From Olsenella massiliensis (GTDB lineage: Bacteria > Actinomycetota > Coriobacteriia > Coriobacteriales > Atopobiaceae), in contig NZ_LN898207.1 in NCBI RefSeq assembly GCF_001457795.1, positions 1-64,000 of the forward strand: DNA of 64,000 nt, written 5' to 3'. Each line of letters begins with the position of its first letter. Within the stretch, counting starts at the first letter, position 1. The notes below the pieces were generated by a model. That model worked only from the letters and a program-made list of their open reading frames with translations. It had not been told where the DNA came from and did no database searches. The position numbers and the translations under genes were made by a program. This document shows positions 1 through 64,000 of this stretch, piece by piece.

Positions 1-27
1 ACACATCTAGATGTGTATAAGAGACAG
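1..27 (+). other. Tn5/Nextera transposase adapter remnant at contig edge
   Basis: Bases 9-27 are exactly the 19-bp Tn5 mosaic end AGATGTGTATAAGAGACAG used in tagmentation libraries. Bases 1-8 (ACACATCT) are the end of the same adapter in the opposite orientation, so this is an adapter-to-adapter junction. Genomic sequence begins at about base 28. It is a library artefact, not biology. Confidence 0.97.
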
Positions 28-30
28 CGG

Positions 31-831
31 CTAGTCCGCGCGCGCTGCGGCGGCCGCGGCGGCCTTGCGCTGCTCCTCCTCGCGGGCGGCCTCGATCTCG
101 GCGTCACGCTTGGCCATGAGGTCCTTGACGTCCTGGTCAAGCCCGTCCACGACCCTCTGGGACTCCCGTCGCCTCTCCTCCATGGCCGCCCGCTGGCCCC
201 TGAGCGTGTCACCAAGGTCCTGAAGCCGCCTCTTCTGCGCCTCGAGGTCGGCCTTCTGGCTCTCGAGCTCAGACTTCTGGCGCTCGAGCTCAGAGCGCTG
301 ACGCTCCAGCTGGGCCTTGAGGTTCCTTATGGACTCGATCTGCTCGTTCTGCGCCTGGGCGATCTTGTCGGAGTAGTAGATGCTGCTGGCAAGGTCGTCG
401 AGGGACGAGGAGTTCAGCACGATGTCCAGCATGCTGATGCCGCCCGAGGTGTAGGTGGCCGCGACGCGCTCGCCGAGCTGCCTGCGCTTGTCGTCCATCT
501 GCCTCTGGCTGCGCTCGACGTCCGCCTGCTTGGCCGCGATGGCCTTCGTGGACTCGCCGATCTTGTCCTGGGTGCCGTCTATCTGCCTCTGGGTGTCGTC
601 AAGCTGGGCCTGGGTCTGGTCCTGCTTGTAGGCGAGCTCCTCGAGCTGGGCTCCCAGGGCGTTGAGCTTGTCCTCGGCGGCATCGAGCCGAGACTGCGCG
701 CCCGAGAGCGCGTCGAGCGTCTCCTGGGTGGCCTGGGGCTCGGCATGGGCGCGCGCGGAGAGGAGCCTCGTGGTGGAGAGCACCAGCCCCGCGGCCAGTG
801 CGATGGACTGTCTCCTTGTGACGCCCGCCAT
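31..831 (-). CDS. secreted coiled-coil protein, PcsB-like N-terminal type
   Basis: About 266 residues from the ATG at 831; upstream in-frame starts up to 867 are also possible. The N-terminus carries two arginines followed by a hydrophobic stretch ending AHA, a likely signal peptide (Sec, or Tat because of TRRQS). The rest is almost all charged heptad-like coiled coil (many E, Q, K, R with L), with a short GGISMLDIVLNSSSLDDL segment typical of PcsB/CwlO-type peptidoglycan hydrolase regulators. The C-terminus is alanine-rich and no CHAP or NlpC/P60 catalytic domain follows. The TAG stop lies only a few bases from the adapter at the contig edge, so it cannot be excluded that the real gene continues. 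A role in cell-wall remodelling is inferred from the family. Confidence 0.7.
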   Translation of the reverse strand: MAGVTRRQSIALAAGLVLSTTRLLSARAHAEPQATQETLDALSGAQSRLDAAEDKLNALGAQLEELAYKQDQTQAQLDDTQRQIDGTQDKIGESTKAIAAKQADVERSQRQMDDKRRQLGERVAATYTSGGISMLDIVLNSSSLDDLASSIYYSDKIAQAQNEQIESIRNLKAQLERQRSELERQKSELESQKADLEAQKRRLQDLGDTLRGQRAAMEERRRESQRVVDGLDQDVKDLMAKRDAEIEAAREEEQRKAAAAAAARAD

Positions 832-990
832 GTGTGCCCGCACCCCCGTCCACGCCATGACCGCCACGACGACGGTCGCCTAGGAACATCCACTATAGCG
901 CAGCACCAGGCGTCCCTCCCCGAGAGGGCGAGCCCTGCCAGCTGCGCGCAAGCTGGCCTCTAGCGACGCGCGATGACGCGCCGTCGCAGC

Positions 991-1488
991 CTACCCGCGC
1001 ACGATGTCCGCGAAGCGCGCGCCGACGAAGGACGCGAGCTTGAGGGGGTCAAGCTCAAGGCCCAGTCCCCGGCGCCCCCCGGAGATGCCGATGGCCTCAA
1101 AGAGCTGCGCCGTCTCCTCGATGAGCGTGGGAAAGGGCCGCTTCATGCCGATGGGCGTGCAGCCTCCGCGCACGTAGCCCGTCGTGGCCTCGAGGTCCCT
1201 CATGGGCACGAGCTCGAGGGACTTCTCGCCCGCCGCCGCGGCGGCCTTCTTGAGGTCGAGCTCCTCGGCCACGGGCAGGCAGCAGACCACGTGGTCGCCC
1301 GAGGGCGCCACGCACACGAGCGTCTTGAACTGGGACTGAGGGTCGGCGCCCGACTCCTCGGCCATCCTGAGGCCCAACCCGCGCGAGACGTCCGTCTCGC
1401 CCGCGTGCTCATGGACGACGTAGGCGATGCCCGCCCGGTCGAGCTCGCGCATCGCGTTGGTCTTTTCCGGTCGCCTCTTGCGTGCCAT
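991..1488 (-). CDS. ybaK: YbaK/EbsC-type Cys-tRNA(Pro) deacylase
   Basis: 165 residues, the usual length of the family. YbaK enzymes hydrolyse cysteine wrongly attached to tRNA-Pro by prolyl-tRNA synthetase. Family features visible are the N-terminal TNAMRELDRAGI segment, FKTLVC with the conserved lysine, LDLKKAAAAAG, and the GYVRGGCTPIGMKR block that forms the substrate pocket. A strong ribosome-binding site (GGGGAGGG) sits 2 bases before the ATG. The start lies 9 bases after the uvrA stop, so it is probably cotranscribed with uvrA. Identification is firm; the exact mischarged substrate is inferred. Confidence 0.93.
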   Translation of the reverse strand: MARKRRPEKTNAMRELDRAGIAYVVHEHAGETDVSRGLGLRMAEESGADPQSQFKTLVCVAPSGDHVVCCLPVAEELDLKKAAAAAGEKSLELVPMRDLEATTGYVRGGCTPIGMKRPFPTLIEETAQLFEAIGISGGRRGLGLELDPLKLASFVGARFADIVRG

Positions 1489-1497
1489 GGCCCTCCC

Positions 1498-4392
1498 CTA
1501 TGCGCGATCCGCCATGCGGGCGCGGTCGCGCTCGAGGATGGGGGCAAGGTAGCGGCCGGTGTGGCTTTCGGGCAGGAGGGCGATCTCCTCGGGCGTCCCG
1601 TAGCCCACGATGGTGCCGCCGCCCTCGCCGCCCTCGGGTCCCAGGTCGATGATGCGGTCGGCCATCTTGATGACGTCCAGGTTGTGCTCGATGACCAGCA
1701 CGGTGTTGCCCACGTCCACGAGCTTCTCGAGCACCTCAACGAGCATGCGCACGTCCTCAAAGTGCAGGCCCGTGGTGGGCTCGTCGAGGATGTAGAACGT
1801 GCGCCCCGTCTGCTGGCGGTGAAGCTCCTTGGCGAGCTTCACGCGCTGGGCCTCGCCTCCCGAGAGCGTCGTCGCGGACTGCCCCAGGCGGATGTAGCCC
1901 AGGCCCACGTCAAAGAGGGTCTGCAGCTTGCGCTTGACCCGCGGGATGTTGCCAAAGAACGCCAGCGCCTCCGTGACCGTCATGTCCAGCACGTCACTGA
2001 TGGTCTTGCCGTGGTAGGTGACCTCGAGGGTCTCTCGGTTGTAGCGCTTGCCGTGGCAGACCTCGCAGGGCACGTAGACGTCGGGCAGGAAGTTCATCTC
2101 GATCTTGATCTGGCCGTCTCCCTTGCAGGCCTCGCAGCGCCCGCCCGACACGTTGAACGAGAAGCGCCCCGGGCTGTAGCCGCGCGCACGACTCTCGGGC
2201 ACCGAGGCAAAGAGATTGCGCAGGTCGTCCCAGAGGCCGATGTACGTCGCGGGGTTTGAGCGCGGCGTGCGGCCGATGGGGCTCTGGTCGATGTCGATGA
2301 CCTTGTCGATGGTCTTGCGTCCCTCGGCGTCGACCAGCCCCTCAAGCGAGCGGTACGCGCCCACCGGACGCTGCGAGTGGTGCACGGCGTTGGTGAGCGC
2401 GGGCGCGAGCGTGTCCGTGACGAGCGACGACTTTCCCGACCCCGAGACGCCCGTGACCACGGTAAGCGTGCCAAGCTCCACCTGCACGTCCACGCCCTTG
2501 AGGTTGTTGGCCCGGGCGCCCGTGAGCTCGATGGCGCCGGCGTCGGGACGCCGGCGCGCCTCGGGCAGCTCCACGATCCTCCTGCCCGTGAGGTAGGCCC
2601 CCGTGATGGAGTCGGGATGCCTGCAGATGTCCTCGGGGGTGCCCGCGGCGACGACGGACCCGCCCAGCTCGCCGGCGCCCGGGCCCATGTCGATGACATA
2701 GTCGGCGGCGCGGATGGTGTCCTCGTCGTGCTCCACCACGATCACGGTGTTGCCCTGGTCGCGCAGGCGCTTGAGCGTGTCGATGAGACGATCGTTGTCG
2801 CGCTGGTGCAGGCCGATGGAGGGCTCGTCCAAGATGTAGAGGACGCCCATGAGGCCGGCGCCTATCTGGGTGGCCAGGCGGATGCGCTGCGCCTCGCCGC
2901 CCGAGAGCGTCGCCGCGGCGCGGGACAGCGTCAGATAGTCAAGTCCCACGTTGACCATGAAGCGCAGGCGCGCGACGACCTCCTTGACGACGGGCGCGCC
3001 GATGAGATGCTGACGCTCGGTGAGCGTGAGCCCCTGGAAGTACGCCAGGCACTCGGCGCAGGACATCTCGCAGACCTCCTGGATGTTGCGTCCGCCCACC
3101 GTCACGGCAAGGTACTCCGGCTTCAGTCGGGCGCCGTGGCAGCTGGGGCAGGGCACCTCGCGGATGTAGCGCTCGAGGTGGGTGCGCATCGTCTCGCTCG
3201 TGGTCTCCTGGTACTTCTCGAAGAGGATGGCCCGCACGCCCGAGAACTTCGTGAGCCAGCTCGTGTCGCGACCGCTCAGCGTGTGATAGTTCACGCGCAC
3301 CTGGGTGTCGCCCAGGCCGTCAAGAAGCGCCCTCTGCGTCCGCTTCCTGAGGTCCTGCCAGGGCGTCTTCTCGCTCTCGCCCAGATGCTGGCAGACGGCG
3401 GCCAGAATCTGGGGATAGTAGTTGGACTTGCCGACGACGCCGGCGAACACGCCTCCCGCGACGGAGAGCGTGGGGTCCTCGATGAGCGCCTCGGCGTCCA
3501 CGATGCGCCTCACGCCGATGCCGTCGCAGTCGGGACAGGCGCCGTAGGGGGCGTTGAACGAGAAGTCGCGGGGCTGGAGGTCGTCGATGGAGTGGCCGTG
3601 CTCGGGGCAGGCCAGCGCCAGCGAATACTGGAGCAGGTCTCCCTCCTCGCCCGCGGGGGCGTCGCGGCCGGGAAGGAGGTAGAAGGCGACGCGGCCCGAG
3701 GCCAGGCGGCAGGCCGTCTCGACCGCCTCGACGATGCGGCCCAGGCTCCCCTCGCGAATGACCACGCGGTCGACGACGACCTCGATGGAGTGCTTGTACT
3801 TCTTGTCGAGCTTGATGGGGTCGGACCCCAGCTCGCGCACCTCGCCGTCCACGCGCACGCGACTGAAGCCCTCCTTCGAGAGGTCCTCGAAGAGCTTGGC
3901 GTACTCGCCCTTGCGCCCCAGCACGACGGGCGCCAGGACCAACGCGCGCCTGCCCTTGCCGGCGACGAAGACCTTGTCCGCCACCTGGTCGGTCGTCTGG
4001 CGCTCGATCACGCGGCCGCACTCCGGGCAATGGGGCGTGCCGACGCGCGCAAACAAAAGGCGCAGGTAGTCATAGATCTCCGTGACGGTGCCCACCGTGG
4101 AGCGAGGGTTCTTCGAGGTGGTCTTCTGGTCGATGGAGACGGCCGGCGACAGGCCGTCGATGGAGTCGAGGTCGGGCTTGTCCATCTGTCCCAGGAACAT
4201 GCGGGCATAGGACGAGAGGCTCTCCACGTAGCGACGTTGCCCCTCCGCGTAGATCGTGTCAAAGGCGAGGCTCGACTTGCCCGAGCCCGAGAGCCCCGTG
4301 ATGACCACGAGCCTGTCACGCGGAATGGTGACGTCGACGTCGCGCAGGTTGTGCTCGCGCGCGCCGCGAATGACGATGGATTCAGATGCCAT
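1498..4392 (-). CDS. uvrA: excinuclease ABC subunit A
   Basis: 964 residues, full length. UvrA is the damage-sensing ATPase of nucleotide excision repair and loads UvrB on DNA. Two ABC modules are visible: the first Walker A is GLSGSGKSS near residues 33-41 and the second GVSGSGKSS near residue 650. Each has an LSGGEAQR signature. Cysteine pairs of the zinc modules are present ([30 protein letters not shown]). The conserved [13 protein letters not shown] and [13 protein letters not shown] Walker B/H-loop regions are intact. ybaK follows 9 bases downstream. uvrB lies elsewhere in this window (21.0-23.3 kb), not in an operon with uvrA. Confidence 0.99.
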
Positions 4393-4519
4393 GTGTGCCG
4401 CCTTGATAGATGAACATGCCCTACGTTCAGCCGCATATCCCTATACCCGCTGCGGCACGCCGTCTATCGTAGGCCTCCCGTCCATCCCGCGCCGCTCGCC
4501 GCGGCCCAGTCACGAAATC

Positions 4520-6130
4520 TCACCTGCCGCCCGAGAGGAGCTCCGCGGCCGTCAGCGTCGACCAGGTTTCGCCGTCCCAGTAGTGCTCGAGGGCGTCGAG
4601 CTCGAGGCGCGCCTGGTCCTCGCAGGCAGGGCTTTCCTCGGCAAGACGCGCGATGGCCCACCTGGCGTCGGGAGAGAGGGACCCCAGGTAGTCGACGTCG
4701 ATGACCTCGATGCTTCCCGACAGGTAGCCGTCCACGTTGAACGAGGCGATCCGAGCGGCGGGCCCGCTGAGGATGAACGCGCACCAAAGCGCCAGGAGAA
4801 AGGCGAGCGACAGCCTGAACGTCGGCAGGTGCGGGAGGGCGATGCTCGCCCCCACGAGGGCGACGAGGCCCGCGATGGCCACCATGCCCAGGTAGGTGAG
4901 GGCCCTCAGCAGGCTCAGCCCATAGACTCCCACGTACAGGCTCATGCGCAGGGCGGCCGAGGCGAGCACGACGAGCGTGGCCGCAAGAAGCAGATACTGC
5001 AGGACGCCCACGTGACGCGCCGACTCGGCGTCGCGGCGCAGCCACCGGCTCACGAGCACGACGGCCAGGTTGATGGCGGCGTCGGCGACGAGCTGGAAGA
5101 AGCCCGAGCGCGCGTAGGCGGCGTAGCCCCCGAACGCCGCCGTGGAGGCGGCCCCCCCAAAGAGATAGGCAAACTGGATGATGACGAAGACGGCATACAC
5201 GACGTCAAGCATGAGGAGGGGCACGGTCACGGACAGGGCGCTCGCGTCGCGCCGTCGAGCGGACGGCGCGCCTTGCACCTGAGAGCCCTGACGGTCGGCG
5301 AGGGCGACGAGCAGCGAGAAGGACAGCGTCCCCACGACGGCCACGCGCACGGCCCGCCAAACCCAACGCTCCCAGCCCTCCCCCACCCACAGGAAGCTGT
5401 CCTCAAGAAGGCGCATGAAGACGGCGTCCGCAGACGCCAGGAGGGGAACCACCAGCGCGAGGACCACGACGCCCGCCAAAAGTCCCAGCCCTGCGGAGAC
5501 AAGGCTCCTCGTCGCCAGCGAGGGGCGCAGCGACAGCAGGCGGCCCGCGTTTCTCACCTGGGCGCTAAAGAAGAAGGCCAGGGCCGCCAGACAGCCCCTG
5601 AGCGAGAGGGCGATCCTCTCGGCGCCGCCCGAGAGCAGCAGGAACGTAAGGACGCAGCAGGGCCCCAGCACGAGGGAGTTGAGGAGCCTGAGCTCCGTGC
5701 TGGCCGTGAGGGAGGGCGCCACAGACAGAAGGGCGCAGACGACGGCGAGGGCAATCGTCTCCCTCCCCAGGCGTCGAGGACCGCGCCCCAGCACGAGGGC
5801 GACCGCAAGGAAGCACAAGAGCGAGAGGGTCACGCCCACGCCGCCAAGACAGGGAAAGAAGGGGGCGAGACCCAGCGGCAAACCGTCCACGCAGGCGGTC
5901 CACAACAGCGCGAGGAGGAGGGCCAGGCCCAGGCACGGCAGATCCTTGGGACCGGGGGCAAGATTCTTTGGGCCCGGGGCGAAATCCCGGGGACCCGCAG
6001 GGCCGGGGGCGACCTCCGGTCTTGAAGGCGTCGCCTCGTCACGTTGCGGCGCGAGGGGCGCCAGGGCAGCGTTTGAGGTAAAGCTCGCCTCGGGGGCCGG
6101 CGGGCGGCCCTCGTCACGACGTTTGTCCAT
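4520..6130 (-). CDS. DUF4173-type multi-pass membrane protein
   Basis: 536 residues with about 11-12 hydrophobic segments. The first 60 residues are polar and contain a run of near-repeats (APGPAGPRD, APGPKNL, APGPKDL). The segment GGYAAYARSGFFQLVADAAINL and the following arginine-rich loop match the DUF4173 family. Function is unknown. It starts 16 bases after the stop of the XRE regulator gene, which itself follows a DUF2975 gene, so the three probably form one operon. The polar C-terminal tail after the last membrane segment (roughly 50 residues) looks cytoplasmic. Confidence 0.75.
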   Translation of the reverse strand: MDKRRDEGRPPAPEASFTSNAALAPLAPQRDEATPSRPEVAPGPAGPRDFAPGPKNLAPGPKDLPCLGLALLLALLWTACVDGLPLGLAPFFPCLGGVGVTLSLLCFLAVALVLGRGPRRLGRETIALAVVCALLSVAPSLTASTELRLLNSLVLGPCCVLTFLLLSGGAERIALSLRGCLAALAFFFSAQVRNAGRLLSLRPSLATRSLVSAGLGLLAGVVVLALVVPLLASADAVFMRLLEDSFLWVGEGWERWVWRAVRVAVVGTLSFSLLVALADRQGSQVQGAPSARRRDASALSVTVPLLMLDVVYAVFVIIQFAYLFGGAASTAAFGGYAAYARSGFFQLVADAAINLAVVLVSRWLRRDAESARHVGVLQYLLLAATLVVLASAALRMSLYVGVYGLSLLRALTYLGMVAIAGLVALVGASIALPHLPTFRLSLAFLLALWCAFILSGPAARIASFNVDGYLSGSIEVIDVDYLGSLSPDARWAIARLAEESPACEDQARLELDALEHYWDGETWSTLTAAELLSGGR

Positions 6131-6146
6131 GATGTGTCGCTTTCTG

Positions 6147-6365
6147 CTAGGGTTTCTCTTCAGGCAGATATTCCAGCAGGTCGGCGGGCTGGCATCCCAG
6201 CTCCCTGCACAGCGCCTCGAGCGTCGAGAAGCGGATGGCCTTCGCCTTGCCGTTCTTGAGGATGGACAGGTTCGCCATCGTGACCCCCACGCGCTCCGAG
6301 AGCTCCGTGAGGCTCATGCGGCGGTCCGCCAGCACGAGGTCGAGCTTCACCCTGATGCTCCCCAT
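6147..6365 (-). CDS. small XRE-family helix-turn-helix regulator (YozG-like)
   Basis: 72 residues made almost only of a Cro/C1-type helix-turn-helix: LTELSERVGVTMANLSILKN forms the two helices, followed by IRFSTLEALCRELGCQPADLLEY. The ATG at 6365 starts 2 bases after the stop of the DUF2975 gene. Such XRE genes coupled to a DUF2975 membrane gene are a common pair in Firmicutes and Actinobacteria. It most likely autoregulates the operon; the AT-rich inverted repeat at 6878-6913 is a candidate operator. Confidence 0.9.
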   Translation of the reverse strand: MGSIRVKLDLVLADRRMSLTELSERVGVTMANLSILKNGKAKAIRFSTLEALCRELGCQPADLLEYLPEEKP

Positions 6366-6367
6366 CC

Positions 6368-6826
6368 CTACACCACCAGGTCGTTCTCGTCCTTGAGCTG
6401 GGCGGCGCCCTCGGTGAAGGCCGAGAGCGCCACGCAGACGACCGCCAGCGAGACGCAGAACACGAGGGCGACGGAGAGCGACGCCACGACGGAGAAGACG
6501 ATCTGATCGGCCGAGGCCACGTAGGCGACGGTAACGGCGAGCCAGACAAGGACGTCGATGGCGGCAAGGTAGCCCATGGAGCGCAGGCGACGCGCGTTGT
6601 TGCGGGAGAAGACCTCGCCCTCCCCTATGGCCGAGAAGAGCGTCCATGACACGACGGCCAAGGCCATGAGGGGCGCCACGCCCAGGGCGAACGCCAGGGT
6701 CGAGCCGGAGGGGACGACGTCGCGGGCCTCTATGGCGGGTATGACGAGCGCCAGGACGAGCACGCACGCCGCGACGGCAAGGAGGTCGATGGCCTTGAGC
6801 ACCACGGACATCTCGCGCTTGGACAT
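6368..6826 (-). CDS. DUF2975 membrane protein
   Basis: 152 residues with four predicted membrane helices. The loop GEGEVFSRNNARRLRSMGYL between helices 2 and 3 is the characteristic DUF2975 block. The protein has no known function. It is the first gene of the DUF2975 / XRE / DUF4173 operon and is translationally close-coupled to the regulator (2-base gap). In other genomes the XRE partner is thought to be held or tuned by the membrane partner, but this is inference. Confidence 0.85.
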   Translation of the reverse strand: MSKREMSVVLKAIDLLAVAACVLVLALVIPAIEARDVVPSGSTLAFALGVAPLMALAVVSWTLFSAIGEGEVFSRNNARRLRSMGYLAAIDVLVWLAVTVAYVASADQIVFSVVASLSVALVFCVSLAVVCVALSAFTEGAAQLKDENDLVV

Positions 6827-6870
6827 GGCTGCCTTCCCTCTCTCTATCTGACGCTGCCCAAGAGCATAGC

Positions 6871-6915
6871 AGTTTTATATCGAATTTCAATAAGAACTTA
6901 TCGTTTTTCGATAAA
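6871..6915 (-). promoter_or_regulatory. AT-rich promoter/operator region of the DUF2975-XRE operon
   Basis: An isolated AT-rich patch in a GC-rich context. TATCGAA at 6878-6884 is followed by the perfect inverted repeat TATCG-TTTTT-CGATA at 6899-6913. It lies 45-90 bases upstream of the DUF2975 start and is a likely site for the XRE regulator and for the promoter. Binding is inferred. Confidence 0.5.
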
Positions 6916-7073
6916 TACTTTGATGCGAAACGCCGGGCTGGACGCTACGCGCGCCGCAGACCCCGCGCAGGCGCCCCTCCCCTCTCATGGGTAGAATGGA
7001 CGAGACAGCCAGACCCCGACAGCGCGCGGACGACGCGCTGGCTTCATTGGGTTCATCCAGGAGAGGAACGTTC

Positions 7074-7940
7074 ATGCCAGACATCGACAAGGAGGCCCTG
7101 CGCCGCGAGGTTGACGCGGCGCTCGGCCACAATCGCGCGGCCGCACAGGCGCAGCAGGGCCCGCAGCGCTTCATCCCCGGGCCAGGAACGACCATCAAGC
7201 ACGTCATCGGCGTCGTCTCCGGCAAGGGGGGCGTCGGCAAGTCACTCGTGACGGGCGCCCTGGCCGTGAGCCTCTCTCGCGCGGGAAGGAAGGTCGGCAT
7301 TCTCGACGCCGACATCACCGGCCCCTCCGTGCCCAAGATGTTCGGCATGGGCGGCCGGCACGCCCGCGCCGTCAACGAGAGGATCGTGCCCCTCGTCTCG
7401 AAGGGCGGCATCAAGGTCATGAGCACCAACCTCGTGCTTGAGAACGAGACCGACCCCGTGCTGTGGCGTGGCCCCATGCTGATGGGCGCCCTACGCCAGT
7501 TCTTCGAGGACACCGACTGGGGCGAGATCGACTACCTGCTCGTGGACATGCCCCCCGGAACGGGCGACGTGGCGCTCACCGTGTTCCAGAGCCTCCCCGT
7601 AGAGGGCATCGTCATCGTCAGCTCCCCCCAGGACCTCGTCCAGATGGTCGTGGGCAAGGCGCTCAACATGGCCGCGATGATGGACGTCCCCGTGGTGGGC
7701 CTCGTGGAGAACATGAGCTGGCTCTCCTGCCCCCACTGCGGCGGGCGCGTCGAGCCCTTTGGCCCCAGCCGCCTTGCCGAGACGGCCGAGCACGTGGGCA
7801 TCGCCGCCCTGGACGAGCTGCCCATCGACCCCGCGCTCGCCGCCGCCTGCGACGCCGGCACCTTTGAGGAGGCCCTGCCGGAGGGTTTCGTGGCGAAGGC
7901 GCTCGACCAAATCCTGGCCCACGAAGAGCTGGAGGGATAG
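7074..7940 (+). CDS. Mrp/NBP35-family Fe-S cluster carrier ATPase
   Basis: 288 residues from the ATG at 7074, which has GGAGAGG 7 bases upstream; an in-frame upstream start at 6987 lacks such a site. Mrp (ApbC) proteins bind and pass on 4Fe-4S clusters to apo-enzymes. The deviant Walker A GKGGVGKS is at residues 50-57, Walker B is LLVDMPPGTGD, and the cluster-bridging CPHC motif is in SWLSCPHCGGRVEPFG. The N-terminal DUF59 domain of some Mrp proteins is absent. The gene is 6 bases upstream of the disrupted flavoprotein and may share its transcript. Confidence 0.93.
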   Translation: MPDIDKEALRREVDAALGHNRAAAQAQQGPQRFIPGPGTTIKHVIGVVSGKGGVGKSLVTGALAVSLSRAGRKVGILDADITGPSVPKMFGMGGRHARAVNERIVPLVSKGGIKVMSTNLVLENETDPVLWRGPMLMGALRQFFEDTDWGEIDYLLVDMPPGTGDVALTVFQSLPVEGIVIVSSPQDLVQMVVGKALNMAAMMDVPVVGLVENMSWLSCPHCGGRVEPFGPSRLAETAEHVGIAALDELPIDPALAAACDAGTFEEALPEGFVAKALDQILAHEELEG

Positions 7941-7946
7941 GGTCCG

Positions 7947-9379
7947 ATGGCGCCATCGAGCAGAACGGGCGCGCGGAGGTCGTCGCGCGCGGCGCGGCGC
8001 GAGGAGCTGCTGCGCGCGGCGGCGCGGGTGGAGGTCCCGTCGTCCGTGGACGTCTGCGTCGTGGGCGGCGGGGCCTCGGGCCTCGTTGCGGCCGTCTGCG
8101 CCGCCGATGCCGTCGCAGTCGGCGGAGGTCGATGGGGTCGTCAGGAACACCGGGCTCGACGCGGGGGTCAGCCATGGGGTCCCGTTCCGCCGGGGCGGGA
8201 AGTGCGGGCCGGGCGCCTGCCCTGGGCCTGTCTCTGATACCCAGCTAGGCCGGCGCCGGCGTGCTCGTGGCGGACGCCGCGCCCGAGTGCGGCAGGACCA
8301 TCCTCGCCACGGGCAACGGGCGTTGCAACTTTTCCAACGTGTCGCTCGACCTCAGGCGCTACAACGACCCCGCCTTCGTGGGGGCCGTCTTCGGCGAGAG
8401 GCCCCTCGACGACATCCTCGGCTTCTTCAGGGACTGCGGCCTGCGCTGGGGTCTGGAGGAGGACCGCCTGTACCCCCGCTCGCGACGGGCCGCGAGCGTC
8501 CGCAACGTGCTTCTGGCGCGCCTGGCGCGCTCGGGGGCGGTCGTGGCGGCCGCCCGCGCGGCCCTGGGGGCGCGCCGGGAGCGCGACCGCACCCTGCTGC
8601 GCCTCTCCGGGGTGCCCGACCACGGCCTCGACGCACGTCTTTCGTGCCGCTCCCTGGTCATCGCCTGCGGAGGCGCCGCCCAGCCCTGGCTCGAAGACCT
8701 AGGGCTTGCGACGCGTGCCGCGCATCCCGCGCTCTGCCCCGTCGCCTGTGAGCGAGACCCCCTTCTCGCGCTGGACGGCCTGCGCGCGCCCGTCGCCCTG
8801 TCCCTCGTGAGCCGGCGGTCAGGCCTGCCCCTGTGGCGCGAGCGCGGCGAGGTCCTCGTGCGCCCCTACGGCATCTCGGGCATCGTGAGCCTCAACCTGT
8901 CGCGACGGGCCGCCGCAGGGGACACGGTGCTCATCGACCTTGCGCCCGACCTCTCGTCATCGGAGCTGCGACGGCTGGTGGACCCGCGGGCGCACGGACG
9001 CGCCGCGCGGGGCCGTCTGGACGGCGTCCTCGACCCCGAGCTCGCCGCCCTTCTGGAGAGGCGTGCCAAGGGCGACGTGGAGCAGCTCCTTGCGCTGGCG
9101 AAGTCCTATCCCCTGGTCGTGCGCGGCCTCGCCGACCAGGGACATGCCCAGGTGTCGTCGGGCGGCCTCGTCACCGGGCAGTTTGCGCCCGACACGCTCG
9201 AGGCGCAAGAGCTTCCGGGCGTCTTCGCCTGCGGCGAGGCGCTTGACGTGGATGCCGACTGCGGGGGATTCAACCTGTCCTGGGCCTGGAAGAGCGGCAT
9301 GGTGGCGGGTGCGGCGGCAGCCGCTCGCGCGTTGGGGTGCTCCCGGTCGCACGCGAGCGGTGAGGAGGAGGGCCGATGA
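7947..9379 (+). pseudogene. BaiN/HI0933-like flavoprotein, reading frame disrupted
   Basis: The N-terminal piece (frame from 7947) reads VDVCVVGGGASGLVAAVCAA, the FAD-binding Rossmann motif. The remainder is in another frame from about 8249: AGAGVLVADAAPECGRTILA followed by TGNGRCNFSN, the hallmark of the HI0933/BaiN family of NAD(P)/FAD-dependent oxidoreductases, through to GGFNLSWAWKSGMVAGAAAA near the end. Together they would give a normal protein of about 430 residues. Between them lie about 143 bases of unrelated sequence that shift the frame and add a TAG at 8246-8248. The insert ends in a degraded transposase adapter, so the break is probably an assembly or library artefact rather than a true pseudogene. 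The stop overlaps the start of the next FAD gene (ATGA). Confidence 0.85.
8106..8248. other. foreign 143-bp insert in flavoprotein gene, ending in adapter-like sequence
   Basis: Joining the codons before 8106 to those after 8248 restores a continuous Rossmann fold (AAVCAA then AGAGVLVADA). Bases 8228-8246 (CTGTCTCTGATACCCAGCT) match the Tn5 mosaic end CTGTCTCTTATACACATCT at 16 of 19 positions, with all three differences to G or C. The rest of the insert resembles nothing else in the window. The exact left edge is uncertain by a few bases. Confidence 0.75.
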
Positions 9380-11040
9380 TCGACGTCTCCAACGTGCGCG
9401 TGGAACTCGGACCCCTCGACGGCAGCGAGGAGTCCGAGCGGGCCGCCCTCCGGCGGGCGGTGTCGCGCAAGCTGCACCTCACCCCGGACGACCTGGCGTC
9501 CCTGGAGCCGCGCAGGCGCTCCGTGGACGCTCGCAGGAAAGCTCAGCATGACGTCCACCTGCTCTTTACCGTGCGCGTGCGTCTGCGCGGCGGCGCCAAC
9601 GCCGAGCAGGAGCTGCTGAGGCGGCTGGCCCGCCGCCAGGGACGCGACGTGCGGCTTGCCAATGACAGACCGCTGCGGGCGCCTCGCGCGCCGCACGGCG
9701 GGATCACGACGCGCCCCGTGGTCGTGGGGGCGGGCTGTGCGGGACTCTTCTGCGCGCTCACCCTCGCCGAGGCGGGCCTTGAGCCCCTGCTTGTTGAGCA
9801 GGGCTACGAGGCTGACCGCCGTGGCAGGGACGTGCGGCGCTTCGTTGAGACGGGCGAGCTCGACCCCCGGAGCAACATCCAGTTCGGGCTGGGCGGCGCC
9901 GGGGCCTTCTCGGACGGCAAGCTGGGAACCGGCACCAAGAGCGTCGCTCACGGGCTCATACTCCAGGCGCTCGTCGACGCGGGGGCCCCGCGCCAGATCC
10001 TCTGGGACGCCAAGCCTCACGTTGGCAGCGACGTGCTGCCCCGGGTGGTGACCCGGCTCTGCGAGCGAATCCGGCAGGCCGGCGGCGAGGTACGCCTTGG
10101 ATGCAGGCTCACCGAGCTTTCGCTGGCCGGCGGCCGAGTGACGGCGGTCACGCTCGAGACCGTCTCGCCGACGGGAGACGTCACCAGGGAGCGGGTCCTC
10201 GCGAACGACGTGGTGCTGGCCTGCGGCCATTCCGCCCGCGACGTGTTCTCGCTCCTTAAGGAGCGGGGCGTGGCGCTCGAGCGCAAGACCTTCGCCATGG
10301 GCGTGCGCATCGAGCACGAGCAGCACATGGTGGACCTGGCGCAGTACGGCCCCTGCGCCGGGCATCCCGCCCTGGGGGCCGCACCGTACAAGCTGGTCGC
10401 CAAGGCGGGCGCGCGGCGAGCGGCCTTCTCGTTCTGCATGTGCCCGGGCGGGTTCGTGGTGGCCGCGGCCAGCGAGCCTGGCGGCGTGGTCACCAACGGC
10501 ATGAGCCTGAGCGACCGCGCGGGACGTAACGCCAACGCCGGCCTGCTCGCCAACGTCTTTCCCGACGATCTCGCAGGCGACGACGTCCTGGCGGGCGTGG
10601 CGCTCCAGAGGCGCTGCGAGCGGGCCGCCTTCGAGGCGGGAGGCGGCAGCTACGTGGCGCCCGCCCAGCTGGTGGGCGACTTCCTTGACGGCGTGGCGTC
10701 AAGCGCCGGCGCCGAGGTGCGGCCCACCTACCCGCGCGGCGTCGCCTGGGGCAGCGTCGAGGGCTGCCTGCCGGCGTACGTGACGCAGGCGCTGCGCGCC
10801 GCCATACCCCAGATGGACCGGCAGCTGCGCGGGTTCGCCAGCCGAGGCGCCGTGCTCACGGGCGTCGAGACGCGCTCGAGCTCGCCAGTGCGCGTGACGA
10901 GGGGCCCTGACCTGCAGTCCGTCTCGACGAGAGGGCTCTGGCCCTGCGGGGAGGGCGCGGGCTACGCGGGCGGCATCATGAGCGCGGCGACCGACGGCAT
11001 ACGCGTCGCCCGGGCGCTCGCGGAGGGCCTGGGACGCTAG
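9376..11040 (+). CDS. COG2509-type FAD-dependent dehydrogenase
   Basis: 554 residues. An N-terminal domain of about 110 residues contains the QHDVHLLFTVRVRL block, followed by the FAD-binding motif VVVGAGCAGLFCALTLAEAG near residue 120. SNIQFGLGGAGAFSDGKLGT, VLACGHSARDVF and MGVRIEHEQHMVDLAQYG are typical of the uncharacterised dehydrogenase family COG2509. A C-terminal FAD contact (WPCGEGAGYAGGI) is present. Substrate is unknown. It overlaps the upstream flavoprotein by 4 bases (ATGA), indicating coupled translation of two flavoenzymes. Confidence 0.92.
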   Translation: MIDVSNVRVELGPLDGSEESERAALRRAVSRKLHLTPDDLASLEPRRRSVDARRKAQHDVHLLFTVRVRLRGGANAEQELLRRLARRQGRDVRLANDRPLRAPRAPHGGITTRPVVVGAGCAGLFCALTLAEAGLEPLLVEQGYEADRRGRDVRRFVETGELDPRSNIQFGLGGAGAFSDGKLGTGTKSVAHGLILQALVDAGAPRQILWDAKPHVGSDVLPRVVTRLCERIRQAGGEVRLGCRLTELSLAGGRVTAVTLETVSPTGDVTRERVLANDVVLACGHSARDVFSLLKERGVALERKTFAMGVRIEHEQHMVDLAQYGPCAGHPALGAAPYKLVAKAGARRAAFSFCMCPGGFVVAAASEPGGVVTNGMSLSDRAGRNANAGLLANVFPDDLAGDDVLAGVALQRRCERAAFEAGGGSYVAPAQLVGDFLDGVASSAGAEVRPTYPRGVAWGSVEGCLPAYVTQALRAAIPQMDRQLRGFASRGAVLTGVETRSSSPVRVTRGPDLQSVSTRGLWPCGEGAGYAGGIMSAATDGIRVARALAEGLGR

Positions 11041-11107
11041 GAGGGCATCCGGGACGAGCCCCGCGGCGGGCGGGGCGCCCGGACGGCAAGAGGACCGGAG
11101 GACCCGC

Positions 11108-12025
11108 ATGAACAAGGTGTTTCTGAGCATCGACGAGCAGATCGCGCTGCTGAGGTCTCGCGGCGTCGCCTGTGACGAGCGGGCGGCAGACATCCTGACC
11201 CGCGAGGGCTACTACGCCATCATCAACGGCTACAAGGGGCCCTTCCTCAACGAAGGCGCCCAGGTCGAGAAGGATCACTTTGCGCCCGGCACCACCCTGG
11301 AAGACCTCTACGCCCTCTGCCGCTTTGACCGCGAGCTGCGCGGCCTCACCTTCAAGCAGATCATGCACGTGGAGACCCTCCTGCGCTCCGTCATCTCGCT
11401 GAGCTTCTGCGAGTGCCATCGCAGGCCCAACGCCTATCTCGACCGCAACAGCTACACGAGCGAGCGCCACTACCTGCGCGGCGCCGGCGAGTACCAGAAG
11501 GACCTTGACTGGCTCATGAACACGCTGTCGCGCTACGCCCATGCCCAGGCGGGGCAGGACAACGTCCGTGTGACCTGGTACCAGACGCACTATGACGCCA
11601 TTCCCCTGTGGGTCATCTTCTCGGACCTGACCTTTGGCAACCTGCGCTACTTCTACGCCCTCATGCGCAAGGCGGAGCAGCAGGCCGTGTGCGAGCGCAT
11701 CATGCAGTCGAGCGGGCGGGGCGCCAAGGAGCGCCTGCACCTGACGCCGCGGGGCGTCTACGCTGACCTGATGTGCCTGGTGGACGTCAGAAACGCCTGC
11801 GCGCACGAGGAGCGACTCTACTCGACGCGATTCGGCCAGGACGCCACGACGAGCTTCACCGATGTCCTGCGCGTCGTCCGGCGCTATCTGACCAAGGACG
11901 AGACCCGCCAGTTTGGCATGGAGCTCGTGCGCATGATGGACGAGTTCTCCCAGGGGCAGGCGTCTCTCTTGCGCATCCTGAGCACGAGCGGCATCAGGGA
12001 GGCGGCCCAGGAGCTCACGGGATAG
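11108..12025 (+). CDS. Abi_2 family protein (AbiD/AbiF-like, HEPN-type)
   Basis: 305 residues. The Abi_2 family includes lactococcal abortive-infection proteins AbiD and AbiF. Typical blocks visible are SIDEQIALLRSRG, REGYYAIINGYKGPF, LYALCRFDRELR, LPLW-like IPLWVIFSDLTFGNLRYFY, and near the C-terminus VRNACAHEERLY, the R-N-x3-H signature of HEPN ribonucleases. It begins 67 bases after the FAD dehydrogenase with a ribosome site (GGAGGACCCGC). A role in phage defence by RNA cleavage is inferred; orphan Abi_2 genes are often found alone like this. Confidence 0.85.
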   Translation: MNKVFLSIDEQIALLRSRGVACDERAADILTREGYYAIINGYKGPFLNEGAQVEKDHFAPGTTLEDLYALCRFDRELRGLTFKQIMHVETLLRSVISLSFCECHRRPNAYLDRNSYTSERHYLRGAGEYQKDLDWLMNTLSRYAHAQAGQDNVRVTWYQTHYDAIPLWVIFSDLTFGNLRYFYALMRKAEQQAVCERIMQSSGRGAKERLHLTPRGVYADLMCLVDVRNACAHEERLYSTRFGQDATTSFTDVLRVVRRYLTKDETRQFGMELVRMMDEFSQGQASLLRILSTSGIREAAQELTG

Positions 12026-12103
12026 CGCGGACGCAGTCAGACGTCAGGCGCCGGGCACCGGACGCGTCATCGACGCCCAACGACCCGCCCGCGCAACGCG
12101 CGA

Positions 12104-12379
12104 CTAGCGCAGCGCCTCGATGAGCCGAGCAAGCTCGACGTCCTGCCCCATGCCCGTGAGGAAGGCCACGCCGTTGATGGTGGGGACGTCGTAGCTCCTG
12201 TCGTCCCTGACCACCGCCACGTAGGCGTCGGCGCCCTCAAGGGCCGCGTCGAGCTCGGCCATGGAGACGGCGCGGATCTCGGCCTTCACGCCGCGCTCGG
12301 CCAACAGGCCCTCGATCCTCTTTGCCACCGCATGCGACGTGGCCACGCCGGCCCCGCAGGCGACTACGACCTTTGCCAT
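12104..12379 (-). CDS. PTS galactitol/lactose-type EIIB subunit (orphan)
   Basis: 91 residues from the ATG at 12379, preceded by GGGGGAG. EIIB proteins carry phosphate on a cysteine from EIIA to the incoming sugar. The N-terminus MAKVVVACGAGVATSHAVAK has the phospho-cysteine at residue 8 in the GatB-type loop. It is the last gene of the glycyl-radical enzyme/activase operon (123 bases after the activase stop), with no matching galactitol-type EIIC nearby. The PTS on the opposite arm has its own fructose-type EIIB. Confidence 0.85.
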   Translation of the reverse strand: MAKVVVACGAGVATSHAVAKRIEGLLAERGVKAEIRAVSMAELDAALEGADAYVAVVRDDRSYDVPTINGVAFLTGMGQDVELARLIEALR

Positions 12380-12501
12380 GCTGCACTCCCCCAACGACGC
12401 GTTTGCAACGGGACGGACGGCGCGAGGCCGCCTCTCCTGAGTATACCAGCCGGAACGCTCAGACCCCAGGCGAGCAAAGGGACGGGCGGCGAGGCGGCGC
12501 G

Positions 12502-13374
12502 TCACTCGCCGTGAACGACGGCCTCGATTCCCTCCGCCTCAAGCGCGTCCACGACGTCCGCGACGTCGGAGCCGCCCAGCTGGGGCACGCCCGCCATGGC
12601 GTAGCCTCGCCCGGATGACGCGTACTTCGCCTCGCCAAGCTGATGGAAGGGCAGGACGTCCGCGCGCGAGATTCCCAGGCCCCTGATGCGCTCGGCGTTG
12701 GCCCTCGCGTTTGCCAGCCCCCGCGTGAAGCCCGGCACGATGGGCAGGCGTGCGACCACCGCGGCGCCCAGGCCCAGGACCGCGCGCAGGTTTGCGTCAC
12801 GCAGCCCCACGTCAAGGCCGAGCACCGCCATGCTGCGACCGGGCGAGGCTATCTTGAAGTCCACGAGAAGGAGGTCGCAGGCGGCCACGAGACGGTCGGG
12901 GTCAGCCAGGGGGACCGCGAGGGTCGTCTCGACCGCCGTATGCACGCCCCGGCGATGGGTCTCCTCGAGCACGGCGAGGGAGAACTCCTGGTTGCGTCCC
13001 GCCAGGCACTCTCCGCCTGACAGCGTGATGCCGCCGCCCGACTCGTCAAAGAAGGTCCTGTCACGCACCAGCTCGTCCACGAGCTCGCGCACGCCACGCT
13101 CCCTGCCCACCACCTCCTTGGCGCCGGTGGGACACTCGCTGGCAGGGCGCGGGCAGTCGATGAGGCCGTTGCCGCCCGGCGCCATGGCGCAGTGTATGCA
13201 CAGCCGCGACTTCCAGGACGGCTCGGGCTCAAACGAGAGGTTCTCGGGATTGCAGCACCAGGGACAGCGAAAGGGACAGCCCTTGAGAAAGGCGACCGTC
13301 CTGATGCCACCCCCGTCGTGCAGCGAGAAGCGCTGCACGTTGGTGACGATGCCCGCAAGCTCGCCCTCGTCCAT
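12502..13374 (-). CDS. glycyl-radical enzyme activating protein (radical SAM)
   Basis: 290 residues. Activases use S-adenosylmethionine and a 4Fe-4S cluster to place the glycyl radical on their partner. The radical SAM motif CPFRCPWC is at residues 33-40, after VQRFSLHDGGGIRTVAFLKG. GGGITLSGGECL is the SAM-binding GGE-type block. The extra ferredoxin-like insert has four visible cysteines (CIHC, then C and CPTGA), enough for one extra cluster rather than the two of larger GRE activases. It starts 23 bases after the stop of the glycyl-radical enzyme, so the pair is clearly functional together. Confidence 0.95.
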   Translation of the reverse strand: MDEGELAGIVTNVQRFSLHDGGGIRTVAFLKGCPFRCPWCCNPENLSFEPEPSWKSRLCIHCAMAPGGNGLIDCPRPASECPTGAKEVVGRERGVRELVDELVRDRTFFDESGGGITLSGGECLAGRNQEFSLAVLEETHRRGVHTAVETTLAVPLADPDRLVAACDLLLVDFKIASPGRSMAVLGLDVGLRDANLRAVLGLGAAVVARLPIVPGFTRGLANARANAERIRGLGISRADVLPFHQLGEAKYASSGRGYAMAGVPQLGGSDVADVVDALEAEGIEAVVHGE

Positions 13375-13397
13375 GACCCCCCTCCCCTCTTTGCGCC

Positions 13398-15698
13398 CTA
13401 CAGCTCGTGTTCCGTGCGGTTGATGATGTCGTTCTGGATCTGCGGACTCAGCTCCACGAACATCGCCGAGTAGCCGGCCACGCGCACCACGAGGTCACGA
13501 TGGTCCTGGGGATGCCGCTGCGCGTCAAGCAGCGTCGCCTTGTCAACCACGTTAAACTGAATGTGCTGGACGTCAAGCCTGCAGAACGCCCGCAGATACG
13601 CCATGAGCTTGCGCAGGCCAGCCTCCCCCGCCAGCGTGCTCGGCGAGAACTTGACGTTGAGGAGCGAGCCGTTGGAGTCTCTCCAGTTGTCCAGCTTCGC
13701 GACGCTCAGGAGGCTGGCGGTGGGGCCGCTCTTGTCACGTCCCACCATGGGCGAGAGGCCGCCGTCGGCGAGCTGCTCGCCCGCATGGCGTCCGTCGGGC
13801 GTGGCGCCGACCGCCTCGCCCAGAGGTATGTGGGCGCTCACCGTGTACGACCCCGGCTGGAAGGTGCCGCCGCGGGGGTTCTCGTAGGTCTCCACCTGCC
13901 TGCCGTAGTGGCGCAAAAAGCGGGCGCCCAGATGGTCGACCTCGTCTATGTCGTTGCCGTACTTGGGATAGCGGTGCATGAGGCGCTGGCGAAGCTCCTC
14001 GTCTCCCTCGCCTGACCAGTTGCGCCGAAGGACCTCGAGCAGCTGGGCATACCCCAGGCTCCCCTCCTCGAAGACGGCCTTCTTCATGACCGCGAGGGAG
14101 TCGGCGAGGTTGGCGGTTCCCACGCCCTGGACCCCGGAGGGGTTGTAGCGCGCGCCGCCCGCCGTGATGTCCGCGCCCGCCTCGAGCGCGTCATGCACGA
14201 ACGTGGACAGAAGCGGCGTGGGACTCGTCGCACGATGGGCGAGGTCGCAGGCGTCGCACCCCTTGACCATGAGGGCCACGTAACGATCGATGGTGCGCTC
14301 GACCTCCTGGCACAGGTCCTCAAAGCTCGTAAAGCCCTCGGGGTGCTCGCGCAGCGTGATCTCGAAGCACTTCATCATGTTGAACATGCTGATGTCGTGC
14401 AGGCCGTACATGCGCCCGGGAATGGAGAGCTCCACGCAGCCGACGACGGCGTAGTCGCGCGCGTCGTCGACGCTCACGCCGCGGTTCGTGAAGGCGCGAA
14501 CGTTGACCTCGTCGTTGAAGCACTGGGGAATGCCGTCGCCCAGGCGGATGACCTCCGCGGCCTTGTGCAGGAGCGAGTCGGGCGTGGTCGGGTGCACGCG
14601 CAGAGACAGGTTGGGCTGGGGCAGGCGCGTGTCGTGCTGCAGGTCGAGAAGGAGCTCCGAGAGCTCGTTGGACGCGTCGCCCCCCTGGGCGTCCAGGCCG
14701 CCCACCACGAGGTTGTAGCCCGTCGGGAACCCGCCGAAGAACTTGGCGCTCTCGGTGGACCTCAGAAAGACCACCGTGTTGCACTTGAGGTAGAAGCACT
14801 GGAGGAGCTCGCGGACGGCGGCGTCGGAGACGCCCCGCTCCACGGTCGCGCGCCAGTAGGGCAGCAGGTAGCGGTCCATGCGCCCCAGCGAGATGGAGCT
14901 GGCGTTGCTCTCGTGCTGCAACGCCACGCAGAAGATCCAGACGAGTTGCAGGGCGTCATAGAGGTCGCGTGCGGGCCTCGTGGCGACGTGGTCCAGGACC
15001 TCGGCGATCCGCTCGAGCTCGCCTCGACGCACGTCGTCGGTCGCGACGTCGGCGGCCTTAATCCGCACCTCTCGCCCCAGGCGGCCCACGTAGGCGACGA
15101 GAGCCTCGACGCAGATGAGGGCGGCCTGGTAGAAGAGGTTGTCTGGGGACGCGCAGGCGCGCTCGGAAAGCTCGCGGCAGATGTCTCCGAGGCCGCGGCT
15201 CAGGAGCATCTCATAGTCGGGAATGATATGGCCCTGCCCCTTGTCGGTCTGGGCGACGGCAAAGACCTTGTCCCTCTCGGCGGACTCCACCTCGGCCGGG
15301 CGATGGGCCCTGTACCAGTCGTTGAGCGACCTGCCGCTCCAGTACGGCGCCAGGACCTCTCGATAGAACGCCTTGTCTTGTTCGCTGACGTCAAAGCGGT
15401 CTTGGGGACGCTCGGCAAAGCAGTCGAGCTCGTCCAGAATCCAGTAGGGGCTCATCTCGGGCGAGACGACGCCGGCGCGCGGCGTGGCCGTCCTGTTGCC
15501 AACCAGCAGGTCATCGTCATCGATGACGATGACGTGCCGCTCAAGCAGATGCCGAAAGGCCTTGGCACGACGCAGGATGGCCGGCTCGCCCTCGGTCTTC
15601 TGGTAGCTCTCCATGTACAGCGTGGCCCGCTCAAGATCCACCTGGCGACGTTGAGTGACGAGCCGGTCCTTGATTCGTTGGGTGCGAGCCGTGAGCAT
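13398..15698 (-). CDS. glycyl-radical enzyme, PFL2/eliminase class
   Basis: 766 residues from the ATG at 15698, which has AGGGAGAGG upstream. GHIIPDYEMLLSRGL, PNLSLRVHP and QCFNDEV are conserved in PFL2-type enzymes. The catalytic thiyl cysteine is C421 in VVGCVELSIPG, with the C-x-E pair (E423) typical of eliminases such as glycerol or choline lyases; true pyruvate formate-lyase has CC instead. The radical glycine is G742 in VRVAGYSAMF. The substrate cannot be read from sequence. The context (PTS genes, DeoR regulator) suggests a phosphorylated sugar or polyol. E. coli PflD/PflC also sit beside a fructose-like PTS, and from memory that group has been linked to 1,5-anhydroglucitol-6-phosphate. 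Oxygen-sensitive, hence anaerobic metabolism. Confidence 0.93.
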   Translation of the reverse strand: MLTARTQRIKDRLVTQRRQVDLERATLYMESYQKTEGEPAILRRAKAFRHLLERHVIVIDDDDLLVGNRTATPRAGVVSPEMSPYWILDELDCFAERPQDRFDVSEQDKAFYREVLAPYWSGRSLNDWYRAHRPAEVESAERDKVFAVAQTDKGQGHIIPDYEMLLSRGLGDICRELSERACASPDNLFYQAALICVEALVAYVGRLGREVRIKAADVATDDVRRGELERIAEVLDHVATRPARDLYDALQLVWIFCVALQHESNASSISLGRMDRYLLPYWRATVERGVSDAAVRELLQCFYLKCNTVVFLRSTESAKFFGGFPTGYNLVVGGLDAQGGDASNELSELLLDLQHDTRLPQPNLSLRVHPTTPDSLLHKAAEVIRLGDGIPQCFNDEVNVRAFTNRGVSVDDARDYAVVGCVELSIPGRMYGLHDISMFNMMKCFEITLREHPEGFTSFEDLCQEVERTIDRYVALMVKGCDACDLAHRATSPTPLLSTFVHDALEAGADITAGGARYNPSGVQGVGTANLADSLAVMKKAVFEEGSLGYAQLLEVLRRNWSGEGDEELRQRLMHRYPKYGNDIDEVDHLGARFLRHYGRQVETYENPRGGTFQPGSYTVSAHIPLGEAVGATPDGRHAGEQLADGGLSPMVGRDKSGPTASLLSVAKLDNWRDSNGSLLNVKFSPSTLAGEAGLRKLMAYLRAFCRLDVQHIQFNVVDKATLLDAQRHPQDHRDLVVRVAGYSAMFVELSPQIQNDIINRTEHEL

Positions 15699-15776
15699 GG
15701 GCCTCTCCCTCTGTGCCTCCCGCACATGACAACGACGGGATTTCCTGATAAGTACCAATATGTTATCCTGATTGAT

Positions 15777-15820
15777 ATTGTTCGTAAAGTATTTGACCAA
15801 AAAATAATATCAAACAATAT
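15777..15820 (-). promoter_or_regulatory. promoter and operator candidates for the glycyl-radical operon
   Basis: On the minus strand TTGATA (15813-15808) and TACTTT (15791-15786) are spaced by 16 bases and form a plausible promoter. The motif ATTGTTCGTAA (15777-15787) overlaps the -10 box, and its near-copy occurs before the PTS operon. ATATTGTT (15775-15782) and AACAATAT (15813-15820) form an inverted repeat around the promoter, as expected for a DeoR-type repressor. The remaining 15821-16050 stretch shows no gene; it must hold the DeoR promoter. Confidence 0.5.
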
Positions 15821-16050
15821 ACGTGAACGAAGCATGCCTGGGCTCGCCCCTACGATTGTGGCTTAGCCTTACGAACGCTCGCCTGGCGTCAGGGCCTGCG
15901 CCATTGCCTCCTTGGAATCACGAGGGCGGCAGATTCGCGTGGGAACTTCCTGAGGAAGGGCAGGAGTGAGGGACAGGAGGCCCACCGACGGCGCTTCCCT
16001 TGTATCATGGGGCTTGATCGGCAGCGGGTTGACAGATCGTGAGGGGCCAC

Positions 16051-16809
16051 ATGTTCAAGGCGGAGCGACTGGACGCCATCCTTGAGGAAGTCGCGTTGGA
16101 GGGGCGCGTCACCACGACGGCGCTCGCCAAACGCTTCGGCGTGAGCGAGGACAGCATACGCAAGGACCTGCAGGGGCTGGGTGCGCAGGGCAAGCTACAG
16201 CGGGTCTATGGGGGCGCCGTCAGCATCGACACCGAGCAACCCAGCCGCACCGTGACATCCCGACTCGACTGCCACCGCACCCAGAAGCTCGAGATTGCCC
16301 AGAAGGCCTACGACCTCATCGAGGACGGGCAGACCATCTTCCTTGACATCTCCTCGACGAACCTGTTTCTGGCGGACCTCCTCGCCCAGGGCGACAAGAG
16401 GGTCATCGTCATCTCGAACATGCTCGACGTCGTGAAGAAGGTCGCAGCGGGCAGGAACATCGAGGCCCAGTGCCCCGGCGGCAAGGTGAACCTCGAGCTC
16501 TCCGGCTTCGTGGGGGCCTCGACGGCCCGCATGCTCGGCAAGCTGCGCTTTGACATCTCCTTCCTGGGGACGCTCGAGATGAACATCGAGGAGGACTGCG
16601 CCTCGACCTTTGACATGGAGGACGGCACCATCAAGCAGACCGTGCTCGAGAACTCTCGCAGGTCATATCTCGTGGCGGACTCCCACAAGTTCAACAAGCG
16701 GGGCGAGTATCGCTACGCCAGGCTCAGCGACTTCACCGGCATCATCACCGACGGGGAGGACGCGGCGCACCGTCAGGCGGCGGCCGCCCTCGACATCGAG
16801 GTCATCTGA
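16051..16809 (+). CDS. DeoR-family transcriptional regulator of the GRE/PTS locus
   Basis: 252 residues from the ATG at 16051 (GAGGGG upstream). The N-terminal DeoR winged helix-turn-helix is clear: ERLDAILEEVALEGRVTTTA and LAKRFGVSEDSIRKDLQGL, followed by the conserved VYGGAVS. The C-terminal sugar-phosphate sensing domain has IFLDISSTN, the equivalent of the usual DSGTT block, and FLGTLEMNIEEDC. DeoR proteins usually repress sugar operons until a phosphorylated intermediate binds. It sits between the two divergent arms it probably controls. Confidence 0.93.
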   Translation: MFKAERLDAILEEVALEGRVTTTALAKRFGVSEDSIRKDLQGLGAQGKLQRVYGGAVSIDTEQPSRTVTSRLDCHRTQKLEIAQKAYDLIEDGQTIFLDISSTNLFLADLLAQGDKRVIVISNMLDVVKKVAAGRNIEAQCPGGKVNLELSGFVGASTARMLGKLRFDISFLGTLEMNIEEDCASTFDMEDGTIKQTVLENSRRSYLVADSHKFNKRGEYRYARLSDFTGIITDGEDAAHRQAAAALDIEVI

Positions 16810-16818
16810 CGTCTGACC

Positions 16819-16893
16819 CGCATCGCCAAGGGAGCCGTCTCGTACGCCACAGCTGACCCCGGAAGGCGCATCCCCATCAACGTCATCGCCTAT
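16819..16893 (+). pseudogene. 25-codon relic of a fructose-type EIIC gene
   Basis: This piece reads SYATADPGRRIPINVIA in frame and matches bases 18503-18577 inside the intact EIIC gene at 64 of 75 positions, including a stretch of 38 of 39. It has no start or stop context of its own. It is the remains of a second EIIC gene, or of a duplication, between the regulator and EIIA. Confidence 0.85.
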
Positions 16894-17062
16894 GTTCGGT
16901 ACCTTTGGCATCGAGATGCCGGGGTGTCGCCGTGCGTCCCGCGTCACGATGCGCCCATCTCTGCCGCAGCCTGAGACACCGATGGCATGAGGGATAGCTA
17001 AATAGTATTGATTGTTGTTTAATTTACTTGCGCTCCATTTGTCGAAAAAACAATAATTAATC

Positions 17063-17125
17063 TTGAAGTATCAGTAACTTATCGGTAGTATCGCGCTTAA
17101 ATGATATCAATTAATTATGAACAAT
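17063..17125 (+). promoter_or_regulatory. promoter and operator candidates for the PTS EIIA-EIIC-EIIB operon
   Basis: TTGAAG (17063-17068) and TAGTAT (17086-17091) are spaced by 17 bases. Just downstream TTATGAACAAT (17115-17125) is the reverse complement of ATTGTTCATAA, matching the site before the glycyl-radical operon at 10 of 11 positions. The stretch 16990-17150 is strongly AT-rich compared with its surroundings. A DeoR operator is inferred. The rest of 16894-17181 shows no gene. Confidence 0.5.
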
Positions 17126-17181
17126 AGAATTCAGTCAATTAGCTAGAGCCTGCAAAGGCCCTGAGGCGGAAGGAAGCGGCG

Positions 17182-17613
17182 ATGAAGCTCATTGATGAGG
17201 GATTGGTCCGCCTGGACGTGAAGGCCAGCACGAAGGAGGAGGTCATCTCCCTGCTGGCCGACTCCCTGGATTGTGAGGGCAGGCTTGAGGACCGCGACCA
17301 GTACGTCCTGGACGTCCTCGCCCGCGAGAAGGAGTTCAGCACCTCCATCGGGTTTGGCGTCGCTACGCCCCACGCCAAGGCAGACAGCGTGAGAGTCGCG
17401 TCGCTCGGCTTTGCGCGCCTTGCCCGTCCCCTGCTCTGGGGCGAGGACGAGGTGAGCATGGTGTTCCAGATCGCCGTCCCCCTCGCCGAGGCGGGAGAGC
17501 GTCATCTGCAGATTCTGGCGTCCATCTCGCGGCGTCTCATCCATGAGGACTTCCGTACGCGCCTGGCGGCGGCAAAGACCGCGAGGGAGGTGCTGGAACT
17601 TCTGGCCGAGTGA
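17182..17613 (+). CDS. PTS fructose/mannitol-type EIIA
   Basis: 143 residues, the usual size for a free fructose-family EIIA (PTS_EIIA_2). The phospho-histidine is H64 in GFGVATPHAK. It accepts phosphate from HPr and passes it to EIIB. Start ATG at 17182 follows GGAAGGAAGC. It begins the EIIA-EIIC-EIIB operon opposite the glycyl-radical genes. Confidence 0.94.
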   Translation: MKLIDEGLVRLDVKASTKEEVISLLADSLDCEGRLEDRDQYVLDVLAREKEFSTSIGFGVATPHAKADSVRVASLGFARLARPLLWGEDEVSMVFQIAVPLAEAGERHLQILASISRRLIHEDFRTRLAAAKTAREVLELLAE

Positions 17614-17704
17614 GTGTGCGTCAAGCCTCTCGGCCACACGACACACCCACAAGCGAGCGTCAGCAAAGCGCCCAAAAGGGCAATACCATCAGAAAGGCGA
17701 GATC

Positions 17705-18799
17705 ATGAGCAGTAACGCGAGCGTCTTCAAGGACATGAGGCAGCACCTCATGAACGGCGTGTCCCACATGATTCCGGTCGTGGTGACGGGAGGAATCCTC
17801 TTTGCCTTCGCCACCATGCTCTCCATGAGCACCGTCACGACCGAGGGCGCCGTCACGGCGTCCAACCCCGTCATCGACCTCTTCAAACAGGTCGGCGGTA
17901 TCGGCCTGGGGCTCATGGTTCCCGTCCTGGCCGCCTTCATCGCCAACTCCATCGCAGATCGTCCCGGCATCGCGCCCGGCATCATCTGCGGGCAGCTCGC
18001 CGTCAACGTCGGCTCCGGCTTCATCGGCGGCATCATCGCGGGCGTCCTCGCGGGCATCGTCGCCGAGCAGATCAAGCGCATCAAGCTTCCTCAGTCCATG
18101 CAGTCACTGATGCCTATCCTCATCATCCCGATTCTCACCACCCTGATAGTGGGCGCCATTACCCTCTATGTCATCGGCGGCCCCTGCGCATGGCTGCTGA
18201 GCACCCTCACCACCTGGCTCACGAGCATGAGCGGCACGGGCGCCATACTGATCGGCGCCATCACGGGCGCCATGATCGGCTTTGATTTGGGCGGCCCCGT
18301 CAACAAGGTCGCCTACTCCACGGGCGTCGCCATCGTCGGCACCGAGGTGGCGGCAGGCGCCAACTGCGCGTTCTTTGGACCCATCGCGCTCGCCATCTGC
18401 CTTCCCCCCATCGCCCTGGGCATCGAGTCCTACCTCCTCAGGGGCAAGTTCTCCGACGAGGAGCGCGACGCCGGGATCGGCGCCATCATCATGGGCGCCT
18501 GCGGCATCACCGAAGGGGCCATCTCGTACACCACGGCTGACCCCGGAAGGCTCATCCCCATCAACGTCATCGCCTGCGCCGCTGCCGGAGGCATCGCCGG
18601 CGCCCTCGGCGTGTACTGCAACGCTGCCTGGGGCGGACTTGTGGTGCTTCCCGTCACGTCTGCCCTCACCTACCTCATTGCCCTCGCGGTCGGCATCGCC
18701 ATCCATGCCGGGCTTGTCTTCCTTCTGAAGAAGGACTACGTCAAGCCCGAGACGGTTGACGCAAGCGACGAGGACGTCGATTTTGAGATCGAGTTCTAG
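17705..18799 (+). CDS. PTS fructose-type EIIC permease
   Basis: 364 residues, with the true start at 17705 (MSSNASVFKDM) after AAAGGCGAG. EIIC is the membrane channel of the PTS. About nine to ten hydrophobic segments are visible, starting HLMNGVSHMIPVVVTGGI, a block conserved in fructose-type EIIC. GFDLGGPVNKVAY and CGITEGAISYTTADPGR are the conserved substrate-site loops. The short polar C-terminus ends after the last helix. The fructose-like EIIC subfamily transports varied sugars, so the substrate is not fixed by sequence. Confidence 0.94.
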   Translation: MSSNASVFKDMRQHLMNGVSHMIPVVVTGGILFAFATMLSMSTVTTEGAVTASNPVIDLFKQVGGIGLGLMVPVLAAFIANSIADRPGIAPGIICGQLAVNVGSGFIGGIIAGVLAGIVAEQIKRIKLPQSMQSLMPILIIPILTTLIVGAITLYVIGGPCAWLLSTLTTWLTSMSGTGAILIGAITGAMIGFDLGGPVNKVAYSTGVAIVGTEVAAGANCAFFGPIALAICLPPIALGIESYLLRGKFSDEERDAGIGAIIMGACGITEGAISYTTADPGRLIPINVIACAAAGGIAGALGVYCNAAWGGLVVLPVTSALTYLIALAVGIAIHAGLVFLLKKDYVKPETVDASDEDVDFEIEF

Positions 18800-18873
18800 T
18801 ACGAGTCATACGGCGGTCGGAGGGGCCGTTACCGGGCCTTCCGCAACCATCTGGATATTGAGAGGACCATTTC

Positions 18874-19191
18874 ATGAAGATTCTCGCCGTCACCGCATGC
18901 CCGTCCGGGGTCGCGCACACATACATGTCTGCAGAGGCGATCAAGGTGGCCTGCAAGAAGGCCGGCATCGACTGCAAGGTCGAGACGCAGGGGTCTATCG
19001 GCATCGAGGACGAGATTGGTCCCGATGACCTCAAAGGTGCCGATGCGGTCATCCTGACCACAGACATGCCCATCAAGAACGTCGAGCGCTTTGAGGGTCT
19101 TCCCAAGGTCAAGGTCCGCGCCGGCGTCGCCATCAAGCAGGCGGACGCCCTCATCGCCAAGGTGAGCGCGGCACTGAAGGATCGCGCGTAG
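18874..19191 (+). CDS. PTS fructose-type EIIB
   Basis: 105 residues. MKILAVTACPSGVAHTYMSA contains the phospho-cysteine at residue 9 in the typical CPSGVAHT loop of fructose-family EIIB. It starts 74 bases after EIIC with GAGAGGACC upstream. Together with EIIA and EIIC it makes a complete three-protein permease. Confidence 0.95.
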   Translation: MKILAVTACPSGVAHTYMSAEAIKVACKKAGIDCKVETQGSIGIEDEIGPDDLKGADAVILTTDMPIKNVERFEGLPKVKVRAGVAIKQADALIAKVSAALKDRA

Positions 19192-19304
19192 GGGCGTCTC
19201 CCTTCACGAAGGTCTCCCCTTCACGACGGAGCGACCGAAAAACGGTTTTATCCGCAGGGCAGACGCGAGTCGCTCAAAGCGATGGTCATCCATTCGAAGC
19301 GTCA

Positions 19305-19334
19305 GGGGTCAGGCGAGCTTTCTCGCTTGACCCC
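19305..19334. terminator. strong hairpin between convergent genes
   Basis: GGGGTCAGGCGAG (19305-19317) pairs with CTCGCTTGACCCC (19322-19334) with one G-T wobble and a 4-base loop. It lies between the EIIB stop and the stop of the convergent AbiEi-like gene. There is no U-tract, so it is a hairpin-type or factor-dependent terminator at best. Confidence 0.5.
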
Positions 19335-19355
19335 GTCCTCTGTCGCGTGCGCCTC

Positions 19356-20483
19356 TCAGGTCGTCCGCCCGCTTTGCGAGACCCAGCGAGGCAGCCTTCT
19401 TCTCACGTCGACGTTTCGCATGCGAGAGGTGCGCGGCACGCCAAAGCCCTCGAGAAGCCTACGCATGTAGCCAAGGTCCCGTGCCTGCTGGTACGAGAAC
19501 CTCATGACCTCAAGCCGTCGCGAGAGCCTTGACTCCCTCAGGCGCTCGGCCGTCATCGTTTGTATGGCGTGCTCGCTCACGGACGTGGCCCCCTCGGACT
19601 TCTCGACATCTTCTGCGAGGTACTTGCCCCAGCCGCCCAGCTCCCCGGCGACGCTACGACCGCCGGGGAGATCCCAGAAAAAGTCGACGCGGAACATCCC
19701 ACCTTCGATCTCGTTGGGGACCTCCACCTGAAGCTCAGGAATCTGGTATCCCAGCTCGATCATTGCGGCGCGGGCGCAGGACTCTCCGCCATTCTCGGAC
19801 CTCCCGTCGGCAAATGAGAGGGTCACCTTGGCCTGATTCAGATTGTCGCTCCCGCCCCAGAGCCCTAAAGCCTCTCGCAGGTCTCCCCTGCCGGACCCGC
19901 TCATCCTGAGATAGGAGTCGGCAATCGCAAGTCCCCTGGAAAAGGGCAGGTGGCGCATGCAGTCGAAGGCGGTGCGCGCGACGGAGGTCACGGGTATTCC
20001 TCCCACACGCACCGGCCGTTCATGTGGGAGCCAATGCCAGACCAGCGACTCGCTCGAGGAGCGCCCCACGTTGGGGCAGCTCGCGTGAATCCGGTTGAGA
20101 TAGGCGTAGGAAATCTCAAGCCCATGCACGACAGCGGCCGTCGGTCCACAAAACACCCAGTTTGGATGGGCGTCAGAGAGGCTTCTTGCCAGATGAAGCA
20201 CCCGCGCCTTCGGTCCCAAGCCAGCCCAGTACTCGCTGCCTGCATAGAGCCCGCGAAAAACGCGTGTCGCGAGTCCCCTCCTGCAAAGCTGACAAAGGCA
20301 GTCACGCATGGGCCTCGATTCAGGCCTCAGGCAGCGCAGACGCTTGTTGGCTTCTCGCAATTGGCTTAGGCATTCTTCCTGGCCCCTTATGAGAGGGCGC
20401 GTATCGACCTCCCGAGTGGACGGTCCGCTCAAGCTCTGAGCTGCAGTCGTTCCCACAGTGGCCCTCCTCGCCTGATTTTGCAT
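19356..20483 (-). CDS. AbiEi-like winged-helix protein with DUF559-like nuclease domain
   Basis: 375 residues; a start at 20309 is also possible because the first ATG lacks a clear ribosome site. The N-terminal part (LCQLCRRGLATRVFRGLYAG) resembles the winged helix of AbiEi-type type IV antitoxins, followed by VFCGPTAAVVHGL and VTSVARTAFDC, also common in that family. The C-terminal 120 residues (GMFRVDFFWDLPGGRSVAGE, then LGGWGKY and RFSYQQARDLG) have the D-x(n)-E pattern of the DUF559 / very-short-patch-like PD-(D/E)XK fold. No AbiEii-type toxin gene lies beside it. Function is not known; a defence or toxin-related role is inferred. Confidence 0.6.
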   Translation of the reverse strand: MQNQARRATVGTTAAQSLSGPSTREVDTRPLIRGQEECLSQLREANKRLRCLRPESRPMRDCLCQLCRRGLATRVFRGLYAGSEYWAGLGPKARVLHLARSLSDAHPNWVFCGPTAAVVHGLEISYAYLNRIHASCPNVGRSSSESLVWHWLPHERPVRVGGIPVTSVARTAFDCMRHLPFSRGLAIADSYLRMSGSGRGDLREALGLWGGSDNLNQAKVTLSFADGRSENGGESCARAAMIELGYQIPELQVEVPNEIEGGMFRVDFFWDLPGGRSVAGELGGWGKYLAEDVEKSEGATSVSEHAIQTMTAERLRESRLSRRLEVMRFSYQQARDLGYMRRLLEGFGVPRTSRMRNVDVRRRLPRWVSQSGRTT

Positions 20484-20711
20484 GTCGAAGTGGTGAGTCG
20501 ATGACTCAATCCTGGGCGACGAGACTTGCAGCGTGCTAGCCCAGTGCTGGCGGGAGGGTGCGAGTTGAGCCTAATCCAAATGAAGACGCTGATCACCGAC
20601 GGTACCTACGGGAGGTTTCGCGCATTGGCGGCGATGTGCGCCTAGGAAACCCCCACATTTTGAGGACGGGAGATTGTTTTTTGTAGTCTTGGGGCATCGA
20701 AGGGTATTCCC

Positions 20712-20906
20712 ATAGGTTTGAGAGTCCCGCGCGCGGGTTCTAATAGGTTTGACGGCCTCTCCCGTGCAGAGCTATAGGTTTGAGGAAAAAGGTGAATTTC
20801 TACCTGGGCAAACGCCGCGACGGTTCCTCAAACCTATAGCTCTGCCTCCTCCGACCTCTCAAACCTATAGGTGCGTGGTGGCGCCGCCCTCAAACCTATA
20901 GGTGCG
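20712..20906. repeat. palindromic array of six ATAGGTTTGAG motifs
   Basis: Three forward motifs (ATAGGTTTGAG at 20712-20722, ATAGGTTTGAC at 20743-20753, ATAGGTTTGAG at 20774-20784) face three reversed ones (CTCAAACCTAT at 20827-20837, 20858-20868, 20889-20899). The inner pair is a perfect 22-bp inverted repeat (20766-20787 with 20824-20845) around a 36-base centre. The last two reversed copies are part of an 18-bp direct repeat CTCAAACCTATAGGTGCG (20858-20875, 20889-20906). The centres of the forward copies are 31 bases apart, and so are those of the reversed copies. No gene is seen in 20484-21036; the other sequence there is unremarkable. Function unknown. Confidence 0.9.
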
Positions 20907-21036
20907 GCGGGTTGCGGCACGCGAGCCCAGGGGACGGCCCGCACGACGGCGGCGCGCAAGGCACGCCCGCGGCCCATAGCAGCAATGCCGGCGCATCACA
21001 GCCATATCGACCATGAGCAAGGGACGCGCACCGCCC

Positions 21037-23340
21037 CTAGCGCTTGCCACGCTTGCGGAACCTGCGTCGGGTCGCGTGCGCGCTCCCCTTGCGGTCCGTC
21101 GCCTTCAGGCGCGCGATCACGTCGTCCGCGCTCTCGCCTGACAGACGGGCCCTCAGCGCCACGACCTGGTCGCGCAGCCGCGCCGCCCGCTCAAAGTCCA
21201 TCTCGGCGGAGGCCTGGATCATGTCGTCCTCAAGCGATCCCAAGAGCTTCGAGACCTCCTCCTTGGGAAGCTCCGCCAGCTCGGCGGCGACGGCGTCGGC
21301 GGCAGCCTCGCGATCCTCGGGCGAGGGGACGCCCTCGGAGCCCGCCGCCGTGAAGAACTCGCCGTCGACGCGCGACTTGTCGCCCAGGGTGCGATTGGCC
21401 TCCTCGATGAAGCTGGCGACGTCCGTGATGGACTTCCGGATGGTCTGGGGCACGATGCCGTGCTCCGCGTTGAACGCCTCCTGGATGGCACGGCGGCGCG
21501 CCGTCTCGTCCATGGCCTCGCGCATGGAGTCCGTGATGCCGTCGGCATACATGATGACCTGGCCGTTGGCGTTGCGGGCGGCACGGCCCATCGTCTGGAT
21601 GAGGCCCCTGCGATTGCGCAGGAACCCCTCCTTGTCGGCGTCCAGGATCGCCACGAGCGAGACCTCGGGGATGTCCAGGCCCTCGCGAAGCAGGTTGATG
21701 CCCACCAGCACGTCGATCTTGCCCAGGCGCAAATCGCGAATGATCTCCACGCGGTCGAGCGTCGCCGTGTCGGAGTGCATGTAGTTGACGCGGACACCCT
21801 CGTCAAGCAGGTGGTCCGTGAGGTCCTCCGCCATACGCTTCGTGAGCGTGGTCACGAGCACGCGCTCCCGGCGCTCGACGCGGCCCCTGATCTCGTCCAG
21901 GAGGTCGTCTATCTGCCCGCGCACCGGCCGCACGTCGACCGTGGGGTCCAGAAGGCCCGTGGGACGAATCACCTGCTCGACCTCCTGCTGGCTCACGCGC
22001 TCCTCATAGTCGCCGGGCGTCGCCGAGACGTACAGGAACTGGCCCACCCGCTGCTCGAACTCGTCAAAGCGCAGGGGGCGGTTGTCCAGGGCCGAGGGCA
22101 GCCTGAAGCCGTGGTCCACGAGCGTGACCTTGCGCGAGCGGTCGCCCTCGTACATGCCGCGGATCTGCGGCACCGTGACGTGGCTCTCGTCGATGATGCA
22201 GAGCATGTCCTGGGGAAAGTAGTCGATGAGCGTGTAGGGCGGCTCGCCGGCCTGGCGGCCGTCCATGTGCCGGGAGTAGTTCTCGATGCCCGAGCAGTAC
22301 CCCATGGTCTCAAGCATCTCCAGGTCGTAGCCCGTGCGCTGCGAGAGGCGCTGCGCCTCCAGGACCATGTCGTTGGCCTTGAGCTCAGCCACCCGCGCCT
22401 CGAGCTCCTCCTCGATGGTCTTGATGGCATGCGTGACCTTGGGACGTTCGGTCACGTAATGGGAGGCGGGCCAGACGGGGATGGCGTCAAACTCGCGCAC
22501 GACCTCGCCGGACACGCTGTCGATCTCGGCGATGAGCTCCACCTCGTCGCCAAAGAAGCTCACGCGCAGGGGGTTCTCGGCGTAGGGGGGAAACACGTCC
22601 ACGGTGTCGCCCCGCACGCGGAAGGTGCCGCGCGCAAGATCGTAGTCGTTGCGGTCGTATTGAATGTCGATGAGCTCCCGTATGAGGTCGTCGCGCTCGA
22701 GCGGCACCGCCTTGTCGACGTTGGGCGCCAGGCCGGCGTAGTCCTGGGGCGAGCCGATGCCATAGATGCAGCTCACCGAGGCGACAACGATCACGTCGCG
22801 TCGCGAGAGAAGGCTCGAGGTGGCCTGGTGGCGGAGCTTTTCGACCTCCTCGTTGATGGAGGCGTCCTTCTCGATGTAAGTGTCGGTCTGAGGGACGTAT
22901 GCCTCGGGCTGATAGTAGTCGTAGTAGCTCACGAAGTAGACGACGGCGTTGTGGGGAAAGAGCTCCTTCATCTCGCTCGCCACCTGGGCGGCAAGCGTCT
23001 TGTTGGGCTCCATGATGAGCGTGGGGCGCTGAGTGGCCTCGATGGTCTTGGCCATGGAGAAGGTCTTACCCGACCCGGTCACGCCCAGCAGCGTCTGATA
23101 GCGCAGGCCCCGCTCGATGCCCTCGGAGAGCTTGGCGATGGCCTGGGGCTGGTCGCCCGCCGGCTCAAAGCTCGAGACCACCTCCAGGCGCTCGTCGCCA
23201 TGCTCAAGGCCAAAGCGCCTGAGCTCGGCGCCGACGCGCTCCTTGGCCTCTGCCGTGCCGGCGAGGGGCTCGTAGCTGATCGTGGTCCCGGCGTCATCCA
23301 CAAACGTGCGCCGCTGCTGAGCTGACATGTCCCCCCTCAT
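21037..23340 (-). CDS. uvrB: excinuclease ABC subunit B
   Basis: 767 residues if started at 23340; ATG at 23328 (MSAQQRR) is an alternative, and GAGGGGGG lies between the two. UvrB is the helicase-like damage verifier that recruits UvrC. Walker A GVTGSGKT is near residues 86-93, the beta-hairpin region with [12 protein letters not shown] is present, and helicase motifs such as [11 protein letters not shown] and QTMGRAARN are intact. The C-terminal UVR coiled-coil ([13 protein letters not shown]) that binds UvrC is present. It is longer than the E. coli protein owing to a basic tail ([10 protein letters not shown]). Confidence 0.98.
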
Positions 23341-23496
23341 CGCAAAGTCGCGGCGTCATCCGAACGACCGCACTGAGCTGTCCTTGCCCATTCTACCGCC
23401 GCACGCTCGGCGGGGGCGCGCGTCGCATGTCCGGCGCGCCGCGGGTCCGCAGGCGTCATGTGCTCTCACCCGCACGCCTCAACCGCGCGGCGCGGT

Positions 23497-24105
23497 CTAG
23501 CCCACGCTCAGCCCGTCGGGATAGAGAGCCTTGTACTGCGCGTAGGCCTGCCTGACGCGCACCAGGTAGGCGGCCGTCTCGGCGTACTGGATGTTGCCCG
23601 CCACGTCCCCTCCGCCCGACTGCCAGCTGCTCACGTTGCCGATGCCGGCGTTGTAGGCCGCGATGACCTCGTCCTGCGATGACAGGTGCCGGCTGAGGTA
23701 GCCCAGATACGCCGTGCCGTAGACGATGTTAGTGGTAGGGTCGGTAAGTCGCGCGGGGTCATACGCCGAGCCGCTCACCACGCCCAGCCTCGCCATCTCC
23801 TGAGCCGTCGAGGGCATGAGCTGCATGAGGCCGACCGCCCCGGCAGACGACGTGACGCCAGCGTCCCAGTTGCTCTCGCACTTGATGACCGCGCACACGA
23901 GATACGGGTCAACCCCCTGCTCGGCGCTGGCCTGCTCTATGACGGAGGCGTGCCTCACCGGGTAGAACCAGCTGCGGACGAGCTGGGCGGGGGCAAGCCC
24001 CACGACGACGTCCGTCGCAAAGGTCAGCAGGCAGACGGCGAGCAGGGCGAGCAGGGGCACGACCCTGAACCAGCGAAAGAAGCGCGGTGCCCTGCCGTCA
24101 GCCAC
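23497..24105 (-). CDS. membrane-anchored lytic transglycosylase (SLT family 1)
   Basis: 202 residues. A single N-terminal hydrophobic anchor (residues 16-38) is followed by the Slt70-type catalytic domain. The catalytic glutamate is E77 in VIKCESNWDAGV, followed by SSAGAVGLMQLMPSTAQEM and later AYNAGIGNV, the three signature blocks of the family. It cleaves peptidoglycan glycan strands. It overlaps the end of coaE by 8 bases, so the two are probably coexpressed. Confidence 0.94.
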   Translation of the reverse strand: MADGRAPRFFRWFRVVPLLALLAVCLLTFATDVVVGLAPAQLVRSWFYPVRHASVIEQASAEQGVDPYLVCAVIKCESNWDAGVTSSAGAVGLMQLMPSTAQEMARLGVVSGSAYDPARLTDPTTNIVYGTAYLGYLSRHLSSQDEVIAAYNAGIGNVSSWQSGGGDVAGNIQYAETAAYLVRVRQAYAQYKALYPDGLSVG

Positions 24106-24733
24106 GATGTCCTCGCTCCTTTGCCCACGCCCGGTCCTGATGGGCCTTCCACCATACGCGAACGTCCGCCCTCAGTTCGTCGAGACTGCCGGAGTTCTCA
24201 ATCACCACATCAGCGTGAGCACGCAAAAACTCGTCACTCGGCTGCAGGGCGCGGCGACGCTCAAAGTCCGCCAGATCCATGCCCCGGCCTCGCGCGCGGG
24301 CGCGACGTCGGTCGAGGGGACAGGTGACGCAGACGACCTCGTCAGCAAGAGGAAGCAGCCCCATGGCGCGGTCTAGCAGGGGAACCTCGACCACGACCAC
24401 CCTGCTGCCCGTCTCTTCGAGCCGTGACAGGTCGCGGCGCAGCAGCGCGATGACGTACGGCAGCTCAAGCTCCTCCAAGAGCCGCGCCGTACGCTCGTCA
24501 ACAAAGGCGCGCCGCGCGAGAAGGGAGCGGTCAAGCCGGCCCGTGCGTCCGTCCACGATGTCCGCGCCAAACGCGCGTGCGACGCTCTCGAGACAGGAGC
24601 TTTCCGGCTCAAGCGCCTCGCGCGAGAGTCGGTCCAGGTCAAGCCGGGCGGCCCCCAGCCGCTCGAGCTCCGTGGCGACAGTCGATTTTCCGGAGGCTAT
24701 CCCTCCCGCGAGAAAGACCGTGTACATGAGCAC
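24098..24733 (-). CDS. coaE: dephospho-CoA kinase
   Basis: 211 residues; start could be ATG at 24733 or 24727. It phosphorylates dephospho-CoA in the last step of CoA synthesis. The P-loop GGIASGKST is at residues 10-18, followed by the LDLDRLSREAL substrate block and VVVEVPLLDRAMGLLPLADE typical of CoaE. The usual DAD-type aspartates appear as LDLDR. The lytic transglycosylase overlaps its 3' end. Confidence 0.94.
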   Translation of the reverse strand: MLMYTVFLAGGIASGKSTVATELERLGAARLDLDRLSREALEPESSCLESVARAFGADIVDGRTGRLDRSLLARRAFVDERTARLLEELELPYVIALLRRDLSRLEETGSRVVVVEVPLLDRAMGLLPLADEVVCVTCPLDRRRARARGRGMDLADFERRRALQPSDEFLRAHADVVIENSGSLDELRADVRVWWKAHQDRAWAKERGHRG

Positions 24734-24830
24734 CCCCTGCCGCAGCCCAGCCTGTCGTCCGCCAGCCGGGTCGCCCGCGAGCGCGACGACGCACGTCTCG
24801 CGGCGCCGCCACCATCAGGTCAAAGAGGCG

Positions 24831-25247
24831 TCAGGCCCTGATCTCGAACTTCTGACGACACTGGGGGCAGGTGATTCGCACAAGCCCCTTGCCGCGCGGC
24901 ACGCGGACGCGCTGGTGGCAGTTGGGGCAGGTCGCATGCTTGTACTGACGGCTCTCCTCAAGGGCCGCCCGGGGGTCACGCAGCCACACGCGCGCCGGGC
25001 CTATGCGGTCGCAGAAGCTCTCGTTCTCGTTGCGGCGAGCCGAGACGTTGGTGGACAGCGTCCTGAACGTCGCGTAGGCAAGCAGAAGGAGCAGGACGAC
25101 GGTAAGGGGGGCCCAGCGGCCAAAGAGGTTGACGAGGGCAAGAAGCGCGCTCAGCGCGAGGGCGGCCATGCCCAGCTCGTCCATGCCGTTGCGACCCCGC
25201 ATGAAGTCGTTCGCCTTGTCCTGAAAGCTGCCCTTAGAAGTAGCCAT
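24831..25247 (-). CDS. small membrane protein with C-terminal zinc ribbon
   Basis: 138 residues. Two hydrophobic segments (about 28-42 and 46-62) are followed by a soluble part ending in a zinc ribbon with C107-x2-C110 and C127-x2-C130. GKGLVRITCPQCRQKFEIRA is a common zinc-ribbon tail in Coriobacteria membrane proteins. No specific function can be assigned. It lies between coaE and rpsA on the same strand, 97 bases upstream of coaE. Confidence 0.75.
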   Translation of the reverse strand: MATSKGSFQDKANDFMRGRNGMDELGMAALALSALLALVNLFGRWAPLTVVLLLLLAYATFRTLSTNVSARRNENESFCDRIGPARVWLRDPRAALEESRQYKHATCPNCHQRVRVPRGKGLVRITCPQCRQKFEIRA

Positions 25248-25425
25248 GACCTCGTCCTTCCCAATGCCGCGGCGTAGCGCCGTCTCGCGAGCGCATCGAT
25301 GTCGTATGTCACTGTAGCATGCCCAATGTCGCAGGGGTTCACACGCCGGCGGCCTGCATGCGATTATTTCTCACAACGTCTGCGCCTGCGCCACCCCTGC
25401 GCCACGTGTCGCGGGGCACAAAGAA

Positions 25426-25453
25426 GGTGGGGCCGCTCGGCGGCGACCCCACC
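25426..25453 (-). terminator. terminator after rpsA
   Basis: On the minus strand GGTGGGG pairs with CCCCACC around a GC-rich inner stem, followed by TTCTTT. It starts 22 bases after the rpsA stop. A typical intrinsic terminator with a weak U-tract. Confidence 0.75.
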
Positions 25454-25474
25454 TCAGACGATCAACGTGTGTGC

Positions 25475-26665
25475 CTACTCGGCGTCGGCAGCCTCGTCCT
25501 TGGGCTCAGAGCGCTCCTCGGAGGCGTCCTCGCCCTCCAGGGGCTTAACCTCGACCTCATAGCCGAGGGTCTCAGCGGCGGCCTTCATGGAGAGGGAGAT
25601 GCGGCGACGGTCGAGGTCAACCTCCATGACCTTCACCTGCATCTTGTCACCCACGCTGCACACCTGCGCAGGGACGTCCACGTGCTTGTTGGCCATCTCG
25701 GAGATGTGCACCAGGCCCTCCACGCCGTCGCCCAGGTCGACGAAGGCGCCGAAGGTGACGAGCTTGGTCACGACGCCCTCCACGATGGCGCCGGCAGGAT
25801 ACTTCTTGACCAGCGACTTCCAGGGGTCGTCCGTGGTCTGCTTGAGGCCCAGCGAGATGCGCTCGCGGTTAAGGTCGACGTCCAGGACCTGCACCTCAAC
25901 CTCCTGGCCCTGCTTGACGACCTCGGAAGGATGGTTGACGTGATTCCAGGAGAGCTCGGAGATGTGGATGAGGCCGTCGATGCCGCCGAGGTCCACGAAG
26001 GCACCAAAGTCCACGATGGAGGAGACGGTGCCCTTCAGGCGCATGCCCGGCTTGAGCTTGGAGAGAATCTCGGAGCGCTCGGCCTTGCGGGCCTCCTCGA
26101 GCACGGCACGGCGGGAGAGGACGACGTTGTTGCGGTTGCGATCCATCTCGATGACGCGCGCCTCGACGCGCGTGCCCAGATAGGCGTTGAGGTCCTTGAC
26201 GCGGCGAAGGTCCACCAAGGACGCGGGAAGGAAGCCGCGCAGGCCGATGTCCAGGATGAGGCCGCCCTTGACGACCTCGATGACCTCGCCCTCGACGTTC
26301 TCGCCCAACTGGTACTTCTCCTCGACGCGCTTCCATGCGCGCTCGTACTCGGCGCGACGCTTGGAGAGGATCAGGCGACCCTCCTTGTCCTCCTTGGTGA
26401 TGACCATGGCCTCGATCTGGTCACCCCTGGCAACGACGTCCTCGGGATTGGCGTCCTTGCGAATGGAGAGCTCATGCTGGGGGATGACGCCCTCGGACTT
26501 GTAGCCAATGTCAAGCAGGACCTCGTCATGCTCGATCTTGACGACGGTGCCCGTCACAAGATCGCCCTCGTCGAAGTTGGTGATGGTACCGTCGATGAGG
26601 TTGTTCATCTCCTCGTCGGAAACGTCATCTAGGGAGAAGATCGACGAGTTCTGAATCTCACTCAA
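25475..26665 (-). CDS. rpsA: 30S ribosomal protein S1
   Basis: 396 residues from a TTG codon at 26665, preceded by AAAGGGG at 6 bases; the first in-frame ATG further upstream (26839) has no site and would add an unlikely cysteine-rich leader. S1 helps bind mRNA to the ribosome. Four S1 domains are visible, with repeats of the type GTVVKIEHDEVLLDIGYKSE and FGAFVDLGGIDGLIHISELS at about 30-100, 115-185, 200-270 and 285-355. The C-terminus is acidic (EERSEPKDEAADAE). A four-domain S1 is normal in Actinomycetota. Confidence 0.96.
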   Translation of the reverse strand: MSEIQNSSIFSLDDVSDEEMNNLIDGTITNFDEGDLVTGTVVKIEHDEVLLDIGYKSEGVIPQHELSIRKDANPEDVVARGDQIEAMVITKEDKEGRLILSKRRAEYERAWKRVEEKYQLGENVEGEVIEVVKGGLILDIGLRGFLPASLVDLRRVKDLNAYLGTRVEARVIEMDRNRNNVVLSRRAVLEEARKAERSEILSKLKPGMRLKGTVSSIVDFGAFVDLGGIDGLIHISELSWNHVNHPSEVVKQGQEVEVQVLDVDLNRERISLGLKQTTDDPWKSLVKKYPAGAIVEGVVTKLVTFGAFVDLGDGVEGLVHISEMANKHVDVPAQVCSVGDKMQVKVMEVDLDRRRISLSMKAAAETLGYEVEVKPLEGEDASEERSEPKDEAADAE

Positions 26666-26809
26666 AGGTGGACCCCTTTCAAAAGCGGGGCCCCGATCTA
26701 CATGATCGCTGCCTAGGGCGCTCGGCGGTGCGCGTCGCGCAATTGGAAACTTACATGCTCTCGGGGGCCGACAGATACAGTCGCATGGCACCATGCACAT
26801 GCATTGTTG

Positions 26810-26839
26810 AGAATAGCATTTCTCGGCGCGTCGTTTCAA
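26810..26839 (-). promoter_or_regulatory. rpsA promoter
   Basis: On the minus strand TTGAAA (26839-26834) and TATTCT (26815-26810) are spaced by 18 bases, giving a leader of about 140 bases before the TTG start. The leader shows no clear riboswitch or ribosomal-protein binding structure. Confidence 0.6.
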
Positions 26840-26919
26840 GTTTTAGGGGAAAATCGCCGCAATGGGTACACTGGTCTGGTGCCCAGGCGACGAGGCCGCT
26901 CTTGACGATTGGAGGCGCC

Positions 26920-27723
26920 GTGATCAAGGCCGTCCTGTTCGATCTTGACGACACCCTCATCGACATCAACTTGGGCGCCTTCATGGCACGCTATCTTGCG
27001 GGCCAGGCACGCATCCTCTCGCGCGTGTTCAGGGTCGCGCCGCCTTTTGCCTACCTCGCCGTCGTCGAGGGCTACCTGAGGATCGACAGCTTTGCGCGCA
27101 CGGACGACCTCACGAGCGAGCGGCTCTTCTTTCAGACCGTCTGCCGGCGCGTGGGCCGCCCGCTGGACCTTGACGTGCTCGCGGAGCCCCTCGCGTACTA
27201 TGACGCCGAGTACATCGACCGGTTCAGGGGCGGCATCGTCCAGGCGGGACCGCGCGCGGGATCGCACGAGGCCATCGCGGCGGCGCGCTCCCTCGGCCTT
27301 GAGGTTGCACTCGCCACCAACCCGGTCTTCTCGCTTGCCGTGGACAGGACGCGCATGCGCTGGGGCGAGATCGACCCCGCCATATTCGCGGGCGTCTCCC
27401 ACTGGGCCAACTCGCGCCGCTCCAAGCCGTGCGCACGCTACTATCAGGAGTTCGTGAGCTCACTGGGCCTCATCCCCCAGGAGTGCCTCATGGTGGGCAA
27501 CGACGCCGGCAGGGACTTTCCCCGGCCCGCCATCGGCATGCCGACGGCCTACGTGGGCCATGGGCGGCCCGGCAGGGGCGTCTTTCGCGGCAGCCTCCTC
27601 GAGCTGGCTCACCGCCTGCCCGAGCTCGTCGTATCCTTGAACGAACGAGAGGGCCGCGGCGCCGTTGGCCAGGCTTCGCCGTCGCGACCAACCGACTCTT
27701 ACCACGACCGCACCCGGAGGTAG
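26920..27723 (+). CDS. HAD-superfamily hydrolase
   Basis: 267 residues from a GTG at 26920 with GGAGG 4 bases upstream. The catalytic DLDDTLID motif gives nucleophile D8 and acid D10. Motif II is VALATNPVF, and motif III/IV are seen in KPCARYYQEF and MVGNDAGRDFPRPA. The cap region after motif I (about 100 residues, helical) makes it a C1-type HAD phosphatase. Substrate unknown. It is followed 2 bases later by the cysteine desulfidase-like gene, with the GGAGG for that gene lying at its end. Confidence 0.88.
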   Translation: MIKAVLFDLDDTLIDINLGAFMARYLAGQARILSRVFRVAPPFAYLAVVEGYLRIDSFARTDDLTSERLFFQTVCRRVGRPLDLDVLAEPLAYYDAEYIDRFRGGIVQAGPRAGSHEAIAAARSLGLEVALATNPVFSLAVDRTRMRWGEIDPAIFAGVSHWANSRRSKPCARYYQEFVSSLGLIPQECLMVGNDAGRDFPRPAIGMPTAYVGHGRPGRGVFRGSLLELAHRLPELVVSLNEREGRGAVGQASPSRPTDSYHDRTRR

Positions 27724-27725
27724 CC

Positions 27726-29039
27726 TTGGACCAGGCAAGCTATGCCAACCATCTGCTCATCCTGAGGGAGGAGCTCGTCTTGGCCCTTGGCTGCACGGAG
27801 CCCATCGCCGTCGCCCTTGCCGCGGCGCTCGCCCGCTCCGTCTTGGGGGTGGAGCCGGAGCGTCTCGAGGTCGCCTGCAGCGGCAGCATCATCAAGAACG
27901 TCAAGAGCGTGACGGTGCCCAACTCAGGGGGACTTCGCGGCATCGAGGCCGCCGCCATTCTCGGCGCCGTGGGAGGGGACGCGACGGCATCCCTCGAGGT
28001 GCTCCAGGGCGTCACGCCACAGGAGCTACGTCGCACGAGGGAGCTCCTCGACCAACCCGGATACTGCAGCGTGACGCTTGAGGAGGGCGTGCCCAACCTC
28101 TACGTGCGCGTGGTGGCCCGGGCGGCGGGACACGAGGCCGTCGCGCGGATCGAGGAGCGTCATACCAACGTGACGGAGCTCTCTCTTGACGGCGGCGCGA
28201 CGCGAGAGGAAGCCGCCTCACGTACGCCCGTGGGGTGTGAGGACCTGCCCGTCTCCTCCGCCGCGGGGCGGGCAGAGAGGGGCGCTCTCTCGCTTGCCTC
28301 CATCTGGGAGTTCGCCCACGACACGAGCCTGGCTGACGTGGACGAGCTCATCTCTGGCCAGTTGAGCTGCAATGACAAGATCTCGCGCGCGGGGCTGAGC
28401 GGCAGCTGGGGCTCGAACATCGGCTCCACCCTCTTGGCGAGCAGATCCAATGACGTGTGCTGCCGGGCGCGAGCTGCTGCGGCGGCGGGCTCCGACGCCC
28501 GCATGAGCGGCTGCCCGCTGCCCGTCACCATCGTCTGCGGCAGCGGCAACCAGGGCATCACCTGCTCGGCCCCCGTCCTCGAGTACGCGCGCGAGCTGGG
28601 GGCGAGCCACGAGGCGCTCGTGCGTGCCGTCGTGCTCTCGGACCTCACCGCCGTGCACGTGAAGTACTACATCGGCGAGCTCTCCGCCTTCTGCGGGGCG
28701 GTGTGCGCCGCCTGCGGCGCGGGAGCGGGCATTGCCTACCTGCGCGGATGCACCTTCGACCAGTACGGGGCAACCGTCGTCAACACCCTGGCCAACGTGG
28801 GTGGCATCGTCTGCGACGGCGCCAAGCCCTCCTGCGCCGCCAAGGTGTCCGCCGCCGTGGACGCGGCCGTTCTCGCAGGCGACATGGCGTTCGCCGACAA
28901 GAGCTTCAAGGCGGGCGACGGGCTCGTCGGCGCTGACGCCGAGAGGACCATCCGCACCATGGGCCGCGTGGGCCGCGTGGGCATGCGCCCCACCGACGTG
29001 GAGATCCTCAACATCATGATCGGCAAGACGGACGTGTAG
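27726..29039 (+). CDS. cyuA: UPF0597/CyuA-type L-cysteine desulfidase (serine dehydratase-like)
   Basis: 437 residues from a TTG at 27726, with GGAGG 5 bases before it at the end of the HAD gene. The family (E. coli CyuA, formerly YhaM) degrades cysteine to pyruvate, ammonia and sulfide with a 4Fe-4S cluster. Visible blocks are ALGCTEPIAVALAAALAR, GSIIKNVKSVTVPN, SGCPLPVTIVCGSGNQG and NTLANVGGIVCDGAKPSCA, which contain the conserved cysteines. Activity is inferred from the family; some members may act on other amino acids. Confidence 0.88.
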   Translation: MDQASYANHLLILREELVLALGCTEPIAVALAAALARSVLGVEPERLEVACSGSIIKNVKSVTVPNSGGLRGIEAAAILGAVGGDATASLEVLQGVTPQELRRTRELLDQPGYCSVTLEEGVPNLYVRVVARAAGHEAVARIEERHTNVTELSLDGGATREEAASRTPVGCEDLPVSSAAGRAERGALSLASIWEFAHDTSLADVDELISGQLSCNDKISRAGLSGSWGSNIGSTLLASRSNDVCCRARAAAAAGSDARMSGCPLPVTIVCGSGNQGITCSAPVLEYARELGASHEALVRAVVLSDLTAVHVKYYIGELSAFCGAVCAACGAGAGIAYLRGCTFDQYGATVVNTLANVGGIVCDGAKPSCAAKVSAAVDAAVLAGDMAFADKSFKAGDGLVGADAERTIRTMGRVGRVGMRPTDVEILNIMIGKTDV

Positions 29040-29114
29040 ATCAGGGGGCATGCGGGAAGACGGCCGTCCTTGCGCCGCCCTCCTTACGGGGCGCCGGCCG
29101 AGGCACCATCCCCG

Positions 29115-30512
29115 TCAGCCGCCATCCTGGCCGTCCGGCAGCTCGTCATGCCCGACGCCCCTCTCTCCCTCGCCTTCCAGCTCGCGAAAGAGCGCGGCGC
29201 CGAAGGGGATGGCTATCGCGATGCTCATGAGGTCTGCCACCGACTGGGAAAGCTGGACGCCCAGGAGCCCCAAGGTGCTCGACAGCAGCACGACGACGGG
29301 CCCGAGGACGATACCCATGCGCGCAAGGCCCACGAGCGTCGCCCGCCACATGCGACCGGTGGTCTGCAGCGAGAAGTTGATGATCATGGCGACGCCCGTG
29401 AGCGGCAGCGTCACCGACTGGAGCCGGAGGGTCAACGTCGCGATGCGGATGACGTCGGGGTCATCGCGCAGCAGGGCCACAAGCTGAGGCGCCAGCGCGA
29501 ACGTGACTACGCTGATCAGCGCGACGGCGGCAAGGGACATCCTGACGGCCACGCCGAAGCCCTCGCGCATGCGCTCGTAGTTGCGCGCGCCGTAGTTGTA
29601 GCCGCACACAGGCTGATAGCCCTGCCCGATGCCGATCTGGACGTAGTTGCCAAAGCTCACGATGCGACCGACGATGGCAATCGCCGCGAGCGCGGCGTCC
29701 CCGAAGGGACGAGCCGCGCTGTTGAGCAGCGTCGTCGCAATCCCGGCGACGACCTGACGAGCCATCGAGGGAAAGCCGCCGTTTGCCATCTCGGCGAAGA
29801 CGCCTCCGGTGACGCCGAAGGCGCGCCGCGAGAGGCGCACGAGGCCGCACGTCTGCAGGCCGGCGACGAGCAGAAGGAACGAGACGAGCTGGCAGATGAT
29901 CGTCGCCAGGCCGGCGCCGGCGATGCCGAGACCAGCGCCAAAGATGAGCGCGGGAGCAAGGGCGACGTTGAGCAGCGCCCCCGAGACGAGCGCCACCATG
30001 GCGTAGCGCGCCTCCCCCATGAAACGCAGCTGCATGTTGAGGGTCAGGGAGGCCGCCATCCACGGCGCCCCGACGAGGATGAGCGAGACATAGGTGCGCG
30101 CGAAGGGCAGGATGGTGTCCGTGGACCCCGCGAGGCGACACAGCGGCTCGAGAAAGACATGTCCGACCACGGCGAGCACGAGTCCGCACAAGAACGAGAG
30201 CGCGAGGCCCGTCACGGCCATCGTGGCGGCGGCGTCCTCATCGCGGCCGCCCAGATAGCGGCTCATCGCATTGCCCGCCCCCTGGCCAAAGAAGAATCCT
30301 ATGGCTTGGATGAGCGTCATGGTCACGAAGGCGACGCCGATGGCGCCCTCGGCCGCAGTCGAGATGCGCCCTATGAAGTAGGCGTCGGCAAGGTTGTAGA
30401 TCGTGGTCACGAGGTTCGAGACGATCGACGGCAGGGCCAGGGACATCACCAAGGGCCCCACCGGGCCCTCCGTCATCTGCCGAAACTTCTCGTCCGCCCC
30501 GCCTTCCGCCAC
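29115..30512 (-). CDS. MATE-family multidrug/sodium efflux transporter
   Basis: 465 residues from a GTG at 30512, which has GGAGG 7 bases upstream; an upstream ATG at 30590 has no such site. Twelve hydrophobic segments are expected for MATE and are seen. MTEGPVGPLVMSLALPSIVS is the typical beginning of the NorM/DinF-like subfamily, and QGYQPVCGYNYGARNYERMR is the conserved second-half loop. It exports cationic compounds by proton or sodium antiport. The gene stands alone, convergent with the cysteine desulfidase-like gene. Confidence 0.93.
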   Translation of the reverse strand: MAEGGADEKFRQMTEGPVGPLVMSLALPSIVSNLVTTIYNLADAYFIGRISTAAEGAIGVAFVTMTLIQAIGFFFGQGAGNAMSRYLGGRDEDAAATMAVTGLALSFLCGLVLAVVGHVFLEPLCRLAGSTDTILPFARTYVSLILVGAPWMAASLTLNMQLRFMGEARYAMVALVSGALLNVALAPALIFGAGLGIAGAGLATIICQLVSFLLLVAGLQTCGLVRLSRRAFGVTGGVFAEMANGGFPSMARQVVAGIATTLLNSAARPFGDAALAAIAIVGRIVSFGNYVQIGIGQGYQPVCGYNYGARNYERMREGFGVAVRMSLAAVALISVVTFALAPQLVALLRDDPDVIRIATLTLRLQSVTLPLTGVAMIINFSLQTTGRMWRATLVGLARMGIVLGPVVVLLSSTLGLLGVQLSQSVADLMSIAIAIPFGAALFRELEGEGERGVGHDELPDGQDGG

Positions 30513-30683
30513 GCCAACGCCTCCCACGGCTCGCCTCCCGCAGCGCCACCCCGCAGGCTGACAGAAAAGTGTGAACCCTCTCGCGAGCACGAAAGGCCAG
30601 ACGGCTCATTCTTGACGAGAGGGACACACTCCGCAGGCCCCTGGGGGCGCCGCGCACTGCCGGCGAGGGCCAGGGCCGTATGG

Positions 30684-31238
30684 CTACCCCTCGAAGCCCT
30701 CGTCGCGCACGAGCGGACCGGCCTGGCCGTCTGCGGCGCTCGTCGCCAGCTCGTCACAGAGCTCGTTGAGCTGCGTGCCCGCATGCCCGCGCACCCAGAC
30801 CCAGCTGACCTCATGCGGGCGGGCGGCGGCAAGGAGGCGCCGCCAGAGGTCGGGGTTCTTAACGGGCTGCTTGCTCGAGGTCGTCCATCCCCTTTTGACC
30901 CAGCCCCAGACCCAGCCCTTGGTCATCGCGTTGATGAGGTATTGGGAGTCGGAGTGCAGCTCGACGACGCAGGGCCTCGTGAGCGCCTCGAGGGCCGCGA
31001 TGGCCGCAAGAAGCTCCATGCGGTTGTTGGTGGTGCGCGCGAACCCCTGGCTCAGCGTCCGACGGTGCTCCCTGCCCGCTGAGTCCACAAAGCGCAGGAC
31101 GGCGCCGTAGCCGCCGGGACCGGGGTTGCCCCGCGACGACCCGTCGGTCCAGACCTCCACCGACGCCGGGGACAGGGGGGCGGGGCCCACCATGCCCGGA
31201 TGCGCGCTCGCAAACGCCTCCAGGCTCATGCCCGCCAC
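30684..31238 (-). CDS. rnhA: ribonuclease HI
   Basis: 184 residues from GTG at 31238 (GGAGAG 6 bases upstream) or slightly shorter from ATG at 31229. It cuts RNA in RNA-DNA hybrids. All four acidic residues are visible: D in [15 protein letters not shown] in [11 protein letters not shown] in [10 protein letters not shown] and D in LCDELATSA. About 35 residues precede the catalytic domain and look disordered. It starts 20 bases after the polA stop and is probably cotranscribed with polA, fitting a shared role in RNA primer removal. Confidence 0.95.
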
Positions 31239-31258
31239 GTCGTTCTCTCCCGCCGCCA

Positions 31259-33991
31259 CTACTTGGCCTCCGCCCACGTGGGGCCATAGCTCACGTCGGC
31301 AATGAGCGGCACGCGCAGCTCGACCACGGATTCCATCGTCTCCTTGACCAGGGCCGAGAGGGTCTCGACCTCCGCCTGGGGTACCTCAAAGTCAAGCTCG
31401 TCGTGAATCTGGAGCACGAGCCGGGAGGCGAGGCCCTCCGCACGCAGGCGCTGCGCCACCTGGATCATCGCGATCTTGATGATGTCCGCCGCCGACCCCT
31501 GCATGGGGTGGTTCATCGCCGTGCGCTCCGCGAAGCTGCGAAGCTGGAAGTTGCGGCTGTTGATGTCGGGGGTGTGGCGGCGGCGCCCGTACATGGTCTG
31601 GGCGTAGCCCAGCGAGCGCGCCGTCTCGACGCTCGTGTCAAGGTAGCTGCGAACGCCGGGGTAGGCCTCAAAGTAGCGGTCGATCATCTCCTGGGCCTCT
31701 CCTCGGCCGATCTTGAGCGAGCTTGCGAGGCCGTATGCCTGCTGACCGTACACGATGCCAAAGTTGACGGCCTTCGCGCGGCTCCTGAGCTGGGGCGTCA
31801 CCTCCTCCATCGGCACGCCGAACACGCGCGCGGCCGTGGCGCGGTGAAAGTCGGCGCCCGAGTTGAAGGCCTCCACCAGATGCTCGTCGGCGGACAGGTG
31901 CGCGAGGAGCCTCAGCTCGATCTGGGAGTAGTCGCAGGCCAGGAACACGAATCCCTCGGGGACCGTGAAGGCGGTGCGCACGCGATGGCCCAGCTCCGAC
32001 CTCGTGGGGATGTTCTGCAGGTTGGGGTCCGAGCTCGAGAGCCGCCCCGTGGCGGCCACGGTCTGGTTGAGCGTCGTGTGGATGCGCCCGTCCGACCTGA
32101 TGTCCGCAGGCAGCGCGTCCAGGTAGGTGCTCTTGATCTTGGTGCGCTCGCGGTACTCAAGCACGGTCTGCACGCGCTCGTCCCTAACCGCAAGGTCCTC
32201 GAGCGTCTTCGCGTTGGTGGAGTAGAAGCCCCTCTTGGTCTTCTTGAGGCCAAAGGTGGGCAGCCCCCACACGTCAAAGAGGACGTGCGAGAGCTGCTGT
32301 GGGGAGTCAAGGTTGAAGTCCTCCCCTGCGGCGCCCTTGATGGAGGCGACCATCTGGTCGATCTCGTGGCCAAGCTCGTCGGCCTGCCTCTTGAGGATGA
32401 CGCGGTCCACCGCAAGGCCCGTGCGCTCCATCTGCAGCAGCACCGGAAGCAGCGACATCTCGAGCCCGTGAAAGAGCTCCGTGGCGTCCTCGGCGGCGAG
32501 GGCGGCGTCGAGGGGGTCGCGCAGCGAGCGAGCGAGCCAGGCGTCTATGGCCGCCTGCGGAAGCCCCTCGGCGGGCTCCGGCGCGGGCGCGCCCAGCAGC
32601 TCCGCCGAAAGCTCGGCGGGAGCATAGGACGACCGGTCGCTTTCACGCAGATAGGCGGCAACGCTCGTGTCAAAGATGCGCATGGGGTCAACGTCCCAGG
32701 CGTGGATGACGGCGTCTTGGGCGGAGTCAAGGGGAAGGGCAAGGTGCAGCAGCGCCTTCACGTCCGCCGAGACCACCCTGCCGGACCGGACGAGGAGCTC
32801 GACGCCCTCGACGGCCTGCGGCCCCGTGAGACAGAGCAGGTCGTCGCCGGCGGCGGCCCACACGCGAGCGGGCGCGTCGGCGTCAAAGAGCGAGGCCTGA
32901 CCCCGACGTCCCTCGGGGTCGTCCAGAGCGGCGCCCACCCAGGAGCCGGCCGCGACCGCCGCCCTGAGCGCCTGGGAGGCCCTCTCGCCCGTGAGAGGCT
33001 CGGGCAAGGCGGGGGGACCGGACGGGGCGGCGCCGTCAGAGGAGCCCGCCTCGACGCCCGCGAGCCGAACGAGACGCTTGGTGAGGCCGGTGAAGCCCAG
33101 GGCGCCGAAGGCGGCTGTCACCTCGGCGGGGTCAAAGGTGGGAAAGCGCGCGTCAGAGAGCCGGACCTCTATGGGCGCGTCCGTCCGTATCGTGGCGACC
33201 TTGCGGCTGAGCAGGGCGTCGTCGACGTGGGCACGGAGGTTCTCGCCCATCTTGCCCTTGACCTCGTCGGCGTGCGCTATCACCTCGTCAAGCGATCCGT
33301 AGCGCACGATGAGGGCCGCCGCCTTCTTGGGCCCGATGCCCGGCACGCCGGGAATGTTGTCCGAGGAGTCGCCCTTGAGCCCGTAGAAGTCGGGCACGAG
33401 CTCGGGCGTGATGCCGTGATACAGGTCATCGACGCTCTCCGGCGTCATGATGGCGACGTCGGAGACGCCCTTCCTGGTGGACACGATGCGCACGTGGTCG
33501 GTGGCGAGCTGGTACATGTCGCGGTCGCCCGTGAAGAGGTACATGTCAAAGCCCGCACGCTCCCCCTCGCGGGCGAGCGTGCCGAGGATGTCGTCGCCCT
33601 CCCAGCCCGGGCACTCCGCCACGGGCACGTCAAGCGTGCGCAAGAGGTCCTTGACCATGGGAAACTGCTCGTGCAGCGCCTCGTCCATGGGCGGGCGCTG
33701 GGCCTTGTACTGAGGCAGCATGTCCATGCGGACCTGGGGCAGGCCCTTGTCAAAGGCGCAGATGACGCCGTCGGGCCTGAAGGACTCCATCAGCTTCACG
33801 AACATGTTGAAGAAGCCGAAAAGCGCGTTGGTGGCGCGTCCGTCGGGAGCGCTCATGGGCTGGCGGATGGCGTGAAAGGCGCGGTGCATGAGCGAGTTGC
33901 CGTCGATCACGGCGATGGTGCGCGGGGCGGGCTCAGGCGGGGCGGTCATGTCGGCGGTGGGGGCCGGACGTGTGGTGTCGAGGTCTTCCAA
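31259..33991 (-). CDS. polA: DNA polymerase I
   Basis: 910 residues from a TTG at 33991, with AAGGAGAA 5 bases upstream; upstream ATGs (34027, 34123) would add a basic leader without ribosome sites, and ATG at 33949 is the other possibility. Domains: 5'-3' exonuclease (starting [24 protein letters not shown]), a middle 3'-5' exonuclease-like domain, and the polymerase domain with [28 protein letters not shown]-like motif and [12 protein letters not shown]. The middle domain lacks the D-x-E exo I motif, so proofreading is probably absent, as in Taq polymerase. Confidence 0.96.
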
Positions 33992-34341
33992 GGCGCTTCT
34001 CCTTGTCGGCAGGGGGCTCTCCCCCATTGTAGACAGTGGCGCCGCATGACGTCGTCGCCGCCCCCGCCTCTGACCGGCCGGCCGCATCGACCGCAGGTCG
34101 GGCGGGGCGGGGGCGCCAGCCACATGGCGCGGGAGGGTGAAATATGATGGTGGGCATGATGCGCGCGGCCCGCGCGGTCAAACTGCACGGGGACCAGTCC
34201 CTCGGTCGCGCGGCGTCGCCGACGCGGATTGTTACAGACGATGGGTCAGATGAGGGACCGTCGGGGTCAAAGGGCCTCCATCGTATACCATGGGCCGTGG
34301 CGGCGTACGCCAGGCCGCGCGCAGAGTGAAAGGGAGCCCGC
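33992..34341. promoter_or_regulatory. divergent polA / glnA intergenic region
   Basis: About 350 bases without a gene. TACAAT on the minus strand (34031-34026) is a plausible polA -10 box, 35 bases from the TTG start, but its -35 is weak. No clear glnA promoter, terminator or riboswitch could be recognised. GAAAGGGAG before 34342 is the glnA ribosome site. Confidence 0.35.
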
Positions 34342-36432
34342 ATGGCACGAGACAGGGTCAGCAACGAGTACGGCAGTCTGGTCTTTACCGACGCAGACAT
34401 GCAGGACCGCCTGCCCAAGCCAAGCTACAAGGAGCTGCGTCGCACCATCGACGAGGGCAAGCCCATCGACCTGGGCATCGCCAACGAGGTGGCCCACGCC
34501 ATGAAGGACTGGGCCCTCGAGCGCGGCGCCACCCACTTTACGCACTGGTTCCAGCCCCTCACGGGCATCACGTCCGAGAAGCACGACGCGTTCATAACCC
34601 CCAAGGACGACGGCACCGTGCTCATGACCTTCTCGGGCAAGGAGCTCGTCCAGGGCGAGCCCGACGCCTCGAGCTTTCCCTCCGGCGGCCTGCGCGCCAC
34701 CTTCGAGGCGCGCGGCTACACCGTCTGGGACCCCATGAGCCCCGCCTTCATCAAGGACGAGGTCCTCTGCATCCCCACGGCCTTCATCAGCTATACCGGC
34801 GAGGCGCTCGACAAGAAGACGCCGCTGCTGCGCTCCGAGGTGGCCATCGAGAGGCAGGCCAAGCGCGTGCTCGCCCTCTTTGGCAAGAACCCCGGGCGCG
34901 TGGTCACCACGTGCGGCCCCGAGCAGGAGTACTTCCTCATCAAGGAGGAGGACTTCGAGGCGCGCCCCGACCTCATCCTCACCGGTCGCACGCTCTTTGG
35001 CTGCGAGCCCGCCAAGGGCCAGGAGCTTGAGGAGCACTACTTTGGCGCCATCCGTCCCACGGTCAACGCCTTCATGAAGGAGGTGGACGACGAGCTCTGG
35101 AAGCTGGGCGTGCCGGTGCGCACCAAGCACAACGAGGTCGCGCCCTGCCAGCACGAGCTCGCGCCCATCTTTGAGCAGGGCCCGCTTGCCATTGACGACA
35201 ACCTGCTGACCATGGAGAAGCTCAAGCTCCTGGCGACCCGCCACGGACTCGCCTGCCTCGAGCACGAGAGGCCCTTCGACTACGTCAACGGCTCGGGCAA
35301 GCACGACAACTGGTCGCTCTCGGCAGACGGCGAGAACCTCCTGGAGCCCGGCGACGACCCCGAGGACAACCTGCAGTTCCTCGTCATCCTCGCCTGCCTC
35401 GTGGCGGCCGTTGACGAACACGCCGACCTGCTGCGCGCCTCCGTCGCCTCCGCGGGCAACGACCACCGCCTCGGCGCCAACGAGGCGCCCCCCGCCATCG
35501 TCTCGGTCTTTCTGGGCGACGCCCTGACGCCCGTCGTCGGCGCGCTCATCAAGAAGGAGCACACCGAGAGCGCCAATCGCGAGGAGATCGACCTGGGCGT
35601 GCCGGCGCTGCCCAACGTCCTGCGCGACAACACCGACCGCAACCGCACCTCGCCCTTCGCCTTCACGGGCAACAAGTTCGAGTTCCGCATGTGCGGCAGC
35701 CAGCAGAACCTCTCCGACCCCAACGTCGTGCTCAACACCGCGGTCGCCGAGCAGCTTGACCGCTTCTGCTCCTACGTGGCCGATCGCTCCGACGAGGACT
35801 TCCAGGTCGTCGCCATGCGCTTCGTGCGCCACAGCTTTCGCGACCATCGGCGAGTGCTCTTTGACGGCAACGGCTACTCCGACGACTGGGAGAAGGAGGC
35901 CGAGCGGCGCGGGCTGCCCAACCTCAAGAGCACGGCCGACGCCCTGCCCTGCATGGTCACGCCCGAGAACATCGCCCTGTTCGAGAAGTACGACGTGCTC
36001 TCCGAGAACGAGTCGCGCGCCCGCTACGCCGCCGCGTCGGAGCAGTACGCCAAGCTGCTCAACATCGAGGCGAACACCATGAGCTACATGGTGCGTCACA
36101 TGTACCTGCCGGCCCTCATCGACTATTCCGGCGACCTCGCGACCGCCATCGCCACGAAGAGGGAGATCGGCATCGTCGGCACGGCGGAGCAGGAGCTCGC
36201 GCAGCTCATCACCAATGGCATCGACGAGATCTACGCGACGGTGGGCGAGCTGGAGGCCACAAACGCCAAGGCCCGCGCGGTCGAGGGCTGCGCGGAGCAG
36301 GACCTCTACTACCACGACGAGGTCATGCCCGTCATGAGGCGCCTGCGCGCCTCCGTCGACGCCATGGAGAAGGTCTGCGGCCACGACTGGTGGCCCGTGC
36401 CCAGCTACAACAGGATGCTGTTCTGGGTCTGA
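34342..36432 (+). CDS. glnA: glutamine synthetase, type III
   Basis: 696 residues, the size of GSIII (GlnN-type), much longer than GSI. It makes glutamine from glutamate, ammonia and ATP. Visible blocks are [20 protein letters not shown] near the start, [10 protein letters not shown] (metal-binding glutamates), [26 protein letters not shown], and [20 protein letters not shown] with the active-site arginines. The C-terminal helical extension is present. It is a single-gene unit, divergent from polA. Type III enzymes are common in anaerobes such as Bacteroides and Coriobacteria. Confidence 0.98.
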
Positions 36433-36561
36433 GGGCCCCTTGACGGCCTGCGCCCGTCAGCGGTTTTCTCGGATGGATGCCGGGGATGCTCGGCACCCCC
36501 CGGCCAAAGTGTGCGTTACGAAGGCTAGCTTCTGCGTCTGCGCAGGATTTGATTATCAAGA

Positions 36562-36589
36562 CCCGTCCAAACGTACACGTTGGGACGGG
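36562..36589. terminator. hairpin between convergent glnA and mntP
   Basis: CCCGTCC (36562-36568) pairs with GGACGGG (36583-36589) around an inner stem AACGT/ACGTT with a 2-base loop and one A-G mismatch. It could stop transcription from both sides. No U-tract follows. Confidence 0.55.
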
Positions 36590-36597
36590 ACGCCCCG

Positions 36598-37179
36598 CTA
36601 CAGCCCCACGAAGGCCCTCACGCCGATAAGGACGAGGACGATGCCGCCCGTCACCTCGGCGCGCTCTCCCAGGAGGCAGCCGAGTCGCCTCCCGATGACG
36701 AGGGCGACGACGCAGCAGGCGAACGTGGTGAGGCCGATGACGCTCACCGCAAAGGGCAGGCTCACGACCTGCGCGCGCAGCGAGATGCCCACGGCAAAGG
36801 CGTCGATCGCGGTGGCGACGGCCTGGAACGTGAGCTGGGCCAGCGAGAGGTGCCGCACCGAGCCGTCCTCGTTGAGGCCGTTGGGGCACTCGGTTTCGCT
36901 GCGCAGCGCCTGCGTCCCCTCCTTGATCATGTTGCCGCCGATGACCAGGAGGATGACGAGCGTCACGACGCCGGAGTACCTCTCGATGAGCTCGGCGGCC
37001 ATGCCCCCCAGCAGGTAGCCTCCCAGGGGCATGAGCGCCTGAAACGCGCCAAAGAAGAGGGGCATCAGCATAAGCCGCCGCCGGCTCTCGTGGGCGTACG
37101 CGAAGGAGTTCGAGACGGTGACGGCGAAGGCGTCGGCAGAGAGCGCCAGGCCAAGAACGACGATGTCAGCAGGGCTCAT
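36598..37179 (-). CDS. mntP: manganese efflux pump MntP
   Basis: 193 residues from the ATG at 37179 (GGGAGGG just upstream). Six membrane helices are expected and seen. The paired conserved blocks LALSADAFAVTVSNSFAY and VATAIDAFAVGISLRA carry the membrane aspartates typical of MntP. It exports excess Mn(II). A loop of about 25 polar residues between helices 3 and 4 (ETECPNGLNEDGSVRH) is longer than usual. No yybP-ykoY Mn riboswitch could be recognised upstream. The Mn/Fe importer mntH lies at 51.1 kb. Confidence 0.88.
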   Translation of the reverse strand: MSPADIVVLGLALSADAFAVTVSNSFAYAHESRRRLMLMPLFFGAFQALMPLGGYLLGGMAAELIERYSGVVTLVILLVIGGNMIKEGTQALRSETECPNGLNEDGSVRHLSLAQLTFQAVATAIDAFAVGISLRAQVVSLPFAVSVIGLTTFACCVVALVIGRRLGCLLGERAEVTGGIVLVLIGVRAFVGL

Positions 37180-37326
37180 GTCCCTCCCAAGGTCGATATG
37201 GTGCCACGGATGCGGCCGCAAGGCAGCCAGACCATGGTACCCGAGACGAGCGGACGACTGGCGCACGCCACCAACAAGCAGAAATCGACTACCCTAGACC
37301 TGCCGTCCCTTTGAATCGAGGTCCGC

Positions 37327-38253
37327 ATGCCCGCCATCATCACCCATCACCTCTTTGGGGAGGAGGCCTCCCTCCTCCTGCCCGCCCAGCTCCTCTCCAC
37401 CGAGGGGGAGAAGCTCGCCTTCCTCCTGGGAAACCAAGGCCCCGACCCCTTCTTCTTCCGAATCAGGGCACTGCCTCCCACGGTCGCCTCCTGCCATGAG
37501 CTTGGCAACCGCATGCACGAGGGGCGGGTCTTTGAGGCCTTCTCGAGCCTGCGGGAGGGAGTCGGGCATCTCCGCACCGCCGACACCTGCGTGGGACGCG
37601 CCTTCGTGCTTGGCCTTTTGGCTCACTACCTGCTCGACAGCACTGCCCATCCCTTCGTCTACGCCCAGGAGAACGCCATCTGCGGCGCGGGCGTGGGGCT
37701 CGAGGACGCCCACGGGCAGGTCCATGCCCTCATCGAGAGCGACATCGACGTCTGGATGCTCAGGGAGCTGCGCGGACGCGCCGTCGCCGAGGCGACGGCG
37801 GCGGGCATGCTCGCCCGAACGAGGCGGATAGGCCAGGTGGCGAGCGCGCTTCTCTCGCAGACGGCGCTCGAGGTCTTTGGCGTCGAGCTCAGCGCCAGCG
37901 AGTATGCCCGCTGCGTGGATGACTGCGAGTTCGTGTACGCCGCCATCGAGCCGGCGGGTTCTCCCCGCTCTCGCGCGCTCACGGCGCTCGAGCGCGCGGG
38001 CAGGCGCTTCTCGCTGCTCGACGCCCTGGCGCACGCCCCCGCGAGGGACGACGACTGCCCTGCGGCAAACCTGGCTAGGCGCCCTTGGGCCGACCCTGCC
38101 ACGGGCGAGGTCAGCACCAGGAGCTTTCCCGACCTCTTTCAGGAGGCCCTTGACGCGTGGGGCGGCCTTTCCGAGGCGTACGTGCGAAGTGACGCCGACG
38201 CCCTCGGGGCGCGCCTGCGTCAGCGCAACTACAACGGCGAGCTGATGGGCTAG
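37327..38253 (+). CDS. zinc-dependent phospholipase C family protein
   Basis: 308 residues. PAIITHHLFGEEA at the N-terminus, GNQGPDPFFFRI, and GLLAHYLLDSTAHPFVYAQE carry the histidine and aspartate metal ligands of the Zn_dep_PLPC family (PF00882). There is no signal peptide, so this is a cytoplasmic member, as seen in many Firmicutes and Actinobacteria, and its substrate is unknown. It is divergent from mntP. Confidence 0.82.
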   Translation: MPAIITHHLFGEEASLLLPAQLLSTEGEKLAFLLGNQGPDPFFFRIRALPPTVASCHELGNRMHEGRVFEAFSSLREGVGHLRTADTCVGRAFVLGLLAHYLLDSTAHPFVYAQENAICGAGVGLEDAHGQVHALIESDIDVWMLRELRGRAVAEATAAGMLARTRRIGQVASALLSQTALEVFGVELSASEYARCVDDCEFVYAAIEPAGSPRSRALTALERAGRRFSLLDALAHAPARDDDCPAANLARRPWADPATGEVSTRSFPDLFQEALDAWGGLSEAYVRSDADALGARLRQRNYNGELMG

Positions 38254-38359
38254 GGCTGCCGGCGCGCCCGGGCCGGCGCGACCGACGCCGCGCTGGAGGG
38301 GCGGGCGTGGCAGCCACGCCCGAGACCGTATGACCCCTGCCTGGCGAGGCGCCTTGTGC

Positions 38360-40657
<2,298 letters not shown>

Positions 40658-40761
40658 TCACCGATGCCTGACGCGACGGGATGTCGCGCTACGATGACGT
40701 TCGACGCCGTGACGCCCGGCAGGATGCCGCTCGCCGGGGGGTGACGCCCACGTCCCTTTCT

Positions 40762-40824
40762 TTGTCTGAAATATACCGCATAGGGGTATAGTGCTGACGA
40801 CATGACATACCCTACTTGGGTATA
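40762..40824 (+). promoter_or_regulatory. csoR-copA promoter with two CsoR-type operators
   Basis: TATACC-N7-GGTATA type site at 40772-40790 covers the spacer and -10 region of a promoter (TTGTCT 40762-40767, TATAGT 40787-40792). A second site ATACCC-TACTT-GGGTAT lies at 40807-40823. Both match the GC-containing TAYCC/GGRTA palindromes bound by copper-sensing CsoR. The remaining 40574-40761 stretch has no gene. Confidence 0.75.
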
Positions 40825-40851
40825 TGAACCATTCGATGTGGGAGGCATACC

Positions 40852-41175
40852 ATGGACGCCCAGACCGAGACCCATCCCGCCTGCGCCGGCCGCGACCACA
40901 AGCACACGCCGCGGTCGCAGGAGCTCAAGCGCACGACCGTCAATCGCCTCAACCGGGCCATCGGGCAGCTGGGAGGCGTCAGGGCCATGATCGAGGAGGA
41001 CCGCTACTGCGGAGACGTCCTCACCCAGCTGGCGGCCGCCAATAGTGCCGTCAGGGCCGTGTCCCGGATGCTGCTCAAGGATCACCTCGAGACCTGCGTG
41101 GTCGAGCAGATTCAGGAAGGCAACACCGCGGTCATCGACGAGGTCATGACGCTTCTCAGGAAGTTCGGCGCCTGA
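40852..41175 (+). CDS. csoR: copper-sensing transcriptional repressor CsoR
   Basis: 107 residues, all helical. The copper ligands C53-H78-C82 of the CsoR family are visible in EDRYCGDVLTQ and LLKDHLETCVVEQI. The N-terminus has extra histidines and a cysteine (HPACAGRDHKH). Without copper it would repress its own operon through the operators just upstream. The stop codon overlaps the first possible ATG of copA. Confidence 0.94.
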   Translation: MDAQTETHPACAGRDHKHTPRSQELKRTTVNRLNRAIGQLGGVRAMIEEDRYCGDVLTQLAAANSAVRAVSRMLLKDHLETCVVEQIQEGNTAVIDEVMTLLRKFGA

Positions 41176-41204
41176 TGGCGGGCGTGGCGAAGGGAGGTCG
41201 CACC

Positions 41205-43844
41205 ATGGCACGCACCGCTCCCGTCAGGGAGACCTTTGACGTCACGGGCATGACCTGCGCCGCCTGCCAGGTGCGCGTGCAGAAGGTCGCGTCTCAGGTC
41301 GCGGGCGTCACGAGCGCCCGCGTCAACCTGCTCAAAAACTCGATGGACGTGGAGTATGACGGCAGCCCCGCCACCGTCCAGGCCGTCATCGACGCCGTCG
41401 GCAAGGCGGGCTACGGAGCCGCGCCGCGCGGGCCCCTCCCGCCCGCGCAGGGGTGCTCGCAGGACGCTCGGCCCTCCCCCGAGGCGGGGGCCTTCGTCGA
41501 CCCCGCCATCAGCGCCAACAAGGCCACGCGTGCCGGGCTCCGTCAGCTCGTCTGGTCGTCCGTCTTTGCCCTCCCGCTCTTCTACGTCGCCATGGGCCCC
41601 ATGTTCGGCTGGCCGCTCCCCTTCCGGCTGGGAGCCCCGGAGGGGCTGGGAGTGCGCGCCCTCGTCCAGCTCCTGCTGAGCGCCCCCATCCTGCTGGTGA
41701 ACCACAGGACCTTCTCGCGGGGTTTCTCGTCCCTCCGGCAGGGGGCGCCCAACATGGACTCGCTCATAGCCATAGGGTCGTCCGCGAGCTTTGCCTACAG
41801 CCTCGTCACCTTGGGGCAGATGCTCTGGGCCTACGGGTCGGGACGTCCCGAGGACGTCATGGGCCTTATGCGCTTCCTGTACTTTGACTCGGCCGGCATG
41901 ATCTTGGCCCTCGTCGCCCTGGGCAAGTACTTCGAGGCGCGTGCCAAGGGCAAGACCACGAGCGCCATCAGCGCCCTCATGGACCTTACGCCCAAGACGG
42001 CCACCGTGCTCAAGGACGGCAGGGAGACTCAGGTGCGCGCCGAGGACCTCAGGGTGGGTGACCGCGTCGTTGTGCGTGCCGGCGAGTCCATGCCCGCCGA
42101 CGGCGTCGTCGCGCAGGGCAACGCGTCAGTGGACGAGTCCGCCCTGTCGGGCGAACCCATGCCCGTCGAGAAGGCGCCCGGCAGTCCCGTGACGGCGGCG
42201 ACCGTCTTACGACGCGGCTGGATTGGCGTGGACGTCACCGCCGTCGGCGCGGACACGACCCTGGCCGCCATCATCCGTCTCGTGGACGAGGCCACGAGCT
42301 CCAAGGCGCCCATCGAGCGGAGGGCCGACCGCGTCGCCGGCGTCTTCGTGCCCGTGGTGCTAGGCCTTGCGGCCCTCACCTTCCTCACGTGGTGCGTCAT
42401 CGGCGGTCCCGACAGGCTCTCCGTCGCCTTCGAACATGCGGTCGCGGTCCTCGTGATCTCGTGCCCCTGCGCCCTGGGGCTGGCGACGCCCACGGCCATC
42501 ATGGTGGGCACCGAGCGCGGCGCGCGCTACGGCATTCTCATCAAGAGCGCCGAGGCCCTCGAGGCCGCCGGCTCCCTTGACGCCGTCGTCTTTGACAAGA
42601 CGGGCACCCTCACTGAGGGCGCGCCGCGCGTCGTCTCGCTTGACGTGGCGCCCGGCGTCACCGAGGACGACCTGCTTCGTCTGGCCGGCGCCCTCGAGCG
42701 CAAAAGCGAGCATCCGCTCGCGGAGGCCATCTGTGCCTGCGTGGACGAGCGCGGCGTGCAGGTCTCGGACAATGTCAGCTCCTTTGAGCAGGTCGCGGGC
42801 GGGGGCGTCCGTGCCCGGGTGGACGGGGACGTCGTGGTCGTGGGCAACGAGCGTCTCATGGGCGAGGTGGGCGTCTCGCTGGGAGAGCTTCGTCGGCTGG
42901 CACAGCGGGCCGCCGCCCAGGCGCAGACGCCGCTCTTCGTGGCCAAGGACGGGGCCGCCCAGGGCCTCATCTCGGTCGCCGACCGCCTTCGTCCCAGCGC
43001 GCAGCCCACGGTGGAGCGCCTGCGTCGTCAGAAGATACGCACCGTTCTGCTGACGGGTGACCAGAGGCGCACGGCCGAGGTCATCGGACGCGCCCTTGGT
43101 GTCGACGAGGTCATCGCCGACGTGCTCCCCGCCGACAAGGAGCGCCACGTTCGTGCACTTCAGGAGGATGGCCACCGGGTCGCCATGGTGGGCGACGGCA
43201 TCAACGACGCCCCCGCCCTCGCCCGGGCGGACGTCGGCATGGCCGTCGGGGCGGGGACCGACGTCGCCATCTCCAGCGCCGACATCGTCCTCATGCGCTC
43301 CGACCCCGCTGACGTCGCGAGCGCCATCGAGCTCTCCCGAGCCACCCTGCGCGACATTCGTCAGAACCTGTTCTGGGCCTTGCTCTACAACTGCGCGTGC
43401 ATTCCCGTGGCCATGGGCGTCCTGTCCCCGTGGGGCGTCACGGTCAGCCCCATGGTCGGCGCCGCCGCAATGGGGCTCTCGTCCGTGTTCGTGGTGACCA
43501 ACGCGCTCAGGCTCTTTAGGTGGCGCCCCTCGGTGGCCCGCGAGGCGACGCCCCCCGATCTTTCTTCCCCCTTTGCCCACGAAAGCTCACGGCGGGAACC
43601 CGCCGCGACCATCAAGAAGGGAACGAGCAACATGACGACCAAGACCATCGACATTGAGGGCATGATGTGCGCACACTGCGCGGCTCACGTAACCGAGGCG
43701 CTGGAAGGCCTCAAGGATGTCAGGGACGTCCGCGTGTCCCTCGAAGACGGACAAGCCACGCTCGACGCCGGCCCGCTCGTCTCAAACGAGCGCCTGCAAA
43801 AGGCCGTCGAGGCCGCCGGCTACACGGTGACGGGCATCCGCTGA
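41205..43844 (+). CDS. copA: copper-exporting P1B-type ATPase with fused C-terminal CopZ-like domain
   Basis: 879 residues from the ATG at 41205 (AGGGAGG 7 bases upstream). It pumps Cu(I) out of the cell. An N-terminal HMA domain has GMTCAAC (C18, C21). The transmembrane metal site is C420-P-C422, the phosphorylated aspartate is D464 in DKTGTLT, and SEHPLAEAI and GDGINDAPAL are intact. After the last helices and a linker, residues 810-879 form a second HMA domain (GMMCAHC, C822 and C825) that looks like a whole CopZ chaperone joined in frame. The gene follows csoR directly. Confidence 0.95.
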   Translation: MARTAPVRETFDVTGMTCAACQVRVQKVASQVAGVTSARVNLLKNSMDVEYDGSPATVQAVIDAVGKAGYGAAPRGPLPPAQGCSQDARPSPEAGAFVDPAISANKATRAGLRQLVWSSVFALPLFYVAMGPMFGWPLPFRLGAPEGLGVRALVQLLLSAPILLVNHRTFSRGFSSLRQGAPNMDSLIAIGSSASFAYSLVTLGQMLWAYGSGRPEDVMGLMRFLYFDSAGMILALVALGKYFEARAKGKTTSAISALMDLTPKTATVLKDGRETQVRAEDLRVGDRVVVRAGESMPADGVVAQGNASVDESALSGEPMPVEKAPGSPVTAATVLRRGWIGVDVTAVGADTTLAAIIRLVDEATSSKAPIERRADRVAGVFVPVVLGLAALTFLTWCVIGGPDRLSVAFEHAVAVLVISCPCALGLATPTAIMVGTERGARYGILIKSAEALEAAGSLDAVVFDKTGTLTEGAPRVVSLDVAPGVTEDDLLRLAGALERKSEHPLAEAICACVDERGVQVSDNVSSFEQVAGGGVRARVDGDVVVVGNERLMGEVGVSLGELRRLAQRAAAQAQTPLFVAKDGAAQGLISVADRLRPSAQPTVERLRRQKIRTVLLTGDQRRTAEVIGRALGVDEVIADVLPADKERHVRALQEDGHRVAMVGDGINDAPALARADVGMAVGAGTDVAISSADIVLMRSDPADVASAIELSRATLRDIRQNLFWALLYNCACIPVAMGVLSPWGVTVSPMVGAAAMGLSSVFVVTNALRLFRWRPSVAREATPPDLSSPFAHESSRREPAATIKKGTSNMTTKTIDIEGMMCAHCAAHVTEALEGLKDVRDVRVSLEDGQATLDAGPLVSNERLQKAVEAAGYTVTGIR
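43632..43844 (+). CDS. CopZ-like copper chaperone domain, possible internal translation start
   Basis: The last 70 residues of CopA begin with their own ATG at 43632, preceded by AAGAAGGGAACGAGC, a fair ribosome-binding site, and match a complete CopZ (MTTKTIDIEGMMCAHCAAHV). The copA frame runs through without a stop. It may be made both as the tail of CopA and as a free chaperone. Seen: the motif, frame and site. Inferred: separate expression. Confidence 0.55.
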   Translation: MTTKTIDIEGMMCAHCAAHVTEALEGLKDVRDVRVSLEDGQATLDAGPLVSNERLQKAVEAAGYTVTGIR

Positions 43845-43953
43845 GCGGTCGTGCTCGGAAGCGCGGGTGACACACGGCGGACCGGGCGACGTGGAAGCGT
43901 GCACACGTGCGCTAAGCTGAGGCTGACGGCAGGCGCGAGCGGATGGGGGCACC

Positions 43954-44574
43954 ATGGACGACGCGATGGCGCGAGACGCGCACGGACTCACCGAGGCGGA
44001 GTTTCTTGCCGGCTATCGGCCCAAGGACTACCCTCGCCCCTCCCTGACGGCAGACGTCTGCGTGTTCAGGCGCACGCCCCAAGGCGCCACGCACCTGCTT
44101 CTCATACGGCGGGGCGCCCATCCCTGCCTGGGCAGGTGGGCCACCCCCGGCGGCTTCTGCAACCCCGACGAGTCCGCCGACCACTGCGCCGCGCGCGAGC
44201 TTGCGGAGGAGACGGGCGTCGCGAATCTGGACCTTGAGCCCCTTGCGCTCTACAGCGCGCCCGGTCGGGACCCGCGCGGGTGGGTGGTCTCGTACGCGTT
44301 CGTGGCCTGGGTCGATGAGGACGTCGCCGTGCGCGCGGGCGACGACGCCGAGCGCGCCGGCTGGTTTTGCCTTGACGCCCGACGTCGGGAAGACGTCGTC
44401 ACGCTGGCGCTCAGCGCGGGTGACGTGCGGCTCTCCTTGGAGCTTCGCGAGACCCGCGCGCCCCTCACGGGGTGCCGTCGCGCCCAGGTGCTACGGCAGG
44501 AGGGGCTCGCCTTTGACCACGCGCGCATCGTGGCCGACGCCTGGCTCCTGCTGCACGACGCCGGTCGCCTCTAG
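43954..44574 (+). CDS. NUDIX hydrolase
   Basis: 206 residues. The Nudix box at residues 66-88 (GGFCNPDESADHCAARELAE then ETGV) fits G-x5-E-x7-R-E-x2-E-E-x-G. Before it, LTADVCVFRR and HLLLIRRGAHPCLGRWATPG are typical of ADP-ribose pyrophosphatase-like members. It hydrolyses a nucleoside diphosphate linked to another group; the substrate is not known. The gene stands alone downstream of copA. Confidence 0.9.
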   Translation: MDDAMARDAHGLTEAEFLAGYRPKDYPRPSLTADVCVFRRTPQGATHLLLIRRGAHPCLGRWATPGGFCNPDESADHCAARELAEETGVANLDLEPLALYSAPGRDPRGWVVSYAFVAWVDEDVAVRAGDDAERAGWFCLDARRREDVVTLALSAGDVRLSLELRETRAPLTGCRRAQVLRQEGLAFDHARIVADAWLLLHDAGRL

Positions 44575-44649
44575 AGGACGGGGCCCGGCACGGACACCTA
44601 GGCCCTGCCAAGCGGCACGTGAGGTCGGACGGCACGTGAGGCGCACGAC

Positions 44650-45408
44650 CTAGATCACCTCGACGCCCGCCTCCTTGCAGCGCGTCACGAAGTCAAGAGA
44701 GAGGCCCTCGTCCGAGACGACGTAGTCCACGTCAGCGATGTCGCAGATGGGAAAGGTGCTGCGCTTGCCCTCCTTCGTCGAGTCGATGAGCACGACCGTC
44801 TCATCCGCCCGCTCCACGCAGCTCGCCTTGAACACGGCCTCGTCACCGGAGCCGCAGGTGAAGCCGCCGCGGTTCTCATAGCTCGTCACGCCCAGAAAGA
44901 GCTGGTCAAACGCGAGGGAGCCAAGGTTCTTGACCGCCCGGGCACCCGTGACGCTCATGGACTGCCGGTTGAGCTCGCCTCCCACCACGTAGGTGGTGAC
45001 CTGGTCGAGGTTGGCAAGCTCCATGGCGACGGTGAGCGAGTTGGTGAACACGAGCAGGCGCTGGTTGGGCAGGGCCGTGGCAAGCGCCGTCGTCGTCGTG
45101 CCGGAGTCGATGAAGATCGTGGTGTCCGGGCGGACGAGCTCGATGGCCTTGCGCGCGATGTCGTTCTTCTTTGCGACGTTTCTCGCCTTGCGGTGCGCAA
45201 GCAAGTCGTCCGTGCCCACCGCATAGTCCACGGAGCGCGCGCCCCCGTAGACGCGAATGATGCTGCGCTGCTGGTCCAGGACCTTGAGGTCGGTGCGCAA
45301 GGTCATCTCGCTCACGTCGGGGAGCTCCTTCTTCAGTTGGGCAAAGACGATGCTTCCCTCGCGGTTCACCAGGTCGACGATCTTATCCCTGCGCTCGGCC
45401 ATGTCCAT
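44650..45408 (-). CDS. DeoR/GlpR-family regulator of the hexitol locus
   Basis: 252 residues from the ATG at 45408 (GAGGGCGAG upstream). The N-terminal helix-turn-helix reads ERRDKIVDLVNREGSIVFAQ and DVSEMTLRTDLKVL, followed by IRVYGGARS. The sensing domain has IFIDSGTTTTALATAL, the sugar-phosphate site, and VVGGELNRQSMSVTG. It is the last gene after the dehydrogenase and kinase, but an intrinsic terminator at 45481-45514 separates it from them, so it probably has its own promoter. Confidence 0.93.
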   Translation of the reverse strand: MDMAERRDKIVDLVNREGSIVFAQLKKELPDVSEMTLRTDLKVLDQQRSIIRVYGGARSVDYAVGTDDLLAHRKARNVAKKNDIARKAIELVRPDTTIFIDSGTTTTALATALPNQRLLVFTNSLTVAMELANLDQVTTYVVGGELNRQSMSVTGARAVKNLGSLAFDQLFLGVTSYENRGGFTCGSGDEAVFKASCVERADETVVLIDSTKEGKRSTFPICDIADVDYVVSDEGLSLDFVTRCKEAGVEVI

Positions 45409-45429
45409 ATGATTTACTCGCCCTCTCAT

Positions 45430-45443
45430 TTTTGAAACAACAG
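45430..45443 (-). promoter_or_regulatory. operator-like TTTTGAAACAACAG before the DeoR gene
   Basis: This 14-base site lies 22 bases upstream of the regulator start and matches TTTTGTTTCAACAG at 47962-47975 (before the 1-phosphofructokinase gene) at 11 of 14 positions. Autoregulation by the DeoR protein is inferred. Confidence 0.4.
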
Positions 45444-45480
45444 CGTCTCTAGCATACCCGCCCTTGTACGCGTCGTCACA

Positions 45481-45514
45481 TAAAAACGGCGAGCGTGCCG
45501 TTCGCACGCTCGCC
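45481..45514 (-). terminator. intrinsic terminator after the SorE-like dehydrogenase
   Basis: On the minus strand the perfect 11-bp stem GGCGAGCGTGC/GCACGCTCGCC with a 5-base loop (45488-45514) is followed by GTTTTTA. It lies about 90 bases after the dehydrogenase stop and about 73 bases before the DeoR start codon. Confidence 0.9.
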
Positions 45515-45603
45515 GCCTGTGTGACCTTGGGAGACGCTGGTTGGCATGCCGCCAGTCAGGGTCCGCTTTGGCGCCCTCGACCGTGGCCCGCTTTCGCTCC
45601 CGT

Positions 45604-46869
45604 CTACTTTTGCACCCAGTTGTCAAGCAGGTAGCGCTCGGCCTTTGGGCTCCACAGCCCCTTGTGGGCGTCAACGATGTCCGCGAGCTCGCCGTAGCGG
45701 GCGTCCTCCCCTGCCTTGGAGCGCAGGTCGTCCAGGGCTATGAGCGGCATCTCGATGTGCGTGTAGATGAGCTTCTTGCCGCCGGGAATCTTGGGAAGGT
45801 TGAGCGTGGTCTCGGGAGCCGCGTCAAGGCCGCCCACGTGCGTGACCATGACGGCGGGGTCAATGCGACCTGCCGCCGTGAGCTCGAGGGACTCGATCTC
45901 GTCCGCCGTGTTGCCGCCCGTGGTGCCCATCACGTGCTGCGAGCCGTAGTGGACCTCGTAGAAGTTGATGGGCGCCTGGAAGTTCTTGTCGGTGGGGCCG
46001 GCAAAGAAGTTGAGGCAGCCGTCACGGCCCAGGATGAGGCTCGACTGGGTGACGACGGCGGCGACGGGAGCGTAGCACAGGACGTCGTCGTAGCCCTCCC
46101 CGCCCGTGATCTCGCGCAGGGTCGCTACGGGGTCGTCCACGACGCCGGTGTTGACAAAGTGCAGCTCGATGCCCTCGTCCCTCAGGACCTCCTCGGGCGG
46201 GAAGAGTCGCTCGGCGCGGTCAAGGCGCTCCTGGTTGATGTCAGCCACCACCACGAGGCCCGGCCTGCGGTCGCAGTGCAGCGCATAGGTGAGGGCGCCG
46301 AGGCCCATGGGGCCGGCCCCCGCGTTGATGCAAAGCTTGCCGCCCTCGCGGATGCCCATGTCGTGGGTGTAGACGCCCATGCGGGTGTGATAGGCGGCAT
46401 GGAACGCGCCGATGGAGCAGCTCATGGGTTCGGCGAGAGACGCCTGGTAGTAGGCCTCGCCCTCGTAGACGAGGAAGCAGCCCGTGGCAAAGACCTCCTG
46501 CGGGAGGATGCAGTAGGTGGTGTCGCCGCCGCAGAACTCGTAGGAGTAGCCCGGAGAGTCCATGGATCCCTTGTAGTTGAGGGCGGGCTGGATCGTGAAC
46601 TTCTGGCCCGGCTTGTACGTGTCGGCATACTTGGCGCCCACCTCGACGATGTCGCCGGCAAACTCGTGGCCGGTGATGGCGGGATGCTCGGCCACGTCGG
46701 CGTGGACGCGCTTGTGCTCGGGACCCAGGATCGCCATCTTGTACGTTGACATGCAGATGGAGTCCGTCACCACCTTCACGAGCATCTCGTCGTCCTTGAT
46801 CGGGGGAAGCTCGAACTCGTCGATCCTGATGTCATGTGCCGCGTGGAGACGTGCTGCCTTGGCCTTCAT
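45604..46869 (-). CDS. SorE/YggP-like zinc-dependent polyol-phosphate / ketose-1-phosphate dehydrogenase
   Basis: 421 residues, a medium-chain zinc dehydrogenase of the long SorE/YggP type. Catalytic zinc ligands are C39 (DSICMST) and H68-E69 (GHEFAGDIVEVG). The NAD(P)-binding site is INAGAGPMGLGALTYAL with D at the end of the next strand (VVVADINQERLD), suggesting NAD. SorE reduces L-sorbose 1-phosphate to D-glucitol 6-phosphate, acting on the carbon next to the phosphate. Here it sits with a mannitol-type PTS and 1-phosphofructokinase; E. coli yggP likewise lies beside a mannitol-like PTS. The likely reaction is hexitol 1-phosphate to ketose 1-phosphate (inference). Confidence 0.8.
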   Translation of the reverse strand: MKAKAARLHAAHDIRIDEFELPPIKDDEMLVKVVTDSICMSTYKMAILGPEHKRVHADVAEHPAITGHEFAGDIVEVGAKYADTYKPGQKFTIQPALNYKGSMDSPGYSYEFCGGDTTYCILPQEVFATGCFLVYEGEAYYQASLAEPMSCSIGAFHAAYHTRMGVYTHDMGIREGGKLCINAGAGPMGLGALTYALHCDRRPGLVVVADINQERLDRAERLFPPEEVLRDEGIELHFVNTGVVDDPVATLREITGGEGYDDVLCYAPVAAVVTQSSLILGRDGCLNFFAGPTDKNFQAPINFYEVHYGSQHVMGTTGGNTADEIESLELTAAGRIDPAVMVTHVGGLDAAPETTLNLPKIPGGKKLIYTHIEMPLIALDDLRSKAGEDARYGELADIVDAHKGLWSPKAERYLLDNWVQK

Positions 46870-46936
46870 GATGCCCCTTTCGTTTACGTGCGTTGACTGG
46901 AACGTCCTCGTGCGCCGCAGGGAGGCGCGCGTCGCG

Positions 46937-47866
46937 CTAGAGCTCCTCTACGATCACCTTGCCGGCCAGGTCGTCCACGAGCGAGCGTGGGGCCGCCTGG
47001 GTTCCCGACTGCATGACGTTGGCGGCGCCCGTCGCCACGCCCAGACGCGCGGTCTCCTCGATCGAGAGGCCCGCCTGCTGCGCCACCGCGACGGCCGCCA
47101 CGACGGAGTCCCCGGCGCCGACGGTCGAGCCCACCGGCACCTTGGGCGCGCGCGCCCTGACGGTGCGCTCGGGCGTCACGAAGAGCGCCCCCTCTCCCCC
47201 CAGTGAGACGACGACGCGCCGCGCCCCCTTGTCCATGAGCTCATGTGCCGCAGCCACTATGGAGGCGGTATCGGGAAGGTCGCGGCCGACGAGGTCCGCG
47301 AGCTCGTGGTCGTTGGGCTTGATGAGGGCCGGGCCCGCCGCGATGCCCGCCGCGAGGACCTCCCCGTCTGCGTCGAGAAAGGCCTGGGCGCCCACCTCTG
47401 AGATGGCATGAATCCAGCGGGCGTAGGTGTCGGTGGGCGCACCCTTGGGCAGGCTGCCCGCCAGGACGACGACGTCGCCGGCGTCGAGGTCGGCAAGGAG
47501 AAGGTCAAGCAGGGCCTCAAGGTCCTCGGACGTCACCAGGGGGCCCGGTTCGTTGATGTCCGTGTTGGTATGCCTTGCCTTGTCCACCACCTTGAGGTTG
47601 GTGCGCGTCTCCCCCTTGGGCGTGACATAGACGAGGTCGATGCCAAGCTGGCCGACCATGTCTGCGATGCGGCTTCCCGTGGCGCCCGCCAGCAGCGCGT
47701 AGGCCTTGGAGCTGCCGCCCAGCTCCTTGATGACCTTGGAGACGTTGATGCCCTTGCCGCCGGCGTCGATCCTGACGTCGGAGATGCGGTTGACCGCATC
47801 GACGGCGAACCCATCAACCTGGACCGTCTTGTCAAGGGCCGGATTGAGACAAACCGTGCGAATCAT
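46937..47866 (-). CDS. fruK: 1-phosphofructokinase family (PfkB) kinase
   Basis: 309 residues from the ATG at 47866. MIRTVCLNPALDKTVQVDGF and GGKGINVSKVIKELGG are the FruK/LacC-type substrate blocks, PLIK-like ALIKPNDHELADLVGR is the middle signature, and VGSTVGAGDSVVAAVA has the catalytic aspartate of PfkB kinases. Family members turn fructose 1-phosphate (FruK) or tagatose 6-phosphate (LacC) into bisphosphates; the N-terminus favours FruK. It precedes the dehydrogenase by 67 bases on the same strand and is the first gene after the divergent promoter region. Confidence 0.9.
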   Translation of the reverse strand: MIRTVCLNPALDKTVQVDGFAVDAVNRISDVRIDAGGKGINVSKVIKELGGSSKAYALLAGATGSRIADMVGQLGIDLVYVTPKGETRTNLKVVDKARHTNTDINEPGPLVTSEDLEALLDLLLADLDAGDVVVLAGSLPKGAPTDTYARWIHAISEVGAQAFLDADGEVLAAGIAAGPALIKPNDHELADLVGRDLPDTASIVAAAHELMDKGARRVVVSLGGEGALFVTPERTVRARAPKVPVGSTVGAGDSVVAAVAVAQQAGLSIEETARLGVATGAANVMQSGTQAAPRSLVDDLAGKVIVEEL

Positions 47867-47956
47867 GCTAAACCCCCCGATTCCGTGACCGCGCCTAAGG
47901 TCCTGCCCCCTGGGCGCTTGCAGCCTGAGACGCTGGCGGGACGTCTGATGAAACAC

Positions 47957-48170
47957 GTTACTTTTGTTTCAACAGTAACTTCATAGTAATAGCGTTAGCT
48001 CTCTTGTCAACACAGGCTGGTTATTTCGTAAAATAATCGCCTTTACTACCGATTAACCTGTTTTTTCGACCGTTCACCGCTTGCATCTGTACAGTTTTGT
48101 TTTGTTGAAGCAAAAAAAGTATATTGTGCATTCAACAACAGTTATGTTGTGCTGGCTGTTTTTTCAACGA
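47957..48170. promoter_or_regulatory. divergent fruK / mtlA promoter region with repeated TTCAAC motifs
   Basis: AT-rich stretch in 47867-48213. For fruK, TTGACA (48010-48005, minus strand) and TATGAA (47985-47980) are spaced by 19. The inverted repeat GTTACT-N11-AGTAAC (47957-47979) lies just downstream. For mtlA, TTGTTT (48097-48102) and TATATT (48120-48125) are spaced by 17. TTCAAC or its complement occurs at 47968, 48104, 48131 and 48163, one copy inside the mtlA spacer. These are likely DeoR operators. GGAAGGGG is the mtlA ribosome site. Confidence 0.6.
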
Positions 48171-48213
48171 GTGTGACAGCAGGTACCCGTAGAAGAGAGG
48201 GAAGGGGAACGCA

Positions 48214-50085
48214 ATGGCAACGGCACGAGAGAAGGTGGCACGGTTCGGTAAGTTCTTATCGGGCATGGTCATGCCAAACATCGGCGCCTTCATCGCCTGG
48301 GGCTTCTTGACAGCCCTGTTCATCGAGACGGGTTGGATACCCAACGAGCAGCTGGCGACCGTCGTCGGCCCCATGCTCAAGTACTTCATCCCCGTGCTCA
48401 TCGCCGGCCAGGGCGGCTACGCCGTCGCCGGCAACCGCGGCAGGGTCATCGGCGGCATCGCCGTGTTCGGCGCCATCATGGGCAGCGACTACACCATGCT
48501 CATGGGCGCCATGCTCATGGGACCCTTGGCCGGCCTGGTCATCAAGAAGTGGGACGAGTGGGCTGACGGCTGGAAGCCCGAGGGCCTCGAGATGCTCGTC
48601 GACAACTTCTCGCTCGGCCTCATCGGCCTTGGCCTCGCCATCATCGGCTTCTTTGGCATCGGCCCCTTCATGGGCGCCATCCTCGTCGTGTTGCAGGCCG
48701 GCGTCCAGGCCCTTGTCAACCTTGGCCTGATGCCCCTGCTCGCCATCTTCATCGAGCCCGCCAAGGTGCTCTTCCTCAACAACGCCATCGGTAACGGCAT
48801 CTTTGTTCCCATCGGCACCGAGCAGGTCAAGTCCGTCGGCGAGTCCATCATGTTCATGCTGGAATCCAACCCCGGGCCTGGCGTCGGCATGCTCCTTGCC
48901 TATGCCGTGCTCTGCCGTGACAAGGACACGAAGCAGTCCGCGCCGGGCGCCATCATCATCCAGTTTTTGGGCGGCATCCACGAGATCTACTTCCCGTACG
49001 TGCTCATGAACCCCCGCGTCATCATTGGCCCCATCGCCGGCAACATCGTCGCGATCCTGTTCTCGGTCATCTTTGGGCTCGGCCTCGTCGGCCCCGCCTC
49101 GCCCGGCTCCATCATCGCGTTTGTCTCCATGTCGCCCAAGAGCCAGGTCCTGCTCATCCTCGTGGACGTCATCCTTGCCGCCGCGGTCTCCTTCTTCGTG
49201 TCGGCACCCTTTGTCCGCAGCTACGTCGCCGTCGGGTCCGACGATGACGTCGACGGCCAGGGAGCCATCGACGCAGGGTCCGCCGTTGACCCCACCGCAG
49301 GCGCGGCGAGCGCCGTCTCGAAGATCGTCTTTGCGTGCGACGCCGGCATGGGGTCTTCCGCCATGGGCGCGACGCGCTTCTTCCGGCGCGTCAAGGAGAT
49401 CCGCCCCGACATCAAGGTCGAGCATGCCTCCGTGGACGAGATTCCCTCCGACGCCGACGTCATCGTCTGCCAGAAGATGCTCGCCGAGCGGGCTCGCAAG
49501 GCCGCCCCTCAGACCGCGCAGTTCGTCGTCATCGGCAACTTCATGAACGACCCCGCGCTCGACGCTCTGCAGACCCAGCTCACCACCAACGTGCAGATGC
49601 AGCACGCCGCCGTCGCGGCCACCAACGCCGCGTCGGCAGCCATCGAGGGCGCCGGCGGGGAGGCCGCCTGGAACATCGGCGCCGCTGACGTCTCTCTTGG
49701 CAACGTCGCCGCCGACAGGGAGTCTGCCATCCGCGCCTGCGGGGCGATGCTCGTCAAACGCGGCTACGTGGACGAGGCCTATGTTGACGCCATGGTCGAG
49801 CGCGACCGCGAGGTGAGCGTCTACATTGGCAACGGCGTCGCCATCCCGCACGGCACCAACGAGGCAAAGAGGCACGTCAAGTCCACGGGCGTCGTCGCGA
49901 TGCAGTTCCCTGAGGGCATTGACTTCAACGGCGAGAAGGCCTACGTGCTCTTTGGCATCGCCGGCAAGGGCGACGAGCATCTGCAGGTTCTCGCCAAGAT
50001 CGCCGACGCGCTGTCCGACGAGACGCGTGCCGACAAGCTCCGCACCGTCACGGACGTGACGTCATTCCTCAAGGTCCTGGGGTAA
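48214..50085 (+). CDS. mtlA: PTS mannitol-type EIICBA, all domains in one protein
   Basis: 623 residues. Domain order C-B-A as in E. coli MtlA. The EIIC part (1-335) has the GGIHEIYFPYVLMNPR loop, with the essential glutamate at residue 257, the same number as in E. coli. The EIIB phospho-cysteine is C375 in FACDAGMGSSAMGATRF, and the EIIA phospho-histidine is H546 in VAIPHGTNEAK. This strongly suggests mannitol or a close hexitol as substrate, giving the hexitol 1-phosphate. It is divergent from fruK and the dehydrogenase. The usual mtlD and mtlF/mtlR genes are absent. Confidence 0.94.
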   Translation: MATAREKVARFGKFLSGMVMPNIGAFIAWGFLTALFIETGWIPNEQLATVVGPMLKYFIPVLIAGQGGYAVAGNRGRVIGGIAVFGAIMGSDYTMLMGAMLMGPLAGLVIKKWDEWADGWKPEGLEMLVDNFSLGLIGLGLAIIGFFGIGPFMGAILVVLQAGVQALVNLGLMPLLAIFIEPAKVLFLNNAIGNGIFVPIGTEQVKSVGESIMFMLESNPGPGVGMLLAYAVLCRDKDTKQSAPGAIIIQFLGGIHEIYFPYVLMNPRVIIGPIAGNIVAILFSVIFGLGLVGPASPGSIIAFVSMSPKSQVLLILVDVILAAAVSFFVSAPFVRSYVAVGSDDDVDGQGAIDAGSAVDPTAGAASAVSKIVFACDAGMGSSAMGATRFFRRVKEIRPDIKVEHASVDEIPSDADVIVCQKMLAERARKAAPQTAQFVVIGNFMNDPALDALQTQLTTNVQMQHAAVAATNAASAAIEGAGGEAAWNIGAADVSLGNVAADRESAIRACGAMLVKRGYVDEAYVDAMVERDREVSVYIGNGVAIPHGTNEAKRHVKSTGVVAMQFPEGIDFNGEKAYVLFGIAGKGDEHLQVLAKIADALSDETRADKLRTVTDVTSFLKVLG

Positions 50086-50198
50086 TAAGGCCCTAGGGCA
50101 GCAAGGCCCTGGGGTGGCAAAGGCGCAGGGCGTGGTCCTTCCGGGACTGGGCACCGAACCAGTCCCGGATCGACCTCAGGTCGGTCCCGATCCAGCGA

Positions 50199-50316
50199 GC
50201 GCCACGCCGCAAGAAAGCGCCACGCTGCAAGAAAGCGCCACGCTGCAAGAAAGCGTCGCGCGGCAAGAAAGCGTCGCGCTGCAAGAAAGCGCCACGCGGC
50301 AAGAAAGCGCCACGCT
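50199..50316. repeat. 18-bp tandem repeat, six copies plus a partial
   Basis: Units of the type GCGCCACGCTGCAAGAAA run from 50199 to 50306, with a partial seventh. Copies differ at a few positions (GCGTCGCGCGGCAAGAAA). It lies in the 1-kb gene-free stretch 50086-51101 after mtlA. Open frames across it read as hexapeptide repeats on either strand, and no start or coding signal supports a gene. Confidence 0.95.
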
Positions 50317-50361
50317 AGAGCTAATAACTGATTGGCACCCTTGCACTCTGCGGTGCCCCAT

Positions 50362-50400
50362 ACGGGAGCGGCCGGTGGAAAGACCACGAGCCGCTCCCGT
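50362..50400 (+). terminator. terminator hairpin downstream of mtlA
   Basis: ACGGGAGCGGC (50362-50372) pairs perfectly with GCCGCTCCCGT (50390-50400), with a smaller inner stem GTGG/CCAC, followed by CTTT. It sits about 280 bases after the mtlA stop, beyond the tandem repeats. Confidence 0.65.
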
Positions 50401-50564
50401 CTTTGCGCTGCTTGCCACGTCGCGCCTTTCGGCGCGAAACGGCGCGACGCAAAATGTCTACTGAAGCCGTCAGCAATCCGAAAATGACAGCGAAAAACCG
50501 ACCCGAGAACGACGCCAGAGTCAGTCCGGGAAGCGAGCCGGAAATCAACCCGGGGACTGCCCCC

Positions 50565-50628
50565 TGGCAAGCTGGCCCTTGGCAAGCTGGCCCTTGGCAA
50601 GCTGGCCCTTGGCAAGCTTCCCCTTGGC
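50565..50628. repeat. 15-bp tandem repeat, four copies
   Basis: TGGCAAGCTGGCCCT is repeated at 50565, 50580 and 50595 without change; the fourth copy (50610) has TCC for GGC near its end, and a partial copy follows. The repeat unit shares GGCAAG with the nearby 18-bp array. No coding function is evident. Confidence 0.95.
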
Positions 50629-50677
50629 GGCAGTCGCTACTCGACAGGCCGAAGGATACCTCTGAGACCACAATCCA

Positions 50678-50776
50678 GGAGATTATCAATGACCAAAACG
50701 GGGCTGTCCTGTCGCTAATTTTGCGTTTCCCCAGGATTCGCAAAATTAGTGACAGGACGCAGCGCTTCTGGTCATT
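50678..50776 (+). repeat. hairpin repeat family B, copy 1 (B1)
   Basis: A 99-bp element with outer arms AATGACCA (50688-50695) and TGGTCATT (50769-50776) and an inner 19-bp stem (50707-50725 with 50739-50757, one G-T wobble) around a 13-base loop. It matches copy B2 at 52836-52933 in the opposite orientation at about 73 of 99 positions, including an identical 24-base core (50716-50739). Confidence 0.9.
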
Positions 50777-50864
50777 AAATTCTGGACGCTGATGCACCTG
50801 GCTCCCTGGGCACCCGGCCCTCTGGGCGCCTGGGCACCTAACCACCCGGCGTCCGTACCTCTCG

Positions 50865-50942
50865 TTAGCCAAAACACGACGGACATATCAAAATATCGCT
50901 GAAATTGACCGCATTTTGTAATGTATGTCGTGTTTTGGCTAA
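50865..50942 (+). repeat. hairpin repeat family A, copy 1 (A1)
   Basis: A 78-bp element with perfect 16-bp terminal inverted repeats TTAGCCAAAACACGAC (50865-50880) and its complement (50927-50942). The inner arms also pair (ACATATCAAAAT with ATTTTGTAATGT, 10 of 12), so nearly the whole element folds into one hairpin. A second, inverted copy is at 52571-52646. It is much more AT-rich than its surroundings. Confidence 0.92.
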
Positions 50943-51101
50943 AGCGCCTCACACGACCATGTTGCGCTTGGCCGTGATGCCTGGAGTATCCTAGGCGCAT
51001 GAGGTCCGACCAAACGAGGCCCTGGCCCGGGAGGTCCCGGCCTAGAATGCCTTAAACCCGCAACCCCCGGCCGGAAGGCTCCCCCAATCCGAGAGGCACC
51101 T

Positions 51102-52394
51102 ATGCAATCCCCCGACAACTCCAGCGCCACGTCGCCCGCCGGTGGCCTCCTTCGCGAGATTTTTGGCAGCCACCACAGCGGACAGCGAGGCGGTCTTGAC
51201 ATCCTCAAGTTCATCGGCCCCGGATTTCTCGTGACCGTGGGCTTCATTGACCCGGGCAACTGGGCCAGCAACATGGCCGCAGGCTCAGCGTTTGGCTACT
51301 CCCTGCTCTGGGTGGTCACCCTATCCACCGTCATGCTCATCGTCCTGCAGCACAATGCCGCGCACCTGGGCATCGCCACCGGCCTGTGCATGAGCGAGGC
51401 CGCGACGCGCCACCTCCCCCGCTGGGTCTCGCGACCCGTGCTCCTCACAGCCGTGCTCGCGACCCTGGCAACCACCATGGCCGAGGTGCTGGGCGGTGCC
51501 ATCGCCCTCAACATGCTCGTTGGTCTCGACCTGCGCCTGGGCTCCGTTCTCGTGGGGACCGCGTCGCTCTCCCTGTTGCTGACCAACTCCTACCAGCGCG
51601 TCGAGCGCTGGATCATCGGCTTCGTGTCGCTCATCGGCATCTCGTTCCTCATAGAGCTGGCCCTCGTCAAGGTGAGCTGGGCGCCGGCCGCCGCCGGATG
51701 GGTGGTCCCCACCCTGCCCGGCGGGTCCATGCCTATCGTCATGAGCGTCCTGGGCGCCGTCGTTATGCCGCACAACCTCTTTTTGCACTCCGAGATCATC
51801 CAAAGTCGCCACTTTGAGACCAAGGGGGACGACGCCATCAGGGAGCGCATGGACTACGAGTTCACCGACACCCTGTTCTCCATGATCGTGGGCTGGGCCA
51901 TCAACTCCGCCATGGTCATCCTTGCCGCCGCCACATTCTTCCAGCACGGCATCCTCGTGGACGACCTCGCCCAGGCGGCGTCGGTGCTCGCGCCCATGGT
52001 CGGCCCCGCAGCGAGCCTCATCTTTGCCCTGGCCCTGCTCATGGCGGGACTTAGCTCCTCCGTCACCGCCGGCATGGCGGCGGGCACCATCACGGCAGGC
52101 ATGTCGGGCGAGCCGTACGACATCCGCGACCGTCACTCGTCGCTCGGCGTCATGGCCACCTTCGTGCTGGCGGTTGTAGCCATTTTCTTCGTGCGGGATG
52201 CCTTTGAGGGGCTCGTCTGGTCGCAGGCGCTGCTGTCCGTACAGCTGCCCGTCACGATAGTGCTGCTCATCTGGCTCACCTCGTCGCATCGGGTCATGGG
52301 ACGCTACGCCAACGGACCCTCCCTCAAGCTGGTCCTGTGGGCCATCGCGGCCATCGTCATCGCCCTCAATGTGATGCTGCTGCTCAACGTGTAG
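51102..52394 (+). CDS. mntH: Nramp-family divalent metal (Mn/Fe) transporter
   Basis: 430 residues, start preceded by GAGAGGCACC. It imports Mn(II) or Fe(II) with protons. The metal-site motif DPGN is at residues 50-53 (GFIDPGNWASNM), and the helix-6 motif is GAVVMPHNLFLHSEII with the conserved A and M ligands. Eleven hydrophobic segments are seen. The DPGN/A-x-x-M set is that of true transition-metal transporters. The gene stands alone and is flanked on both sides by hairpin repeats in mirror order. No MntR gene or obvious MntR/DtxR box was recognised nearby. Confidence 0.95.
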   Translation: MQSPDNSSATSPAGGLLREIFGSHHSGQRGGLDILKFIGPGFLVTVGFIDPGNWASNMAAGSAFGYSLLWVVTLSTVMLIVLQHNAAHLGIATGLCMSEAATRHLPRWVSRPVLLTAVLATLATTMAEVLGGAIALNMLVGLDLRLGSVLVGTASLSLLLTNSYQRVERWIIGFVSLIGISFLIELALVKVSWAPAAAGWVVPTLPGGSMPIVMSVLGAVVMPHNLFLHSEIIQSRHFETKGDDAIRERMDYEFTDTLFSMIVGWAINSAMVILAAATFFQHGILVDDLAQAASVLAPMVGPAASLIFALALLMAGLSSSVTAGMAAGTITAGMSGEPYDIRDRHSSLGVMATFVLAVVAIFFVRDAFEGLVWSQALLSVQLPVTIVLLIWLTSSHRVMGRYANGPSLKLVLWAIAAIVIALNVMLLLNV

Positions 52395-52570
52395 GGCGCG
52401 TCGTGGCGCACCGTCGCACGCGAGCAGCCAAAGGGAGACGGGCCAGCCCCCCAGGCCACACGCGAGCTTCTAGACAAGTTGAATCGCACGCGCGGGCCGG
52501 TCGCGTCGCCCGGCGCACGGGCCGGACAGCCCGCCGCTCCGGGCGACCTACTGGTGCGCGTCGGACGCCG

Positions 52571-52646
52571 TAGCCAAAACACGACATTCGTTACAAAAAA
52601 CGGCAAAAACCGGCAATATTTTGATACGTTCGTCGTGTTCTGGCTA
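52571..52646 (-). repeat. hairpin repeat family A, copy 2 (A2), inverted
   Basis: TAGCCAAAACACGAC (52571-52585) pairs with GTCGTGTTCTGGCTA (52632-52646) with one mismatch. The 46-base interior matches the reverse complement of A1 at 33 positions, with an identical ATATTTTGAT block, so this copy is inverted relative to A1. A small inner stem CGG/CCG is also present. Confidence 0.9.
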
Positions 52647-52835
52647 ATGAAGGCGAGGGTGTCACGACACGGAGGGCGCTATGGCGCTGATTGACGCGGC
52701 ATGATCCCCGCCGGCAGCACGAATCGGGCAGCCCGGCGCGGGCAGCTCGACACAGGCAACCCGGCGCGGGCACCAGGGTCCGCGCCGGAGCCCACGCCGG
52801 TGGCGCGCTGGAGCCCACACCAGAGGCGCGATGCT

Positions 52836-52933
52836 AATGACCAGAAACACTCAATTTTGGCACTAGTTTTTTGAATCCTGGGGAAACGCAAAATTACTGA
52901 CAAAAAGCTCGCGCCGATGTCATTGATAATTCC
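52836..52933 (-). repeat. hairpin repeat family B, copy 2 (B2), inverted
   Basis: It aligns with B1 only when reverse-complemented: AATGACCAGAA at 52836-52846, the 24-base core at 52873-52896, and the TTATCAATGAC-type end at 52919-52930. The stems are less perfect than in B1. Between A2 and B2 (52647-52835) are short GC-rich near-repeats (CCCGGCGCGGGCA twice; GGAGCCCAC twice). No gene is seen in 52395-52977. Confidence 0.85.
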
Positions 52934-52977
52934 TGGGATACAGCTGCAACTGTAGCCTCCGGCTGCCAGGGCCGACC

Positions 52978-55128
52978 CTATGCCAGCAGCCTGCGCCCCA
53001 GCGCCCCTCGCACGATCGCGGAGCAGCACAGGTACGTGACAAGCAGGTACCCCCCATAGACCACGACGACAATGCCGACGGCGAGCGACACGGGAACGAG
53101 GGGCGAGACGCCAAGGGCCGAGAACAGGTTGCGGTTCATGACCCAGATGACGCAGGCCGTATGGCAGAGCGCAAGTGCCAGCGGCACCAGGAAGTACAGG
53201 AGCGTCTGGGTGCGCACGCTTCCCAGGACCTGCCTCCTTGTGCAGCCGAGCTGCGCGAGCGTGCGATAGCGCCCCACCGAGTCGACCGTGGACGAGAGCT
53301 GCTGCACGGCCAGCACGGACCCCGCCGACACGAGCAGGACGAATCCCAGGTAGAGCGCGAGGAAGGTGATGAGCATCTTGAAGCCGAGCGCCTCCGTGCG
53401 CGTGGAGCTGGCCGAGTCCGCGAAGCTCAGCGGCCAACGCCCCGTTCCATAGTCATACCCCTCTCGAAGGTCCTCCTCGGAAGGCGGGAGAGCCTCGGCA
53501 AACGCCTTCTCCATGAGCGCCTCTGCCTGGTCGGCATCGACGCCGTCCGCATATCGCACGTTGAGGATGCTCGTGTCGGGCAGGCCCCTGGTGGCACGCA
53601 GCGCGTCGATGACGTCGTCGGGCACGACGAGGACGCACTGCACGTCGGGCAGCTGCGTCACCCGAAGCACCTGGCGCACGAGCTGGCGCGACGACCTGAG
53701 CTCGACGCCCCCCACGCGCAGCGTCCCCCCGTAGGACGAGACCGCCTCGGACAGGCCCTTGGTGAGGTCAAGGCAGTTGTCCACGGCGTAGGTGCCCGCA
53801 GGCAGCGTCACCGGAGGATGCCCCGACAGGGCGCGCGTGGCGTTGAGCTGGCTCACACCGATGACGGAGACGCCGTAGCGCAGGAGGGTGGCATCCTTGC
53901 CCAGCGCCGAAGACTCGACGTCGTAGCCCACCGTCTGCGCCAGCTTACCCCCCGTGAGGTCGGGATCCGACCATATGTCCACCTGGGCGCTCTGACTCAC
54001 CAGCTCGCGCCAGGTGGCGGAACGAGTCGCAAAGTAATCCGCCGCGCTCCAGTTTGAGGCGTCAAGCCGCTCGCGCGCGTCCTGGGCCCTGTCGGTGTAC
54101 TGGTCGAGGTCGGCAAAATGAAACATGGGCGCGACGATGGAGTGGTCAAACTGCGTCCCCTCCTCGAGGGCCGAGGAGAGCACCGAGGACACGCCCATGC
54201 CCACCGAGAACGACGTGACGCCAAAGAAGAGCAGCACGCACACGATCCAGAGCGAGACGAAGGCCGTGTTGATGCGAGAGGCGAGCTGGCGCATCGTGAA
54301 CGGTGACAGTCCCCTCAGATAGAGGCCGCGCGTGCGTCGCACGATGCCGACGACAAGGCCCGCCACCGAGGACACGAACAGCAGGGAGCCCACGAGCATG
54401 AGCGCCGTCGCGGCGGAGAACTTGGCATCGGTCACGTCAAGGAGGCCGTTGAGGGCCAGCAGCCTGTAGGCGTACGCCAACAGCGCGACGCTCGCCACGA
54501 AGCACAGCGCCGAGGGCAGCACCCCGCGCACGCCCACCCGCTCTGACGCGCTGCGAGCGGACAGGAGCGTCGCCAGCCGGCAGCGACTCACCTCAATGAC
54601 ATTGAGGACGCCCACCACGACGAATATGACGGCAAAGCACAGAACGGTACGGCCGAGCGCGGTCGATGACAGCACGAAGCGGTAGGAGGAGAGGTCAAGC
54701 GAGAACATCGACATGCTCGCAAAGCACAGGAGCTGCGAGAGCACGACGCCCAGGGCGAGGCCCGCCGCGAGCGAGGAGAGCCCCACGAGAGCGGTCTCGA
54801 GAAGGACGATGCCCGCAACCTGGCGCGCCTTCATGCCCAGCAGGAGGTAGGTGCCAAGCTCATGCTTGCGGCGGCGAAGGATGAAGCGGTTGGAGTACGC
54901 CACCAGAAAGCCGAGCACGCACGCCACGGCCACCGAGAAGAAGGCCATCACGCGGTCGATGGTGGCGACCATGTCCGGGTTGCTGGCGTTGACGTCGGTC
55001 ATGAGGCGCTGGTCGGCGATAGAGTTGAAGGCGTAGAACACCATGACGCCCAGCAGGAGCGTCACAAAGTAGATGGTGTAGTCCCGGGCGCTGCGGCGCA
55101 CGTTTCTGACGGCGAGCCTAGCCAACAT
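52978..55128 (-). CDS. BceB-like ABC transporter permease (FtsX domains)
   Basis: 716 residues from the ATG at 55128 (MLARLAVRNVRRSARDYTIY, the typical BceB start). About ten membrane helices: one, then pairs, with FtsX blocks RRRKHELGTYLLLGMKARQV and TLAQLGCTRRQVLGSVRTQT. A large extracellular domain of roughly 220 residues lies between helices 7 and 8, the part that binds peptide antibiotics in BceB. It overlaps the end of the ATPase gene by 11 bases. With the ATPase and the two-component system it forms a BceRSAB-type module. Confidence 0.92.
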   Translation of the reverse strand: MLARLAVRNVRRSARDYTIYFVTLLLGVMVFYAFNSIADQRLMTDVNASNPDMVATIDRVMAFFSVAVACVLGFLVAYSNRFILRRRKHELGTYLLLGMKARQVAGIVLLETALVGLSSLAAGLALGVVLSQLLCFASMSMFSLDLSSYRFVLSSTALGRTVLCFAVIFVVVGVLNVIEVSRCRLATLLSARSASERVGVRGVLPSALCFVASVALLAYAYRLLALNGLLDVTDAKFSAATALMLVGSLLFVSSVAGLVVGIVRRTRGLYLRGLSPFTMRQLASRINTAFVSLWIVCVLLFFGVTSFSVGMGVSSVLSSALEEGTQFDHSIVAPMFHFADLDQYTDRAQDARERLDASNWSAADYFATRSATWRELVSQSAQVDIWSDPDLTGGKLAQTVGYDVESSALGKDATLLRYGVSVIGVSQLNATRALSGHPPVTLPAGTYAVDNCLDLTKGLSEAVSSYGGTLRVGGVELRSSRQLVRQVLRVTQLPDVQCVLVVPDDVIDALRATRGLPDTSILNVRYADGVDADQAEALMEKAFAEALPPSEEDLREGYDYGTGRWPLSFADSASSTRTEALGFKMLITFLALYLGFVLLVSAGSVLAVQQLSSTVDSVGRYRTLAQLGCTRRQVLGSVRTQTLLYFLVPLALALCHTACVIWVMNRNLFSALGVSPLVPVSLAVGIVVVVYGGYLLVTYLCCSAIVRGALGRRLLA

Positions 55129-55927
55129 GGGACGCACCCCCGCCCAGGAACGACACGACCTCCATGATGCGGCCGAAGTATCCCTTGCGGTCGTCGGTGC
55201 CGCAGACCACCTCGTTAAAAAGCGTCCCGTCCTTGATGAAGACCGTGCGCTGCGAGAAGGACGCCGCGTAGGCGTCATGCGTCACCATCATGATCGTCGC
55301 GCCGGCGTTGCGATGGATCTTCTCGAGCGTCTCCAGGAGCACCCGGGCGCTCTTGGAGTCGAGCGACCCCGTGGGCTCGTCGGCGAGGACGAGCGAGGGG
55401 GCGCCCACCACGGCGCGCGCCGCGGCGACGCGCTGCCGCTGGCCGCCCGACATCTGGTGGGGATACTTGTCGAGCACGTCCATGACGCCCAGGCGCTCGG
55501 CGACCACGCGCACGCGCGGGCCGATCTCCACGGGACGCGACCCCTTGATCGTGAGCGCGAGCGCCACGTTCTCAAAGCCCGTAAGCGTCTCGACGAGGTT
55601 GGCGTCCTGAAAGATGAACCCCAGGCGCTCCCGACGAAAGCGCGCGAGCTCCCTGCCCCTGAGCCTCGTCACGTCCTCGCCGGCAAGGCGGATGCTCCCC
55701 GACGTGACGGCGTCTATGGTCGCCACGCAGTTGAGCAGCGTGCTCTTGCCGGAGCCGCTCGGCCCCATCACGCTCACGAACTCCCCGTCCCTCACGGTAA
55801 GGCTCAGGTCGTTAAGGGCGGTGGTCATCGCCCCTCCCCTGCCGTAGACCTTGCCGACGTTGTCTATGCAAAGAAGGTCCTCTCGGGCATGACGTCCCGA
55901 TGACGGGCGTACGACATGTGCAGCCAT
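55118..55927 (-). CDS. BceA-like ABC transporter ATP-binding protein
   Basis: 269 residues from the ATG at 55927 (AAAGGAAGTGTC upstream). Walker A GPSGSGKST is at residues 55-63, the signature is MSGGQRQRVAAARAVV, Walker B is LVLADEPTGSLD, and the H-loop is MMVTHD. It powers the BceB-like permease, whose start it overlaps. A C-terminal extension of about 35 residues (KGYFGRIMEVVSFLGGG) follows the standard fold. Confidence 0.95.
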   Translation of the reverse strand: MAAHVVRPSSGRHAREDLLCIDNVGKVYGRGGAMTTALNDLSLTVRDGEFVSVMGPSGSGKSTLLNCVATIDAVTSGSIRLAGEDVTRLRGRELARFRRERLGFIFQDANLVETLTGFENVALALTIKGSRPVEIGPRVRVVAERLGVMDVLDKYPHQMSGGQRQRVAAARAVVGAPSLVLADEPTGSLDSKSARVLLETLEKIHRNAGATIMMVTHDAYAASFSQRTVFIKDGTLFNEVVCGTDDRKGYFGRIMEVVSFLGGGASHVG

Positions 55928-56004
55928 GACACTTCCTTTCATGTGGTTGTCCCCATGCTACGGAAGCGTCTTGCCCAAAGCCATCGAACGGTCTTACCCC
56001 TTCC

Positions 56005-57060
56005 TTACGATGTCGTAAGGAAGTCGAAGGAGGTGTCCGCCAGGGCGAGGCGATCGGCGTCGTGGGGAAAGCCCACAAGGACGCGCGTGCCCTCGCCCTT
56101 TTCGGAGGCCACCTCGAGCACGAGCCCCATGCGCTCGCAGATGCGGGCGGCCAGGTAGAGTCCCATGCCCGTGGACCCCTCGCCCGCCCGTCCGTTCTCG
56201 CCCGTGAAGCCGCGGTCAAAGATGCGGGGCAGGTCACGGGCGGGAATGCCCCTCCCGTCGTCCGCGACGCAGAGCTCGGTGAGGCGCCCGCCGGAAGGGC
56301 CGTCCGTGACGCGAGCCGAGAAGCGCAGGTGGGTGGCACCGTACTTGGCAGCGTTGACGACGACCTGTGACAGCACGAAGCCCACCCACTTGGCGTCGGT
56401 GGGCACGACGAGCTTCTCGGGGACGAGAAGCTCCGGCGTCACTCCGCGCTCGATGAGCAGGCGCGCCTCGGCCTTGCAGGACGCGCGACAGAGGTCCGCA
56501 AGACGCGTGTCCCGAATGACGTAGTCCGCTGCCACCGAGCCCACGCGCGCGTACCAAAGCGCCTGGTCGACAAGACGAGACACGCGGGACAGCTCACGGC
56601 GCACGGCATCCGGGCCGTCCGCCCCCTGACGGCCCGCCGCGAGCGTCGCGGCGGTGATCGGTGCCTTGACCTCGTGAATCCATCCCTCGACGTACTCCCG
56701 GTACTCGCGCGAGGCCCTCCTCTCGGCCTCTACGTCCGAGGCGGCGGAGGCGCCCATCGCCTGGAGGGCGTCGTACACGAGGGCCGCGCGGTTGCTCTGC
56801 GGGTCGGGCACGAGCGTGGCGAGCTGCCAGGCATGCTCAAGTGACCTCGGCAGTTGCAGAAGCGCCGTGAGAAACCGGGCGTCGGCCCAGCGCGACGTCA
56901 CTGCGGCGACCGCTCCCCCCAGGGCGAGGGAGAGCGCCACGAGGGCGACGACGCTCGCCCCCAGGCCGACGAGCGCGCAGACGCAGCACGCGAACGCCGA
57001 CGGGACGAGCCACGCGACGACCTGGACCACATGGTCCTGCAGCCACTCCCCCCACGTCAT
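56005..57060 (-). CDS. BceS-like sensor histidine kinase
   Basis: 351 residues. Two N-terminal membrane helices (about 10-30 and 33-53) with almost no extracellular loop, as in intramembrane-sensing BceS kinases. The phospho-accepting histidine is H129 in VEGWIHEVKAPITA, and the ATP domain has N-box VVNAAKYGA, DDGRGIP and GMGLYLA. Such kinases sense through the partner ABC transporter, not directly. The ATG overlaps the stop of the response regulator (ATGA). Confidence 0.94.
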   Translation of the reverse strand: MTWGEWLQDHVVQVVAWLVPSAFACCVCALVGLGASVVALVALSLALGGAVAAVTSRWADARFLTALLQLPRSLEHAWQLATLVPDPQSNRAALVYDALQAMGASAASDVEAERRASREYREYVEGWIHEVKAPITAATLAAGRQGADGPDAVRRELSRVSRLVDQALWYARVGSVAADYVIRDTRLADLCRASCKAEARLLIERGVTPELLVPEKLVVPTDAKWVGFVLSQVVVNAAKYGATHLRFSARVTDGPSGGRLTELCVADDGRGIPARDLPRIFDRGFTGENGRAGEGSTGMGLYLAARICERMGLVLEVASEKGEGTRVLVGFPHDADRLALADTSFDFLTTS

Positions 57061-57722
57061 AGCGAGTAGCCCCATCCGCGATGCGTCACGAGCGTGCCTG
57101 CCGGCACGCCGAGCGTGGCGAGGGTGCCGCGCAGGCGGTTGACGTTGACCGTGAGCGTGTTGTCGTCCACGAACTCGTCCGACTCCCAGAGCTCGCACAT
57201 GAGGTCCGTCCTGCTCACGACCGCGCCCCGGGCGCGCACGAGCGCAAGGAGGATCCTCAGCTCGTTGCGGGTGAGCTCCGTCGTCGCTCCCTCATATGAG
57301 GCCGTGGAACGTGCCGCGTCAACGGAGATGCCGCGCCAGTCTATGGCCTGGTGCGCGGTTGCGTTACAGCGGCGAATGGCGGACTGCACGCGGGCGAGGA
57401 GGACCGCCGGGCTGTAGGGCTTCGTCACAAAGTCGTCCGCGCCAAGGTTCATTGCCATGACCTCGTCAAACTCGCTGTCCGACGAGGTGAGGACCACGAT
57501 GGGCACGTTGCTGTGCCTCCGCACGTCACGGCAGGCCGAGAGGCCGTCGGCCCCGGGAAGATGCAGGTCAAGAATCACGCAGTCAGGAGCGGCCCTGAGG
57601 ATCTCTCCCACGACGTCCTCAAACTCGTCGCACGTCGTGACCGCGTAGCCATTGAGGCCAAGGAGCCGCGCGCACTCCTCGCGCAGCGCGACGTCGTCCT
57701 CGACGACCAGCACCCGTGTCAT
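57057..57722 (-). CDS. BceR-like OmpR-family response regulator
   Basis: 221 residues from the ATG at 57722. The receiver domain has the acidic pair E8-D9-D10, phospho-accepting D52 in VILDLHLPGADG, and VTKPYSP with the conserved lysine. The C-terminal winged helix contains LTRNELRILLALVRARG and VNVNRLRGTLATLG, then THRGWGYSL. It would switch on the transporter when peptide antibiotics are sensed. It is the first gene of the four-gene unit. Confidence 0.95.
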   Translation of the reverse strand: MTRVLVVEDDVALREECARLLGLNGYAVTTCDEFEDVVGEILRAAPDCVILDLHLPGADGLSACRDVRRHSNVPIVVLTSSDSEFDEVMAMNLGADDFVTKPYSPAVLLARVQSAIRRCNATAHQAIDWRGISVDAARSTASYEGATTELTRNELRILLALVRARGAVVSRTDLMCELWESDEFVDDNTLTVNVNRLRGTLATLGVPAGTLVTHRGWGYSL

Positions 57723-57812
57723 CGCTGTCTCCCTTCCGCGTCCGCCGGAGTCACCGGCAGCCACCAGCATAGGGGATGCGGGCCTGCGACGTCACGCCGC
57801 GACGTCACGCCA

Positions 57813-57846
57813 CGACGTCCCGAGGCGCGAGGGCCCCGGGACGTCG
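57813..57846. terminator. hairpin between the response regulator and the oxidoreductase remnant
   Basis: CGACGTCCCG (57813-57822) pairs perfectly with CGGGACGTCG (57837-57846). Upstream GCGACGTCACGCC is repeated twice (57786-57810). No U-tract. It may end the transcript of deoC and the remnant gene. Confidence 0.5.
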
Positions 57847-58125
57847 ATGCGCACGCATGCGGAAGCGGCCGCGTCGAGAGCGAGGGTCAGTCACGGTCTC
57901 GACGCTGGTGGCGTCCAGCGCCGCGTCGACGATGGCCTCGCGATAGGCCATGTAGGTGTAGGTGTTGGCGACGCCCAGCTCCTCCTGGGCGGCGGCGAGG
58001 CTGCCCTCAAAGGGGTCGCACAGGGCGACGAGACGGGCACCCCTGACCCTCCCGTTGCAGCCGCGCGCGTGCACGAGGCCCGCGCGCCCGCATCCGGCGA
58101 GGCACGCCCCAAGGCCGTCAGCCAT
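57847..58125 (-). pseudogene. N-terminal remnant of a Gfo/Idh/MocA-family oxidoreductase
   Basis: About 75 codons from ATG 58125 read like the Rossmann start of this family: LAGCGRAGLVHARGCNG, then ARLVALCDPFEGSLAAAQEE and TYTYMAYREAIVD. After SVETVTD (near 57895) the similarity stops, and the family's remaining 250 or so residues, including the EKP motif, are missing. The frame stays open to 57805 without similarity. It lies 32 bases after deoC and was probably its operon partner before deletion. Confidence 0.75.
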
Positions 58126-58157
58126 GCCGGCCCGCCCCTTTTTCTTGTGACTGGGTC

Positions 58158-58841
58158 CTACTCGAGGCCTGCGGCCCTCATCTCCTGGACGATCTTGATG
58201 CCCGAGGAGGTGCCCAGGCGCGTGGCGCCGGCGTCGATCATCGCCTTGGCAGTCTCCCAGGAGCGAATGCCGCCCGCAGCCTTGACCTGCACGTCGGCGC
58301 CCGCATACTCCTTCATGAGACGGACGTGCTCCACCGTCGCGCCAGCCGTGCCAAAGCCCGTGCTCGTCTTGACGAAGTCAGGCTTGACCTCGGAGGCGAT
58401 CTTGGCGGCGGCGATGATGTCCTCCTCGCGCAGGTAGCAGGTCTCAAAGATGACCTTGCTCGTGACGTTGGCCTCGCGGCCGAGGGCGACGAGGCGCTCC
58501 ATCTCGGCCTTGATGTAGTCGTAGTCGCGCTCGAGGAGCTTGCCCACGTTGAGGACGTAGTCAAACTCCTGGCAGCCGTCCTTGATGGCGTTGGCGACCT
58601 CGGCGGCCTTCGTCTCGATGGTCGTCTGCCCCAGGGGGAACGAGACGGCGGCGCCGGTGAGCACCTCGGAGCCCTCGAGGAAGCCTCGACAGAGGCTCAC
58701 GGGATAGGTGTTGATTGCCACAGACTTGAAGCCGTACTCCTTGGCCTCGTCGCAGAGCTTCCTGAAGTCCTCCGTCGTGGCATAGGCGTGCAGGTTGGTG
58801 TGATCGACCATCGCCGCAACTTGCTTGACCGTGTAGCTCAT
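58158..58841 (-). CDS. deoC: deoxyribose-phosphate aldolase
   Basis: 227 residues from the ATG at 58841, which has AAGGAGG 4 bases upstream. It splits 2-deoxyribose 5-phosphate into glyceraldehyde 3-phosphate and acetaldehyde. The Schiff-base lysine is K158 in PDFVKTSTGF, with D94 in EFDYVLNVGK and the second lysine in QVKAAGGIRS. A complete class I DeoC. No other deoxynucleoside genes (deoA, deoB, pdp) are next to it; a broken oxidoreductase gene follows. Confidence 0.96.
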   Translation of the reverse strand: MSYTVKQVAAMVDHTNLHAYATTEDFRKLCDEAKEYGFKSVAINTYPVSLCRGFLEGSEVLTGAAVSFPLGQTTIETKAAEVANAIKDGCQEFDYVLNVGKLLERDYDYIKAEMERLVALGREANVTSKVIFETCYLREEDIIAAAKIASEVKPDFVKTSTGFGTAGATVEHVRLMKEYAGADVQVKAAGGIRSWETAKAMIDAGATRLGTSSGIKIVQEMRAAGLE

Positions 58842-58980
58842 GGTGCCTCCTTGTCGTGTGCCGCTTGTTGTGCCTGCGTCCTGCCGTGTTGTGCGTCGCA
58901 TCTTATATTTTAACTACAACGATGTATGAGCATGTGCATACAAGCGCGCCGCGCGCGTGATGGCACTCGTACGGCTCGTG

Positions 58981-59967
58981 TCACTCATGGTGGTGCTCGT
59001 GATCGTGGTGGTGCTCATGGCGAATCTCGGCAACGTCGCGCCACAGCGCGGGGACGAACACCTCCCGAAGCCAGCTCCTCTTTAGGTCGTCCCCGATGAA
59101 GACGCAGTGAGACTCCGTCGGGGCGTCGGAGGCCGCGGCGTCTCCCGTCACGGCCCAGGCCCGCTCCACGAGGTCAAAGCGAAGCCACTGGCCGCCGCAG
59201 GGCAGCGAGCCCTTGGCACGAGCCAGGTGGCCGAACACGCCCGCGGAAAGCGCGTCCAGCACCCACAGGAGATGCGACGGGGAGGGCAGCTCGGCATGGT
59301 CAAGCGCAAGCGTCTCGAGTTCGGGCGTCTCGTCAAGGGTCTCGTTCCCCTCGACCTTTGAGCGCGAGTCCCGCCCGCGCCTCCCATCTGCAGTCTCGAG
59401 GAGCGAGGCCCACCATGCGTCGGGCAGCTCCCCATAGGGGTGACCCACGACCTGCGCCTTGGGATTGAGCTCTCGCACGAGGGCGGCGACCGGATCGGCG
59501 TCATCCACCGCCCTGACCTTGGAGACGACGACCGTCCCCGCGGCCCTCAGCTGGTCGTCGAAGATCTCGCCCTGGCGGCGGCGCTGATTCTGCCACGACT
59601 GCGCGTCCACGATGGTCACCGGTGGCAAAAGCTCGATCCTCTCCCAGCTCACCTGCGTCAGGTTGTCCATCACGTTGCCGAGCTTCGCGACGCCCGTGGG
59701 TTCCACGACCAGGAACGTTGGGTCGAGCGTGTTGGAGATCGTGAGCACCGAGCTGGCGAAGTCCTGCTTGCCCGAGCAGCAGATGCAGTTCTCGACCGAC
59801 TCCCAGACCTTGAGGTCGCTGTCGTCGCGCAGGCGTCGGGCGTCCACGTCAGCCTCGCCGTACTCGTTCTCGTAGATGACGACGTCCTGGCCCGTGCGCC
59901 TCACGAGCTCCTGGATGAACGTCGTCTTTCCCGCGCCGAGAAACCCGGATACGACCAGAATCCTCAC
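58981..59967 (-). CDS. CobW/COG0523-family GTPase with histidine-rich tail
   Basis: 328 residues from GTG at 59967 (start uncertain; GTG at 59973 also fits). Walker A is GFLGAGKTT at residues 8-16, the conserved metal-binding C-x-C-C is C61-C64 in VENCICCSGK, and VSKVRAVDD is the NKxD-like guanine site, here SK. The C-terminus ends in HEHHHDHEHHHE, a metal-binding tail. COG0523 proteins insert or store metals, often zinc. It lies 78 bases downstream of a zinc alcohol dehydrogenase, separated by a terminator. Confidence 0.9.
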   Translation of the reverse strand: MRILVVSGFLGAGKTTFIQELVRRTGQDVVIYENEYGEADVDARRLRDDSDLKVWESVENCICCSGKQDFASSVLTISNTLDPTFLVVEPTGVAKLGNVMDNLTQVSWERIELLPPVTIVDAQSWQNQRRRQGEIFDDQLRAAGTVVVSKVRAVDDADPVAALVRELNPKAQVVGHPYGELPDAWWASLLETADGRRGRDSRSKVEGNETLDETPELETLALDHAELPSPSHLLWVLDALSAGVFGHLARAKGSLPCGGQWLRFDLVERAWAVTGDAAASDAPTESHCVFIGDDLKRSWLREVFVPALWRDVAEIRHEHHHDHEHHHE

Positions 59968-59998
59968 GAGCACCCCCAGAGTCCTTGCCGTGCCACAC

Positions 59999-60032
59999 AA
60001 AAAGGCGGGGCCGCCCCAGGGACGGCCCCGCC
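59999..60032 (-). terminator. intrinsic terminator after the zinc alcohol dehydrogenase
   Basis: On the minus strand GGCGGGGCCG pairs with CGGCCCCGCC (60032-60004) and is followed by TTTTTG. It starts 13 bases after the dehydrogenase stop. Confidence 0.9.
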
Positions 60033-60045
60033 GCGCCGCCAAGAG

Positions 60046-61104
60046 CTAGTCGATGACGACGACCGGCTTGATGAGGTCGGCGGGCTTGTCCCTCATGAGG
60101 AACAGCGCCTCCTCGAGGTGATCCCAGCCGTGGAAGACGTGGGTGCACTCAGGGTGCAGGTCAAGACGGCCGGCGGTGACGAGGCTGGAGAGCTTTTCCA
60201 TGCGCAGGCGCCCGCCAGGCATGAGACCGCCGCGGATGTCCTTGTGACCCATGCCGACGCCCCACTCGACGCGCGGGATGTTGATGTAGTCGCCCGAGCC
60301 GAGGTAGTTGACGTTGCCGATCTTGCCGCCGGGCTTGAGGGCCTTGACGGCAGGCTCAAAGGTCTCGACGGTGCCGCCGGCGATGCAGACGCGGTCCACG
60401 CCCTTGCCGCCGGTAAGCTCCATGACCTGCTCGTCGATGGGGCCGTCCTTGTACGAGATGAAGTCCGTCGCGCCATAGCCCTTGGCGGCCTCGATGCACA
60501 CGGGGCGGGTGCCGACGGCGATGATGCGCGAGGCGCCGCGCAGGGCCGCGCCCGCGACGCTCATGAGGCCCACGGGGCCGATGCCGATGACCAGGACGGT
60601 GTCGCCCAGCTGGACGTCGGCGAGCTCGACGGCATGGAAGCCGGTGGGAACCATGTCGGACAGGATGCAGGCGTCTGCGGGGTCCATGCCCTCGGGCATG
60701 AGGGCGAGGTTGCCGTCGGCGTCGTTCACGTGGAAGTACTCGGAGAACACGCCATCCTTGAAGTTGGAGAACTTCCAGCCGGCGAGCATGCCACCGGAGT
60801 GCATGGAGTAGCCGGCCTGGGCCTCGAGGGAGTTCCAGTCGGGCGTGATGGCGGGAATGAGGACGCGGTCGCCGGGCTTGAAGTCCTTGACCTCGGAGCC
60901 CACCTCGACGACCTCGGCGGAGGCCTCGTGGCCCAGGATCATGTTGTGACGGTCGCCGATGGCACCCTCCCACAGCGTATGGACGTCAGAGGTGCAGATG
61001 GCGACGGCGAGCGGCTTGACGATGGCGTCGAGCGGACCGCACGCGGGCGTGTCCTTCTCGATCCAGCCGGACTCGCCAATTTTGAGCATGGCATAACCCT
61101 TCAT
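60046..61104 (-). CDS. NADP-type zinc secondary alcohol dehydrogenase
   Basis: 352 residues, close throughout to the clostridial and Thermoanaerobacter NADP-dependent isopropanol/secondary alcohol dehydrogenases: MKGYAMLKIGESGWIEKD, DRHNMILGHEASAEVVEVGS, and GMLAGWKFSNFKDGVFSEYF. Catalytic zinc ligands C37, H59 and E60 are present, with D150 in ILSDM as in that group. The loop after GIGPVGLMS contains GTRPVC, where the clostridial enzyme has GSRP, an NADPH feature. It interconverts ketones or aldehydes and alcohols during fermentation. Ribosome site AGAGGG before ATG 61104. Confidence 0.93.
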   Translation of the reverse strand: MKGYAMLKIGESGWIEKDTPACGPLDAIVKPLAVAICTSDVHTLWEGAIGDRHNMILGHEASAEVVEVGSEVKDFKPGDRVLIPAITPDWNSLEAQAGYSMHSGGMLAGWKFSNFKDGVFSEYFHVNDADGNLALMPEGMDPADACILSDMVPTGFHAVELADVQLGDTVLVIGIGPVGLMSVAGAALRGASRIIAVGTRPVCIEAAKGYGATDFISYKDGPIDEQVMELTGGKGVDRVCIAGGTVETFEPAVKALKPGGKIGNVNYLGSGDYINIPRVEWGVGMGHKDIRGGLMPGGRLRMEKLSSLVTAGRLDLHPECTHVFHGWDHLEEALFLMRDKPADLIKPVVVID

Positions 61105-61147
61105 GGAACACCCTCTTTCTGCTAGCTGACCATTGACGTTGCTGTCG

Positions 61148-61172
61148 GGAGGCCCCTCATGCGACGGCCTCC
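61148..61172 (-). terminator. hairpin after the ABC exporter operon
   Basis: GGAGGCC (61148-61154) pairs with GGCCTCC (61166-61172). It lies downstream of the minus-strand ABC permease gene and upstream of the dehydrogenase. No U-tract. Confidence 0.5.
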
Positions 61173-61263
61173 TCTGCCTTCACGCATTCTAACATGGGGG
61201 CGTGCAGGCGCGATGGTTGCCGCGGTGCACGACATGTCCCCGGGACACAAGGACGCGCGACCC

Positions 61264-61977
61264 TTACATGCTGCGCGTCTCGAACAGCCTCACCGAAACG
61301 AGGGCGCTCATGCCGTAGAGCGCGAGGGCGACGGCAAGCGCGAGGGCGACGGCGAGAGGCGGCGGGGCAGCCATCGGGGCAGTACGGTCTCCAAGGAGCG
61401 GCGCCAGCGTCGTAAAGCCCAATATGGGCAGCAGAAGCACCACCATGGAGGTGATGCGCGTTCCCTTGGTGACTCCCAGGCGCACGATGAGCGGCAGGAG
61501 CACGGACGCCGCCACGAGCAGGGACGTCATGGTGAGGCAGACCGAAACAAGAAGCTCCTCGGGCGAAAAGACAAGCGACGTGAGGCCGTCCAGGACCCCA
61601 TGCGCGCCACCTAACGGAGACGCCAGGCAGACGACCGCAAGGGCCACGAGCGTGCATACGACCGCATCTGCCGCGACAACCACGAGCACACCCACATACC
61701 GACACAGCACCAGGTCGCGGCGGGAGCAGGGAAGCGTCATGCGAAACGGCCCCCATCCGCCGACCTCGTCATTGGCGAACACGCCATACATGTACAAGTA
61801 GGCGGCCATCGCGACGACGGTGGACGCCGCAACCGGCACGGAATGCGTGGTGGCAGCTATGAACCCGGCAACGACGACACCGGTGATCAGCGACTGCCTA
61901 AGCGGTCGCGCCATGACCGTCAGGTCAACGCAAAGTGCCCTTCCCACCATAGACCCCCTCGGCACGGGCGCGTTCAT
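61264..61977 (-). CDS. ABC-2 type membrane permease
   Basis: 237 residues with six hydrophobic segments. The block VFANDEVGGWGPFRMTLPCS and RRDLVLCRYVGVL is typical of the ABC2_membrane_5 family that partners YtrB/EcsA-like ATPases. It is the third gene of the GntR / ATPase / permease operon, 13 bases after the ATPase stop. The substrate is unknown; Ytr-type systems respond to cell-wall stress. Confidence 0.85.
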   Translation of the reverse strand: MNAPVPRGSMVGRALCVDLTVMARPLRQSLITGVVVAGFIAATTHSVPVAASTVVAMAAYLYMYGVFANDEVGGWGPFRMTLPCSRRDLVLCRYVGVLVVVAADAVVCTLVALAVVCLASPLGGAHGVLDGLTSLVFSPEELLVSVCLTMTSLLVAASVLLPLIVRLGVTKGTRITSMVVLLLPILGFTTLAPLLGDRTAPMAAPPPLAVALALAVALALYGMSALVSVRLFETRSM

Positions 61978-61990
61978 CTCATGTCCTCTT

Positions 61991-62944
61991 TCATCTCATG
62001 TCCTCTCGATGCAGGCTCCCTTGACGCGGACCCTCTCGTCGTGACCTCGTCGCGGCGTCTTGACTTACCGCGTCATCACCTCGCGGAACTCCCGTCAGGA
62101 CGAGGGCAAGATACTCGTCCAGACTCGCACGGTCGATGTGAAGGCCCGGGCGCTCCCGTGCGACGCTGCGCCTGTTTGGCACCAGCACGTCCACGCTGTA
62201 CTCGTTGTGACGCACGCGAATCCCAAGATCCATGATGTCGCCAAGCTCATCCGAACGGCAGCGCACAATGCCCGCGTCGTCGCAGATCGCGTCACGGTCA
62301 AGGTCGAAGAGGATATGCCCCTCATCCAGACAGGCCACTCGGTCGGCGACGCGCTCGAGGTCGGACGTGATGTGACTCGAAAGCAGCACGCCGCCCCCCT
62401 CCGTCGTCATGAAGTCGCGAATCAGGTCAAGCGCCTCCCCGCGAGCGATGGGATCGAGTCCCGCCGTCGCCTCGTCCAGCAGGAGCAGACGGGGGCGATG
62501 GGCAAGGGCAAACGCCAGCGAAAGCTTCATGCCCATGCCGCGCGAGAGGCCCTTGACCTGCTTGTCAAGGCCCAGGCCAAGGTCATGGCACAGGCGGTCA
62601 AATTCTCGGCCGTCCCAGTCCTGATAGACGGCCCGACCGATTCGTGCGACGTCCTCGACGCGCGTCTCTCCCGCAAAGGGGCAGCTGTCGGGAACAAAGC
62701 CCACCTTGTCACGAGCTGCGGCAAAGGCGGTCGAGCGGGCGTCGGCGCGCACGCCCAGGACCTCCGCGGTGCCGGCGTCAGGAAGCACCACGCCCAGCAG
62801 GAGCCTGATGAGGGTGGTCTTGCCGGAACCGTTTCTGCCCACCAGCCCCAGGACCATGCCCTCCTCCAAGGAGAGGTCCACCTGATCGAGCACGAAGTCG
62901 CCATAGCGCTTGGTCAGCCCCCGCGTGCAGAAAAGACGTGCCAT
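61991..62944 (-). CDS. ABC transporter ATP-binding protein (YtrB/EcsA-like)
   Basis: 317 residues from ATG at 62944 (an ATG just before it, at 62947, overlaps the GntR stop). Walker A GRNGSGKTT is at 36-44, the signature is LSRGMGMKLSLAFALAH, a common variant in ABC-2 exporters, Walker B is LLLLDEATAGLDP, and the H-loop is LLSSHI. The C-terminal 100 residues form the usual accessory domain. Coupled to the GntR gene by an overlap (ATGATG). Confidence 0.93.
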   Translation of the reverse strand: MARLFCTRGLTKRYGDFVLDQVDLSLEEGMVLGLVGRNGSGKTTLIRLLLGVVLPDAGTAEVLGVRADARSTAFAAARDKVGFVPDSCPFAGETRVEDVARIGRAVYQDWDGREFDRLCHDLGLGLDKQVKGLSRGMGMKLSLAFALAHRPRLLLLDEATAGLDPIARGEALDLIRDFMTTEGGGVLLSSHITSDLERVADRVACLDEGHILFDLDRDAICDDAGIVRCRSDELGDIMDLGIRVRHNEYSVDVLVPNRRSVARERPGLHIDRASLDEYLALVLTGVPRGDDAVSQDAATRSRREGPRQGSLHREDMR

Positions 62945-63336
62945 CATATCTCCTCTCGTGGTGCGTCAGCGAGTAGGTCGAGCATCTGATGCAGCTCCTC
63001 AGGGTCGATGCCCGCGCTCAGGGCCTGGTCAAGCGCCTGGGAAAGAAGGCTCTCGACCTGGCGCCGACGCCCCTCGAACAACAGCTCGCGGTTGCCGCGG
63101 GCCACGAAGCTCCCCTTGCCCTGGACCGTGTCGATGAAGCCCTGGCGCTCAAGCTCCGCATAGGCCCGCTTTGTCGTGATGACGCTGATGCGCAGGGAGT
63201 TCGCAAGCGAGCGGATGGAGGGGAGCAGCTCGCCCTCGCTCAGCTCGCCGGCAAGGATGGCGTCTCGAAGCTGCGAGGCGACCTGCTCGTAGATGGGCTG
63301 GTCACTCGCGTTTGAGATGATGAGGTTCACGCGCAC
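62944..63336 (-). CDS. YtrA-subfamily GntR regulator
   Basis: 130 residues from GTG (63336 or 63330). Typical short YtrA form: QPIYEQVASQLRDAILAGEL and LPSIRSLANSLRISVITTKR make the winged helix-turn-helix, YAELERQGFIDTVQGKGSFV is the wing, followed by a short helical dimerisation tail. YtrA proteins repress their own ABC exporter operon, here with the ATPase and permease directly after it. Confidence 0.95.
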   Translation of the reverse strand: MRVNLIISNASDQPIYEQVASQLRDAILAGELSEGELLPSIRSLANSLRISVITTKRAYAELERQGFIDTVQGKGSFVARGNRELLFEGRRRQVESLLSQALDQALSAGIDPEELHQMLDLLADAPREEI

Positions 63337-63363
63337 CCCCTGGTTTCGCTCCCGTCACACGAA

Positions 63364-63386
63364 TGTATATATACACTATATACAGT
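63364..63386 (-). promoter_or_regulatory. palindromic operator before the ytrA-type operon
   Basis: TGTATATATACA (63364-63375) is a perfect palindrome, overlapping ACTATATACAGT (63375-63386). It is the only AT-rich patch upstream of the GntR gene, 28-50 bases from its start, and probably holds both the -10 box and the GntR site. Binding is inferred. Confidence 0.65.
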
Positions 63387-63553
63387 TGTGACCGAGCGGT
63401 CAACGCACGCCTACGAAAGCCGACGCCCGGCACTGGCAGAATCGTTCTGGGAGTTCCCTGCGGTTTTGCCCGGGGATAGATGACTGCGTCATGGGGCATG
63501 AAGCCCGAGGCGCTAAGGGCGAGGTATGACCGCACGGGCGCGGCGCGCCCCCA

Positions 63554-63868
63554 TCAGCGGTCGCGAATGACGACCGTCGCCAGCTCCAGCATGCGTATGG
63601 CCAGCTCGACGTTCTCTCCCATGAGGTCAAAGACGGCGTCCTCGGAGAGCACGCCGCGAGGGAGGTCGTCGGGGAGAAGCCCCTCGTTGTCGGCGGCGAC
63701 GTCCTGCATGTAGCCACCCTCGACATAGTAGTCCCTGAGCAGCGGATAGGACTTCTGGCTGCGCTCAAATTCGTCCAGCGCCGCAGCGAGGCCGGCGGCC
63801 GCGGCGGCATGTGAGTTGAGGATGGACTCCATCTTCGTGATGCGATCTATGCGCTCAGCCGTGTCCAA
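63554..63868 (-). CDS. DUF4298 family protein
   Basis: 104 residues, soluble and mostly helical. The C-terminal block DNEGLLPDDLPRGVLSEDAV and the preceding YPLLRDYYVEGGYMQD match the DUF4298 family of small bacterial proteins with no known function. Start ATG 63868 with AAGGACGGCACC upstream. It stands alone; the 217 bases between it and the GntR gene hold only that operator region. Bases 63869-64000 show no further gene. Confidence 0.85.
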   Translation of the reverse strand: MDTAERIDRITKMESILNSHAAAAAGLAAALDEFERSQKSYPLLRDYYVEGGYMQDVAADNEGLLPDDLPRGVLSEDAVFDLMGENVELAIRMLELATVVIRDR

Positions 63869-64000
63869 GGTGCCGTCCTTTCAAACGAAGGCGTCCTCCG
63901 GTGGGTGACGAGTCGTGCCCGTCAGGCGAATCATAGCGGAGCATGCGGACGTGTGCGTCTGTCAAGCCGGGACGCGCGCGCCATGGACGCGGGTAGAGGG

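Follow-up and report, generated by a model that had tools for sequence, protein, structure and literature searches.

A hairpin family found beside mntH in Olsenella massiliensis is widespread in Coriobacteriia and frames a fast-evolving predicted nuclease gene

Introduction

Among the closest described counterparts of the system reported here are the REPtrons (TnpAREP/RAYT with REP/BIME), in which a gene is framed by inverted palindromes and solo copies of these palindromes are dispersed; the palindromes measure 20-40 nt, their stems differ between species, and a conserved GTAG tag lies beside the stem (PMC8266576, PMC3733652). The CGTC-tagged REPs, from five other phyla, are REP-sized and carry their tag at one end, with no dedicated transposase (PMC3733652). 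MITEs such as Correia elements and ERIC are short, gene-less intergenic palindromes with conserved ends. Free-standing EDxHD homing endonucleases, I-Bth0305I being an example, are selfish single-gene units of patchy distribution (PMC3943268).

The current study concerns the first 64 kb of contig 9 (106.5 kb) of the Olsenella massiliensis genome (1.82 Mb, 13 contigs), and this stretch of 64,000 nucleotides is termed the window. Within it, mntH stands between two nested pairs of hairpin elements, A on the inside and B on the outside. B belongs to a hairpin family that is widespread in Coriobacteriia, where it frames a fast-evolving predicted nuclease gene. We infer that this hairpin-framed gene is mobile, and it is probably a selfish element.

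The B system is organized like a REPtron or a MITE system, yet it is not a member of the REPtrons, because the genome has no Y1 transposase and because the tag, its position, and the size of the palindromes all differ. As in REPtrons, inverted palindromes frame a gene while solo copies are dispersed (a complete unit on contig C11 plus six solo B copies in this genome; a framing pair plus two solo copies in the genome G092), and a short conserved tag accompanies stems that vary from species to species. Unlike in REPtrons, the enzyme is not a HuH Y1 protein, since the framed protein matches MTES_1575/DUF559 only; the hairpins measure 80-200 nt; and the conserved TCCTGGGCAAACG/ACCTGCGGTTTTG is located in the loop, with no GTAG beside the stem. 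A search of this genome for the Y1 HuH transposase (PF01797) yielded no match, the controls being positive, and a RAYT was rejected as the mobilizer for this reason. The CGTC-tagged REPs share with the B hairpins their dispersal without a Y1 transposase, but no framed nuclease is known among them (PMC3733652), whereas a predicted one is present here. A literature search for Coriobacteriia palindromes in combination with a nuclease found no description in what is a limited searchable literature, and a hairpin family framing a nuclease gene in this class is apparently undescribed.

Results and discussion

The hairpins around mntH belong to dispersed families

Recomputed repeats and covariance models confirmed that two repeat families occur in the order B-A-mntH-A'-B', at nearly the coordinates given in a preliminary description of this DNA (Table 1). 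In that description, the second copies were said to align only as reverse complements. This holds for B1 and B2, which are truly inverted (81% identity over the matched 67 nt), but not for A, as A1 matches both the reversed A2 (82% identity, repeats recomputed in the window) and the direct A2 (70%). Because A is a near-perfect palindrome, the orientation of its copies says little; B is a palindrome with an asymmetric core, GAATCCTGGGGAAACG. Each element was also said to occur twice and only at this site, which is correct for the window but not for the genome, where covariance models give 13 A hairpins and 8 B hairpins, the latter consisting of two framing and six solo copies. About nine further hairpins in the genome, termed C, carry the loop of B (CGAATCCTGGGCAAACG) on an unrelated stem. 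One C-type hairpin, which had previously been missed, lies in the window.

Table 1. Positions of the hairpins, of mntH, and of the complete units (window coordinates unless a contig or locus is named)
Feature	Position	Strand	Details
C-type hairpin	36465..36605 (ends approximate)	-	B loop AAATCCTGCGCAGACG at 36535-36550; stem different
B1, solo B hairpin	50681..50783	-	covariance model, 99.7 bits; single-stranded DNA fold z -8.25
B1 loop core GAATCCTGGGGAAACG	50724-50739	-	core directed away from mntH
A1, A hairpin, 80 nt	50864..50943	.	covariance model, 86.4 bits; single-stranded DNA fold z -9.7
A1 ends	TTAGCCAAAACACGAC/GTCGTGTTTTGGCTAA		strand arbitrary, element near-palindromic
mntH, bracketed gene	51102..52394	+	Nramp-type metal transporter, 430 aa; Pfam PF01566, E 1.9e-109
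A2, A hairpin	52569..52648	.	covariance model, 85.0 bits; single-stranded DNA fold z -4.6
B2, decayed solo B copy	52829..52931	+	covariance model, 91.2 bits; single-stranded DNA fold z 0.13
B2 loop core	52873-52888	+	inverted relative to B1
Complete unit of this genome	C11:101788-103842		near-identical B hairpins as ends
Framed unit, Collinsella sp. An2	L152		same protein family inside
Framed unit, G092	contig 7		same protein family inside

Next to C, A is found with a common spacer at C13:37.3k, 468.5k, and 500.0k, and next to B it is found at mntH; A and B/C are thus associated. A forms a dispersed hairpin family of its own, with a tendency to adjoin B or C. No parent gene or mobilizer of A was found, and C is likewise without a known parent gene. 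Both A and B are located between genes, whatever the orientation of these genes, and some of the gene pairs are apparently divergent (the gene calls are approximate). In the B alignment, compensatory changes, which affect both sides of paired positions, exceed those in shuffles and in slid controls. Two segments of C13, at about 468.3-468.8k and 499.8-500.3k, are inverted copies of a several-hundred-bp block comprising a terminator, C, A, and GC-rich repeats; one copy lies just 3' of an rpsI-like gene, and the pair, 31 kb apart, could support inversion of the intervening segment.

Inverted hairpin pairs frame one protein family

Outside mntH, we inspected three inverted pairs of loop cores that stand close together (about 2 kb at most), and each frames a single gene from the same unnamed protein family (Table 1). 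In the present genome, the ends of the C11 unit belong to the B family and form a 177-nt inverted match with a score of 142, compared to at most 15 in shuffles; the six solo B copies are located elsewhere. This genome also encodes a distant copy of the protein family, at C13:792601, which has no such flanks. According to the preliminary description, scattering of A and B without mirrored pairing would have reduced the mntH arrangement to chance. The scattering is real, but there is a second mirrored pair of B hairpins, and what it encloses is the predicted nuclease gene and not a further ordinary gene.

By profile search, the protein family was found in 111 of the 122 genomes sampled from the taxonomic family, with up to 16 copies per genome. 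We compared 70 family genes, taken by protein similarity, with 86 control genes from the same taxonomic family. Inverted matching flanks with a score of at least 18 are present at 29/70 family genes and 1/86 controls (Fisher P about 3e-11, the effective number being somewhat smaller because two of the 70 were found via hairpins and a few are mutually close), and the figures at a score of at least 25 are 19/70 and 0/86. Excluding the two hairpin-found genes leaves 27/68 at the lower threshold. Framing is not universal, as 41 of the 70 genes have no significant inverted pair, and a few of the pairs (L273, L282, L227) resemble other repeats or terminators. The best framing pairs are about 125-200 nt in length and stand 15-390 nt from the gene, while the loops of framing hairpins carry variants of ACCTGCGGTTTTG or TCCTGSGCAAACG; the strict loop motif occurs in the flanks of 24/70 family genes versus 3/86 controls. 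Single hairpins beside genes were dropped as evidence, since 37% of the control genes have one (32/86, score at least 20). A second conserved word, GAGTATC/GATACTC, located in the inner stem, can be observed beside the loop in the nuclease-framing hairpins L208, L210, L212, L214, and L222 and is missing in B.

Comparisons between genomes bear upon both the putative spread and the persistence of these units. In G092, two solo hairpins have the outer stem of the framing pair, TGGCACAGATTTCGGG, with mid-stems that differ and are compensated. Between ffh and trmH, a complete unit is present in G079 alone, whereas seven congeners with the same neighbors are without it: the two genes are almost adjacent in G122, G096, and G011, only hairpins are found in G058, and another gene occupies the gap in G106, G071, and G041. 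Alignment gave neither an exact empty site nor a target duplication, and the ffh-trmH site did not align at the level of single bases. At the 3' end of purB, the nuclease gene is found in six genomes from two genera (L208, L209, L210, L214, L215, L216), with wholly different stems and with nucleases sharing 40-50% protein identity, even though the PurB proteins are 84-90% identical. Its presence there in two genera means that a unit can stay for long, and suggests a long vertical residence during which stem and protein change quickly. The ffh-trmH gap of G058 (L242) contains two more unrelated long hairpins, one of them TGTGTCATGGGGACTTATAATTTGACACACTC, which hint at further hairpin families in these genomes, and in G092 (L245) imperfect repeats around GGAAAGGAAAA..CCGAGTTGTGCG form an array downstream of ffh, with copies in either orientation.

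The loop is conserved across Coriobacteriia and the stems are genome-specific

Of 121 genomes from the taxonomic family, 28 contain the loop-core pattern with at most one mismatch, giving 59 matches in total, compared to a single match for the reversed pattern; some single matches fall in coding sequence and are probably due to chance. Many matches form the apex of long hairpins, whose stems are common within a genome and unrelated between genomes, and the class-wide loop is either TCCTGGGCAAACG or ACCTGCGGTTTTG. Within the genus, the loop of B is found inside another stem in G002, and A-like ends (CTTAGCCA...TGGCTAAG) are found with another stem in G004. Among the GTDB species genomes (genome_contigs), a shorter core, CGAATCCTGSGCAAACG(C), has 46 hits, and by inspection its near-perfect long stems occur in Coriobacteriia only; the genomes with long hairpins around the core include Collinsella sp. 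An2, Collinsella ihumii, Olsenella sp. An293, and an uncultured Coriobacteriaceae, and the hits outside the class look like chance. The A-pair pattern has no match in genome_contigs or viral_contigs. In viral_contigs, the B/C core ATCCTGGGSAAACGYAAA also has no match, and none of the three hits of the shorter core has a long hairpin. Two resemblances of the loop were discarded: a CsrA-type loop (CAGGAT, other strand), as a conservation of 16 nt exceeds its need, and the tRNA T-arm (CGAATCC), since this is the least conserved part of the loop.

The pattern of conservation bears upon the nature of the hairpins. One reading is that a DDE-type IS (IS630/mariner-like, with a TA target), since lost from the genome, left A, B, and C behind as its classic MITEs, in which case the framing of the nuclease gene would be a coincidence or the gene would be cargo. 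Like Correia elements and ERIC, they are small, gene-less intergenic palindromes with conserved ends, and the ends of A, TTAG...CTAA, fit a TA duplication. However, this reading predicts neither a class-wide loop with changing ends nor that, in many genera, different stems should frame one protein family again and again. Unlike in MITEs, it is the loop that is conserved between genera and not the ends, and the putative driver is no DDE transposase. Around the B copies, inverted ends are present and no target duplication was seen by eye. We therefore consider a MITE origin very improbable.

It is also conceivable that common regulatory structures of intergenic DNA (bidirectional terminators or mRNA-stabilizing or insulating elements) have turned repetitive and given rise to these hairpins, and that they insulate or attenuate mntH and silence a toxic nuclease gene. 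The intergenic location of A and B, their strong single-strand folds, and their compensatory changes would all agree with such a role, as would the strong single hairpins that flank control genes too. At mntH, A1, A2, and B1 are far above shuffles in single-stranded DNA folding, and B2 shows no gain over shuffles (Table 1). A scan of 50000-53000 for intrinsic terminators found two sites, one of them inside B1, versus 1.7 in shuffles, which is the chance level, and no GC-rich stem with a U-tract beyond chance was found at the mntH hairpins. An Rfam scan of the whole window gave no match, and thus no riboswitch. Moreover, termination requires neither a class-wide loop nor genome-specific outer stems on dispersed copies, and A and B are not restricted to particular gene orientations (approximate gene calls). 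A regulatory origin is consequently rather unlikely. The same results lend no support to the earlier suggestion of paired hairpins that insulate mntH and are old and maintained: the divergence of the copies had been taken as a sign of maintenance, but B2 has not been kept as a hairpin.

The framed protein is likely a nuclease

The C-terminal half of the framed protein weakly matches REase_MTES_1575/DUF559 and I-Bth0305I. With Pfam, 7 of 32 members match REase_MTES_1575 (best 5.9e-6) and two match DUF559 (1.6e-3), all below the Pfam cut-offs. In the PDB, the only match, and a weak one (E 0.0064, extending over 55 residues), is to 3r3p, 'Mobile intron protein', which we take to be the EDxHD homing endonuclease I-Bth0305I. 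Throughout the 32-member alignment, SPxE, D, and H positions are without variation and an E(Y) is almost so; E207, D252, and H274 are invariant in the family alignment, and E267 is conserved to at least 90%. NCBIfam has no model for the family, PADLOC and PHROGs returned one stray match each, and a profile search of viral contigs found no match. An AlphaFold model of the An2 protein, made from the single sequence, reached a pLDDT of 41, too low for a fold search. Judging by its sequence, the framed protein is likely a nuclease with a predicted PD-(D/E)XK/EDxHD-type half.

The framed genes resemble free-standing EDxHD homing endonucleases (PMC3943268) in this weak C-terminal match, which is one of sequence only, as well as in forming probably selfish single-gene units of patchy distribution. 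The presence/absence at ffh-trmH would agree with copying into an uninterrupted recognition site. Unlike homing endonucleases, they involve no intron or intein, they are framed by two complete hairpins with no split target, and they have many paralogs per genome.

Based upon these features, a complete element would comprise one fast-evolving predicted-nuclease gene and two inverted framing hairpins of 100-200 nt. The outer stem would be genome-specific and common to both ends and to the solo copies, the mid-stem would drift with compensating changes, and the loop would be class-wide. Presumably, the nuclease recognizes the hairpin by its outer stem and loop, either as an extruded cruciform or as single-stranded DNA, and cuts there. 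Through repair or recombination, new sites could then acquire a copy of the hairpin alone or of the entire framed gene, and the element would spread as homing endonucleases or REPtrons do. We tentatively propose, as a possibility that falls somewhat short of probable, that a PD-(D/E)XK/EDxHD-type nuclease, and neither a transposase nor a recombinase, as the driver defines a categorically new class of bacterial mobile element, in which the conserved loop of rapidly changing palindromes is recognized, enzyme and stem co-evolve in each Coriobacteriia lineage, and non-autonomous hairpins spread along. The protein family, with matches in 111/122 genomes, has no NCBIfam model and only sub-threshold Pfam matches. 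Should it prove to drive the hairpins, a large gene family so far without explanation would turn out to be a selfish element with a testable substrate. The presumed target of each gene would stand on both its sides, and the system would provide a nuclease-driven counterpart to the REPtron and a natural system for the study of nuclease-target co-evolution.

Separate insertions most likely account for the mntH bracket

With regard to mntH, B1 and B2 would be solo, non-autonomous copies of the end hairpins of an element whose complete copy in this genome is the C11 unit. The joint reading, which we consider moderately probable, is that B1 and B2 are solo end hairpins of the nuclease element, A is separate, and the bracket stems from independent hairpin insertions into two long, repeat-rich intergenic gaps.

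The nested double bracket is unusual, and rare under a simple null. In a crude placement simulation with 1,600 junctions, 6 solo B, and 13 A, any gene would have B on both sides with a chance of about 2% and A on both sides with a chance of about 10%. Both brackets would fall on one gene with a chance of about 0.2%, the co-location of A with B/C being allowed for; these statistics are post hoc, as the pattern was noticed before the test, and long gaps between genes, for example those of 1.0 and 0.6 kb at mntH, are given too little weight in the placement model. This rarity is one of several points favoring a cassette, in which the inverted B pair moved or inverts mntH as a passenger replacing the nuclease and A is a nested pair. 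The layout and size (about 2.2 kb) are like those of the C11 unit, and cores pointing outward, as at mntH, are also found in some nuclease units (L222, L225). Furthermore, two mntH orthologs within the genus (76% identity; G001, G002) have other neighbors, and two of five genus genomes encode distant mntH paralogs only. However, the matched parts of B1 and B2 differ by about 19% and B2 is decayed, in contrast to the near-identity of the two C11 ends. Partnerless solo B copies exist, neither a second mntH unit nor an empty site was found, and the core orientation is opposite to that of the C11, An2, G092, G058, and G079 units. We regard the cassette as decidedly unlikely. The preliminary description had suggested a mobilized or invertible cassette, and the idea of mobility is partly apt, as the B copies at mntH are solo versions of hairpins which, on C11 and in other Coriobacteriia, form inverted pairs around the nuclease gene. 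There is no sign that the 2.25-kb mntH unit itself moves or inverts, given the scattered solo B copies and the absence of A or B flanks at the two orthologs.

Since B2 is unfolded and the mntH orthologs are without the bracket, the latter is most likely a by-product of separate hairpin insertions into repeat-rich intergenic DNA. Separate insertions are also the simplest account in view of the decay of B2 and the results of the terminator and riboswitch searches, and mntH would then be a bystander, neither a regulatory nor a mobile unit in its own right.

The long gaps on either side of mntH are full of tandem repeats. In the gap before mntH, an 18-nt GC-rich repeat, AGCGCCACGCTGCAAGAA, occurs about seven times at 50198-50341 and a 15-nt GC-rich repeat, CTGGCCCTTGGCAAG, four times at 50557-50631, and similar short tandem repeats are also present beside other A, B, or C copies (L004, L006, L010, L042).
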